The position numbers were made by a program, and so were the translations under genes. From Pleurocapsales cyanobacterium LEGE 06147 (GTDB lineage Bacteria > Cyanobacteriota > Cyanobacteriia > Cyanobacteriales > Xenococcaceae), in the NCBI GenBank assembly GCA_015207585.1, contig JADEWQ010000040.1, forward strand, positions 1-47,599: a stretch of DNA of 47,599 bases, written 5' to 3'. Of the stretch, positions 1 to 47,599 are shown piece after piece (positions within the stretch are counted from its first letter, which is position 1; every line of letters starts with the position of its first letter). The notes under the pieces were generated by a model. It was not told the origin of the DNA. It saw only the letters and a program-made list of their open reading frames with translations, and ran no database searches.

Positions 1-233
1 ACTGTACCTGAAAATCGCGATTTGGGGATAGTTAAATCCCCTCGCCCGAAACGAGCCAAACTACCTCTCGATTTATCTCCTTTTCCCTCTTGACAACTAG
101 CTTTCACGCTTAACTTGTCACTAATAGCTATTGGGTATTAGGTGGAACTCTTAGGAATCTTTATTAAAGATACCTGTTTTGGCGACTTTAGTTTACAAAA
201 AGTTATGTTATCATTTGTATTTATAAAATAAAA

Positions 234-1439
234 TTATTTTTGGGCATCGCTAACCCGCCAACTAAGCTTGAGGTTAAACCAGAAATTCCAGAGAGTCACT
301 GCAGCGATCGCGATTAACTTGGCTATATATTCGTTAACCTCCAAAACATTAAACAGTAAATTAACAAGCAAAACATTTAAAAATAAACCAGAAAGACAAA
401 TTAGATTAAATTTCAATAATCTTTTTAGCCTTTTGTTTATTCCTTGTTGATGACGAGAAATATCCCCAAAAGTCCAAAGATCATTCCAGAGAAAGTTATT
501 GAAAATGGCTACTTCTGATGACAAAATCGTACTGCGAGTCAGTCCGAAACCCAAAACTGTCCGCAATAGATAAAATATGCCTATATCGACAAACACGCCG
601 CTAAAGCCGACAATACCGAAGCGTATAAATCGCTTGAAAGGCCACAGATCGAAGCGCAACCGCAACAAATGTTGGATATATTCAATATATTGTTTCCAGG
701 TAACCTTACTTGCCCCTGCTTGGCGTTCTTGGAAAACATAACCGACTTCACCAATCCAGCGAATGCGACCTCTAGCAGTTACTTCAATTAAAATTTTATA
801 TCCGACTGGACTGAGAGATTTGCCTACAATGGCATCGCGGCGCACCATAAAATAACCACTCATGGGGTCGGAAAGACAACCGATTGCTTTTGGTAAAATA
901 ATTAAGCCCAGCATCTGTGCCCCACGGGACAAAAAGCGACGGATAATATTCCATTCGCTGACACCGCCTCCTTCGACGTGACGGCTAGCAACAGCTAAAT
1001 CTGCTCCTCTGTGCATTTCTTGCCATAGTTGGAGTAATACCTCTGGTGGATGTTGCAAATCTGCATCAATTACTCCCAGTACCTCTCCCCGCGCTACTTG
1101 CCATCCGCGAATAACTGCTGTCGATAATCCTCTTTCTCGTTCCCGCCGCATAACCTTTAACTGTGGATATTCTAAGGTCAATTCTTGAGCTAGTTTCCAA
1201 GTTCCATCAGGACTGTTATCATCGACGACAATCAATTCATATTCTTCTGGAATGACACGATCGAGCAATTGACTCAAAATTTTGATAATTTCTTGGATAT
1301 TATCTCCTTCGTTGTAAGTAGGAATTACCAAAGAAAACTTAAGGAATTGGCAGTCCCGTGTCCCGTCGACCAAAAATGGGGATTTGGGAATCTTCAAAAG
1401 ACCAGAAGGAACGGGCATAAGGGGTGAATAATACTTCAT
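234..1439 (-). CDS. Family 2 glycosyltransferase with GtrA membrane domain
   Basis: This 401-residue protein fuses a dolichol-phosphate-mannose-synthase-like GT2 domain (about residues 35-265) to a GtrA-like membrane domain (about 275-395). The GT2 part shows the start motif SLVIPTYNEGDNI, VVDDNSPDGT near residue 72 and the metal-binding DADLQH at 125-130. The tail has four hydrophobic segments typical of GtrA. Such fusions load a sugar onto a polyprenyl phosphate and flip or pass it for envelope glycan assembly. I start at the ATG at 1437-1439 because the family fold begins shortly after it. The frame stays open another 198 codons upstream, but only as the antisense of the neighbouring tnpB relic. 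That relic lies 12 bp away, so the native promoter may have been displaced. Domain assignment is firm; the sugar and acceptor are unknown. Confidence 0.88.
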   Translation of the reverse strand: MKYYSPLMPVPSGLLKIPKSPFLVDGTRDCQFLKFSLVIPTYNEGDNIQEIIKILSQLLDRVIPEEYELIVVDDNSPDGTWKLAQELTLEYPQLKVMRRERERGLSTAVIRGWQVARGEVLGVIDADLQHPPEVLLQLWQEMHRGADLAVASRHVEGGGVSEWNIIRRFLSRGAQMLGLIILPKAIGCLSDPMSGYFMVRRDAIVGKSLSPVGYKILIEVTARGRIRWIGEVGYVFQERQAGASKVTWKQYIEYIQHLLRLRFDLWPFKRFIRFGIVGFSGVFVDIGIFYLLRTVLGFGLTRSTILSSEVAIFNNFLWNDLWTFGDISRHQQGINKRLKRLLKFNLICLSGLFLNVLLVNLLFNVLEVNEYIAKLIAIAAVTLWNFWFNLKLSWRVSDAQK

Positions 1440-1451
1440 AAAAATCCTCGT

Positions 1452-2054
1452 TTGGAACCGCCTAAGAAGACACCAAAAATTATTGGTGTCGATCTTGGTC
1501 GTAGCTCGATAGCTGCTACCAGTACAGGAAAAACTTGGGATGGAGAGCTGCTTAACCGTGTCAGAGATAGGTATAGTCGAGTTAGAGCCAACGTTCAAGC
1601 TAAACGCTCTCGGTCTGCTAGACGCTTGCTGAGAAGGCTCTCTGGGCGCGAACGTAGATTCCAAAAATGGCTCAACAATAATATTTCTAAACAGCTTGTC
1701 GCTGAAGCCAAACAACTTAATGCAACATTGGCTTTCGAGGATTTGACCAAGATTAGGCAATCCCTCAACAAAAAACTTAGAAGCAAGACTGAGAGAAGAA
1801 AAACCAATAATTGGGCTTTCTATCACCTTAGGCTGCAGGTTTTGTATAAAGCAGCTCTTGCTGGAATCTTTGTTGTTTTTGTTCCCCCTGCATTTACCTC
1901 GCAGATTTGTGCGAGATGTCACCACATTCACCCGCTCCCTAGAAAATCCTATCGCAGTGGCAAGAAGTTTAAATGTGGTAACTGTGGTTGGGAACATGAT
2001 GCTGACGTTAACGCAGGTATGATAATTACTCAACTTGGGGGTGTTTTTGTATAA
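1452..2054 (+). pseudogene. tnpB: N-terminally truncated TnpB (IS200/IS605 OrfB) relic
   Basis: The 200-residue frame has the catalytic half of a TnpB RNA-guided nuclease. The RuvC-I aspartate is D14 (IIGVDLGR), the RuvC-II glutamate E95 (AFEDL), the zinc ribbon is C152/C155 and C174/C177, and the RuvC-III aspartate lies in HDADVNA (about 182-184). A full TnpB is roughly 370-450 residues, so the N-terminal recognition half is missing; the frame opens at a TTG directly on the RuvC core. No tnpA is nearby and I see no clear right-end or omega-RNA structure after the stop. All catalytic residues survive, so it is either recently truncated or expressed as a short form. It runs head-to-head with the glycosyltransferase gene, with only 12 bp between them. 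Confidence 0.85.
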
Positions 2055-2618
2055 AGTATTCTAATTTCTAAGTTCTCAATAACCGCTCTATTTTGACCAG
2101 TTAAAATTGTTTTTTTAAGACTTGTCGTACTTGATTACTTTTCTGTCTGCATCTGTAGCAGGAGAAACCCAAACTGGGCGATCGCTTTTTACCTAGAGAA
2201 TAAATTGATGAGGTACAGTCAAAGTTTTATTTGCCATCTTTTTGCTGCCTTTTCAATCCAGATTGCAACTAACAGCAAGCAACTGGAAATAATCGAAATT
2301 AGCGATCGCCTGATTTATGCAAGAGATCTTATAACTTAGAAATAGGGCGATCTCGTGGAGCGAGTGCTGCCGCACCGCGCCTATCCCGGCAATAGTTAAG
2401 GCGACAGGGGGTAAAACGCTAGGATACTTAAAGTAGGCAAAACTCTTTTTAAGTTTCTCCAAGCAGTTTCTAGCAGATTACCGGAAGTAATTCAAGAATC
2501 TAATATTGTTAAGCTAATATGCCAAAATATTTAAATAAAGCTCATTATTAATATTCAAGCTTGTATTTACAGGATTGAACCGATCTTTGGAAGAATATAG
2601 TATAAAATCAACTTGCTA
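2055..2618. other. Intergenic region with one dispersed repeat
   Basis: These 564 bases between the TnpB relic and the FHA gene hold no convincing gene. A 69-codon frame on the minus strand has no recognisable features. Two HIP1-like sites and one 32-bp repeat shared with the P450 relic region (2348-2379) lie here. The last 100 bases are AT-rich and probably carry the promoter of the FHA gene. Confidence 0.6.
2348..2379 (+). repeat. 32-bp dispersed repeat, copy A
   Basis: The sequence gcgatctcg-tgg-agcgagtgctg followed by ccgcaccgc matches the reverse complement of 34535-34566 at 29 of 32 positions; only the three bases after gcgatctcg differ. Both copies lie close to decayed genes (TnpB here, P450 there). 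It may be part of a small dispersed element; I see no flanking inverted ends. Confidence 0.6.
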
Positions 2619-3068
2619 ATGGCTGCCAAACCAGCAATACACCGTGAAGAGCATGTTTTGATTGTCGTAGACGGCAAGGGGCAAAAAGAAGTTATCCTCG
2701 AAGAGCTTACCTATTCTCTAGGAAGAGGACAGCAATGCGATATCCGTCTTAACTCTCAATTCGTCTCGCGTCATCATGCTACCTTGCTCAGACGAACGCG
2801 GGAAGATGGCTACGATTATTACCGAATTATTGATGGCGATTCTGAAGGAAAAGTGAGTGTTAATGGTTTGCTGGTTAATGGTCGTAAAGTTTTATTTCAC
2901 GACCTCAAAGATGGCGATAAAGTAGTCTTTGGACCGCAAGTAACTGCTGTATATCAACATCGTCAGTATGATGTATTTCCTACTGTACCCCCTGACGACC
3001 CGTTTGATATTACTTTGATCGATCCTGCTATGATCGATGGTGACGAGTCAGAAGATCGGATAAATTAA
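2619..3068 (+). CDS. FHA domain protein
   Basis: This 149-residue protein is essentially a single forkhead-associated domain, a phosphothreonine-binding module. The hallmark pieces are the GRGQQCDIRL strand-loop, SRHHATL (the conserved S-x-x-H), and the NGLLVNGRKV and LKDGDKVVFG turns. The tail is short and acidic with no second domain. I chose the ATG at 2619; a TTG six bases upstream is also open but is a weaker start. It probably acts as a soluble adaptor for Ser/Thr kinase signalling. holB follows 69 bp downstream on the same strand, so the two may share a transcript, though their functions are not obviously linked. Confidence 0.85.
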   Translation: MAAKPAIHREEHVLIVVDGKGQKEVILEELTYSLGRGQQCDIRLNSQFVSRHHATLLRRTREDGYDYYRIIDGDSEGKVSVNGLLVNGRKVLFHDLKDGDKVVFGPQVTAVYQHRQYDVFPTVPPDDPFDITLIDPAMIDGDESEDRIN

Positions 3069-3137
3069 CTAAAAATAAAATAAATTCATAATCCTTTCAA
3101 AATTTAAGCTACTCTTCATGAAAATGCAAATTAAAAA

Positions 3138-4091
3138 ATGAACTCTTGGGTAGATGCGATCGGTCAAGAGCGAGCAGTTCAACTATTACAACAGGCTGTA
3201 GCCCTCAAGCGAATAGCTCCAGCTTATTTATTTGTAGGTGCCTCAGGAATCGGTCGTAGTTTAGTTGCTAAAAATTTTACGCAGCTTTTATTTTGTGCCG
3301 ATCTACCAAAAGATAAACAAATTTCTGTCCGACAAAAGTTACAAACAGGTAACCATCCCAATTTGTTATGGGTACAGCCTACTTATCTCGATTGCGGAGA
3401 ATTAATTTCTGCCTCACAAGCAGCCGCTATTGGATTAAAACGAAAAGCACTGCCACAGATCAGGATAGAACAAATTCGCCAGATTCATCATTTTGTCAGT
3501 CGTCCTCCCCTGGAAGCTTCTCGGTTAGTGGTAGTCATCGAAGATGCTCAAACTATGACTGAAGCAGCCGCTAATGCTTTACTCAAGACTTTAGAAGAAC
3601 CAGGTAAGACAACATTAATTTTGATTGCACTAGATGCAGACTCTCTATTATCTACCCTTGTCTCGCGTTGTCAGCGTATTCCTTTTTATCGCTTGTCTCA
3701 GCTCAATCTGCAACGGGTATTAAAGACGAAAGGTTATGAAGAGATTTTAGAATATCCAGAAATATTGGCGCTCGCTCAAGGTAGTCCGGGAGAAGCGATC
3801 GCTTCTTTTGAACAACTCCAAGCAATTTCCCCGGATTTACGCCAAAAGTTATTACAACCTCCTAATTGCTCTTTAGATGCTCTGCAACTAGCTAAAGAGA
3901 TCGAGCGACAATTAGATATTCAGACTCAGTTATGGTTAGTCGATTATCTACAATATTATTATTGGCAAAAAGATCGACAGCAAAACATGATGAAACAATG
4001 GGAAAAAACTCGTCAATGTCTCCTCAGTTATGTTCAACCTCGATTGGTCTGGGAATGTACTCTATTGATGTTATCGACAGTAAATAGCTAA
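3138..4091 (+). CDS. holB: DNA polymerase III delta-prime subunit
   Basis: This 317-residue AAA+ clamp-loader subunit has an N-terminal module with a P-loop-like GASGIGRS at residues 34-41. The acidic Walker B region reads VVIEDAQTM, followed by the sensor stretch ANALLKTLEEPG and the SRC motif (LVSRCQRI). In the holoenzyme, delta-prime helps load the sliding clamp onto primed DNA and usually does not hydrolyse ATP. Length and motif order fit cyanobacterial holB. An ATG at 3138 begins the family-typical MNSWVDAIGQ. No thymidylate kinase gene, a common partner, lies beside it here. Confidence 0.9.
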   Translation: MNSWVDAIGQERAVQLLQQAVALKRIAPAYLFVGASGIGRSLVAKNFTQLLFCADLPKDKQISVRQKLQTGNHPNLLWVQPTYLDCGELISASQAAAIGLKRKALPQIRIEQIRQIHHFVSRPPLEASRLVVVIEDAQTMTEAAANALLKTLEEPGKTTLILIALDADSLLSTLVSRCQRIPFYRLSQLNLQRVLKTKGYEEILEYPEILALAQGSPGEAIASFEQLQAISPDLRQKLLQPPNCSLDALQLAKEIERQLDIQTQLWLVDYLQYYYWQKDRQQNMMKQWEKTRQCLLSYVQPRLVWECTLLMLSTVNS

Positions 4092-4099
4092 AGCTGGAG

Positions 4100-4228
4100 T
4101 TAATTTGCTTTATTTTTTAAAATTTGAACTGTATTTTTGCTCTCTTGGTGTTGATAATAGATAATACTAATTATCGTAAAACCAATTAATACCATCAGAG
4201 CAGAAAAGATTGCCGCTCTTTCAAACAT
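4100..4228 (-). CDS. Possible 42-residue single-span membrane protein
   Basis: A short frame starting MFERAAIFSALMV has one hydrophobic stretch (about residues 5-24) followed by a polar, lysine-rich tail ending in NKAN and a TAA stop. This is the layout of the many tiny thylakoid or membrane proteins of cyanobacteria, but I do not recognise the family. It converges on the end of holB 8 bp away. No clear ribosome-binding site is visible before the ATG. The rest of the gap to menE (4229-4428) is AT-rich with no other gene seen. Moderate to low confidence. Confidence 0.35.
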   Translation of the reverse strand: MFERAAIFSALMVLIGFTIISIIYYQHQESKNTVQILKNKAN

Positions 4229-4428
4229 TAATTTTATTTAATTTAATTAATCTAAACTTTATTTTCTTCTTAATTAACCCTATCTGACCTGAGTTATTAC
4301 ACGGATCTATTTTCCTAAAAAACTAAGTTTATTTACGTATTCGCGAGTAAAATTACAATTTTTTATAAGTAAATTTCTAAAATATTTATAAGTTGATATT
4401 TAATGCTTTTTAGATTTAAATTGTTTGA

Positions 4429-5865
4429 ATGAGAAATAAGATATTAAATTATTTATGGCAACGAAGCGATCGCGATTGGTTAATTGGTTATGACAGTCAA
4501 CAATTGCATCATTTAACCAAAGAATTATTGGTAGAGTTAAACCAATTAATTTTAAGGAAAAAAAGACCTCCACGAATACTTATAGCAGAAAATAATCCTC
4601 TACAATTTCTTGCCTTTTTCTTAGCAGCCGTTGCCGCTGACACTCATGTCTTTCTTGCTAATCCTCATTGGGGAAAACAGGAATGGCAACAAGCCTTCGA
4701 TCTCATTCAACCAGATTTAGTTTGGGGAGAGAACGTTCGCTGGCGCGAGGGGAAAGATGGGGAGATGAAGAATACAAAGGATAAATTACAATTCCCAGTT
4801 ACCCATTCTCCATCTTTAATCATGATTCCTACTGGGGGATCGTCTGGAAAAATCCGTTTTGCCATGCATACTTGGTCAACTTTATCGGCTTCAGTAGCAG
4901 GATTTTGTCAATATTTCGCTCGCAAACAGGTAAATTCTTGTTGTGTGTTGCCTCTATATCATGTTAGCGGTTTAATGCAATTTTTGCGTTCTTTTTTGAC
5001 TGATGGCAAGTTAGCAATTTTTCCTTATTCAGCTTTGAAACAAGGCAAAAAACCAGAGATCGATCCTCAAGAATTCTTTATCTCTCTGGTGCCGACTCAA
5101 CTACAATTTCTCTTACAATCCGATCCTAATTGGTTATCTCACTTCCATACAGTTCTATTAGGGGGAGCACCAGCTTGGCGATCGCTCCTCGACACTACCA
5201 GAAAACATCATATCCGTCTAGCACCTACCTATGGGATGACAGAAACGGCTTCCCAGATTGCTACCCTTAAACCAGAGGATTTCCTTCAAGGTAATAACAG
5301 TAGCGGCCGAATTTTACCCCACGCCAAAATATTTATCCAAAACGAGACGGGAGAGTTGTTAAATACTCAAGAAATGGGGAGCATCACCATTGAGGCTGAT
5401 TCTCTTTATCTCGGTTATTATCCCCATCTTTCTGCTGAGAGTAAATCAACCTCCTTTACTACCGACGATCTCGGTTTTTTTGACCCTCAAGGTTATTTGT
5501 ATATTGTCGGTAGACGCAGCCAAAAGATTATTACTGGTGGAGAAAATGTTTTTCCCGCAGAAGTAGAAGCAGCTATTCTAGCCACTAATTTAGTTGCGGA
5601 TGTTGTTGCGATCGGTTTACCAGATTCTCAGTGGGGAGAAGTAGTTATTGTTGTCTATGTGCCCAAGAATTTAAAGATTTCTACTACTTCGATCCAACAA
5701 AAAATTAAACTTCAATTAAGTAAATATAAACAACCTAAATATTGGATTAGGGTTAATATTTTACCCCGTAATGAGCGAGGAAAAATTAATTATCAGCAAA
5801 TAACCTATATAGCTTGGGATTGGCTAAATAAACAAGATAAAAGAGACATAATGCCTGAGTTCTGA
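4429..5865 (+). CDS. menE: O-succinylbenzoate-CoA ligase
   Basis: This 478-residue member of the adenylate-forming (ANL) family fits MenE, which joins CoA to o-succinylbenzoate in phylloquinone synthesis, the quinone of photosystem I. The P-loop-like motif PTGGSSGK is at residues 134-141, the A5 motif is APTYGMTETASQI, and the hinge and C-terminal motifs are TDDLGFFDPQGYLYIVGR and KIITGGENVFPAEVE. The length is at the upper end for cyanobacterial MenE. It starts at an ATG at 4429 with no strong ribosome-binding site. No other men gene lies in the window. Another acyl-CoA ligase is possible but less likely given the short N-domain. Confidence 0.82.
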   Translation: MRNKILNYLWQRSDRDWLIGYDSQQLHHLTKELLVELNQLILRKKRPPRILIAENNPLQFLAFFLAAVAADTHVFLANPHWGKQEWQQAFDLIQPDLVWGENVRWREGKDGEMKNTKDKLQFPVTHSPSLIMIPTGGSSGKIRFAMHTWSTLSASVAGFCQYFARKQVNSCCVLPLYHVSGLMQFLRSFLTDGKLAIFPYSALKQGKKPEIDPQEFFISLVPTQLQFLLQSDPNWLSHFHTVLLGGAPAWRSLLDTTRKHHIRLAPTYGMTETASQIATLKPEDFLQGNNSSGRILPHAKIFIQNETGELLNTQEMGSITIEADSLYLGYYPHLSAESKSTSFTTDDLGFFDPQGYLYIVGRRSQKIITGGENVFPAEVEAAILATNLVADVVAIGLPDSQWGEVVIVVYVPKNLKISTTSIQQKIKLQLSKYKQPKYWIRVNILPRNERGKINYQQITYIAWDWLNKQDKRDIMPEF

Positions 5866-5896
5866 ATAAGGATATTTATTGGGACTAAAAGTCAAC

Positions 5897-5934
5897 AATC
5901 AGAATTGAGGAGAAATTTTTCTGAATTTCTGATT
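5897..5934. terminator. Possible bidirectional terminator hairpin
   Basis: The arms aatcagaatt (5897-5906) and aatttctgatt (5924-5934) pair with one bulge. The hairpin sits between the convergent ends of menE and the PEP-CTERM gene, where a shared terminator is expected. There is no long T-run, so confidence is limited. Confidence 0.35.
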
Positions 5935-5985
5935 CCGCGTTCTTTTCCCACCTTTAAGCTTATACAAAACTGAGGTTAATTAGTA

Positions 5986-7029
5986 TTAGAGAGCGTGCTT
6001 ACGGTGGCGATAAACAACTATTCCAATTAAACTGAGGGAGAACAGAGAAATAGTACTAGGTTCCGGCACTTTTGTCGGGTTAGAATTAACGATCTCAGTA
6101 TTACTAGCATTAGTATTAGGCTCAAGCGTAAAAGCAGAGTCAACAACTTGAGATTTATTATCTCCGTCGAACTCAGTCTCAGCGGTATCAGCAACTTCAG
6201 GATTATCACCATCAGTGTTAGATGGTGTAGAGTTAGGGACTTCAAGTCTATCGGGAACGAAGCTAATAACTTCAGAGCTAGTTAGGTCTTTTTTTGTTTC
6301 GGAAAAAATAGAAGTATATACTAAATCTGGTGTATTGTTTGTCTCAAAATTAGTAAGCCAATTGCTCTTGCTCTTTTCAGTAATTAGAGAAGATATGCTG
6401 ACTATACTTTCATTTATCCAACTTAGCTCGGTAAATTTTACCGTTTCATGGGTGTAAAATGCACTTTGATAGGAAGATAAGGGCAAGATAGGGGAAGTGA
6501 AAAAGACGGAGTTAATGATTTGAGTTCTGCTAGATCGCGATCTCCTACTGACTAACAGCTCATCAAAGTTTAAGTTGCTATTTTCTGAAAAGAAAAAATC
6601 CGAGCGAACTTTGTCAAATCTAGCCTGAGATAATTTAAGAGTAGTAAATTTTTGCTCGTTAACAAGAGTGACAAAATTTTGAGCATTAAAGAGCGGTTTG
6701 AAATCGATCTTTTCATTATTTTGCCAGAGCAATTTTTTCTGTTTCTGGTCTAATAAATCTATAATTGTGGGTAAAGTAATCTCATCTAGCAAAGAAAATT
6801 TGTTTGATACAGTCGTCTTATTAGTAATATAATTAGGAGTAATAAATTTTTTACCCAAACCCCCGTTACCGAACTTGTATTCTAAATTTTCTTCTGTAGA
6901 ATTTTTCAAAGAAGTAAAATAAACATTATTAGCAGTACTAGCACTAATACTTAAAGATATAAGTATTGTTGTTAGGGTTATAAGCGAAATTTTAGTTTTT
7001 GGTATCAATGAAGAGTTTAGATTAGACAT
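5986..7029 (-). CDS. PEP-CTERM sorting-signal protein of unknown function
   Basis: This 347-residue exported protein has an N-terminal signal-like helix (about residues 13-32). It ends in a PEP-CTERM tripartite signal: VPEPST, a hydrophobic stretch, then the basic cluster YRHRKHAL. In this system an exosortase/archaeosortase-like enzyme cleaves and anchors the protein at the cell envelope; the exosortase is not in this window. The middle is rich in Ser, Thr and Asn with no domain I recognise. An acidic region with repeated D, G and N around residues 270-300 suggests an extracellular, flexible linker. It is divergent from tab2, with 174 AT-rich bases between them. Function unknown. Confidence 0.75.
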   Translation of the reverse strand: MSNLNSSLIPKTKISLITLTTILISLSISASTANNVYFTSLKNSTEENLEYKFGNGGLGKKFITPNYITNKTTVSNKFSLLDEITLPTIIDLLDQKQKKLLWQNNEKIDFKPLFNAQNFVTLVNEQKFTTLKLSQARFDKVRSDFFFSENSNLNFDELLVSRRSRSSRTQIINSVFFTSPILPLSSYQSAFYTHETVKFTELSWINESIVSISSLITEKSKSNWLTNFETNNTPDLVYTSIFSETKKDLTSSEVISFVPDRLEVPNSTPSNTDGDNPEVADTAETEFDGDNKSQVVDSAFTLEPNTNASNTEIVNSNPTKVPEPSTISLFSLSLIGIVVYRHRKHAL

Positions 7030-7203
7030 ATATTAATGCTTAGATTTTTCTTGATTGCAATTAATCATAAATTAGACTTTGGATAAACTTCAAGTTACAG
7101 ATATTTTTTTAATCCAAAATTTATAAAAAAATATATATTTAATATATACACGCAAATTTAATAATTCAGCAGACAATAAAGTTATTTATTTAACACAATC
7201 TTC

Positions 7204-8031
7204 ATGAAAAAATGGCAACTCGATTTTCATAAACTTCCTTTAATAGATAAACAACCAAATATATGGGAATTACTGATCTGTGAAGATCGCGGTTCAATTA
7301 TTTATGAAGCTCGCTGTCCGCAATCTCAAGCTAATTCGGATTGGTTAGTTACTCAACTACGTCAGGCTATAGGGGAAAATCGACCGGATATAATCCAAAT
7401 TTTTCGTCCGCAAATTTTAGGTTTATTAACGATAGCGGCAAAAAAACTAGGAATTGAAGTAGAGGCAACTAGACGCACCCATGCATTGAAAAAAGAATTA
7501 AAAAAACGTGCCAGCAACTATACCAGCACAACACCCAACTATAATCCAGTTGCTTTAGAAAAACCCCCACCACAAGCTTTACCAGAAAATCTCTGGGGAG
7601 AACAATGGAATTTTGCCAGTATTGGAGCTGGAGATCTAGTAGAGATGTTTGGCGATCGCCCCATTCCCGTAAAAGATATGCCAGAATCTCTCTTACCGCT
7701 TAATTTGGGTATTGCTTCTACTACATTCATTCCAGGAGTAGTAATTTACGGAGGAAGAAATTCTCTTCAGTTAGTGCGTTGGTTGGAAAAAGAAAAACCC
7801 GTATTTTTGAATTATATTCCTACAGAAGTAGGACAATCGGGAGGATTAATTTTAGAAACAGGATTAGTCGCTCGCTGGATCGTGGCTACTTTTGAAGATC
7901 GAGAGGTAGCACAAGCGGCTCAAAATTATGAACAACGCAAACAAGCAAGTCAAGGGCTACACTTTCTATTGGTGCAACCCGATAATTCGGGCATGACTCA
8001 TACAGGGTTTTGGTTACTTAAAGAAGAGTAG
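7204..8031 (+). CDS. Tab2/Atab2 family RNA-binding protein
   Basis: This 275-residue protein matches the Tab2/Atab2 family found in cyanobacteria and chloroplasts. In algae and plants these bind RNA and are needed for translation of photosystem I (psaB) mRNA. Visible family features are the N-terminal WELLICEDRGSIIYEARCPQ and QIFRPQILGLLTIAAKKLGI segments and the C-terminal GLHFLLVQPDNSGMTHTGFW, ending in a conserved aromatic-rich tail. Length is typical and the start at 7204 fits. The bacterial role is inferred from the organellar homologues. The gene ends only a few bases before the putative HEARO RNA on the opposite strand. Confidence 0.85.
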   Translation: MKKWQLDFHKLPLIDKQPNIWELLICEDRGSIIYEARCPQSQANSDWLVTQLRQAIGENRPDIIQIFRPQILGLLTIAAKKLGIEVEATRRTHALKKELKKRASNYTSTTPNYNPVALEKPPPQALPENLWGEQWNFASIGAGDLVEMFGDRPIPVKDMPESLLPLNLGIASTTFIPGVVIYGGRNSLQLVRWLEKEKPVFLNYIPTEVGQSGGLILETGLVARWIVATFEDREVAQAAQNYEQRKQASQGLHFLLVQPDNSGMTHTGFWLLKEE

Positions 8032-8039
8032 AGTTCTTG

Positions 8040-8320
8040 CGTCAACTAACAATATTCGAGGAAACGGATCCGTTCGTCAGCTTGCAAGCCTTGTTCTCCG
8101 TAGGAATTGCTGAGCAGAGTAAGTTAAGCTCATTCCCCGCTGTTGTTGCAGGGATTTTACCGCAAAAAATGGGTTTAAAGCCTTGCCCTTCTAGGGCAAC
8201 AAAGTGGTAAATTATCTTCAAGTTGGTCTACTCCATCCTGTGTTCGTGGGAAACAGGTACCCAAAATAACCACGTAAAGCCGAGAGTAGCACTCCTAGGC
8301 GCGAACAACCTCTCTAAAAA
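8040..8320 (-). ncRNA. Putative orphan HEARO / IscB omega-RNA
   Basis: This GC-richer, highly structured stretch has no open frame. Read on the minus strand it resembles, from memory, the HEARO RNA (HNH endonuclease-associated RNA and ORF) that guides IscB. It includes the phrases ctctcggctttacgtgg and cagcggggaatgagc followed by cttaacttact. Stems seen directly (plus coordinates): TTGCCCT/AGGGCAA at 8183-8189 and 8193-8199; CCTGT-TTC/GAA-ACAGG across 8237-8257; and GGAAT plus GAGC at 8103-8115 pairing with GCTC plus ATTCC at 8128-8136. No IscB ORF lies downstream, where tab2 occupies the DNA, so it would be a stand-alone copy. The guide would be its 5' end, from flanking DNA near 8310-8335. 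The identity comes from recall, not a covariance search; the boundaries are approximate. Confidence 0.5.
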
Positions 8321-8356
8321 CGCATTAGTAACTATCAATTTCAAAGAACAAAATTT

Positions 8357-8662
8357 TTGGGTAACATAACATACAACATATTCTTTGATGATTATACAAA
8401 ATTAATTGAAAGGATTTTATATTTAGTATATTTAGCCACTTATTATAAGAAACGAATAATATTTCTTGGTGGAGAACATACGCTAACATACCTTATTACA
8501 ATTGCACAGTCAAAAGCACTGCAAAATAAGATAAGAATTATTCACTTAGATGCACATCATGACATGAATTCCTCTGCAATTTTAAAATATCAGCCAAATC
8601 ATGCGAAGCCAAATCACGCGAATTTTATCTCTTTTCTCTATGGACAGAATAAGCTGCTCTAA
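8357..8662 (+). pseudogene. Arginase/agmatinase-fold fragment
   Basis: The 101-residue frame carries two metal-site motifs of the ureohydrolase family: FLGGEHTLTYL (the GGxH strand) and IIHLDAHHDMN (the DAHxD strand). The family is normally about 300 residues; both the N-terminal half and everything after the second motif are missing. The first codon is a TTG without a ribosome-binding site. The lost 5' part ends near the 5' edge of the putative HEARO RNA, so that element may have replaced it. Substrate cannot be judged; peptide arginases and agmatinases share these motifs. Confidence 0.65.
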
Positions 8663-8716
8663 GTGGAGATGCTTTATTTAAGGTAACGTTGAGCAATAGT
8701 AATATGAGGTTATTCT

Positions 8717-8875
8717 ATGATCAAAGAAGGCAAACACAGCGATCTACGCGAAATTAGTTTATTTGACGAATTCAAAGATTATCGCCAACAGGAAATTGAA
8801 GAGAAAAGGCAGCGATCGCTCCTACGACAAAACCCTCAGACTAAAAGGCTATATTCGCGCGAGCGAATCTACTAA
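8717..8875 (+). CDS. Short ORF fused into histidine kinase relic
   Basis: A 52-codon frame with a plausible gaggt ribosome-binding site 8 bases upstream encodes a charged peptide starting MIKEGKHSDLREISLFDEF. After the HIP1 site at 8812-8819 it runs through sequence that belongs, in another frame, to the histidine kinase relic. I read it as the 5' stub of an unrelated gene joined to kinase DNA. I do not recognise the first 32 residues. Confidence 0.3.
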   Translation: MIKEGKHSDLREISLFDEFKDYRQQEIEEKRQRSLLRQNPQTKRLYSRERIY

Positions 8876-9252
8876 AAAATTAGAAGCCACCTTAAATCAA
8901 CTGCGATTGGCACTATGGTTGGGAGGATTCACCGCCTTATTTTTGATTAGTATTAGTAGTATTTATCTAACTCAGCAAGCTTTTAAGCCAACACTTCAAA
9001 GCTTTCAGCAGCTAAAACAGTTTCTAAGTGAAACTTCTCACGAATTACGCAATCCCTTACAAAAATTAGCTTTGCTACAGAGACTTTATTAAGCCATCCA
9101 GAACAAATCAAGACAGACTCGGATCGCAAGAAGATAGTAGGAAACAGCGAGAGGGACTGGGATTGGGATTGGCGATCGCTCAAGCAATTGTCAAACAGCA
9201 CGGCGGCAAAATTACTGTTAGCTCTCAGGTGGGAGTAGGTAGTTGTTTTTAA
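8813..9252 (+). pseudogene. Decayed sensor histidine kinase (relic A)
   Basis: Three frames together spell parts of an RppB-like membrane histidine kinase. Frame one gives GYIRASEST, a membrane segment (about 8911-8970), and a HAMP-like/HisKA region ending at the phospho-acceptor box SETSHELRNPL near 9056. A one-base loss around 9059 shifts the frame, after which [19 protein letters not shown] continues the HisKA helix. Most of the catalytic domain is then missing, and the sequence resumes in a third frame at the G2 box [15 protein letters not shown] to a stop at 9250-9252. It cannot make a working kinase. A second, diverged copy of the same G-box end lies at 10340-10483. Confidence 0.75.
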
Positions 9253-9309
9253 AAGTAGTAAAAAAAGAGCGTTGATGGTGGTTTCCAGAATTTTTTAAAG
9301 CAAGTCAAT

Positions 9310-9714
9310 CTACCAAATCACTCCTGAGTAAAAATCTCTGATTTCTTTATCTGCTGTGATAATTGAAGCTTGATTACTGCTAGCTAATCCTACAACAACT
9401 TGATCTACTGGATCTCGATGAGTCCATTCTAGTTTGACACTTTCTAACCACAGATCTTCATTAATAGGGACAATACAAACAACACTGGACTTTTTCAAAG
9501 AGGCGACGTACTCGTTAAGATTAACTCCTAAATCTAGTTTTTTATTCTTGATTTTGATGGCGATTTCCCAGATAGCGATTGATGGAACGAGACCGTTTTT
9601 TTCCCTTTCCATCTGGTTACAGACATCTATCGCAGCTTGAGAAAGCCTATCTGGATCTAGACTCCACCAAATCAAAGCGCAAGTATCGAGGACAATCTTC
9701 ACAGTTCGCCCCAT
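9310..9714 (-). CDS. vapC: PIN-domain toxin (VapC-like)
   Basis: This 134-residue PIN ribonuclease is the toxin of a type II toxin-antitoxin pair. Acidic site residues are visible: D10 in IVLDTCAL, E50 in AIWEIAIK, D101 and D104 in HRDPVDQVV, and D122 in IITADKEI. The start overlaps the antitoxin's 3' end: ATG at 9714 gives a 16-base overlap, and a GTG a few codons later overlapping the TGA is the alternative. Overlap implies translational coupling, as is usual for these pairs. All catalytic positions are intact, unlike the decayed genes on both sides. VapC toxins cut tRNA or rRNA; the target here is unknown. Confidence 0.85.
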   Translation of the reverse strand: MGRTVKIVLDTCALIWWSLDPDRLSQAAIDVCNQMEREKNGLVPSIAIWEIAIKIKNKKLDLGVNLNEYVASLKKSSVVCIVPINEDLWLESVKLEWTHRDPVDQVVVGLASSNQASIITADKEIRDFYSGVIW

Positions 9715-9956
9715 TCTTCAGTTGTGGGAGTCGTTAAATCCTCGAAATACTTTACTTTACCGCGCATTTGCCCAAATAACTGTTCTGTTGACAGTGAATT
9801 GCCGTATTTAGAAATTTTTACTACTGGTTTTCCTCGATCGGTTACTATAAGTTCTTCCCCTTCTGACTCTACAAATCGCAAGAACTCAAGCAGTTTGCTT
9901 TTAAGTTTACTTTTAGAAACAGTTTTCATGATGTCCATGGTCATGACTGTGATCAT
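9699..9956 (-). CDS. Phd/YefM-family antitoxin
   Basis: This protein of up to 85 residues has the Phd/YefM layout. The core is MKTVSKSKLKSKLLEFLRFV, followed by the conserved GEELIVTDRGKPVVKISKY and a short C-terminal tail that would bind the PIN toxin. The family-like core begins at the ATG at 9929; the frame also offers ATGs at 9938 and 9956, and no ribosome-binding site decides among them. Antitoxins of this type neutralise the toxin and repress their own promoter. The promoter should lie just upstream (9957-10010), where the AT-rich stretch gatcatagtcagaagatatc has a partly palindromic look. Confidence 0.82.
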   Translation of the reverse strand: MITVMTMDIMKTVSKSKLKSKLLEFLRFVESEGEELIVTDRGKPVVKISKYGNSLSTEQLFGQMRGKVKYFEDLTTPTTEEWGEL

Positions 9957-10339
9957 AGTCAGAAGATATCATATTTCCTAAAATACCGATTCCTTAATCC
10001 TAGAAATTGGGTTTATTCAAGCGCGGTTCTGTAACAGTCAAAAAACATGACTTTTTCGTCGAAGCGATCGGTCAAGAAACACATCGAGCGATCGCATTTA
10101 TGTTCGACCTTGTTGAGATTTAGTTAAAAAAGTGCGATCGCAAGGAACGGGTTCGGTGTTAGAAATTGGTGGAGTAGCTACCAATCAACCACAGTCACCG
10201 TCTGTTCCCGTACACGGATGGGGATAAGCTTAAAGTACGATTCGTTCTGTAAGTTTTTGAATTAAAGCACAAAATTAATTATTTGTCCCGAATTTGTCAC
10301 TTTAAATCATTTAGCTTTTAAAAATAAAATCATATTTAT
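9957..10339. other. Non-coding decay region
   Basis: No intact gene is seen. Several HIP1-type sites occur (for example around 10064-10140). A short plus-strand phrase in frame, DFFVEAIGQETHRAIAFMF, ends at a stop near 10122 and could be a gene remnant, but it is too short to assign. The end nearest 9957 probably holds the antitoxin promoter. Confidence 0.5.
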
Positions 10340-10483
10340 GCAATTTACAGACAGCAAGAAGGTTTGGGATTGGGACTGACGATCGCTCGAGCGATCGTCG
10401 AGCAACACGGCGGTAAAATTACTGTTAGCTCTCAGGTTGGAGTAGGTACTTGTTTTCGAGTCTACCTTCCCGCAAGCAGCTAG
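10340..10483 (+). pseudogene. Histidine kinase C-terminal relic B
   Basis: Only the last part of a kinase ATPase domain remains, but this copy has its proper end. RQQEGLGLGLTIARAIV is the G2 box, then [17 protein letters not shown], then RVYLPASS and a TAG stop. About 100 bases match relic A (9150-9250) at roughly 85 percent by eye. The two relics are in the same orientation and flank the toxin-antitoxin pair. A minus-strand frame over the same bases is a shadow. Confidence 0.75.
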
Positions 10484-10556
10484 TTCGACCCGACCTAGTA
10501 ATATTTTTGGTAATATTTTTGGCGATCGCGTCAATCCACTTCGATAATTAAGTTTA

Positions 10557-11228
10557 CTAGACTACTGAAGATAGTGGCGATCGCTCGTAGTTGGCTAGCA
10601 GATCGGCAGGATCGCGATAAATGGCGATACAACCAGCTTCTCTCAACACTATCTCTGAGAAACCGCCACAAAGAACTCCAACGGTACGCAGAGAAATTTT
10701 ACCAGCTGCTTCGGCATCATAAGGACTATCACCGACAGCGATCGCTTCTTCTGGTTTCACTCCATCAAGTTTTTCTAAAGCAGCCTTAAAAATATCGGGA
10801 TGAGGTTTTGACTTTTCGACATCATCAGTGGAAGTTGCAGCCTCTATCAAGTTTTCAATTCCTAATTTTTCTTTATAGTAGGCGATAGTATCTTCCTTAG
10901 CAGAAGAAGCGAGGACAATTTTTAATCCATCTTGTTTTAAACGTTCAAAAAGTTCCGGTACCTTTTCAAAAGGTTTCGCTTTGGACAGAAGATTTTCTTG
11001 ATAATATTGCTTGCGGTAATCGGCTATTTTTGCGCCTAATCTTTCAAATGCTTCTTGGGAAATAAACTCGGGAATTATTTGTTCGCTACCTTTGCCAATT
11101 TGTTGACGCAACTGTTCGAAGGGAATCTGGTAACCATATTTTTCAAAAGCTTTTACCCAAGCCCGAGCGTGAAGATCTACTGAATCAATCAAGGTACCAT
11201 CGATATCAAAAATGACTGCTTTAAGCAT
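10557..11228 (-). CDS. HAD-family phosphatase
   Basis: This 223-residue haloacid dehalogenase-superfamily hydrolase of the phosphoglycolate phosphatase/beta-phosphoglucomutase group has motif I DIDGTLIDS with nucleophile D8 and acid/base D10. Motif II is the Ser in IVLASSAKED, motif III the Lys in KSKPHPDIF, and motif IV GDSPYDAEAAGK. The cap domain sits between motifs I and II (about residues 15-85). It is likely a soluble phosphatase of a small sugar phosphate or phosphoglycolate; the exact substrate cannot be read from sequence. It lies 36 bp downstream of the alpha/beta-hydrolase gene on the same strand, so they may be cotranscribed. Confidence 0.87.
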   Translation of the reverse strand: MLKAVIFDIDGTLIDSVDLHARAWVKAFEKYGYQIPFEQLRQQIGKGSEQIIPEFISQEAFERLGAKIADYRKQYYQENLLSKAKPFEKVPELFERLKQDGLKIVLASSAKEDTIAYYKEKLGIENLIEAATSTDDVEKSKPHPDIFKAALEKLDGVKPEEAIAVGDSPYDAEAAGKISLRTVGVLCGGFSEIVLREAGCIAIYRDPADLLANYERSPLSSVV

Positions 11229-11264
11229 TAAATTTATAGTTTTCTAAAGTAATTTGCTCTAAAC

Positions 11265-12197
11265 TTATTCCACAACCGAAGATGTAGAAGTTGTCAATTG
11301 CTGTAGAAATTTACGGATTAAACCAATCGTCACTCCTGGCAATTCCAGTTGAGGAGTTAAGCCGACATCGTCGATCTCTAGGAAACTTTTGATATATTCG
11401 GGGTTTAAACTAGCCAATCGTCTGCCAATTTCTGGTCCGGTAAATTGGGATTTGCGTCCCCAAATAATTGCTGTCGGTGTTTTTAGCTGCTTAATGTATA
11501 AAGATAAATCGAAACAGAGATCTCCGCGCACAAAAGAGAGAGCGGCATATTCGGCATTCGGCTGCTGTGCCGATCTTAGATAAGCATCCACAATTTCTTG
11601 ATATACTCGCTCTGGATGAGCAAACTGTCTATTTTCCAAAAAGCTACGAATTCCAGTTGTTGTAGCCACCCCCGTACTATAAAGAATCCGGTCTAAAAAG
11701 GGAGTTTTAATTATTTGAGCAAAAAAGCTGCGAGTGTAATCTTCGCCAAAATCGGATAAACCGGCTGGCGTAGTCAGAATCAGACACTTAAATAGATCGG
11801 GGCGTTCTATAGCAGCGCGAATAGTAAAAGCGGCGGTTAAGGAAGAAGCCACCACCGAAATTGGCTCATGGCAAGTTTGTTCGATAAACTCGACGATTGT
11901 GGTAATGTAATCTTCAATGCGATAGTTGCGTTCCGGATGTTCTGAACGACCCCAGCCAATTAAATCTGGTGCCAAAACGCGATAGTCGGGAGCAAAAGCT
12001 GGATAGACTTTTGACCATTCATAGGCAGAAGAACCCCCACCAAAACCATGCAAAAATACCATAGTGGGTTTTTCATTATTAATTTCAGTTCCGCTATTGC
12101 GCCAGGGTGTCTTGGTAGGCGTGTAATAGACCATGCGCCCTAAGGAGGTTGCAATTGATTTGGTTTCGACTCCTATCGGTTCAATCATCTTCTTCAA
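11265..12197 (-). CDS. Alpha/beta-hydrolase-fold protein lacking expected catalytic residues
   Basis: The 310-residue protein has the fold signatures VFLHGFGGGSSAYEW (oxyanion region, about 47-61) and VLAPDLIGWGRS (74-85). The nucleophile elbow, normally G-x-S-x-G, reads A-S-S-L-T at 117-121. The position of the catalytic histidine, normally in a G-H-x-P context, reads G-L-T-P with L280. A serine survives in the elbow (S119), but the triad as usually defined is absent. It may be a non-catalytic member of the fold or use an unusual triad. No signal peptide is visible. The gene precedes the HAD phosphatase on the same strand. Confidence 0.82.
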   Translation of the reverse strand: MKKMIEPIGVETKSIATSLGRMVYYTPTKTPWRNSGTEINNEKPTMVFLHGFGGGSSAYEWSKVYPAFAPDYRVLAPDLIGWGRSEHPERNYRIEDYITTIVEFIEQTCHEPISVVASSLTAAFTIRAAIERPDLFKCLILTTPAGLSDFGEDYTRSFFAQIIKTPFLDRILYSTGVATTTGIRSFLENRQFAHPERVYQEIVDAYLRSAQQPNAEYAALSFVRGDLCFDLSLYIKQLKTPTAIIWGRKSQFTGPEIGRRLASLNPEYIKSFLEIDDVGLTPQLELPGVTIGLIRKFLQQLTTSTSSVVE

Positions 12198-12300
12198 ACC
12201 TCTTCAAATAAATTATCTCCGTAAGGGACTGTCTAAAGTCGCCCAATTTAGTTACGCGATCGCCCCTTCACTTTGTGAGTCCCTTCCGCGTCTTTTAAAT

Positions 12301-12498
12301 CTATGTCTCTCCGTTTATCTTTACCTCTTCTTCGCTTTGAGTAGCAGACTCATTCTCCGGCGCTTCTTGACTTCTTACGAAATCTAAACCTTCAGTCACT
12401 ATTCCCTGAGGATCGGTTGCTGGATCGGCAGCAAGATCTTGTAATGCTTCGGCGTTAGTATTGGGTTTGACAGACGGATTTTTATTTTCTCGAGACAT
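12301..12498 (-). CDS. Small acidic protein, unknown
   Basis: A 65-residue frame starting MSRENKNPSV is polar, rich in Glu, Asn, Thr and Pro, with no hydrophobic core; it is probably disordered. The ATG at 12498 is preferred over 12522, because the extra residues look unlike the rest. It lies 103 bp upstream of the alpha/beta-hydrolase on the same strand. I do not recognise a family. It could be a real small cyanobacterial protein or a chance frame. Confidence 0.45.
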   Translation of the reverse strand: MSRENKNPSVKPNTNAEALQDLAADPATDPQGIVTEGLDFVRSQEAPENESATQSEEEVKINGET

Positions 12499-12703
12499 AA
12501 ATTTTAAAATAACTCGATACACTTCAGCATAGATAAATACTGAGTAACAATTTCTCCATCTTAGGATTGAATTTTAATCTTCAAACACGCGCTAGTCATG
12601 GGAATAGTTACAATTCAGATAGCATCGAAGCGTAGACAAATATAATTGTGCTTCTGTTTTTTCACAGACAAACTGCTCCAAATGTGGAAAAGCGATTGTA
12701 GTT

Positions 12704-13762
12704 ATGTCAGTTCAATCAGAGAGAATCGAGCATCAAATCGTTCATGCGATCCCAGGAAGGCTTCGCTTGAAAATTCCCCATCTGAGAAGAGATGCTGGCT
12801 ACGGTGATAAGTTGCAGCGATTGGTGAAGTCTCTCAGCGCAGTCACAGATGTGCGGGTTAATTCTGCTAGTGCTTCAATGATAGTGTACTACAATCCCAG
12901 AAGCATTGAGAGCAAAGTAATACAGAGAGAACTGGCAATCTGCGTTTGGCAAGCCGATAGTAACGGCGCGAGTGCGATCGAATCTCCCGTAAAACCCTTA
13001 ACAGAAACAATCGAACAACCCGATAAAGTCATCGAAGTGGTTTCTCCTGTTGGGAAACAAACCGAAGATGATGTTTCCACTACAACAGATCGGACTATTG
13101 AAATCGAGACATCTGAAGAATATTTATCTCAAAGCGATCGATTTCCGATTGACGTAGATCTCGAACAGAAACTTTTTGAGGTTGGCATTCCTGCTTCATA
13201 CATACTACAACCTCTCAATGCCGAACTTGAGAAGTTTGAAGCTGAAAATGAAAAAAATACCGAGTCCCAGCGTATTAAAGTCAATCTTGAAGCTTTTCTC
13301 AGAGAAGGAGGTTTCTCGATCGAAGGGAGAGCCAATGGTTGGTTCAGAGAAATTTTTTTTATAAATCCTTTTACTGGCAAAAAACATTACACTCCCTGGA
13401 TTCCAATTACTGCTGTGGGGACAGCCGAACTAGAAGCAACCGTTGTCGATGAAACAATTAATGTTAATCTCATCAAATTGAGCGTTTCTGGCGAGTCGGG
13501 TAAATGGTACAAAGAATTAGTCAAATATGCTTTTGAGTATCTCTTCAAAACCAAGCTGATAGCCAAAATTAACGAGACTTTATCTAAATTTGACGGTGCA
13601 AAAATCCAGCAACTTTTTTACGATCTAAAAGTAGATGAAAAACTACGGGAACGCAGCCAGGAACTAGGTTTGACTTCTGAAAAGGTAGATGAGTTGTTGG
13701 AGTTAGTCGAGGTACATGCTCGAATATCTAGCGATCGCTTGTGGCTATCTGTTCACCTTTAA
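12704..13762 (+). CDS. HMA-like N-domain protein with unknown C-terminal region
   Basis: The first 85 residues resemble a ferredoxin-like heavy-metal-associated fold: IVHAIPGRLRLKIPHLRRD, then VTDVRVNSASASMIVYY. The usual metal-binding C-x-x-C is absent, as in many HMA-like domains fused to P-type ATPases. Residues 85-150 are an acidic linker. The rest (about 150-352) is a distinct domain with segments such as FLREGGFSIEGRANGWFREIF and FNPFTGKKHYTPWIPI-like strands; I do not recognise it. No membrane span is seen, so it is likely cytosolic. An ATG start at 12704 is clear. Function unknown; a lipid- or ligand-binding C-domain is only a guess. Confidence 0.7.
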   Translation: MSVQSERIEHQIVHAIPGRLRLKIPHLRRDAGYGDKLQRLVKSLSAVTDVRVNSASASMIVYYNPRSIESKVIQRELAICVWQADSNGASAIESPVKPLTETIEQPDKVIEVVSPVGKQTEDDVSTTTDRTIEIETSEEYLSQSDRFPIDVDLEQKLFEVGIPASYILQPLNAELEKFEAENEKNTESQRIKVNLEAFLREGGFSIEGRANGWFREIFFINPFTGKKHYTPWIPITAVGTAELEATVVDETINVNLIKLSVSGESGKWYKELVKYAFEYLFKTKLIAKINETLSKFDGAKIQQLFYDLKVDEKLRERSQELGLTSEKVDELLELVEVHARISSDRLWLSVHL

Positions 13763-13996
13763 ATAAGGCAGAAGGCAGAAGGTAGTTAAAAAGCGGATGC
13801 AACGACCTCTCCTTAACTGTTCTCCACTTATAGAAGAGGAGGATTTAGACCAAAGGGATAAGTTATAAGTTAAATCAGTTACCAGTTATAGGTGTTGGAT
13901 GTTAGTGCGGTTCATTGAGCTTGAAAAGACAGAAGATTATAATAATAAGGCTACAGTTACTGGAGCGTGTTATAAGGTAATAAAACACCTTTAATA

Positions 13997-14503
13997 ATGA
14001 ATCCAGGTTTACACTACCCCATCTTCGGACCAGAAATTCATTGTCCTCATTGTCGTCAAACTATTCCTGCTCTAACTTTGACGGATACTTATCTGTGTTC
14101 CCGTCATGGAGCTTTTGAAGCCGATCCCAAAACGGGAGAATTAATTCACCTTTCTTCTGGAAGACGTTGGCGACGCTGGGAAAATGAATGGTATCGGCAA
14201 CACACTCATCCAGATGGGATACGCTTTGAAATTCACGAAGCTTTAGACCGACTTTATACCGAAGGTTATCGAGCAACGAAAGTAATTATTGCTAGTCGAT
14301 ATCGGGATTTGGTCAGTTCCTATTTAGAAAGAAGTCATCCTTGGCGAGAAAAAAATGATAACAAAAATCCCAAGCTCTATGGATTGCCAGTCGTGTTTAG
14401 TCCAGATCCGTCTGAAGATCCTTGCTGGGAAGTAATTAACTTTTCTCTCGAGAAAGAGCCAGGAGCACCTTTGCGCTACCCTTATTTTCGTTTATTTGAG
14501 TAA
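13997..14503 (+). CDS. Cyanobacterial conserved protein, TIGR02652-like
   Basis: This 168-residue protein looks like the cyanobacteria-specific family TIGR02652, recognised by MNPGLHYPIFGPEIHCPHC at the start and the GRRWRRWENEWYRQHTHPDG centre. C17 and C20 of CPHC, together with C33 and H35 of CSRH, could bind one zinc ion. No function is established for the family. The stop overlaps the start of the VOC gene (TAATG), so the two are translationally coupled. Confidence 0.82.
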   Translation: MNPGLHYPIFGPEIHCPHCRQTIPALTLTDTYLCSRHGAFEADPKTGELIHLSSGRRWRRWENEWYRQHTHPDGIRFEIHEALDRLYTEGYRATKVIIASRYRDLVSSYLERSHPWREKNDNKNPKLYGLPVVFSPDPSEDPCWEVINFSLEKEPGAPLRYPYFRLFE

Positions 14504-14949
14504 TGCACCACGCTTCAATCCGGACGGCTAATATCCATCGGGCGATCGCTTTTTACGAACAACTCGGTTTTATTGTCAAAGAACGCTTTACTACCGGCTA
14601 TACTCTCGCTTGCTGGCTAGAGGGGTTGGGGGGAAGAATCGAGTTGATCGAAATTCCCGAACCAAAACCCGCCCCCGATGCTTTTAGCGACGAACATTAT
14701 GTGGGCTACTATCATCTCTCTTTCGATTTAACCGAGACTACTACCAATTTAACCGTCTGGTTAAATAAGCTCAAAGCAAGTTTTGACGCGGCAGCTCAAT
14801 CCCATTCAGAATTTTTGTCACCTTTAAAGGTACTCTTAGAACCGACTCAACAAATTATTGGCGATCGCGTCTACGAAGTTACTTTTATTGCCGACAACGA
14901 TGGTCTTCCCCTAGAATTCATCCGTGTTTTGGGGACTGTTGCCAATTGA
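14503..14949 (+). CDS. VOC-family (glyoxalase/dioxygenase fold) protein
   Basis: This 148-residue vicinal-oxygen-chelate protein has two beta-alpha-beta-beta-beta modules. Metal-site candidates are H2/H3 in MHHASIRT, the glutamate in GRIELIEIP, the histidine in YYHLSFDLTE and the glutamate of GLPLEFIRVLG near the end. That pattern fits a metal-dependent lyase or dioxygenase such as lactoylglutathione lyase relatives; substrate unknown. The start codon overlaps the previous stop by one base, a strong sign of coupling with the TIGR02652-like gene. Confidence 0.83.
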   Translation: MHHASIRTANIHRAIAFYEQLGFIVKERFTTGYTLACWLEGLGGRIELIEIPEPKPAPDAFSDEHYVGYYHLSFDLTETTTNLTVWLNKLKASFDAAAQSHSEFLSPLKVLLEPTQQIIGDRVYEVTFIADNDGLPLEFIRVLGTVAN

Positions 14950-14965
14950 CTAAACCAATGGAAGT

Positions 14966-15469
14966 TTACAGTGAATCCACTCCAAATTCCTGCGGGCGAT
15001 GGCGAACTGCTGTATAAGCCTTAACTGGAGGCAGTTCTGGTTGCCTCAAGAACCAGTGTTCTGAGGCATCAGAACCATAATTAAACCCGACAATCACGAC
15101 ATACTCATTCCTGGGTTTATAGGTGTCAATTACGTTAAAAAATTGAGCATATTCGACAGCTTGATCCCTTGCTGCTCGTGAAAGGGTCATCATCTTCCAG
15201 GGATCGCTGCCTTTTGCTACATAATGAACTCCTTTGATGGCCGACTCGCTTTCTGTGATTGAAAAGTTGTTGCCCCCAGCATGCTGAATATCGACGACTT
15301 TGTGAAGATAAAGATAACCCCGACCAGAGCGCTGAAAGAACTTCCATGCCTGGGCACTAAACAGAATTTCGCATTGCTCAATGATGTTTTCTGCGATTTC
15401 AACCCTCAGTTTACGTTCCGGTGTCATCTCATTTACCCGTACGACAGTGGTCAAATTTATTTCTGTCAT
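14966..15469 (-). CDS. Conserved-looking hypothetical protein
   Basis: The protein is about 167 residues from the ATG at 15469; the frame is open to 15535, but the extra 22 residues look unlike coding sequence of the rest. It contains aromatic-rich strands such as KFFQRSGRGYLYLHKVVDI, NEYVVIVGFNYGSDASEHW and the tail RHRPQEFGVDSL. I do not recognise the family. No membrane span or signal is seen. It converges with the VOC gene, the two stops being 16 bp apart. Confidence 0.6.
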   Translation of the reverse strand: MTEINLTTVVRVNEMTPERKLRVEIAENIIEQCEILFSAQAWKFFQRSGRGYLYLHKVVDIQHAGGNNFSITESESAIKGVHYVAKGSDPWKMMTLSRAARDQAVEYAQFFNVIDTYKPRNEYVVIVGFNYGSDASEHWFLRQPELPPVKAYTAVRHRPQEFGVDSL

Positions 15470-15785
15470 GCTAACAAAAGGCATGGAAAATGGGAGTGGG
15501 TAAACCGCCGAAGTACCGTAGTAAAATGAATGCAATACTCAGCAACGGTTGAGTGATTTCATCAGCCTGGCATCTAGGCTAGAAAAAACAAAGGAATCAT
15601 TCGCAGTAAAGTGTTTGTGGGGCAATGGTTGGCAATGCGATCGCCTATATAAAAAATCCCTGAGCCAAACTCTCTACAGAGTTTCAATCTGCTTTAACAT
15701 ATCTTAGGGTAATTCCCTTACTCGTCGATTGAGTTGTCGGAGAAAAAGCGATCGCTCTTGCTTTGGTTGGAAGCATTCATCATGT

Positions 15786-16964
15786 TTAGAAAAAATCGGG
15801 CATCCAGGGTTCGGAGCCAGAAAATAGCAGCGTGGCTATCGTCAAAGCTTCTTTGGTACTTTGCAGATAACCTACCAATTTTAGCTGAACTGGAGTAAAC
15901 AAGCCTGTATAAAGAGAGGCCAAACCTCTTACATCTAGTTGGAGTTCACCTTTGCCTCCTTTAAATACTTCTCCTCTTCCTCGAGATACTTTTAAACAAA
16001 ATTTGCCATTATTATCAGGAAAAAAATCGTCTTTAACTTCTAGGTGCAACTCGACTTCCACTCCCAAAGGATATCCTCTTTGGGATAAAGCAACAGATAC
16101 GTCAATTATGCGCAGCAGCCAGTATGTTTTGCTAGTGATTTTGGCAGTTTGCTCTGGCAAGAATAGCAATTTTTCTTCAATTGGGGAACCACGCCACTGC
16201 ACTTGCTGAACTTGGGAACGATGATCTGCTAAAAAAGTCCAAAAACTGAGGGCAGCGGCGGTCGTAAGTATTGTCCAATCCTTAATGTCAATACTCAAGC
16301 CCTCAGAAGTATCGTTTTGAGCAAATAAGACGTAACCTTCCGGTTCCCGTACGGAACCAATTACATAAGCATAAATTTTTTGCTCTTGTGGTGGTTTAAT
16401 AATTCGGCTCCAAATAGCTTGAGGACGAACTAAGTTTCCGTTGTTGATTCGAGCCTGTTGAGCATAAAGTCTCTCAAAAATTTCATATTCATCGGTGTTT
16501 ATTCGCTGCATCGAGAGGTTGCGTTCTCGCACATTAATCTTTGCCGTATCTAATTCCCAGCGACAATAACTGCCTCCCTGTTCGTATCCTACTTTTCGAT
16601 AAAGTGCCTGAGTGGCAGCATAAAGAACTGAAATGGGGATTCCCAAACTATGAATTTCTTGCAGCGCGTATTTCATTAATTGATAAGCCGCTCCTTTTCC
16701 CCGATATTCGGGTGCTACACTAACGGCAGCTATTCCCTTCATCGGTACCGACTGACCACCATACCACTGTCCCATGGAATAAATAGCCAATCCACCAATA
16801 ACTTGCCCTGATTGGCAAAGAAGACGAAAGTTGTTACTACCAATCAACTTGAAGTAATACTCGCTGTCGGCAGGAGTACTGCCAAAACACTGAGCAACAA
16901 TCTCTTTGAGCTGTTCTTGCTCTTTAGAGTTGGAGAGAGGATGATATTCAAACTCAGATGCCAC
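15786..16964 (-). CDS. Eis-like GNAT N-acetyltransferase
   Basis: This 392-residue protein has the three-part Eis layout. An N-terminal GNAT domain (about 1-150) carries the acetyl-CoA loop VAPEYRGKGAAYQLMKYAL. A second GNAT-like domain follows (about 150-290). The sterol-carrier-like C-terminal domain ends on FSGSEPWMPDFF, close to the free carboxylate used in Eis enzymes. Eis relatives acetylate amines, including aminoglycosides and protein lysines; the natural substrate here is unknown. The ATG at 16964 gives a family-typical start. Psb28 lies upstream on the same strand, separated by a palindrome. Confidence 0.83.
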   Translation of the reverse strand: MASEFEYHPLSNSKEQEQLKEIVAQCFGSTPADSEYYFKLIGSNNFRLLCQSGQVIGGLAIYSMGQWYGGQSVPMKGIAAVSVAPEYRGKGAAYQLMKYALQEIHSLGIPISVLYAATQALYRKVGYEQGGSYCRWELDTAKINVRERNLSMQRINTDEYEIFERLYAQQARINNGNLVRPQAIWSRIIKPPQEQKIYAYVIGSVREPEGYVLFAQNDTSEGLSIDIKDWTILTTAAALSFWTFLADHRSQVQQVQWRGSPIEEKLLFLPEQTAKITSKTYWLLRIIDVSVALSQRGYPLGVEVELHLEVKDDFFPDNNGKFCLKVSRGRGEVFKGGKGELQLDVRGLASLYTGLFTPVQLKLVGYLQSTKEALTIATLLFSGSEPWMPDFF

Positions 16965-16997
16965 GATCGATTATTTTTATTACACGGTGGGACAGCA

Positions 16998-17011
16998 CCC
17001 GCTTAAGCGGG
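16998..17011 (-). terminator. Palindrome after psb28
   Basis: A perfect 14-base palindrome, cccgcttaagcggg, lies 124 bp beyond the psb28 stop and 34 bp before the eis-like start. It could end psb28 transcripts or be an operator for the next gene. No T-run follows, so the role is open. Confidence 0.3.
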
Positions 17012-17134
17012 AGCGAATTATACGTCTTCACAAGCAAGCTGCTTTGGGGTCAGACTTTTAGTAGCTGTTGTCTGGACAATAGAGGAGAGAGCCCATTTTC
17101 AATAAGAGAATAATGAACTATCCCCGACGCCCAG

Positions 17135-17470
17135 CTATGATTTACTTAAGCCAAGACCGTGTTCTTCTGAATATCTATCCATAAAACGGATAAAGCGTTC
17201 CCATTCTTCTAAAGATTTCATAATTAAGACGGCTTCAATTGCTGTTGGTTTGCCGTTAATAAATTTTCCCTTAACTTCTCTAGTAACAATTTCTCCCTCT
17301 TCGTCAATCAAATACATGCCAGTAACTTCGTCGGTACTTTCGTTGCTGAGAATGTTGGGAGAATCAAAATAAAAAGTAGCGGTACCGCTATTACCCGTAC
17401 GGGAACGGGTGACTCTGATATCGGGAATTACTTCTTCGGTTACTCCTCTTGAAAATTGAATTTCTGCCAT
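17135..17470 (-). CDS. psb28: Photosystem II assembly factor Psb28
   Basis: This 111-residue protein matches Psb28, which binds the cytosolic face of CP47-containing photosystem II assembly intermediates and leaves before the mature complex forms. Family hallmarks are the start [36 protein letters not shown] and [19 protein letters not shown], and the tail [20 protein letters not shown]. Length is exactly typical. The protein is soluble and thylakoid-associated. It is transcribed alone or ahead of the eis-like gene. Confidence 0.95.
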
Positions 17471-17778
17471 AATTTATCTTTTCCACTGCTTAATAAGACT
17501 ATGTTTCATCATCTCATAGTTAATACTTTCTTGCTCATTCGAAACTATCCTTACTGAAGATGGATCTAATGTTTATTAAGAAGGAATCAGAATACAGTAC
17601 GGGCGATGCTGCTTTCGCAGTGAGATTAAGTGCGCGCGCCAGCCTAACGAGCGAACTTCAGTGCCCCTACGACTTCTAATTAATGTTAGAAGTTTTCACA
17701 AATAATTTAGAACTGCTAAATAGCAAATTTAGCGAGCGCAATATGAAACAATATAAGGTAATACTGGAGAAAAAGCCA

Positions 17779-17949
17779 ATGAATAGAGGAAAAATTGTTG
17801 CTATTATTACCGGAGCTATTTCTATTTTAATTGCCTTAATTTATCTAGTGCTAGTTCAATTATTAGACATGCGAGGGGAAATGGTTCCAGCTCCTATTAG
17901 TCAACTGAGCAATTGGAATAGTTTTTTATTCTCAATTTATTTTTTTTAG
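17779..17949 (+). CDS. Small cyanobacterial membrane protein
   Basis: This 56-residue protein starts MNRGKIVAIITGAISILIA, with one membrane span (about 5-27) followed by LDMRGEMVPAPI, a short conserved motif I associate with a small cyanobacterial protein. I prefer the ATG at 17779 over 17683 because a ggaga ribosome-binding site lies 8-9 bases upstream and the family begins there. The last residues (SFLFSIYFF) look unusual and may come from a lost stop. Function unknown. Confidence 0.65.
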   Translation: MNRGKIVAIITGAISILIALIYLVLVQLLDMRGEMVPAPISQLSNWNSFLFSIYFF

Positions 17950-18080
17950 ATTGACCAAAAAAAAGCATTGTTTTCTTTCTTTGAACTTTAAATTTTAAAC
18001 TTTTGTTTTAACCCTGTATCTCATGCAAATGAAAACTGCTAATCCTGCATCGATCTAAATCACAAGCAAAACAAATTTAA

Positions 18081-19259
18081 ATGAATATAAATAAACAAGT
18101 TAGATTCTGCATGAAACCTCTGCATCAATTGCTTGTCGCAGGAATTATTAGTAGTTTTGTCTCAATTCATCAACAAGATTTATTGGCTGCTAATAGTGCT
18201 ATTGTCTCTCAGCCAAAAGAAAACCGAACACGACAAACTGATTATGCTTTCCTCGGTAGCAACGATATTATCAATCAAATCGAACAATACGAGAACGGAA
18301 TTTCTTGTTTTCCGTCAAATAAAGACGATCGCTATCAAAACTGGATTAACCGAGGCATTCATCTCCAAAGATTAGAAAAATATCAAGAATCAATTGCTTG
18401 TTTCGATCTCGCTCTGACTTTAAAACCAGATTTGGAGCAAGCTTGGTATCGGCGAGGGTTAGCCCTAAGTCATTTACAGCGATATCAAGAAGCATTCTTA
18501 GCTTACAAACAAGCTTTGGCTTTGAATGGGGAAGATGACAAAATTTGGTATAATCAAGGCAATGTACTCAAACAGTTGGGCAAATACAAGCAAGCGCTCG
18601 CTGCTTACGATAGAGCTATTGTTCTTAATCCCGAATCTCATCTTGCTTGGTATCATCGGGGCAAGGCGTTAGAAAAATTGGGTAAATATGAAATGGCGAT
18701 CGCTGCGTATCGCCAAGCTTTAGATATTAGTCCAGATTATTATCTTGCTTGGTACGAACAAGGATATTTATTCAATAAACTAAAACAACCAGAAAAAGCT
18801 CTTTTGGCTTACCAGCAAATTGTATTAATAGAACCAGATCAATATGTAGCTTGGTACAATCAAGGCAATATTCTTTTGTCCCTAGCAAGATATCAAGAAG
18901 CGATCGCTGCTTACGATAGAGCGATCGCCATCAACCCAGATTACTATCGAGCCTGGAATAATCGAGGTGCAGCTCTAGAAGAATTAGACCAAACCAAAGA
19001 AGCTCTTAATTCTTACAACCAAGCCTTACAAATCAATCCCGACTACCACACTGCTCTCAATAACCGTCGCCGCTTACTACTAGAACTCAGTAAAAATAGA
19101 GACGCGAAATTTCGTGTCCGTGCAAAAGTTTATTCATTGGATAGTCGAACTTATTCATACAGCCAAGACTGTCTGACTGGTTCCCAACCAACCAGTTCTT
19201 CTTCTTTAAACCAAAGCTCGATTTCGCGACGAGCCGTTTCAATGGCATCAGAACCGTGA
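18081..19259 (+). CDS. Exported TPR-repeat protein
   Basis: This 392-residue protein has an N-terminal signal-like segment ([19 protein letters not shown] from residue 11) and about eight tetratricopeptide repeats from residue 85 to 340. Each carries the W/A-Y-G-A-Y-P pattern, for example [23 protein letters not shown] arrays are protein-binding scaffolds; the partner is unknown. The start could be residue 1 or Met11. The last 36 codons run antisense through the 3' end of ndk, where codon use looks non-coding, so the original C-terminus has probably been lost or extended by mutation. Confidence 0.8.
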
Positions 19260-19600
19260 ATTAGGTTACGTCCAATGCTCACCCCAAAATCCCCGCGAAT
19301 AGAACCTGGTTCTGCATTAATAGGATCGGTAGCACCAATAATCTTTCTGGCGGCGGCAACCACATTTTCTCCTTCCCAGATCATTGCAATTACCGGGGCA
19401 GAAATGATGAAGTCGACTAAACTACTGAAGAATGACTTGCCTTTGTGGACATCGTAGTGTTGTTCTGCCAGTTCGCGAGATACTTTCATCATTTTTAGCC
19501 CTACCAAAGTAAAACCTTTGGCTTCAAAACGGCTGATGATTTCGCCAACGAGATGACGCTGTACTCCGTCGGGTTTGATCATGATGAATGTCCTTTCCAA
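19151..19600 (-). CDS. ndk: Nucleoside diphosphate kinase
   Basis: This 149-residue enzyme passes phosphate from NTP to NDP. Visible family motifs are the start [33 protein letters not shown], and the active-site loop [14 protein letters not shown], whose histidine carries the phosphate. Length is normal, and the tail [17 protein letters not shown] is typical of cyanobacteria. A gaggg-type site precedes the ATG at 19600. Its last 109 bases overlap the TPR gene on the other strand. Confidence 0.95.
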
Positions 19601-19683
19601 GATACCCTCCTAAAATATTTACAAATTGTCACAAAACCCAGATTAACTCAGATTGTTGTCTTTTTACTCGTTACTTTTGTTTA

Positions 19684-19730
19684 GTAGTCCGCCACAGAAA
19701 TTATGACGGGTAATTTTTGTCCCCGCGTCT
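19684..19730 (+). repeat. Dispersed repeat, copy A
   Basis: A 47-bp segment with the core gacgggtaattttt followed by ccgcgtct matches the reverse complement of 46763-46809 over almost its whole length, with several mismatches. It lies in the gap between ndk and ddl. It may be a small dispersed intergenic element. Confidence 0.6.
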
Positions 19731-19820
19731 CCGCAAGGGAAGGATGCGGCGGTGCATTCTGCACTTGTAAGCCCCGCGTCTGAAGTACCTTGGACTTCGT
19801 CAATCGCAACAAGCTTAAAA

Positions 19821-20960
19821 TCATTGTGGTCTACTACTACATTCTGAGTGGCGTTCTATGGCAAGCTGAATTAAACGGTCTACTATTTGAGGAAAAGAAA
19901 CTCCTGTGGCTGCCCATAGTAGGGGATACATACTCGTAGCGGTAAACCCGGGTAAGGTATTAATTTCGTTGATTAATATTTCTCCCGTTTCTTCAACATA
20001 GAAAAAGTCTACTCTAGCTAATCCCGCCGCATCCACTGTAGTAAAGGCTGTGAGAGACATTTCTTGAATGTGAGCGACGACTGCATCGGGAATGGGGGCA
20101 GGTATGTGTAATTGGGCTAATCCTTCTGTATATTTTGTTTCGTAGTCGTAAAAATCGCTTTTGTAGGTAATTTCGCCGACAATAGAAGCTTTGGGATAAT
20201 CATTACCTAAAACGGCGCATTCTAATTCTCTTGCTACTACTGCTGCTTCGACAATAATACGGCGATCGTAGCTGGCAGCATTATCGAGGGCAGTTTCTAG
20301 TTCGTCGCGATTAGAGACTTTGGCAATGCCTACCGAAGAACCTAAATTAGCTGGTTTAACAAAACAGGGATAACCTGTAGTTGCTTCGATTTCGTCGCAG
20401 AGTTTAGGAAAAACACAGGGATTAGACCAAATTTGAGAGCGATTTATCCCCACATATTTTACTTGTGGTAAACCAGCCTGAGCAAAAGCCATTTTCATGG
20501 CAATTTTATCCATTCCTAATGCCGAACCCAAAACACCAGAACCGACAAAGGGAACTTGCATCAGTTTGAGCAAGCCTTGAACCGTTCCATCTTCTCCATT
20601 GGGACCGTGAAGAATTGGAAACCAAACATCGATCTCCGAGTAGCCAGTAAGGCGATCGCCTGGGGTTAAAGAAGAACAACCAGCCACTAAAGATAAACTA
20701 GTAGAGCGATCGGTTGAATCGGACAGGTATTGGGGGTCGCTTTCTTTTAACTGCAAGGCTTTGCCAGATGCTAAAATTTGTTGAGCAATTTCTCGCGATC
20801 GCCACGTACCATTTTTGTCTATATAAACTGGCAGTATTTCATATTTGGTAGTATTTTCTTCTCTAGCCAAAGCTTGCGCGATCGCTTTTGCCGAACTAAT
20901 GGAAACTTCATGTTCTCCCGAACAACCACCAAATAACAAGCCAATTTTTGTTTTCGCCAT
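19821..20960 (-). CDS. ddl: D-alanine--D-alanine ligase
   Basis: This 379-residue ATP-grasp enzyme makes the D-Ala-D-Ala dipeptide for peptidoglycan. The N-domain begins [19 protein letters not shown]. The central ATP-grasp has [20 protein letters not shown] and [20 protein letters not shown]. The C-terminal metal and substrate site is [19 protein letters not shown] followed by [13 protein letters not shown]. Length is a little above E. coli DdlB and matches DdlA types. The ATG at 20960 fits. No other murein gene is adjacent. Confidence 0.93.
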
Positions 20961-21068
20961 TAATCTCTTACCCCAAAAATCTTCCTTCGATACTACATCA
21001 TGTTTTTCTATAAGGGCTGGTAACTAAAATAATATTAGTGATGAATGAGGTCTATTCGGTTAACTAAA

Positions 21069-21353
21069 ATGCCAAAAGCTATCTGGAATGGTTCGGTTTT
21101 AGCAGAAAGCGACAACTGCGAAGTCGTTGAAGGAAATTATTACTTCCCTCCCGACTCAATTAATCAAGAATATTTTCGCGAAAGCAATACTCACACTACT
21201 TGTCCTTGGAAGGGAGAAGCAAGCTATTACACTATCGTTGTTGATGGGGAAGAAAACAAAGATGCTGCTTGGTATTATCCTCATGCCAAGGAAAAAGCTA
21301 AAAATATCGAAGGATACGTAGCTTTCTGGCGGGGAGTGAAAGTAGAAAAGTAA
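21069..21353 (+). CDS. DUF427 family protein
   Basis: This 94-residue small protein fits DUF427: MPKAIWNGSVLAES, then EGNYYFPPDSINQEYF, the signature TTCPWKGEASYYTI, and AAWYYPHAKEKAKNI with GYVAFWRGVKVE at the end. The family is cytosolic with a beta-rich fold and no settled biochemical role. I start at the ATG at 21069, where the family begins; an in-frame ATG exists 24 bases earlier. Confidence 0.88.
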   Translation: MPKAIWNGSVLAESDNCEVVEGNYYFPPDSINQEYFRESNTHTTCPWKGEASYYTIVVDGEENKDAAWYYPHAKEKAKNIEGYVAFWRGVKVEK

Positions 21354-21410
21354 GCATTTTAACTATGCTAAGGGTGTATTACGCACCCTTAACAAACATC
21401 TGCAATCGAG

Positions 21411-21644
21411 TTAATCGCGCCACGATTCTCTTTTACCCCGAATATAGGCTACTGCATTTGTTTCTTGCCAGAGGGTGCGATGTTTTCCGGATAAACGGGA
21501 AGATTGAATTTGTTGGGGAATCATTACAACTTTACCATTTTCGACTCTAACATCTAGTCTGTCGCCAGGTTTTAGTTTTAGAGCTTGTCGTACATCTTTG
21601 GGAACGACAATTTGATATCGTTCTCCTAATTTGGCAATTGTCAT
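21411..21644 (-). CDS. AbrB/MazE-like DNA-binding protein, solitary
   Basis: This 77-residue protein has an N-terminal swapped-hairpin AbrB domain: MTIAKLGERYQIVVPKDVR, then LKLKPGDRLDVRVENGKVVMIP. The C-terminal tail (LWQETNAVAYIRGKRESWRD) resembles antitoxin tails that clamp PIN toxins, but no toxin gene follows on this strand; the next gene downstream is DUF427 on the other strand. It begins 8 bp after the pilin gene stop, so it is probably cotranscribed with it. It could be an orphan antitoxin or a local repressor. Confidence 0.82.
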   Translation of the reverse strand: MTIAKLGERYQIVVPKDVRQALKLKPGDRLDVRVENGKVVMIPQQIQSSRLSGKHRTLWQETNAVAYIRGKRESWRD

Positions 21645-21652
21645 ATTTTAAT

Positions 21653-22198
21653 TTAATCTGTAGTCTTGCATTGTGTCGCACTAATCGAAGTGCTGACATC
21701 GCCAGTGTAATCGCCACTTCTAATAATTCCTAAACCCAGAGAGATAGCAATACACTTCTTAGCTTGCGCGCCATCAATGTTGTAGACGACAATTGTACCT
21801 GCGCTGTTAGTATTGCCCCGAGGAGAAAAAGTAATTACAGGTGTACTATAGTTGGTTTTAATCGCCACTCCCTTTGGTAATGTCCGCTCGCTTAATAGAC
21901 AGCCACTATAGTTGCCATGAGCATCCGGAGAAGAAACAGTAATTTTTCGATTAGTCGTATCTATTCTTATTTTACAGCGTCTTCCTCTACGTATAGCTTG
22001 CCTTTGCGCCTCTCTAATTGCCCCTTTTACGCGTGCCGAACCTTCTTTAACTCTATTTTGATTGAGTAAACCGATAAAGCTAGGAATTGCGATCGCAGCT
22101 AAAATACCTACAATTATTACCGTTAAAATCATTTCTAAGAGACTATAACCGCGATTTTCACTGTTTTTTTGAGAAGCATGGTTCGACAGCATTGGCAA
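21653..22198 (-). CDS. Type IV pilin-like protein (GspH/FimT type)
   Basis: This 181-residue prepilin has the class III leader cleavage context NRGYSLLEMILTVIIVGIL, where cleavage follows the glycine near residue 17 and the glutamate at +5 is kept. The long N-terminal helix is followed by a beta-rich head with two cysteines in the last 20 residues or so. GspH/FimT minor pilins prime type IV pilus assembly and can bind DNA in competent bacteria; the role here is inferred. The AbrB-like gene follows directly on the same strand. Confidence 0.8.
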   Translation of the reverse strand: MPMLSNHASQKNSENRGYSLLEMILTVIIVGILAAIAIPSFIGLLNQNRVKEGSARVKGAIREAQRQAIRRGRRCKIRIDTTNRKITVSSPDAHGNYSGCLLSERTLPKGVAIKTNYSTPVITFSPRGNTNSAGTIVVYNIDGAQAKKCIAISLGLGIIRSGDYTGDVSTSISATQCKTTD

Positions 22199-22309
22199 TT
22201 GTCTCGTCCTGCGGTTATAGAAGGAATTGCTTTCTTGACAAAGTCAACTTTAATTTATTCGTTTTAGCGCGATCGCCTCCCGATTCTAATCCAGAAAAGA
22301 CAAAAGTAC

Positions 22310-22327
22310 TTCCTTGTTTTCAAGGAA
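22310..22327 (-). terminator. Terminator-like hairpin after NCS2 permease
   Basis: The perfect 7-bp stem ttccttg (22310-22316) and caaggaa (22321-22327) with a four-base loop lies 51 bp past the permease stop. On the minus strand it is followed by a T-rich stretch (acttttgtctttt), consistent with a factor-independent terminator. Confidence 0.5.
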
Positions 22328-22377
22328 TGTAAATTTTCTGAGGCAGTTAATTATTTAACAAGCAATTAATCGATAAC

Positions 22378-23811
22378 TCAAGCTCTTACAAAAGCTAGCT
22401 TGAAAACAAAAACTGCGGCTAAAATCCACAGTACCACTTGAGTTTCGTGAATTTTTCCCTGAAAGGCTTTGATTAAAGGATAAGTAATAATTCCCACTGC
22501 TAAGCCATCGGCGATCGAGTAACTTAAGGGCATAATCAGAATAGTGAGAAAAGAAGGAATGGATTCGGCAGGATCGTCCCAGTAAATGCCGCGAATACTT
22601 GCCATCATCAATACGCCGACAATAATTAGAGCGGGTGCAGTAGCAAAGCTGGGAATGGCAGCTAAAAAGGGAATAAAAAAGATAGATAAGAAAAATAAAA
22701 TAGCGGCAAAGACAGCAGTGAAACCACTGCGTCCTCCTTCTGCAATCCCCGATGCCGATTCTATATAAGTTGTAACTGTAGAAGTACCAAAGATTGCCCC
22801 CCCAACCGTACCTACTGCATCTGCCAAAAAAGCTCGCTCTACTCTAGGAAATTCGCCTCGTTCATCGATATAGCCTGCATTAAATCCCAAGCCAGTTAGA
22901 GTCCCGACAGTATCAAAAAGATCGACAAAAAATAGTACGAAAATAACACCAAACAACTCCCAGATATTAGTTTGCCACGCCTGAGTTAAACCAACAAAAG
23001 CCTGACCGACTAAATCCCTCGGCCACTGAGGTAAACCCAAAATTGTCTCCGGCCAGGGAGCAATTGCTAAAATCCATCCCAATAAAGCTGTAGCCAATAT
23101 TCCCCACAAAAGTGCTCCAATAAGACGGCGAGCGACAAAAGCAGCAGTAATGATAATTCCGGCGATCGCAACTAAGGTAGTCGGTTGAGTTAAATCTCCT
23201 AAAGTTGTCGTCGTTGTCTCTGAAGGAATAATTATTCCCGCACCACTCAAAGCAATATAGGCAAGAAATAAACCAATACCTGCAGTTGTTGCTCGCTTAA
23301 TGCAGTCGGGAATAGCCTTAACAATTTGAGTGCGCACTCCAGTAACAGTTATGGCTATAAAAATTAGTCCCTCAATAAAAACAGCCGCCAAAGCAACCCG
23401 CCAGTCAATACCCAAACCCAACACCACAGAAAAGGCAAAATAAGCATTAAGACCCATTCCAGGTGCAAGAACAAAAGGATATTTGGCATAGAGTCCCATA
23501 ATTAGAGAAGCTATAGTGGCCGAAATTGCCGTGGCAATTACTAATTCCCCAAACAAATCTTGGGACTGTTGCAGAAAGATTGCCTTCGATAGAATATCGG
23601 GGTTAACCACCAAAATGTATGACATCGTGAAGAAAGTGGCGATCCCTGCCAAGATTTCTCTGCGAAAATTAGTTTGATGTTGAGGGAATTGAAAAAAGAG
23701 TGCGAGAGCGTTTGTCTGTCGAATAGGTGGAGAAGATTGGGATTTTCCTTCGGATGTTGGCTTAGTCACTCGATCGAAGTCTTGAGTCATTTTTTTGGAT
23801 GGTGTAGGCAA
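22378..23811 (-). CDS. NCS2 family purine/xanthine permease (AzgA-like)
   Basis: This 477-residue membrane transporter has about 12-14 hydrophobic spans. NCS2/AzgA signatures are TFFTMSYILVVNPDILS near the start, ATAISATIASLIMGLYAKYP, APGMGLNAYFAF, LFFVDLFDTVGTLTGLG and the domain FLADAVGTVGGAIFGTSTVT. These fit the adenine/guanine/hypoxanthine proton symporters more than the uracil permeases. The start could be residue 1 or the Met at 23787. A terminator-like hairpin follows. Confidence 0.88.
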   Translation of the reverse strand: MPTPSKKMTQDFDRVTKPTSEGKSQSSPPIRQTNALALFFQFPQHQTNFRREILAGIATFFTMSYILVVNPDILSKAIFLQQSQDLFGELVIATAISATIASLIMGLYAKYPFVLAPGMGLNAYFAFSVVLGLGIDWRVALAAVFIEGLIFIAITVTGVRTQIVKAIPDCIKRATTAGIGLFLAYIALSGAGIIIPSETTTTTLGDLTQPTTLVAIAGIIITAAFVARRLIGALLWGILATALLGWILAIAPWPETILGLPQWPRDLVGQAFVGLTQAWQTNIWELFGVIFVLFFVDLFDTVGTLTGLGFNAGYIDERGEFPRVERAFLADAVGTVGGAIFGTSTVTTYIESASGIAEGGRSGFTAVFAAILFFLSIFFIPFLAAIPSFATAPALIIVGVLMMASIRGIYWDDPAESIPSFLTILIMPLSYSIADGLAVGIITYPLIKAFQGKIHETQVVLWILAAVFVFKLAFVRA

Positions 23812-23902
23812 GAATTGTTTCCACCCTAGGTAATATTATTATCAAAAATAGTATTTGGGCTAACAATTACAGTAGTTTTGCCTTAAACACCTACTGGCTC
23901 CT

Positions 23903-23930
23903 GTAAGGGCGATTGGACAATCGCCCCTAC
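23903..23930. repeat. Hairpin repeat downstream of hypB
   Basis: The arms gggcgattg (23907-23915) and caatcgccc (23918-23926) form a perfect 9-bp stem around a two-base loop, with outer gta and ctac adding pairs. It lies past the hypB stop and in front of the permease start. No T-run follows on either strand. It resembles the common cyanobacterial intergenic palindromes around gggcgatt. Confidence 0.5.
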
Positions 23931-23962
23931 TCTTGACTGATAACTGCAAAAGTTTATTCCCA

Positions 23963-24754
23963 TTACCCTTTAACCGACAAGGATTGGAGATAGGCATACC
24001 AGTCATTCATTCCCTGTCCCGTACGGGCGGAAACTTCAAATATCTTTGCTTGGGGAGCCATTTGTTGCAAAAAAGCGATCGCCTTTTCTCTGTCAAACCC
24101 TACTGCTTCGGCGATATCAATTTTATTAATAATGACTACCTGCGCCGTTTTGAACATAGTGGGATATTTGAGCGGCTTATCCTCACCTTCGGTTACCGAT
24201 AGCAAGACAACTCGTAAGTCTTCACCTAGGTCATAAGCTGCAGGACAGACTAAATTGCCCACATTTTCGATAACTAAAACATCTAGGTTGTCTAAATCGA
24301 GTTTTTTGATTGCCCGCGCTATCATATCTGCTTCCAGATGACAGGCATCCCTCGTTGTAATTTGAACTGCAGGCGCACCAGCACTACGCAAACGCCGAGC
24401 ATCATTATCTGTAGCCAGATCGCCGACGATTACGCCCATACGTATAGAAGCACAATCTCTAAGCATTCGTTCGATTAGGGCTGTTTTGCCCGAACCAGGA
24501 GAGGAAAGAACATTAAGTACTAAAACATCTTTAGCTTGGAAGTAACCCCGATTGCGTTCTGCTAGTCGGTCATTTTTATCTAAAATTCCTTGGCGGACGC
24601 TAATAATGTGTTTTTGATGTTCGTGAGAATGTCCGTTGGTTAAATCGCGTTCTTTTTCTATTTCTGGATGTAAGTGTTCGCGAGTATGATTATTTATTTT
24701 GTTGCCATCAATAGCGATCTCATCAATTATGCTACAGCCACAATCTTTACACAT
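23963..24754 (-). CDS. hypB: Hydrogenase nickel incorporation protein HypB
   Basis: HypB is a GTPase that delivers nickel to the NiFe-hydrogenase large subunit together with HypA. The 263-residue protein begins MCKDCGCSI, the usual N-terminal metal-binding start, then has a modest histidine-rich stretch around residues 20-50. The P-loop is in [14 protein letters not shown], the metal site in [11 protein letters not shown], and the nucleotide motif is INKIDIAE. I use the ATG at 24754 because the family starts there; the frame also opens 15 bases earlier. hypA is 78 bp upstream on the same strand. No hydrogenase gene is in the window. Confidence 0.93.
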
Positions 24755-24832
24755 AAGTTGAATTCTCATCTAAGTTTGTAGATTGAAAAAACTAAGTTCC
24801 TGACAAACTAAGGTTTTCAAAGTAGACGCGGT

Positions 24833-25174
24833 TTAAGATATTTCCAGTGAAGCTAACTCCAATTCTCTGCCTTTGAGAATATTAGTGCTAGTTTGATGGC
24901 ACCGAGGACATTCGTAAAACAAATCTGTCGGGGTAAACTGCAAATCACAGCTAGAGCAATAGCAAACGACTGGAATGATTTCTAGGTTTAGTTTTGCCTC
25001 CTGTGCGATCGTTCCTCTAGTGACTACATCAAATGCAAACTCTAACGCTTCTGGTACTACTCCAGATAATTCACCGATGCGCATTTTAATTTCGTGAATT
25101 CTCTTTGCTTTTTGTTTGGTTGCCTGTTCTAGAGCAATCTCTAGCGTGCTTTCCATTATGCCTACTTCATGCAT
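24833..25174 (-). CDS. hypA: Hydrogenase maturation factor HypA
   Basis: This 113-residue nickel chaperone for NiFe-hydrogenase assembly begins MHEVGIMESTLEIALEQ, where the Met-His-Glu N-terminus binds nickel. A zinc site is formed by C-x-x-C pairs in YCSSCDLQFTP and ECPRCHQTS. I start at the ATG at 25174; the frame runs 25 codons further upstream, but that part lacks family similarity. It precedes hypB in what looks like a two-gene operon. Confidence 0.93.
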   Translation of the reverse strand: MHEVGIMESTLEIALEQATKQKAKRIHEIKMRIGELSGVVPEALEFAFDVVTRGTIAQEAKLNLEIIPVVCYCSSCDLQFTPTDLFYECPRCHQTSTNILKGRELELASLEIS

Positions 25175-25306
25175 TGATTTTGTTTGTACAGGTAATAAAT
25201 TTAAGATTTTTGTAATTGTCTCAGCCTTCTGTACTCTTGAGAGGAGCAACGCCCGCTGATTTCTTCTGTAAACTAAAAGTAAAGCTCAGGTGAATAATTA
25301 ATATCC

Positions 25307-27364
25307 ATGTCTAATCGCTTGGCTACTACTCAAAGTCTTTACTTGCGCAAACACGCAGATAATCCTATCGATTGGTGGTATTGGTGCGACGAAGCTCTCG
25401 AAACAGCACGGGAACAAGATAAACCAATTTTTCTCTCTATTGGTTATTCTAGCTGTCACTGGTGTACGGTGATGGAAGGAGAAGCATTTTCCGATGAGGC
25501 GATCGCAGACTACCTCAACGCCAATTTTCTGCCAATTAAAGTAGACAGGGAAGAAAGACCAGATATAGATAGCATCTATATGCAAGCATTGCAGATGATG
25601 ACTGGTCAAGGAGGTTGGCCGCTCAATATTTTTCTTACTCCAGGGGATTTAGTACCTTTTTATGGGGGTACTTATTTTCCCATAGAACCTCGCTATGGTC
25701 GTCCTGGTTTTTTGGATATTCTCCAAGCAGTGCGCCGTTTCTATGATGTAGAGAAAGAAAAGCTACAGGCTTTTAAACAAGAAATTCTGACTAATCTACA
25801 ACAGTCCACTATTCTGCCAGCAGCTGCACCAGAATCTTTAACTAAAGAACTATTACACCAAGGAATAGAAACCAACACTGCTGTAATCAGTCCCAACAAT
25901 GTGGGTGGACCTAGCTTTCCCATGATTCCTTATGCTTCTCTCGCTCTACAAGGTAGTAGATTTAAGCGGGAATCCCGGTACAATGGTCGTCAATTGTCTA
26001 TTCAACGGGGGCTAAATTTAGCCTTAGGAGGTATTTTTGATCATGTAGGAGGTGGGTTTCATCGCTACACGGTAGATCCTACTTGGACAGTTCCCCACTT
26101 TGAAAAGATGCTCTACGATAACGGACAAATTGTCGAGTATCTGGCTAATTTGTGGAGTGCGGGAGTTCATGAACCAGCATTTGCTAGAGCGATCGCCAAA
26201 ACGGTAAATTGGCTCAAGCGGGAGATGACCTCACCAGAAGGCTATTTTTATGCTGCTCAAGATGCCGATAGCTTTTCTACGACCGATGCAGCAGAACCAG
26301 AAGAAGGAGCCTTTTATGTCTGGAGTTACGAAGAATTAGAAGAACTCTTAACTCCAGAAGAACTAGCCCAACTGCAAGCACAGTTTACCGTTACCCAAGA
26401 GGGAAATTTTGAGGGGACTAATGTCCTGCAACGTCTTCACCAGGGAGAACTATCAGCTAGTTTAGAAAAGGCGTTAGATAAACTATTTACCATCCGCTAC
26501 GGCAAAACTTCGGCAGAAATAGATACCTTTGCGCCAGCGAGAAACAATCAGGAAGCAAGAAAGGGGAACTGGGAAGGTCGTATTCCGCCAGTGACCGACA
26601 CTAAAATGATTGTTGCTTGGAATAGCCTGATGATTTCGGGATTGGCTAAAGCTTATAGCGTATTTAGAGAACAATTGTACTTAGATTTAGCTACTAAGGC
26701 AGCTAATTTCATTTTAGAAAAGCAATGGGTAGAGAGAAGATTTCATCGCTTAAACTATGATGGTCAGGCGAAGGTAGCGGCACAAGCAGAAGATTATGCT
26801 TTATTTATCAAAGCCTTATTAGATCTACAAGCAGCTTCTCCCACAGCCACGCACTGGTTAGAACAAGCAATTAAAATTCAAACAGAATTTGATGAGCTGT
26901 TGTTAAGTGTAGAGATGGGGGGTTATTACAACAATGCGGCCGATACAGGACAAGATTTGCTAATAAGAGAACAAAGCTATATCGACAATGCTACCCCAGC
27001 AGCTAATGGAGTGGCGATCGCCAACTTAGTCCGTTTGGCATTACTAACTGAAAATCTGGAATATCTCGAGCGAGCCGAACGAGCATTACAGACATTTAGT
27101 AGCATCATGGCGCGATCGCCCCAAGCTTGTCCCAGTCTCTTTACTGCTTTAGATTGGTTCGAGCGAGGTACTTTAGTAAGAGCGTCAGAAGAACAGTTAA
27201 ATAACTTAATTTTCCATTACTTTCCTACTGTTGTTTATCGTTGGGAAAAAGATTTACCAAACGACATGCTAGGTTTAGTCTGTCAGGGTTTATCTTGTCT
27301 CGAACCCGCTCAAAACCAAGAACAGCTATTAGCTCAAATCGGACAAGCTAGTTCTTCGTTATGA
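25307..27364 (+). CDS. DUF255 thioredoxin-like protein (YyaL/SSP411-type)
   Basis: This 685-residue protein has a thioredoxin-like DUF255 domain (about 1-165) with an atypical redox motif, C50-H-W-C53, inside GYSSCHWCTVMEGEAF. It is followed by a long alpha/alpha-toroid region resembling glycoside hydrolases and epimerases (about 200-680), with GGIFDHVGGGFHRY and the tract TDTKMIVAWNSLMISGLAKA. The family (YyaL, mammalian SSP411) is widespread; the enzymatic role is unsettled. Length is typical. It is divergent from hypA, and an A/T palindrome with a T-run follows. Confidence 0.88.
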   Translation: MSNRLATTQSLYLRKHADNPIDWWYWCDEALETAREQDKPIFLSIGYSSCHWCTVMEGEAFSDEAIADYLNANFLPIKVDREERPDIDSIYMQALQMMTGQGGWPLNIFLTPGDLVPFYGGTYFPIEPRYGRPGFLDILQAVRRFYDVEKEKLQAFKQEILTNLQQSTILPAAAPESLTKELLHQGIETNTAVISPNNVGGPSFPMIPYASLALQGSRFKRESRYNGRQLSIQRGLNLALGGIFDHVGGGFHRYTVDPTWTVPHFEKMLYDNGQIVEYLANLWSAGVHEPAFARAIAKTVNWLKREMTSPEGYFYAAQDADSFSTTDAAEPEEGAFYVWSYEELEELLTPEELAQLQAQFTVTQEGNFEGTNVLQRLHQGELSASLEKALDKLFTIRYGKTSAEIDTFAPARNNQEARKGNWEGRIPPVTDTKMIVAWNSLMISGLAKAYSVFREQLYLDLATKAANFILEKQWVERRFHRLNYDGQAKVAAQAEDYALFIKALLDLQAASPTATHWLEQAIKIQTEFDELLLSVEMGGYYNNAADTGQDLLIREQSYIDNATPAANGVAIANLVRLALLTENLEYLERAERALQTFSSIMARSPQACPSLFTALDWFERGTLVRASEEQLNNLIFHYFPTVVYRWEKDLPNDMLGLVCQGLSCLEPAQNQEQLLAQIGQASSSL

Positions 27365-27404
27365 ATGGGAAAGAGGGAACAGGAAACAGTCAATAATTCA
27401 GTCA

Positions 27405-27447
27405 ATAATTGATAATTATCAATTATCAGTTATTAATTGCTTTTTTT
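27405..27447 (+). terminator. Palindrome plus T-run after DUF255 gene
   Basis: A perfect 22-base palindrome (27405-27426, centre gataattatc) is followed 14 bases later by a run of seven T (about 27441-27447). It lies 41 bp past the stop on the coding strand. The stem is all weak pairs apart from a single G-C pair in each arm, so it may need help to terminate. Confidence 0.5.
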
Positions 27448-27575
27448 ACTCTTGACTCCTGACTTCTGCTATATTTTCTAGCTGACCAATTATCGCTCAT
27501 TTTTAACTGTTTTATTGCCGACGTTATGATTAAGTAGAGAGTCGGAAGTAGCAAAATTGTTAATTAATAGTACAA

Positions 27576-28010
27576 ATGGCACAGATTAGATTGATGCATG
27601 CCAAGCTTCATCGGGTTAAAGTCACTGAAGCAAATGTCAATTATGTCGGTAGTATTACTATCGATCGAGATTTGATGGAGAAAGTGGGAATACTTCCTCT
27701 CGAAGAAGTAGATGTAATTAACCTCAATAATGGAAAGCGTTGGTCAACTTATGCCATTCCTGGTGAGGCTGGGAAGGGAGATATTTGTCCTAATGGTGGT
27801 GCAGCACTTCTTTGTCAACCCGGAGATATTTTGATTATCATTGCTTACGAACAACGCGATCGCGCTGAAATTTTGCTCGACGGACATCAGGCAAAGGTAT
27901 TAGTTGCTGACGAACACAACTGCTGTCAAGACTTTTTATATCAAACTCTGACACCTAACCAAGATAAACTGGAATTTCAATCCTTATCTTTAATTACCGA
28001 TTCTATTTAA
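27576..28010 (+). CDS. panD: Aspartate 1-decarboxylase
   Basis: PanD makes beta-alanine for pantothenate and CoA. It is a zymogen cleaved between Gly24 and Ser25 in YVGSITID to form the pyruvoyl cofactor, and that site is intact. Other motifs: [19 protein letters not shown] at the start, [19 protein letters not shown] and [19 protein letters not shown]. At 144 residues it is slightly longer than E. coli PanD because of a C-terminal tail. It converges with nadE, with only 36 bp between them. Confidence 0.95.
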
Positions 28011-28046
28011 GATCTTCTTGTCCCCGCGTCTCCCATCTCTCTATCC

Positions 28047-29750
28047 CTATCCCCGACTCTTAGAAAGCCAGCGACTGGCAATAGGCATCCTCCAACCCGT
28101 ACCAAAAGCGCGGTCGGTAATTTTCAATCCTGGGGGGGCTTGTCTTCTTTTAAATTCCGCACGGGCAATTAAGGTCATTACTTTGTTAACTACTGCCGGA
28201 GCGTGACCGGATTGAACTATTTCTGGTTCCGATTGATGTTGGTTAATAATGCGATAGAGGATATCATCGAGGATTTCATAGGGTGGTAAGGAATCTCGAT
28301 CTAGCTGCCCTGGTTTTAGTTCTGCGCTGGGGGGTTTATTAATTATGTTATCGGGGATAATCTCTCGATTGCGCAGCGCCTCTCCCTTGGCGAGACCGCG
28401 ATTTAACCAGCGACTAATAGCATAGACAAGAGTTTTAGGTACATCGGCGATGACTGCCAATCCTCCATTCATATCTCCATAGAGGGTACAGTAACCTACC
28501 GCCATTTCTGATTTATTTCCTGTAGAGAGAAGGAGATAACCGAACTTATTGGCGATCGCCATTAACAAGTTACCCCGAATCCGTGATTGAATATTCTCTT
28601 CTGCTACGCCAAACTCCGTTCCTGCAAATAAAGGTTCGAGAATGCGATCGTAGGCTTCCATCGCTTCTTGGATGGGCAGTTTGTGGCTGTTAATGCCCAA
28701 GTTGTTAATTAGTTCTACTGCATCGGTAATCGAATGTTCGGAACTGTAAGGAGAAGGCATGAGTACTCCCAAGACATTTTCGGCACCCATTGCTTCTGTG
28801 GCGATCGCTGCTACCAAAGATGAATCTATACCTCCACTCAAACCAAGTATTACTTTAGAAAAACCACATTTACGGGCATAATCTTTTACGCCCAACACTA
28901 AAGCAGAGAAAATTTCCTCTTCTTCGGTTTTCGGTAGGGGTGCGCTCGAGGCTGGCAATAAATCTCCTCGTTCTTCTGCAAATTCGACAATAACTAAATC
29001 TGACTCGAAGCCTTTAGTGCGACAGACTACCTCTCCACTACAATTTAACCCAACGCTATTGCCATCAAAAATCAAATCGTCATTTGCCCCTACTTGATTG
29101 ACATACAGAATCGGTTTCTGGTAACGGCTGACCCCATGACGTAACATTGCTTCCCGTACTTTTTGCTTGCCAACACTATAAGGAGAGGCAGATAAATTAA
29201 CGATTAAATCTACTCCTAAATTAACTAAATCTTCAATAGGATTGACTTGATAGCTACGTTTCCCCCAAAACTGTTCGTCATTCCATAAATCTTCACAGAT
29301 GGTAACGCCGATTTTAATGGCATGTAAGGAAAAATAGTTACTTTGATAGCCTGGTTCAAAATATCTGTCTTCATCGAAAACATCGTAGGTAGGCAAGAGA
29401 CGTTTGTGGAAAATTTTTTGTATCTTACCCTCATCTAGTAAAGCCACGCTGTTAAATAAAGGTTTTTGTCCTCTAGCATTAGCATCGGGATTCGGTTCTA
29501 CCGTTCCGACTAAGGCTGTTAATCCTGGGGGCAACTGTTTTGCCAACTCTTGTAACTGTTGGAACAGGGAATCGACAAAACCTGGATAGAAAAGTAAATC
29601 GCGGGGTGGATAACCGCAAAGGGATAATTCCGGAGTTAGCAACAGACGAACTTCTTCTTTGGCTGCTTGTCGTGCAGCTTGAAGGATTTGTTGGGCATTA
29701 TTGGAAATATCGCCAATAGTAGGATTAAACTGTGCGATCGCAATTTTCAT
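28047..29750 (-). CDS. nadE: Glutamine-hydrolysing NAD+ synthetase
   Basis: This 567-residue two-domain enzyme has an N-terminal nitrilase-like glutaminase (about 1-260) with LTPELSLCGYPPRDLLF, HKRLLPTYDVFDEDRYF and the cysteine in GVTICEDLWND. The C-terminal NAD synthetase is an N-type ATP pyrophosphatase with the PP-loop LGLSGGIDSSLVAAIA, then NKSEMAVGYCTLYGDM. It amidates nicotinic acid adenine dinucleotide using glutamine. The start at 29750 (MKIAIAQFNPTIGD) is typical. It lies 53 bp downstream of the sensor kinase on the same strand and may end that operon. Confidence 0.94.
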   Translation of the reverse strand: MKIAIAQFNPTIGDISNNAQQILQAARQAAKEEVRLLLTPELSLCGYPPRDLLFYPGFVDSLFQQLQELAKQLPPGLTALVGTVEPNPDANARGQKPLFNSVALLDEGKIQKIFHKRLLPTYDVFDEDRYFEPGYQSNYFSLHAIKIGVTICEDLWNDEQFWGKRSYQVNPIEDLVNLGVDLIVNLSASPYSVGKQKVREAMLRHGVSRYQKPILYVNQVGANDDLIFDGNSVGLNCSGEVVCRTKGFESDLVIVEFAEERGDLLPASSAPLPKTEEEEIFSALVLGVKDYARKCGFSKVILGLSGGIDSSLVAAIATEAMGAENVLGVLMPSPYSSEHSITDAVELINNLGINSHKLPIQEAMEAYDRILEPLFAGTEFGVAEENIQSRIRGNLLMAIANKFGYLLLSTGNKSEMAVGYCTLYGDMNGGLAVIADVPKTLVYAISRWLNRGLAKGEALRNREIIPDNIINKPPSAELKPGQLDRDSLPPYEILDDILYRIINQHQSEPEIVQSGHAPAVVNKVMTLIARAEFKRRQAPPGLKITDRAFGTGWRMPIASRWLSKSRG

Positions 29751-29803
29751 TTTTACTCAGTTCCCGACGTTCACTCCGGCAAGAATATAAAGGTATAATA
29801 ATT

Positions 29804-30898
29804 TCAAGCTATGGGAAGGCAAAAGCGAAAAGTACTGCCCTTGCCCAGTTCGCTTTCCACTTCCATGCGACCCCCTTGCAATTGGACTAAACGACGAGCG
29901 ATCGCCAGTCCAATTCCGGTTCCGCCCGAATGGCTGCAACGGGAGCGATCTGCACGCCAAAAACGTTCAAAAACATAAAGCAGATCTTCTTTGGCAATAC
30001 CAACTCCCGTATCACTTACAGCTATCCAAACTTGCGAGTGCTCTTTCCAAGCTTTAACTGTAATCGAGCCTTTTTCGGTATATCGAATAGCATTACCTAA
30101 TAAATTAACTAAAATCTGTTCTAGGCGATCGATATCTGCCAAGACAGGAGGTATTTCGGCAGGAAAATCTAATTGTAAAATGGGACCTTCTTCTAATAAT
30201 TGATCGGCAAATCTGTCGATCAAAGACTTTAATAAAGGACGTAGATTAACCTTTTGCAAATCGATGGATAGATATCCCGCTTCTGCTTTAGAAAGTTCTT
30301 GTAAATCGTGGATTAATCTTTCTAAACGTCTCGTTTCTCTTACCAAACGCATATATAATTCTGGTGATGATTCAATCCTGCCATCAGCCAACTCTTCCAA
30401 ATAACCGCGCACTACTGTTAGAGGGGTTCTTAACTCGTGAGTCAGATCGCTAATTAGTTCCCGCCTTCTTTTTTCTACATCTTCGAGGCTACTAGCCATC
30501 GAATTAAAACTAACACTGAATTGATTTAATTCGGGAATTTCGCTTTCTGGCATTCTTTCTTCTAAATCCCCAGCAGCAAACTTTTGGGTAATTTCTTGCA
30601 TTTGCTCTAATGGTTGCATAATTCGTCTTGAAGCCAAGTAACTCAAACCTCCTGCTGCTGTTGCACCAGCCGCTACCGACCAAAAAGCACTGTGATTCCA
30701 AGCATTATGAAACCCTTCAACTAGATAAGTACGAGCCGAACGAACAGTAAACAATCCTCTTCTTTCTAGTTGTTCGAGACGCAATACAAACATGCGCGGC
30801 GATGATAATTTAGCGATAATTAAAAAGCTGCTCAATCCCACTATCATAACGAGAAAATGGGAGAAAAATAAGCGTGTTCCTAAGCCTAGTTTCGGCAT
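29804..30898 (-). CDS. Membrane sensor histidine kinase
   Basis: This 364-residue kinase has two membrane spans (about 10-30 and 70-90) around a very short periplasmic loop, a HAMP domain (about 92-145), and a HisKA helix pair with phospho-acceptor H154 in LISDLTHELRTPL. The ATPase domain follows with the N-box QILVNLLGNAIRYTE, G1 DTGVGIAKEDL and G2 GGTGIGLAIARRL. The short loop suggests it senses the membrane or a partner protein rather than a ligand. It is encoded 51 bp after its likely partner response regulator. The input signal is unknown. Confidence 0.9.
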   Translation of the reverse strand: MPKLGLGTRLFFSHFLVMIVGLSSFLIIAKLSSPRMFVLRLEQLERRGLFTVRSARTYLVEGFHNAWNHSAFWSVAAGATAAGGLSYLASRRIMQPLEQMQEITQKFAAGDLEERMPESEIPELNQFSVSFNSMASSLEDVEKRRRELISDLTHELRTPLTVVRGYLEELADGRIESSPELYMRLVRETRRLERLIHDLQELSKAEAGYLSIDLQKVNLRPLLKSLIDRFADQLLEEGPILQLDFPAEIPPVLADIDRLEQILVNLLGNAIRYTEKGSITVKAWKEHSQVWIAVSDTGVGIAKEDLLYVFERFWRADRSRCSHSGGTGIGLAIARRLVQLQGGRMEVESELGKGSTFRFCLPIA

Positions 30899-30949
30899 GA
30901 GTTCTATCTTTTTAATTTTTTGTTAATATATGATTCCTCTTCAGCCTAC

Positions 30950-31678
30950 TCAAATACTTTCGTCTTCAAATTTATATCCCACACCGACAATAGTTTTAAT
31001 AAAAGTAGGATTAGCTGCATCTGGCTCAATTTTTTTCCGTAAGCGTCTGATGTGAGTATCTACTACCCGTTCGTCACCAAAAAAATCATCCCCCCATAAT
31101 TTATCGATTAGTTGAGTGCGGCTCCAAACACGACCGGGATAACTGAGAAAGGTAGCTAAAAGATTAAACTCTAATGTAGTTAGATCCAAAGTTTCTGGCG
31201 AGTGAGAGGTTAACTGACGGATGGCAATGTGCCGCTCTAGATCGACGGTGAAATGTTTAGTTTTATAAATATGGGAAGACTGTCCTCCCTGACGCAAACT
31301 TCTTCGCAACAAAGCTCTTACTCTTGCTACCAATTCTCTTGGACTAAAAGGTTTAACTAAATAATCATCTGCGCCGGTAGAAAGTCCAATAACACGATCT
31401 ATTTCCTCTCCCTTAGCCGTGAGCATCAAAATGTAGGGGTCTTTACCATAATGTTGTTGACGAATGCGAGTACAAACTTCTAACCCATCCAAGCCAGGAA
31501 GCATCAAATCGAGGACGATCGCATCTGGTTGTTGCTGCTGAAAAAATTCTAACGCCATTAGTCCATCAGTAGCAACGCAACAAGAAAAGGCTTCGCTTTC
31601 TAGCGTTTGTTGAATCAGTTGAGCAATTTCTGGTTCGTCTTCAACAATAAGAATAGAAATGTTCGATGAAGTACCCAT
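30950..31678 (-). CDS. OmpR-family response regulator
   Basis: This 242-residue DNA-binding regulator has a receiver domain with the acidic pair in VEDEPE, phospho-acceptor D57 in DAIVLDLMLPGLDG, the Thr in LMLTAKGEE and the Lys in YLVKPFSPRELVARV. The C-terminal winged helix (about 145-238) has ERVVDTHIRRLRKKIEP, the recognition helix. It precedes its cognate kinase and nadE on the same strand. The target promoters cannot be told from sequence. Confidence 0.92.
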   Translation of the reverse strand: MGTSSNISILIVEDEPEIAQLIQQTLESEAFSCCVATDGLMALEFFQQQQPDAIVLDLMLPGLDGLEVCTRIRQQHYGKDPYILMLTAKGEEIDRVIGLSTGADDYLVKPFSPRELVARVRALLRRSLRQGGQSSHIYKTKHFTVDLERHIAIRQLTSHSPETLDLTTLEFNLLATFLSYPGRVWSRTQLIDKLWGDDFFGDERVVDTHIRRLRKKIEPDAANPTFIKTIVGVGYKFEDESI

Positions 31679-32107
31679 ACTTTGCTATATCTCCCGAATT
31701 CCCAGCGGTAAATTGCCTTTTTTTCGCCCTCTAATTTTACTTTACAGATTGAGCATTCCAGTACTTCGACACCCTAGTTTAGGCTAATTGAGAGAAACGA
31801 AGTTAGCACGAGCTCATCTCAGAAAATGTTTGGATTTAGCTGAATGATCTCTCAAAATATTAGATATAGAGATTTTCTCTTGTAATTTTAATTATTATAC
31901 AAAACATTTAAGTTTTTTTAAAAATTGTGATGTGATTCAAAGGAAAAATATTTAAAACTAATTTTCTTGGAAAAAAGGAAACACTCGTTTTGACAAAATA
32001 ATAAATGGTATTCTATTACCAAGCTGGTAAGGGCTAATGATAAAGTAAAAGCCTTTAATAATGAACCTATTGGGTTAAAAATTATCTAAACAGTAAGCGG
32101 AGATTTA
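31679..32107. other. Intergenic region between divergent regulator and egtD
   Basis: These 429 AT-rich bases hold promoters for both genes. Nothing resembling a gene is seen. The egtD side has an ordered set of short inverted arms (32006-32030) and a ggag ribosome-binding site at about 32099. Confidence 0.6.
32006..32030 (+). promoter_or_regulatory. Operator-like palindrome upstream of egtD
   Basis: Three arms lie in series: tggta (32006-32010), tacca (32017-32021) and tggta (32025-32029). The inner pair forms ttacca-agc-tggtaa (32016-32030), a 15-base near-perfect palindrome. It lies about 80 bp before the egtD start, where a repressor or activator would bind. The regulator is unknown. Confidence 0.4.
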
Positions 32108-33148
32108 GTGCCACCCGTGTCTCAGACAGCAGCTTCTAATCGATTCTCCTTTGAGGAACGTTTACAGATTGAATATTTACTAGACAACTATTTAGAGAAA
32201 CAAAATGAGGGGAAAGATGTGATTGATGGACTGACACAATCGCCAAAATCGCTTCCTCCTCGTTATTTTTATGACAGTAAAGGTTCACAATTATTCGAAC
32301 AAATTTGTGCTTTACCAGAGTATTATCCGACTCGTACGGAAGCAGCAATTCTGCAGCAATACGCCGAAAAAATTGCTAAGATTACAGGCTCGTGTGAATT
32401 AATAGAATTGGGTAGTGGTAGTTCGACTAAAACTCGTCTTCTTTTAGATGCCTACTCTGCTTTAAATTATCCCTTACGCTATTTTCCTATTGATGTCAGC
32501 GGCTCTATTCTTAAAGAGAGTGCCTATAATCTACTAAAAGATTATGCGACATTACAAGTACACGGTTTAGTAAGTACCTACGAACGAGCACTAAGCCAAC
32601 TCAAACCCTCCTCTCTCCCTCAACGAATAATCGTATTTTTGGGCAGTACTATTGGTAACTTTACCCCCTCAGAGTGCGATCGCTTTATCTCTCAAGTTTC
32701 CACAACATTAGATCGAGGAGATTATTTTTTACTCGGAATCGATTTACAAAAACCAAAGCACATCTTGGAAGCTGCCTATAACGATAGTCAGGGCATAACT
32801 ACCGCTTTTAATCTCAATATATTACAGCACTTAAACTGGCGATTTAGAGGTAACTTTAATCTCGACTCCTTCAGTCACGGAGCTATTTATAATGAGTCTG
32901 CAAAGCAAATTGAGATGTATTTGGTTAGCCAGCAAACTCAAGTTGTTTGTTTAGAGACTCTCGATCTTTTAGTTCAGTTTACTGCCGGAGAAAAAATATT
33001 GACTGAAATTTCTCGAAAATTTGACCGACAAAAACTCAAAGATTATTTAAAAACAAAAGGATTAAAAGTAATTGAGAGTTGGACTGACTCTAATCAGTGG
33101 TTTGCTCTATTACTATGTAGGCGGGAAATAAATAAAAACGTATTCTAG
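32108..33148 (+). CDS. egtD: L-histidine N-alpha-methyltransferase
   Basis: This 346-residue SAM-dependent enzyme fits EgtD, which trimethylates histidine in ergothioneine synthesis. Motif I is ELGSGSSTKTRLLLDAY (near residue 97), followed by FPIDVSGSILKESAY, the family-specific VFLGSTIGNFTPSE and LLGIDLQKPKHILEAAYND. The GTG at 32108 is chosen because a ggag lies 5-8 bases upstream. The usual sulfoxide synthase partner EgtB is not next to it; the following gene is a DUF1400 protein. A palindrome lies in the promoter region. Confidence 0.87.
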   Translation: MPPVSQTAASNRFSFEERLQIEYLLDNYLEKQNEGKDVIDGLTQSPKSLPPRYFYDSKGSQLFEQICALPEYYPTRTEAAILQQYAEKIAKITGSCELIELGSGSSTKTRLLLDAYSALNYPLRYFPIDVSGSILKESAYNLLKDYATLQVHGLVSTYERALSQLKPSSLPQRIIVFLGSTIGNFTPSECDRFISQVSTTLDRGDYFLLGIDLQKPKHILEAAYNDSQGITTAFNLNILQHLNWRFRGNFNLDSFSHGAIYNESAKQIEMYLVSQQTQVVCLETLDLLVQFTAGEKILTEISRKFDRQKLKDYLKTKGLKVIESWTDSNQWFALLLCRREINKNVF

Positions 33149-33267
33149 TAAATTTACCTAAACTATACTAAATTTTCTTAACGTGTAGAAAAATTAAAGC
33201 AAAATCTTCCTAATTACGGTTAAGGTAGTGGAGTAAATTCTCCGAGATTCATAAGGAGATTAAAGTT

Positions 33268-33852
33268 TTGTTACCTCACACTCATAAACAAACCGATTAC
33301 CTAACCAAGGTAGCTAAAAATATTACTCATTTTTCTATTCTACTCGGACTTAACTTCCTAGCTGTATCCGTATTTATTCAGCCTGCTTTTAGTGCGGAAA
33401 AAATTCGTCTGGTTTACGGACCACTAAATTGCACTCTCTCAGTAGATGCTCTAGCTACCTATGCCAAAACAGGAGAAATCACTCCAGAATTCAGTTTTTA
33501 TGCTCGATTTCTCGATGAAAAAACCCTAGTTCAGTTAAGGCATTGGTTGCAAAAACGCTTTCACGTAGATCATGTCAGTCTTTACCGCTTTTTCCACGCA
33601 CCTAAAGGAGAAACTTTACTTACCGAACTGGGAGAAGCGATTCAAACTCATTCGGAGCGCAATGGCTTTTATGCGCTGCGTTCTGCTTTGGTAGGGGCGG
33701 CAGCTAATCCTCAAGGCTGGACAATTATTGATGCCATACGCGAGTTTCCTACTGAACATCTTCAAATCGATACCGGACAGCTATTTAAGCTAAATAAGTT
33801 TTGGCAGGAATCGGTTGAGGCGACGCAGTCTAATCCCAACCATGGAGGGTGA
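33268..33852 (+). CDS. DUF1400 exported protein
   Basis: This 194-residue protein has a signal segment (about residues 17-42, ending in PAFSAEKI), then the cyanobacterial DUF1400 region with KIRLVYGPLNCTLSVDALA and TGEITPEFSFYARFLDE. DUF1400 usually precedes an alpha/beta-hydrolase domain; here the hydrolase part is absent, so it stands alone. The TTG start at 33268 is supported by aaggag ten bases upstream. It probably acts in the periplasm or lumen. Function unknown. Confidence 0.82.
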   Translation: MLPHTHKQTDYLTKVAKNITHFSILLGLNFLAVSVFIQPAFSAEKIRLVYGPLNCTLSVDALATYAKTGEITPEFSFYARFLDEKTLVQLRHWLQKRFHVDHVSLYRFFHAPKGETLLTELGEAIQTHSERNGFYALRSALVGAAANPQGWTIIDAIREFPTEHLQIDTGQLFKLNKFWQESVEATQSNPNHGG

Positions 33853-33872
33853 TAGCTTAATTTTTCTTTGCC

Positions 33873-34495
33873 TTAACGAGTATTTTCGAGCCTCATTGGC
33901 ACGCCACCAGCAGGAGCGAGGGTAACACCGCATGGTAGCTAACTTTATTTCCAATTGCGCTAATGCTTTCCAGAAAACGTTCTGGTTTAAATTGTTTCGG
34001 TTCCGGATAAAGATCCTCGCGCTGGTGAGTTAAGTAGATGCTGCCTACGACTACCGTTCCTGGTTCTAGCTCGTAACCCAATAATTCCATGGGTTGTTGG
34101 ACTACTCTGGGAAAAGTCAGCATTGCTACGGGGTAAATACGCAAAGTCTCCTGGCAAACAGCGGTTAGATAGGGTAATTTTGCTATTTCCATCGGACTGG
34201 GAAAGTCGTCCAGCTTCTCTAATTCCGCTAACAGTTGCTGGCGGACTTTTGGTAGGCGGTGAATCCAGTATAAAGCCCAAGCTATGGCCGTAGCGGTTGT
34301 TTCGTGTCCGGTCAACATCAGCGTCATCAACTCATCTCGCAATTGGCGATCGCTCGTTAATAGCTGCTGAATTCCTTGAGGATGATTGACATAAACGAGA
34401 TTATTGCCAAAACCAATTACCTCCGCAGTAAAAAGATTGGGATGCTCTAAGGCTGCCTTTTCCATCAAACCGACAGGAGCCGCAATCCAATTCAA
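33873..34495 (-). pseudogene. Cytochrome P450 relic with two internal deletions
   Basis: The frame starts with a P450 N-terminal part (NLFTAEVIGFGNNLVYVNHP) that runs for only 50 residues before jumping at LLTSDRQLRDELM straight to the I-helix LMLTGHETTATAIAW, skipping about 200 residues. The K-helix (CQETLRIYPV) and the KPERFLE segment follow, but the heme-ligand loop with its cysteine is gone. In another frame the true end GVTLAPAGGVPMRLENTR appears, stopping at 33873. So two deletions and a frameshift make it non-functional. A full family member has about 450 residues. The first junction coincides with a HIP1 octamer (34346-34353). Confidence 0.85.
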
Positions 34496-34534
34496 TCATT
34501 GTACAAAAGGGAAGCTGCTTAATTTCGGTATTTG

Positions 34535-34566
34535 GCGGTGCGGCAGCACTCGCTGTGCGAGATCGC
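34535..34566 (-). repeat. 32-bp dispersed repeat, copy B
   Basis: This is the reverse complement of 2348-2379 at 29 of 32 bases, differing only in three adjacent positions. It lies 40 bp upstream of the P450 relic's start. Confidence 0.6.
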
Positions 34567-34650
34567 TCATTAGTTATTAATTTAGGTAAAGATATGTTTA
34601 AATATCATTATAAATTTTGAAAAATTTCCAGAGCATGCGGAGCGCAAACA

Positions 34651-35025
34651 TTAAAGTTGTTCTAGATAACTGAGTAAATCGGCCATTTCTTGTGGGTTCG
34701 GTTGAAATTTAGGCATGGGTGGAGTTTTGCCACTCACTACTTGGTAAATAATTTCTACTTTAGACTTGCGTTTAGAAACGTTTTGTAAACTAGGCCCGAC
34801 ATTGTCATATGCTTGTAAACCATGACATGCAACACAGTTAATTTGGAAAATAGCATGACCCTTAGAAGTATCTCCTCTTAAAGACAAAACTTCTCTGACA
34901 TAAGGATCGGAAATTTGATGCCAATAATTGCCCAAGCTGCCGATCCCGACAAGCAATACGAGCAAGGCAACTGCGAGTATCAGACGCTGTGCCCAAATGT
35001 TAGCTTGAACTAACTGGTTATTCAC
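34651..35025 (-). CDS. cytM: Cytochrome cM
   Basis: This 124-residue membrane-anchored c-type cytochrome has an N-terminal span (about 13-31), then the heme site C64-V-A-C67-H68 and an axial Met candidate at M104 in TPPMPKF. The pattern WHQISDPYVREVLSL followed by GHAIFQINC is typical of CytM. CytM is a low-abundance cyanobacterial cytochrome linked to stress and to regulating photosynthetic or respiratory activity; its exact electron partners are debated. It is divergent from petG. Confidence 0.87.
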   Translation of the reverse strand: MNNQLVQANIWAQRLILAVALLVLLVGIGSLGNYWHQISDPYVREVLSLRGDTSKGHAIFQINCVACHGLQAYDNVGPSLQNVSKRKSKVEIIYQVVSGKTPPMPKFQPNPQEMADLLSYLEQL

Positions 35026-35245
35026 TGGTTATATTATGAGAATGTTTACTTAAGTTTACTTTGATTCATAAAAATAGCTTAGAATTTATAGACTTAGTAA
35101 GCAAGTCGATTAAATCGTCTACTGCTAATCCGTCTTAAAATACGATTTAACTTTAGATATTATGCCAAAGCAGTAGAACTAAAGGATGGTAGTCCAGTAG
35201 GATATACTCAGGTAGATAATTATTTAATTCGATAAGGAGATATCC

Positions 35246-35362
35246 GTGATTGAACCCCTACTTTTAGGTATTGTCTTAGGTCTGAGCGTAATTACCTTAG
35301 CCGGACTTTTTGTCGCTGCTTATATGCAGTACAAACGCGGTAATCAATTAGGAATCGACTAA
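35246..35362 (+). CDS. petG: Cytochrome b6f subunit PetG
   Basis: This 38-residue subunit has a single membrane span. The frame reads [15 protein letters not shown] and ends [13 protein letters not shown], matching PetG, which is needed for b6f stability. It begins with GTG at 35246 and has a strong ribosome-binding site, aaggaga, at 35233-35239. It is encoded alone, as is usual. Confidence 0.93.
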
Positions 35363-35412
35363 ATTTCATTTTAGTATCTACGGTTTGTAGTCCGTTCATC
35401 AACTACGGTGGA

Positions 35413-35940
35413 CTATAAACCATTAATTTCTTGGCAAGGTACAATGGGCAACTGATTTTCTCGTGCCAATTTTTCTAAAAGAGAAAGATTAACATCCGGT
35501 TTTCCTACCAGGTGTAAGTAGGCTTGGCGACCACCATCTATAGTATAGGTTAACCTGAGATGAATATATCGCTCCGGTTTATAGGGTAAACGTTGTGCCC
35601 ATTCAATTGCAGTAATTCCTGGCTTTACTTCGCTTCCTTCCCAATACATTTCTGGATAGAGGGCTTCGATTTCATCACCTTGTAAGCGATATAGATCTAA
35701 ATGATATAAGGGTAGACGACCTTCCGTATATTCGTTAATTAAAGTAAAAGTAGGACTGACAATTGGCTCTGTTATATCTAACCCTCTTCCTATGCCCTGA
35801 ATAATCGTAGTTTTGCCAGCACCTAGATCCCCTTCTAGGAGTATAACACTGCCTTCACTCAAAAGCTTGCCTAATAAAACTCCTAGCTGCTGAGTCGAGG
35901 AAGTATCAGCAAGAGAAATAATTACCGAACTGAATTTCAT
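35413..35940 (-). CDS. tsaE: tRNA threonylcarbamoyladenosine biosynthesis ATPase
   Basis: TsaE is the ATPase that works with TsaB and TsaD to put the t6A modification on ANN-decoding tRNAs. The 175-residue protein has the P-loop GDLGAGKTT at 37-45, SPTFTLINEY, and LYHLDLYRLQGDE. I start at the ATG at 35940, where the family begins; the longer open frame reads upstream into low-complexity repeats and looks non-coding. Length is typical. Confidence 0.92.
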   Translation of the reverse strand: MKFSSVIISLADTSSTQQLGVLLGKLLSEGSVILLEGDLGAGKTTIIQGIGRGLDITEPIVSPTFTLINEYTEGRLPLYHLDLYRLQGDEIEALYPEMYWEGSEVKPGITAIEWAQRLPYKPERYIHLRLTYTIDGGRQAYLHLVGKPDVNLSLLEKLARENQLPIVPCQEINGL

Positions 35941-36393
35941 TTTTGATGAGCAAAATTGAGCCAAATAGTTATTATAGTTATTCCAAATAATTTCCTCGTA
36001 GTAGGTCAAACAGGAAATAGGGAACGGGGAACGGGGAACAGGAAATAGCAAGGCTTACGGTTTCTATTTGGAACGACTATACTTCAAAATAGGCTGGAAA
36101 TAAAGCTTACACCCATTACCCAAAATAGCTAGACACACCCTACGGGAACGGGAACACGTACCTGGGGAAACAACAGGTGGCGTATCCTCAAGAAACTATT
36201 TGTTAGTAATACGAAATTTTTTCTCTATCTATATCCCGGCCTGTGACCCCTAATTAAGTCTCTCCTTACTTTTTCCCATTGATATTACATCTACAGAATA
36301 GTTTTTAATTTTTACTGCTTGGTGCGCTACCCAGTGCGTCTTTCGCCGATGTGAAGTCGCACCGCTTTTTACTTCCGTGCAGCAGTACTAGCG
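35941..36393. other. Intergenic region with short tandem repeats
   Basis: 453 bases between tsaE and the DnaJ gene without a recognisable gene. They contain the gggaacg-type tandem repeats near 36011-36048 and further G-rich pieces (36137-36175). Nothing else was seen. Confidence 0.6.
36011..36048 (+). repeat. Short tandem repeat (gggaacg heptamers)
   Basis: Two to three copies of gggaacg are bracketed by two copies of caggaaatag. This is the style of the short tandemly repeated repetitive sequences of cyanobacteria. It is read through by the longer tsaE frame, which argues against the early start there. Confidence 0.6.
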
Positions 36394-37692
36394 TTACTCG
36401 ATGATAGTTTTCCAAGCTAAATAACACAAACTACTACTAACTAGTAACATAAATGGTACGACAAATGCTGCTTTGGCTTCGGCTAGATTCCAAATTTGGC
36501 TACAACCGGCATACAAAGTGAGAATAGCATAGCAGCAACCGAAAATCAGAAAAGGAAGTGCCAATATACTTAGAGGAAAAGAGATAATTCCTATCATTAA
36601 TGCCATCAGTCCTACAGGAATAAGAAAAGCACCAACAACGAAAAAATCTGCTTCCAGATTGCCGGAGTTAGGGTAGAAAATTCGAATGAATTTACTAGTT
36701 ACGACTAAGCTAAGAAAAGGAATAATACCGATCGCTAACAAAGGCAGCAAAGGAAATTCTGAATTTGGCCAACTAAGATAAGTACCGCCGACAAACCATA
36801 AATCAGCGAGTGCTCCATAAAAAATTCCCACGGCGATCGCCTGTCCCTTTTCTAAGCGAGAAAAGGCTGGCAGCAGTCCACCTGCAGGGTTGAAAAGGAA
36901 AAGGGCAAGGCTTGTCCAGGGATATTTAAATATTATGCTTCCAACACCACAAAAAAACCGATTTAATGGCTGCTTACCTCTATCTAAATTTTTAATTGCT
37001 TTTTTGCTTAAGCGATAAGCACTCCAATTCCCCTGAGAACGAAAAAGTTCTGCTGCCGTTTGTAAATTTTCAATCGCTAGTGCGTTTTCTTTTAGTTCTT
37101 GATAAGCTAAGCCTCTATAGTAGTAAGCTTGAGCATAATTGGTTTCTTGATAAAGGGCTTCGGTGTATGCTTTTATGGCCGATTGGGTGTAGCCGAGACG
37201 ATAGCGGGCTCTTCCTTGGTAATAATAGGCTTTAGCTACTGTAGGATCGATTTTAATTACTTCGTAACAATCTTGTAGCACTCCTTGAGTATCTCCGATT
37301 TTGTAGCGTATTTCGCATCGTTTTAGGTAAGCATCAATAAAGCTGGGTTCAATTTCAATAGCTTTGGTAAAACTATCGATCGCTTGTTGATATTGTTTCG
37401 CCTGAGATTGTTGAATCCCCTTAAGATAAAAATTTTGGGCCGTTTCCGTCTGTTTTGTTTGTTGCTGTCGGTGCGAGCGAAACTCTCGATCGTAGCGGCG
37501 ACGACGATTGGAGTCAGACAAAACTTCATAAGCCTGGGAAATAAGCTTAAATTGTTCTGCCGCTACTGGATCGTCGGGATTTAAATCGGGATGGTATCGA
37601 CGGGCAAGACGACGAAAAGCCGCTTTGATAGCTTCGACCGTATCATCTGGCGAAACTTGGAGGATTTTGTAGTAATTTTCAGCTTTTCCCAT
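36394..37692 (-). CDS. DnaJ-TPR protein with C-terminal membrane region
   Basis: This 432-residue protein has an N-terminal J domain (about 5-70) with the H34-P35-D36 motif in RRYHPDLNPDD, which stimulates Hsp70. Four to five TPRs follow (about 85-235), for example AKAYYYQGRARYRLG, and then several hydrophobic spans (about 255-430). It probably recruits DnaK to a membrane. The gene stands alone. The J-TPR-membrane order is found in other cyanobacteria, but the client is unknown. Confidence 0.85.
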   Translation of the reverse strand: MGKAENYYKILQVSPDDTVEAIKAAFRRLARRYHPDLNPDDPVAAEQFKLISQAYEVLSDSNRRRRYDREFRSHRQQQTKQTETAQNFYLKGIQQSQAKQYQQAIDSFTKAIEIEPSFIDAYLKRCEIRYKIGDTQGVLQDCYEVIKIDPTVAKAYYYQGRARYRLGYTQSAIKAYTEALYQETNYAQAYYYRGLAYQELKENALAIENLQTAAELFRSQGNWSAYRLSKKAIKNLDRGKQPLNRFFCGVGSIIFKYPWTSLALFLFNPAGGLLPAFSRLEKGQAIAVGIFYGALADLWFVGGTYLSWPNSEFPLLPLLAIGIIPFLSLVVTSKFIRIFYPNSGNLEADFFVVGAFLIPVGLMALMIGIISFPLSILALPFLIFGCCYAILTLYAGCSQIWNLAEAKAAFVVPFMLLVSSSLCYLAWKTIIE

Positions 37693-37983
37693 ATAGACTT
37701 GCTATTATCTGACAAAATCAATTTATTAGATCTATAATTATCTTTGCTTCCTGGTTTAATTTATAGCACTACTGCTTAGTCTAAATATATTTTTCCTGGT
37801 TTTGAGCTTGGTGAAAGCATTTACTGCTACAATGCTGCTCTTATTCGGAAATTGAGATATGACTATGAGGTAATAAATTTAATTCTATAGCCAGAAAAAT
37901 CTATCTTTCATCATGTTTCTCTTCTCAGCTTTTCCAAGCTAAATTTATCACTAAGCAATAAAGAAAAATCAAATTAATACTAG

Positions 37984-39306
37984 ATGCGAATTTTTTTGAC
38001 GATCTGGATTGGACAATTAGTATCTCTGTTTGGTTCTAAACTGTCAGAGTTTGCCTTTGCTTTTTGGATACTAGAAAAAACCTATCAAGAAACTGGAACA
38101 ATAACTCAATTTGCTCTGACAATTCTCTTTATTTACTTACCAAAAGTGATCGTTTCTCCCATAGCAGGCGTATTGGTCGACCGCTGGAATCGTCGTCAAG
38201 CAATGATTATGAGCGATACAGTATCGGGTATAATTACCATCGTCGCCATGGGTCTAGTATTTACCAATAGTTTACAGGTTTGGCATATTTATTTGGCAGT
38301 AATCATCTCTTCTACTTTTAATGCCTTTCAGTTACCTGCTTATACGGCAGCGATCGCCCAACTGGTGCCCAAGGAAAAATTAAGCCGTGCCAACGGGATG
38401 GTACAGGCTTCGAGTGCGATCGCTAAAATTGCTGCTCCTTTTGTTGCTGGTTTGTTAATGGAACTAATCCGGCTAGAAGGGATTTTGATTGTCGACTTTC
38501 TCTCTTTTCTGTTTGCTCTTATTACCCTCATGAGCGTTCCCTTTCCCAAGTTTAAGCCTACAGCTATTTCTAAAAAGAAAATTATCGGTCAGATTGGCAA
38601 AGAAATGATTTCTGGTTGGTACTACATTGCTGTTAGACCAGGTTTATTATGGCTGTTAAGTTTTATTGCCATTAGCTACTTTACGTCGGGCATGCTCGAA
38701 GTAGTCCTCTGGCCGTTATTATACCAACCAGGCTCCACGGAACAACTGGGTTTGGTGCTTTCTATTGGTGGTTGTGGCATGCTCGTAGGTAGCCTGTTAA
38801 TGAGTGTCTGGGAAGGACCATCCAATCGAGTCAATACTATTGTGGGCTTTGTTTTTTTCCAAGGAATAATTGTTTTCTTAGGAGGTTTGAGAGTTTCTCT
38901 TTTTGTCTTAGCAATCGGTATTTTTGGTTATTTATTTTCTCTGCCCATTATCGTTAGCTGCAATCAAGCAATTTGGCAAACTAAAATACCACTTCATTTA
39001 CAAGGAAGAATTTTTGCTCTGCAACAAGCTGTAGAAAGATCCTTAGCCATCTGTGCTTATCTAATAGCCGGACCTTTAGTAGATAATATTTTAAATCCGC
39101 TTATGGCTAGAGATGGATTGTTAGCCCACAGCATTGGTAAAATCATTGGGGTCGGCTTCGGGCAAGGAATTGCTTTACTTTTAATTCTACTGGGTATAGT
39201 TAATATTGCGGCTACGGCGATCGCTTTTCGAGAACCTCGCTTGCGACATTTGGAAACAGAGTTGCCAGATATCAATCAGTCTAGTCTCGACTTCCATTCC
39301 ATCTAA
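37984..39306 (+). CDS. MFS transporter
   Basis: This 440-residue protein has 12 predicted hydrophobic spans. The family loop motif between spans 2 and 3 is GVLVDRWNRRQAMIMSD, fitting the drug or efflux branch (MacB-independent, similar to enterobactin exporter-like families). It is the first gene of a tight run: the next gene begins 6 bp after its stop. Substrate unknown; context with a glycosyltransferase suggests a glycoside or lipid product. Confidence 0.83.
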   Translation: MRIFLTIWIGQLVSLFGSKLSEFAFAFWILEKTYQETGTITQFALTILFIYLPKVIVSPIAGVLVDRWNRRQAMIMSDTVSGIITIVAMGLVFTNSLQVWHIYLAVIISSTFNAFQLPAYTAAIAQLVPKEKLSRANGMVQASSAIAKIAAPFVAGLLMELIRLEGILIVDFLSFLFALITLMSVPFPKFKPTAISKKKIIGQIGKEMISGWYYIAVRPGLLWLLSFIAISYFTSGMLEVVLWPLLYQPGSTEQLGLVLSIGGCGMLVGSLLMSVWEGPSNRVNTIVGFVFFQGIIVFLGGLRVSLFVLAIGIFGYLFSLPIIVSCNQAIWQTKIPLHLQGRIFALQQAVERSLAICAYLIAGPLVDNILNPLMARDGLLAHSIGKIIGVGFGQGIALLLILLGIVNIAATAIAFREPRLRHLETELPDINQSSLDFHSI

Positions 39307-39312
39307 AGAGTA

Positions 39313-40554
39313 ATGAAAATTGCCATTATCGCTTCTGGATTTCTTCCGGTTATTGATGGCGTAACTGTCAGTGGATTCTCTCGCTTAGAAAAACTGAGCC
39401 AGTGGGGACACCAGGTATTGTTTTTTTGTCCCGATTACAGTTGTTTAGAACCTCTTTACCCTAATTGGCAAGATTACACGGGCAATATTCTACCTGGAGT
39501 AAGAGTAGTAAGTCTCAAAAGCATGCCTTTTTTTGTCGATTTTGAAACCAATATCGGTTGGGGTGCTTATCGGCAATTGCTCGAAGAGTTAAGACAATTT
39601 CAACCAGAAATTATTCATGTGGACGAACCAGAAAGATTATTTATCGGTATTTGGCGATTTGTAGAGCTTAAATATGCACGTCAGGCTGGTATTCCCTGCG
39701 TTGGTTTTTTTCGTACCAATTTTCTCGAATACATCGAAGATTTTTTACCTTTACCGAATCTTCTCCTTAAGTTGCCGAAATTTTTGGTTAAAAAACTAAT
39801 TACTTTTGTTTATAATCGCTACGATGCCACCCTAGTCTCTAGTACAATTACCCAGCAGAAACTAATTCAATTAGGCATTAATAATCTTATTTACGGTAAC
39901 TTTTTGGGTTTCGACCGAGATAAGTTCCATCCCACTCTGCGTCAAGCTAATTTTTTTGCTCATAAATATGGATTAACCGAGGTAGAGCGACAAGTAAAGT
40001 TAATCTTTTTAGGCCGTTTAACTCCTGATAAAGGTTGGGACTTTACCCTTGATACCCTGCCGCAAATTTTTCAACAAATCGAGCCAGACAAAATTGCTAT
40101 TCTTATTGTTGGCGATGGGGAAATGAAAGAGGAAATTGTCACCCGATTGGGTAAATTTACACCTCACGTTCATCTATTGGGAAGAGTTTCTCCAGATAAA
40201 ATTCCCGCAATATTAGCTAATAGCGACCTTCACGTAACTGCCTCCGAAAAAGAAACCAGAGGATTAACTATTATAGAAGCTTTTGCATCGGGAATTCCCG
40301 TCTTAGCACCCCGCGCTGGAGGAGTAAGGGAAAATATTGAAGATGGAATTAATGGATTCTGCTTTACTCCTCAGGATAAACAGGATTTTATTCACAAGCT
40401 CAAGTTGCTGATAGAGAATCCTACTTTGCGGCAGGAGATGGGTTTGCGGGGAAGAAATTTAGTGGCGAGCAAATATAGTTGGGACGAGACAGTGGGAAAT
40501 TTATTACATGTCTGGCAAGAGCAAATTACTGTTAAATCAACTAAAAACCCATGA
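39313..40554 (+). CDS. GT4-family glycosyltransferase
   Basis: This 413-residue GT-B retaining glycosyltransferase has an N-terminal glycine-rich start (AIIASGFLPVIDGVTVSGF) and a C-terminal nucleotide-sugar half with FLGRLTPDKGWDF, LLGRVSPDKIPAILANSDL, and the family EX7E region ETRGLTIIEAFASGIPVLAP. It resembles SqdX-like and lipid or glycoside-forming enzymes but is not clearly SqdX. It sits 6 bp after the MFS gene, and its stop overlaps the start of the STAND gene by 4 bases. Confidence 0.85.
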   Translation: MKIAIIASGFLPVIDGVTVSGFSRLEKLSQWGHQVLFFCPDYSCLEPLYPNWQDYTGNILPGVRVVSLKSMPFFVDFETNIGWGAYRQLLEELRQFQPEIIHVDEPERLFIGIWRFVELKYARQAGIPCVGFFRTNFLEYIEDFLPLPNLLLKLPKFLVKKLITFVYNRYDATLVSSTITQQKLIQLGINNLIYGNFLGFDRDKFHPTLRQANFFAHKYGLTEVERQVKLIFLGRLTPDKGWDFTLDTLPQIFQQIEPDKIAILIVGDGEMKEEIVTRLGKFTPHVHLLGRVSPDKIPAILANSDLHVTASEKETRGLTIIEAFASGIPVLAPRAGGVRENIEDGINGFCFTPQDKQDFIHKLKLLIENPTLRQEMGLRGRNLVASKYSWDETVGNLLHVWQEQITVKSTKNP

Positions 40555-43500
40555 CTGCTGAAGAAGCTCTGGCAACTCTAGAGATAATTGTTGGTAAAGA
40601 GCCTTTAAATGAGATTCAAAGACTCGTTTTCCTTCAAGCGTGGGAACAAAAGACTTATTCTGAGATTGCTGAAAGTGCAGGTTACGATGACAGTTACATA
40701 AAATTCGTAGGTTTCCAGCTTTGGAAACTCCTCTCTGCCATCGTAGGCGAGAAAGTAACAAAAAGTAATGTACAATCGGTGCTTAGGCGGTTCGTCCTTG
40801 AGAAAGCAAGTGAGGAAAAAGCTTCAACTGCCAATTTCTCTTTAAGTCAAAATCAACTCCACAAAGCACAAAATCCTTCTCGCTTAAAATTCCCAATCCA
40901 AAATCAAATAGATTGGGGCGAAGCGATTGATGTTTCCCTTTTCTATGGACGTGTTGAGGAATTAGCGACACTCAAGCACTGGATCGTTCAAGACAACTGC
41001 CGATTAGTTGCCTTGGTAGGAATTGGTGGGATTGGTAAAACAGCTCTGTCTATTAAGTTAGCCCAACAAATTCAGGAACAATTTGAGTATGTGATTTGGC
41101 GATCGCTTCACAACGCGCCTTCCCTCCCATCCCTATTGGCAACTTTAATCCAATTCCTCTCCAACCAGGAGGATATCGATTTATCTGAAGCTATCAGCGA
41201 TCGCATTACTAAACTATTGAATTATTTGCAAAAGCATCGCTGTCTCATTATTCTCGATAATGCAGAGACTGTCTTAGGTACTCGCCGTAGAAGTGATTAT
41301 CGCGCTGGATATGACGGCTATGGCGAACTCTTTAGACGAATAGGAGACTCACCTCACCAAAGTTGTCTGGTGCTAACCAGTCGAGAGAAGCCCAAGGAAG
41401 TAGCAATTCGCGAAGGAGAAACACTGCCTGTACGCTCTTGGCAATTATCGGGTTTAACGGCAAAAGAGGGGCTAGCAATCTTGAACAGTAAGGGCAACTT
41501 CTATGGAACGGAAAATGAATGGCAGAAGTTAGTTAACTCCTATGCGGGTAATCCCTTAGCTTTGAAAATTGTCGCCACGACGATTCGCGATCTATTTAAC
41601 GGCGATATTGCTCAATTTCTGTCTCAAGGCACTGTCGTTTTTGGAGATATTCAAGATCTGCTCGACCAGCATTTCCATCGCTTATCAGACCTAGAGAAAG
41701 AGATAATGTGTTGGCTAGCGATCGATCGCGAACCAGTCACCATTAGCCAACTTCAGTCCGATCTGCTATTGCCTTGTTTCCCCGAGCGAGTCTTAGCGGT
41801 CTTAGAATCTCTAGAACGACGCTCACTCATTGAAAAAAGCCAAACGCTGTTTACACTTCAACCCGTACTCATCGAGTACCTGACGAAACGATTGATTCAA
41901 CAAATATGCTGGGAAATTCAAAGCCAAGCAATTGCCGATCTCAAAACTTATGCTTTGATCCAAGCAAAAGCTAAAGACTATGTCAAGGAAACCCAAATTA
42001 AGCTAATCCTTAAGCCGATTGCCGAACACCTTCTTCGAACATTTGGGACGACAGATAAGATCGAAGAGCGATTGCTCAAAATCCTCTCAAGCCTACAAGG
42101 CAAACTGCCTATCGAAACCGGATATGCAGGGGGAAATACAATTAATTTACTGCGTCACCTCAGGTGCGATCTGAGCAATCAAGATTTTTCGCGTCTAACA
42201 ATTTGGCAGACAGATCTTGAGGGAGCAATTTTACGCGGATGTAATTTTTCTGGTTCGGACTTATCCAAATCAACTTTTACGGAAAACTTCAGCCATATTT
42301 ATTCGCTGGCCATTAGTGCCGATGGCAAGTTAATTGCCTCAGCCGATACCCATGGCGAAATTTGTTTGTGGCAAGCTAGCGACGGACAGCCGCTTCTGAC
42401 TTGGGCAGCACACACCGGGACTATTCGTTCGCTTGAGTTTAGTCCCGATGGGAAAACCCTAGTTAGTGGCGGGGACGATTGCCTCATTAAACAGTGGGAT
42501 GTTGCCACGGGTCAGTGCTGTCAAACCTTGCGAGCACATCAAAATGTAATCTGGTCTTTAGCTATCAGCCCAGATGGTCAAACCTTGGCTAGCAGCAGTG
42601 CTGATTGCACGATCGAACTCTGGAATCTCAACACGGGGCAAGTTTTGAGAACCTTATCAGAACGACCTAGGTGGGTAATGTCACTCAGGTTTAGTCCTGA
42701 CGGTCAAATCTTAGCGGGTAGCGTTGTCGCTGTGGGAACTCTCAAGTTGTGGGAAGTTGCGACAGGTGAAGTGGCGAGAACTTTGCCTGCCCATCAAGAT
42801 ACTGCTTGGTCCCCCATCAGTTTTAGTCCCGATGGTCGAATGCTCATCAGCGGTGGAATGGATCGCAGCTTGCGCTGGTGGGATCTGGAAACCGGACAGT
42901 GCTTGAGAGAGCTTAAAGCGCATCAGGATTGGATTTGGTGGGTGGCATGCAGCCCCAATCAGCCAATGCTAGCTAGTTGCAGTGCCGATCGAACGGTTAA
43001 GGTGTGGGATATCAACACGGGTCAACTGCTCAGAACGTTCCGGGGTCACGAATATGGAGTGCGAGTGGTCTTGTTTAGTGCTAATTGCCAAACCTCGATC
43101 AGTAGTGATGAAGGACAAATGTTGAAGGTATGGGATCTTCAGACGGGACAGTGCCTGAAAACCCTGCGAGGATACAGTAGCGGTGTGTGGGCTATAGCCT
43201 TTAGCCCCGATGGTCGAACCCTCGTCAGTAGCGGCGAAGACCAAACCCTAAAATTGTGGGATGTACAAACGGGTTGCTGCCTAAGAAGTCTCAGCGGGCA
43301 TCAAGTTTGGGTTCGTTCTGTTGCCTTTAGTCCCGATGGTCAGACGGTGGCGAGTGCTGGAGTAGACAGTTTGGTAAAACTGTGGCGGGTTAGCACGGGT
43401 GAGTGCTTACGAACGTTCCAGGGGCATACCAGTTTTGTCTGGTCCGTTGCCTACAGTCCCACCGAGTCAACCCTAGCCAGTTGTAGCATTGATAGAAGTG

Positions 43501-44180
43501 TGCGCATTTGGGACCTCAAGACAGGTCAATGTCGGCTAGTTTTAGACCACGCGAGTCCAGCGATCGCAGTTACCTATAGTCCAGATGGACAAAAGTTAGC
43601 CAGCTATGGCATTGACCGGGAGATACGCCTGTGGGATGTTCGTACGGGTGAATGTCTGAAGATCCTGCAAAGTCACTCTGATTGGGTTTGGTCGATCCTG
43701 TTCGATTGGATCTGGTCGATCGTGTTTAGCCCAGATGGTCAAACCCTAGCCAGTAGTGCAGAGAATTGTTCGATTCGGATTTGGGATGTCGTGACGGGTC
43801 AGTGCCTTAAGGTATTGCAGGGACATACCAGTCCCGTTGTCTCTGTTGCCTACAGTTGGGATGGTGAGAAACTCGCCAGTGCCAGCATGGAACCAACTCT
43901 TAGAATTTGGGATGCTCGCACGGGTCAATGTCTGAGAGTGTTGGCAGGACATACAAAGTGGGTTTATTGCGTTGCCTTCACCGTGCTGCCTGGCAATTCC
44001 TCGCCCGTGCTGGCTAGTAGCAGTGAGGATCGCACGATTCGCTTTTGGGATATCGACACGGGTGAATGTCTCAAAGTGCTTAGAAGTGAAAGACCCTACG
44101 AAGGCATGAAGATTACCAATGTCCTTGGCTTAACTGAGGCGCAGCGATCGCGTCTCAAAGCGTTAGGAGCAATTGATTGA
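40551..44180 (+). CDS. NB-ARC/WD40 STAND ATPase
   Basis: This 1209-residue signal-transduction NTPase has an N-terminal helical, winged-helix-like domain (about 1-80, MTAEEALATLEIIVGKE) seen in STAND proteins. The NB-ARC follows with the P-loop GIGGIGKT at 157-164, Walker B CLIILDNAE at 231-239 and GNPLALKIV. A short pentapeptide-like stretch (DLSNQDF to SDLSKSTF, before residue 580) precedes 14 WD40 blades, enough for two propellers. STAND proteins switch on after ligand binding by the repeats. The ATG overlaps the preceding stop, so translation is coupled to the GT4 gene. A 24-bp tandem duplication (43680-43727) adds eight residues in blade 11/12. GC looks higher than its surroundings. Confidence 0.88.
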   Translation: MTAEEALATLEIIVGKEPLNEIQRLVFLQAWEQKTYSEIAESAGYDDSYIKFVGFQLWKLLSAIVGEKVTKSNVQSVLRRFVLEKASEEKASTANFSLSQNQLHKAQNPSRLKFPIQNQIDWGEAIDVSLFYGRVEELATLKHWIVQDNCRLVALVGIGGIGKTALSIKLAQQIQEQFEYVIWRSLHNAPSLPSLLATLIQFLSNQEDIDLSEAISDRITKLLNYLQKHRCLIILDNAETVLGTRRRSDYRAGYDGYGELFRRIGDSPHQSCLVLTSREKPKEVAIREGETLPVRSWQLSGLTAKEGLAILNSKGNFYGTENEWQKLVNSYAGNPLALKIVATTIRDLFNGDIAQFLSQGTVVFGDIQDLLDQHFHRLSDLEKEIMCWLAIDREPVTISQLQSDLLLPCFPERVLAVLESLERRSLIEKSQTLFTLQPVLIEYLTKRLIQQICWEIQSQAIADLKTYALIQAKAKDYVKETQIKLILKPIAEHLLRTFGTTDKIEERLLKILSSLQGKLPIETGYAGGNTINLLRHLRCDLSNQDFSRLTIWQTDLEGAILRGCNFSGSDLSKSTFTENFSHIYSLAISADGKLIASADTHGEICLWQASDGQPLLTWAAHTGTIRSLEFSPDGKTLVSGGDDCLIKQWDVATGQCCQTLRAHQNVIWSLAISPDGQTLASSSADCTIELWNLNTGQVLRTLSERPRWVMSLRFSPDGQILAGSVVAVGTLKLWEVATGEVARTLPAHQDTAWSPISFSPDGRMLISGGMDRSLRWWDLETGQCLRELKAHQDWIWWVACSPNQPMLASCSADRTVKVWDINTGQLLRTFRGHEYGVRVVLFSANCQTSISSDEGQMLKVWDLQTGQCLKTLRGYSSGVWAIAFSPDGRTLVSSGEDQTLKLWDVQTGCCLRSLSGHQVWVRSVAFSPDGQTVASAGVDSLVKLWRVSTGECLRTFQGHTSFVWSVAYSPTESTLASCSIDRSVRIWDLKTGQCRLVLDHASPAIAVTYSPDGQKLASYGIDREIRLWDVRTGECLKILQSHSDWVWSILFDWIWSIVFSPDGQTLASSAENCSIRIWDVVTGQCLKVLQGHTSPVVSVAYSWDGEKLASASMEPTLRIWDARTGQCLRVLAGHTKWVYCVAFTVLPGNSSPVLASSSEDRTIRFWDIDTGECLKVLRSERPYEGMKITNVLGLTEAQRSRLKALGAID

Positions 44181-44221
44181 ACATAAGAAAGTTAACAATT
44201 GAATTAGCATCAGCGAGCGTT

Positions 44222-44256
44222 GAAGAAAGGCGCTCCTAGAAAGAGCGCCTTTCTTC
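44222..44256. terminator. Strong bidirectional terminator
   Basis: A perfect 14-bp stem, gaagaaaggcgctc (44222-44235) and gagcgcctttcttc (44243-44256), has a 7-base loop. It sits between the convergent STAND gene and psbA, 42 bp and 88 bp from their stops. The outer bases provide T-rich 3' arms on both strands. Confidence 0.75.
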
Positions 44257-44343
44257 AGCTGTCGGTTAGTTAATTTGACAACCACACCTTGACAATTACA
44301 CGGCGAAAAGTACCAACTCACTCGACAACTGAAAGCTCAGAAG

Positions 44344-45444
44344 TTAACCATGGCTAGGGAGCACGGGAGCTGTTAGAGTTATAGGGCTCGCCTCGCCGGC
44401 TGCTAAGTCTAGCGGAAAGTTATGCGCATTGCGCTCATGCATCACCTCAAAGCCTAGGTTGGCACGGTTCAACACATCTGCCCAAGTAGCGATCGCGCGA
44501 CCTTGAGCATCCAGCACGGACTGATTGAAATTGAAGCCATTGAGATTGAAGGCCATGGTGCAGATACCTAGGGAGGTGAACCAGATCCCAATGACTGGCC
44601 AAGCAGCAAAGACAAAATGAAGGGTGCGACTGTTTGCTTCAGCACCTAGAACTTCATTTGTCCGTCCGAGCAAGCGACCGAGATAACCATGAGCTGCCAC
44701 AATGTTGTAGGTTTCTTCCTCTTGACCGAACTTGTAACCGTAGTTCTGAGACTCAATTTCAGTCGTCTCGCGCACCAGAGAGGAGGTTACTAAAGAGCCA
44801 TGTAAGGCAGAGAGTAATGCACCACCAAATACACCTGCCACGCCAAGCATATGGAACGGATGCATCAGGATATTGTGCTCAGCTTGGAAGACAAACATGA
44901 AGTTAAAGGTGCCACTTATGCCCAGGGGCATACCATCTGAGAAAGACCCTTGTCCGATGGGGTAGATGAGGAATACAGAAGTGGCAGCTGCTAAGGGAGC
45001 GCTATAGGCAACACAAATCCAAGGACGCATGCCTAAGCGATAGCTAAGCTCCCACTGACGACCCAGGTAGCAGAAGCAACCAATGAGGAAATGAAAGACG
45101 ATTAACTGATAGGGTCCGCCATTGTAGAGCCACTCATCCAAAGAGGCTGCCTCCCAAATAGGATAAAAGTGCAGACCAATGGCATTGGAGCTAGGAACAA
45201 CCGCACCAGTAATAATATTATTGCCGTAAAGCAGGGAGCCAGAAACCGGCTCGCGAATGCCATCGATGTCTACTGGCGGAGCAGCAATGAAGGCGATGAT
45301 GAAACAGGTGGTAGCCGTCAAGAGAGTGGGAATCATCAACACGCCGAACCAACCTATGTACAGTCGATTATTAGTACTAGTGACCCACTGACAAAATCGC
45401 TCCCACAGATTAGCACTCTCGCGTCTTTGTAAAGTCGCAGTCAT
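44344..45444 (-). CDS. psbA: Photosystem II D1 protein with altered QB-binding loop
   Basis: This 366-residue D1 keeps Y161, D170, E189, H190, H198, H215, E244, Y246 and H252. The C-terminal Mn-ligand block is in [14 protein letters not shown], at H336, E337, H341, D346 and A348 (standard numbering plus four). Q130 is the low-light (D1:1-like) residue. The QB-binding loop is different: after YLGRLL comes [11 protein letters not shown] before NSRTLH. Standard D1 has seven residues there (including S264 and F265); this one has eleven, with no counterpart of them, and F255 is L. So water oxidation parts look intact but QB binding should be changed. W131 and the Mn ligands exclude ChlF. The C-tail ([13 protein letters not shown]) is a CtpA-removed extension. 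Convergent with the STAND gene. Confidence 0.93.
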
Positions 45445-45480
45445 AATTGCAATAATTCCGTTGCACTACTTTGAACAATT

Positions 45481-45511
45481 AGGTTGTTATCAATCAATTC
45501 ATTAACAACCT
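45481..45511 (-). promoter_or_regulatory. Inverted repeat upstream of psbA
   Basis: aggttgtta (45481-45489) and taacaacct (45503-45511) form a perfect 9-bp stem with a 13-base loop. The stem begins 37 bp from the psbA start codon, so it would be in the 5' leader or over the promoter. It may act on mRNA stability or translation, or as an operator. Confidence 0.5.
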
Positions 45512-45548
45512 TTGAAAAAATCTTATTAAAGTTAATTCACTTTTGTCA

Positions 45549-45610
45549 GTTACTAACTAGTTATAATTTGAAGGTAGTAACTTGTTTTTAACATTAAAAA
45601 AGTTAGTAAC
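45549..45610 (-). promoter_or_regulatory. Repeated tagtaac motif upstream of psbA
   Basis: The 7-mer tagtaac occurs at 45575-45581 and 45604-45610, with its reverse complement gttacta at 45549-45555. The outer pair extends to gttactaac and gttagtaac. Three copies within 62 bases, about 105-165 bp ahead of psbA, suggest a regulator binding array. Confidence 0.45.
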
Positions 45611-45736
45611 TTTTTGGTATTTTGGGCAGCGAGACGAATCTGGTTAAATAACTAAAATATGAAGCAATAAACTCTACTAAATTTAAGATTTTGTTGCAAC
45701 CAATTTAGATTTTTGATTAAGTACTAAATCGGGAGA

Positions 45737-46613
45737 TTGATAAGAATTATTGCTCTTGTTGTTCATACTTGGCGATCGCTTTTAGCAGATAAGAATACGA
45801 TCGAGAACTACTACGGTAATCTTTCGTTTGATGTGAATCCGCGCAACAACCTCAGTTTAGATATCTCCAAAATAACAAGTCGTCGTGGGTTGCTTTACTT
45901 CGGCTTTCCGTTGCAGCGCGATCGCCTCGATCGTGATGCACTAAATATCGGATTATCTTGGCAATCAATGCTGGGTCAAGGGGAAGACTCAGAATTAAAA
46001 ACTACCCTGTCTTTTAACCAAGATTACTTTAACACCTACGGTCCTACGCGAAATATTTTCTACCGAACTGGAACTCTCAACTCGCGGGCACTTAACGGCA
46101 GATTAGAGCACAACTGGCAGACCGCTGGGGTGTAGAGACGATCGCCTCGGCATCAGTGAGGGACAGTGGGAAAATGTGGGTTTAGTTAGTACAAATGGAC
46201 TAGAAGTGGCACTGAATTGAAGAATTTCGCCACAATGGACTACTTTTCTGAACTATACTTATACCGATGCAGAAATTGAAACTGGTCCGCAGCGGGGTTT
46301 GCAGTTTGCTCTCATTCCTTATTCCGTCGCTCAATGGGGAATAGGTTATACTTCTCCTGGTGACTGGCGAGTCAACCTATATGCAAATTACTATAGTGGT
46401 GCGCGACGAGCACTCTTTACCAATCCAGAAGACACGATTACAGACTTTTCACCTCCTTGGATTAGTTTTGATTTAGGACTGCAAATCCCTATCTTCGAGA
46501 GAGTGCAGCTAACAGTTTTCTTGGAAAATTTAACAGGCAATACTTACGAGAAAGCTCATAGAATTTACCAACCTGGTTTGACTTTTCGGCTCGGTCTTCA
46601 GTCAGCTTTTTAA
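45737..46613 (+). pseudogene. Decayed TonB-dependent outer-membrane receptor
   Basis: Two frames together spell the C-terminal beta-barrel of a TonB-dependent receptor, normally over 650 residues. The first (to 46135) has barrel strands such as YYGNLSFDVNPRNNLSLDI and LKTTLSFNQDYFNTYG. After a frameshift near 46120 and a further switch, the end appears: TTFLNYTYTDAEIETGPQ, then YSVAQWGIGYTSPGDWRVN, then VFLENLTGNTYEKAHRIYQPG and a final aromatic, F. A TGA stop at 46218-46220 interrupts it. The plug and N-terminal barrel are missing. It once imported siderophores or similar; none of the transport partners is here. Confidence 0.8.
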
Positions 46614-46762
46614 CTATTTATTAAAAACATAAAAATACTCTCTTCTGAAAAATCGGCAAGAAATATTAAGAAGTGGATGAACGCTTGTCATTAAAAAATT
46701 ACTATTTAGAAACGAGCTAATAGTAGACCGCAATGATTTTGATAGGTTGTGATTGACGCTCC

Positions 46763-46809
46763 AGACGCGGAGATAAAAATTACCCGTCCTAATTGCTGTA
46801 GTGGACTAC
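46763..46809 (-). repeat. Dispersed repeat, copy B
   Basis: The reverse complement matches 19684-19730 across the core gacgggtaattttt and ccgcgtct. It lies between the TonB-receptor relic and the TerB-like gene. Confidence 0.6.
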
Positions 46810-46896
46810 CAGTATAATACGCTATCTACTTTCTTAATTAAATCGAGCTGAAAACGACTGCACTCTTTGTGAAATCATTAAAAGGACCATTTTCTG

Positions 46897-47322
46897 ATGC
46901 CAGAGCAAAAAGATACTTCCGTCAAACAATTGTTTAAAATTCTCATCGGTGCTGCCTGGATTGATGGCACTATTCAACCCCAAGAGATAGTATATTTACA
47001 TCAAATGGCTAGGGAAATTGGGGTTGCCAATGACCCAGAAGTTCAATCGTTGTTATCGCAAACACAGCCAGTAAAACCAGAAAATTGTTATCGCTGGCTA
47101 GAAGACTACTTAGGTGCTCATCCGGCTCAGGAAGATTACGATCGCTTACTCGAAGCCATAGGTGGGTTAATTTATAGTGATAATAATGTAGAGACTGAAG
47201 AAGCTAAACTTTTAACCCAGTTACAGTCTCTTTCTCCAACCGATCGATCGGGGCGATCGGTTTTTGACCAACTTCTGCACGGGATTCAGAAGCTTTATCG
47301 GCAGAGCATGCCGAAGAATTAA
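46897..47322 (+). CDS. TerB-like protein
   Basis: This 141-residue helical protein has the TerB/DjlA-type layout. One half holds ILIGAAWIDGTIQPQEIVYL and the other LLEAIGGLIYSDNNVETEEA, each with the acidic D-G-x-I/x-x-x-E style loop that may bind metal. TerB proteins are linked to tellurite and stress resistance, but in cyanobacteria the role is unproven. The start at 46897 follows a weak aaagga 9 bp upstream. It is transcribed alone. Confidence 0.75.
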   Translation: MPEQKDTSVKQLFKILIGAAWIDGTIQPQEIVYLHQMAREIGVANDPEVQSLLSQTQPVKPENCYRWLEDYLGAHPAQEDYDRLLEAIGGLIYSDNNVETEEAKLLTQLQSLSPTDRSGRSVFDQLLHGIQKLYRQSMPKN

Positions 47323-47367
47323 ATTAAATGAGGTAACAACTGTCTATGGAAGTTTGACTTTCCCAAT

Positions 47368-47475
47368 TTAGTAATACAAATTCATCACCGCTTCAAATGC
47401 CCAGTGCTCGGGGGATAAATCGGTAAAAGGAATCGGTTTAGTATCTATTTGAGAAGTAGTGTCGCTTTTTTCTTC
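47368..47475 (-). pseudogene. SLH domain fragment
   Basis: On the minus strand FTDLSPEHWAFEAVMNLYY, followed by a stop at 47368-47370, matches the first half of an S-layer homology motif (F-x-D-x-x-x-H-W-A). SLH proteins anchor to cell-wall polymers. The frame continues upstream only as low-complexity residues and no start is evident, so this looks like a broken end. Confidence 0.4.
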
Positions 47476-47496
47476 ATCTCTCCGCCTCCGTGGAGA

Positions 47497-47530
47497 CCCT
47501 CGCCATAGCTGTACTCAGCTTGGCGAAGGG
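47497..47530. repeat. Intergenic hairpin near window end
   Basis: ccctcgccatagct (47497-47510) and agcttggcgaaggg (47517-47530) pair nearly perfectly, with one bulge on each arm, around a 6-base loop. It is beyond the TerB gene by 175 bp and is of unknown role; it may be a terminator or a dispersed palindrome. Confidence 0.45.
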
Positions 47531-47599
47531 AGGAAACGGAGGGCAGGAATTAATTGGCATATTTTGTCCTCCATGTGTTGTAGGTTAAGAAGTTAATAT

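Follow-up and report, generated by a model that had tools for sequence, protein, structure and literature searches.

The window, a stretch of 47,599 nucleotides from the genome of Pleurocapsales cyanobacterium LEGE 06147, encodes a D1 protein in which the loop that holds the secondary quinone (QB) has been replaced. The question raised by this locus is whether a photosystem II (PSII) containing such a protein could still oxidise water and, if so, what a rebuilt QB pocket might be for. A sequence-only reading of the window had described a D1 with a replaced QB loop four residues longer than usual, a change of F255 to L and an intact set of water-oxidation ligands, and we could read each of these in the sequence. 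The open reading frame of the gene is intact and its product passes the curated cut-off of the TIGR01151 psbA model (749.2 bits against 596.05). In alignment with chain A of PDB 6wj6, the sole gap is one of four residues in the QB loop. The coordinates of the gene had been given correctly, with no strand; it lies on the minus strand (Table 1). Eleven residues (260-270) stand where standard D1 has FQYASFN (260-266), and both S264 and F265 are gone (residue numbers are those of standard D1; the window protein runs four higher after the loop).

Table 1. Features of the psbA locus in the window (positions counted from the first letter of the window)
Feature	Position	Strand	Basis
psbA, D1 with replaced QB loop, 366 aa	44344..45444	minus	ORF, translation, psbA model, alignment to solved D1
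Codons of residues 260-270, rebuilt QB loop	44635..44667	minus	sequence; alignment (24 further class members, 40 G4 sequences)
Codon of L255 (F in standard D1 and in 23/25 class members)	44680..44682	minus	alignment
Possible promoter: CTGACA (45544-45549), 18 bp, TAAGAT (45520-45525)	45520..45549	minus	comparison with upstream regions of relatives
TATAACTAGTTAGT, two mismatches from class operator box	45552..45565	minus	operator scan
STAND (NB-ARC) and WD40 protein, 1209 aa, convergent with psbA	40551..44180	plus	NB-ARC and WD40 models

The residues around the Mn cluster and TyrZ, among others, are kept in the window D1 (Y161, D170, E189, H190, H198, H215, H252 and H272), as are those of the C-terminus (H332, E333, H337, D342 and A344). 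A PSII built with this protein should thus, as the sequence-only reading proposed and as far as ligands can tell, be able to oxidise water. Judged from its codons, the gene is under purifying selection: compared with the nearest relative (L049), dN was 0.074 and dS 2.7 (saturated), giving a dN/dS of about 0.03. The predicted structure of the window D1 reached a pLDDT of 52.5, too low to be of use. The genome of the window holds three other psbA genes, two of them standard (88 and 86% identical to the window copy). The third (L004, G000:C91:20173) is 71% identical and has lost Mn ligands, with E170, D189, S333 and V342, so that at least three D1 types coexist in this genome.

We searched 388 sampled genomes of the window's taxonomic class with the loop as query and obtained 23 matches in 22 genomes, that of the window included, all at E values of 6.3e-16 or lower; ordinary D1 loops started only at 5.8e-9. 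Within the window's family the loop was found in one of 27 genomes, namely the window's own, which indicates a patchy distribution. A degenerate DNA scan of a second collection returned 23 stretches, of which 18 encode loop-class D1 in named cyanobacterial records and five are unrelated; the 18 largely repeat the sequences from the loop query, and the only new full-length proteins among them were L048, L049 and L050. The records come from Leptolyngbya, Nodosilinea, Adonisia, Phormidium, Halomicronema, Coleofasciculus, Gloeocapsopsis and other cyanobacteria, and a loop-pattern scan of viral contigs revealed no carriage of the class by phages. This recurrence rules out an assembly error as the source of the loop.

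In a tree of 82 of the 89 distinct D1-like proteins (at least 340 aa; one D2-like row was removed), the 25 distinct full-length members formed one clade inside the G4 D1 proteins with a support of 99/91. One further class sequence, a fragment of 146 aa lying at the end of a contig (L018/L045; neighbourhood L100), does not enter the protein and upstream counts. When the loop columns were removed, the free tree split the class (three changes); holding the class together under the same treatment gave a log-likelihood 1.96 higher and an AU p of 0.53 (rows L004, L028, L083 and L142 were left out of this test). A single clade is thus allowed, though not shown, by the sequence of the protein outside the loop. 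Three further D1 genes were seen beside the class. One of them (L029:1273-2358, genome G047) has a QB loop two residues longer (VFQTFAFWGANSR), I255 and A at 264, with all Mn ligands kept; it sits on a long branch, weakly placed beside the class (84/73). Another (L146:312-1391, genome G417) has W260 and E in place of D at 170, keeps the other Mn ligands and branches off at the base of the water-oxidising D1 proteins. In Leptolyngbya sp. PCC 7375 a psbA (L139, G413:C5:8063268-8064340) is split between two overlapping frames, which looks like a frameshift, and a D1 that has lost Mn ligands is encoded some 10 kb away.

The loop itself takes two forms. In 23 of the 25 distinct full-length members it is five residues longer than in standard D1, reads GR(T/M)NExxLGxxA and is accompanied by F255; the four-residue form occurs in only the window and L016 (genome G121), both of which also carry M214L and F255L. 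These two proteins stand far apart in the D1 tree, yet they have in common these two changes in the same pocket. Their DNA shows no clear rise in identity at the loop, which makes a recent gene conversion there unlikely. We looked for class-specific positions, defined as those with a residue common to at least 80% of the members and rare in 40 G4 sequences (a set without 17 divergent rows from outside the class), and found 259, 260, 261, 262, 263, 264, 266 and 276, that is, the loop and position 276. A glutamate of the loop aligns with S264.

The available parts of PMC4030317 describe QB as hydrogen-bonded by S264, H215 and F265, with much of the binding of its head group coming from F255 and F265. 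S264 and F265 are replaced in 25/25 members, and the loss of QB contacts anticipated from the window holds for the whole class. A site that has lost two residues that bind and protonate QB (according to the same parts of PMC4030317) could be closed, and PSII that does not reduce plastoquinone normally might represent an assembly, storage or sentinel state. We consider this improbable. Every one of the 25 members retains H215, H252, H272 and the full set of Mn ligands, whereas the known D1 types that do not oxidise water have lost Mn ligands (for example L004 and L139-L143). The retention of the three histidines, together with purifying selection, does not support a closed QB site or an assembly role. 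The sequence-only reading, which had offered an altered or closed site, was thus right as to the alteration, and its suggestion of an assembly-state variant found no support.

The class might also correspond to a D1 type that has already been described, such as the D1INT of Fischerella, or to another named group. The diversity of D1 has reportedly been surveyed in Sheridan et al. 2020 and Cardona et al. 2015, and both surveys fall outside our literature search, which covered titles and the starts of abstracts; among the matches listed, none described the loop class. In the portions of Kim et al. 2025 (PMC12096807) available to us, the S264/F265 region is structurally well conserved across D1 groups and no such loop is described; the words Leptolyngbya and Nodosilinea are absent from the main text of that paper. 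D1INT is marked by W126 and W260 (PMC9740203, in part), whereas position 260 is G in 25/25 class members and position 126 is Y in the rows shown. D1INT resembles the loop class in being a less common, G4-like isoform that is changed at acceptor-side residues and accompanies standard copies. Two proteins of the D1INT type (L121 and L130, both with W126 and W260) have a loop of standard length and stand elsewhere in the tree, and their genomes also hold a member of the loop class. The absence of both tryptophans and the separate place in the tree rule out D1INT.

Far-red D1 is marked by Y120 and T155 in the accessible text of PMC9740203; the class has L120 in 25/25 members, and T155, present in 24/25, is found in most G4 rows as well. 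The ChlF and rogue/sentinel proteins of groups G1 and G2 resemble the loop class in being extra D1 paralogues with a changed QB region. The G1/G2-like rows (L004 and L139-L143) have lost Mn ligands, whereas D170, E189, H332, E333, H337, D342 and A344, as well as Y161 and H190, are present in 25/25 class members, which rules out this identity and upholds the distinction from ChlF and rogue/sentinel D1 made in the sequence-only reading. M173 in place of P173, which we take to be the marker of G3 (D1'), was found in L030, L031, L140_2 and L144, while all 25 members have P173. With the class failing to match D1INT, far-red, G1/G2 or G3 proteins, we regard an already described class as very improbable.

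The DNA around the class members offers a clue to function. In 19 of 25 neighbourhoods (one of the 25, L100, has no upstream DNA) a gene upstream of psbA and divergent from it encodes a TetR-family regulator of 212-270 aa, TetR_N being found in 13/13 proteins scanned. Counted by distinct members, a TetR of this type (c1) lies upstream in 19/25, or in 20/25 with a longer flank of L108, where small ORFs separate the TetR from psbA. None of 49 other psbA genes has such a TetR upstream (flanks of 492-1500 bp). All 19 TetR-flanked intergenic regions contain TTGACA, together with one or more palindromes that differ from about ACTAACnnGTTAGT at no more than two positions. A TAnnnT follows the TTGACA after 17 bp in 15 of these loci and after 18 bp in three more. 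In 16 of the 19 promoters the palindrome is paired at a spacing of 50-51 bp, with one copy a few bases ahead of the -35 and the other beside the -10.

The operator box with at most one mismatch was found at 20/25 members compared with 0/49 other psbA genes. Scanning 15 genomes for the 16-mer operator gave nine exact matches, all at loop-class psbA, and six of the eight one-mismatch matches were also there; with up to two mismatches the 16-mer was not enriched genome-wide in these genomes (71 matches compared with 120 for a reversed control). The TetR and the palindromes look like a dedicated repressor system, in which the binding of one to the other is what their arrangement suggests. The linkage of loop-class psbA to a TetR and palindromes is, from the sequences compared, the new element here.

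Relatives of this regulator occur away from psbA. There were 28 unlinked TetR matches at E values of 1e-30 or lower, and the neighbours of 21 were covered, two of these lying in the window's genome and the others at 19 loci. Nineteen of the 21 adjoin genes for Rieske proteins (8), FAD monooxygenase-like proteins (7; the broken L227 was placed in this FAD_binding_3-type count by its likeness to L228), glycosyltransferases (2, including the truncated L197) or HlyD efflux proteins (2); of the remaining two, L213 has a CRP-like regulator as neighbour and L223, as judged by eye, transposase genes. The two same-family TetRs of the window's genome (G000:C113:18859-19491 and G000:C198:26281-26925) adjoin a truncated glycosyltransferase and a FAD monooxygenase. 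In a TetR tree constructed without L223 and L225, 17 of the 19 linked TetRs formed one group (100/99); the linked TetRs L098 (genome G121) and L088 (genome G037) fell among unlinked ones. A single clade of linked TetRs was disfavoured (AU p 0.018, for a grouping by linkage that was set after earlier trees had been seen), so a sensor of this family seems to have been acquired more than once. This tree suggests that loop-class psbA repeatedly recruited its regulator from a TetR group that elsewhere mostly adjoins detoxification-type genes.

Five members are without a TetR (the window, L009/L090, L019/L101, L049 and L050). In each of the five a STAND (NB-ARC) and WD40 protein of about 1200 aa is encoded beside psbA (that of L050 is cut by the end of the contig), and these proteins have 46-71% mutual identity. 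Such a protein lies upstream in 4/25 class members and at 0/49 other psbA genes, a control that covered upstream sides only (492-1500 bp); the window's gene lies on the downstream side of psbA, opposite to its relatives. The window protein is its genome's best match to the one encoded divergently from the Coleofasciculus member (57% identity). No Pfam match, and no DNA-binding domain, was found in its N-terminal 110 aa. A separate 'c2' match at L089 was a chance WD40 match (24-31% identity). As a speculation, the STAND/WD40 protein is a candidate sensor or regulator in the TetR-less subgroup.

The predicted -35 of the window gene is weaker than the TTGACA of the TetR-linked members, and an operator box with no or one mismatch is absent from the window promoter, as is a TetR beside the gene. 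The box with two mismatches that precedes the promoter (Table 1) may be a remnant or a chance occurrence. Upstream of the five TetR-less genes are TAACT repeats, mostly 10-13 bp apart, which run into the weaker -35 and might, on slender grounds, suit an activator. Elsewhere in the window, two short plus-strand ORFs upstream of psbA (45737-46613) appear by eye to be broken pieces of a TonB-dependent receptor, and an ORF at 33893-34495 appears to be a cytochrome P450 with parts missing. Between the STAND gene and psbA, which converge, lies a GC-rich inverted repeat (44223-44258) that may terminate transcription of both.

We lean towards the proposal that the loop-class protein is a reserve, inducible D1 that replaces the normal D1 when a PSII inhibitor occupies the QB site. 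In most members a TetR-family repressor would sit on the palindromes around a strong promoter and silence the gene. An inhibitor, probably an aromatic natural product or other PSII poison, would bind the repressor and turn the gene on. Since D1 turns over fast, the tolerant D1 could then take the place of the sensitive one during repair. Once installed, the rebuilt D1 would oxidise water and hand electrons on via a pocket that lacks the contacts inhibitors normally use; compounds that displace quinone by using S264, F265 and F255 would bind poorly, and water oxidation would be left untouched. In the window's subgroup, lacking the TetR, the adjoining STAND/WD40 protein may, speculatively, serve as the sensor.

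The TetR, the palindromes and the detoxification-type neighbours of the TetR relatives favour inducible tolerance of QB inhibitors over a generic photoprotection. The proposal also draws on the confinement of nearly all class-specific residues to the loop and on M214L and F255L, found together in both members with the four-residue loop. Against tolerance stand the absence of a TetR and a clear operator in the window and four other members, and the placement of the window's STAND gene, which differs from that in its relatives; the TetR could also sense an internal metabolite. No biosynthetic cluster for an inhibitor was noticed by eye in the flanks. In the simulation described in the available text of PMC4030317, atrazine touches F255, M214 and H215, and modelling led to the proposal that a polar acceptor replacing F265 could strengthen atrazine binding; by that proposal, the loss of F265 with a glutamate nearby need not mean tolerance.

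The main rival to inhibitor tolerance is tuning of the acceptor side, in which the loop would shift the redox potential, exchange or protonation of QB to suit a stress state (for example strong light, disturbed redox balance or a changed quinone pool), with an internal signal acting on the regulator. All electron-transfer and water-oxidation ligands are kept, in keeping with tuning, and the accessible part of PMC9740203 presents several D1 isoforms for different conditions as common in cyanobacteria. TetR proteins sense metabolites as well, and the nearest solved relative of the linked TetR is RutR. The relatives of the regulator, however, mostly adjoin detoxification-type genes, and a D1 retuned in general should show changes beyond the loop, of which there are almost none. 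We consider tuning unlikely, though well worth keeping in view. The photoprotective variant raised by the sequence-only reading gained no specific support, with the neighbourhood favouring inhibitor tolerance; as photoprotective tuning it is still conceivable.

A recurrent class that drops S264 and F265 and keeps all water-oxidation ligands would represent another workable design of the acceptor site. The linkage to TetR and operator leads to the testable claim that PSII inhibitors are strong enough ecologically to select for a dedicated replacement D1, and the linked TetR would be a ready sensor for finding the natural inhibitor. Whether the wider picture holds is, in our judgement, evenly balanced: that of an inducible target replacement in PSII, with a TetR recruited more than once, a naturally tolerant D1 and a STAND/WD40 type of control in the window's subgroup, all shaped by chemical warfare at QB.

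The loop class can be set against known systems on three sides. Compared with standard G4 D1 (such as chain A of 6wj6), it is alike overall, at about 83-90% identity, and keeps all ligands of Mn, TyrZ, P680 and the non-haem iron together with the C-terminal processing region; it differs at 259-266, which are replaced and four to five residues longer, at S264/F265 and in its upstream regulation. Triazine-resistant D1 alleles of plants and algae, S264G among them, have in common with the loop class the loss of S264 in the QB pocket. Those alleles are point mutations, whereas the loop class appears, from the genes compared, to be a replacement of the whole loop, carried on a separate gene beside sensitive copies. 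TetR-controlled resistance modules, of which TetR with tetA is an example, have a divergent TetR and promoter palindromes, as do most loop-class members; the adjacent divergent TetR is present in 20/25 members and not at the window copy. The relatives of the loop-class TetR adjoin oxygenase, glycosyltransferase and efflux genes. In contrast to such modules, the controlled gene here is a photosystem core subunit, presumably a replacement of the target itself.
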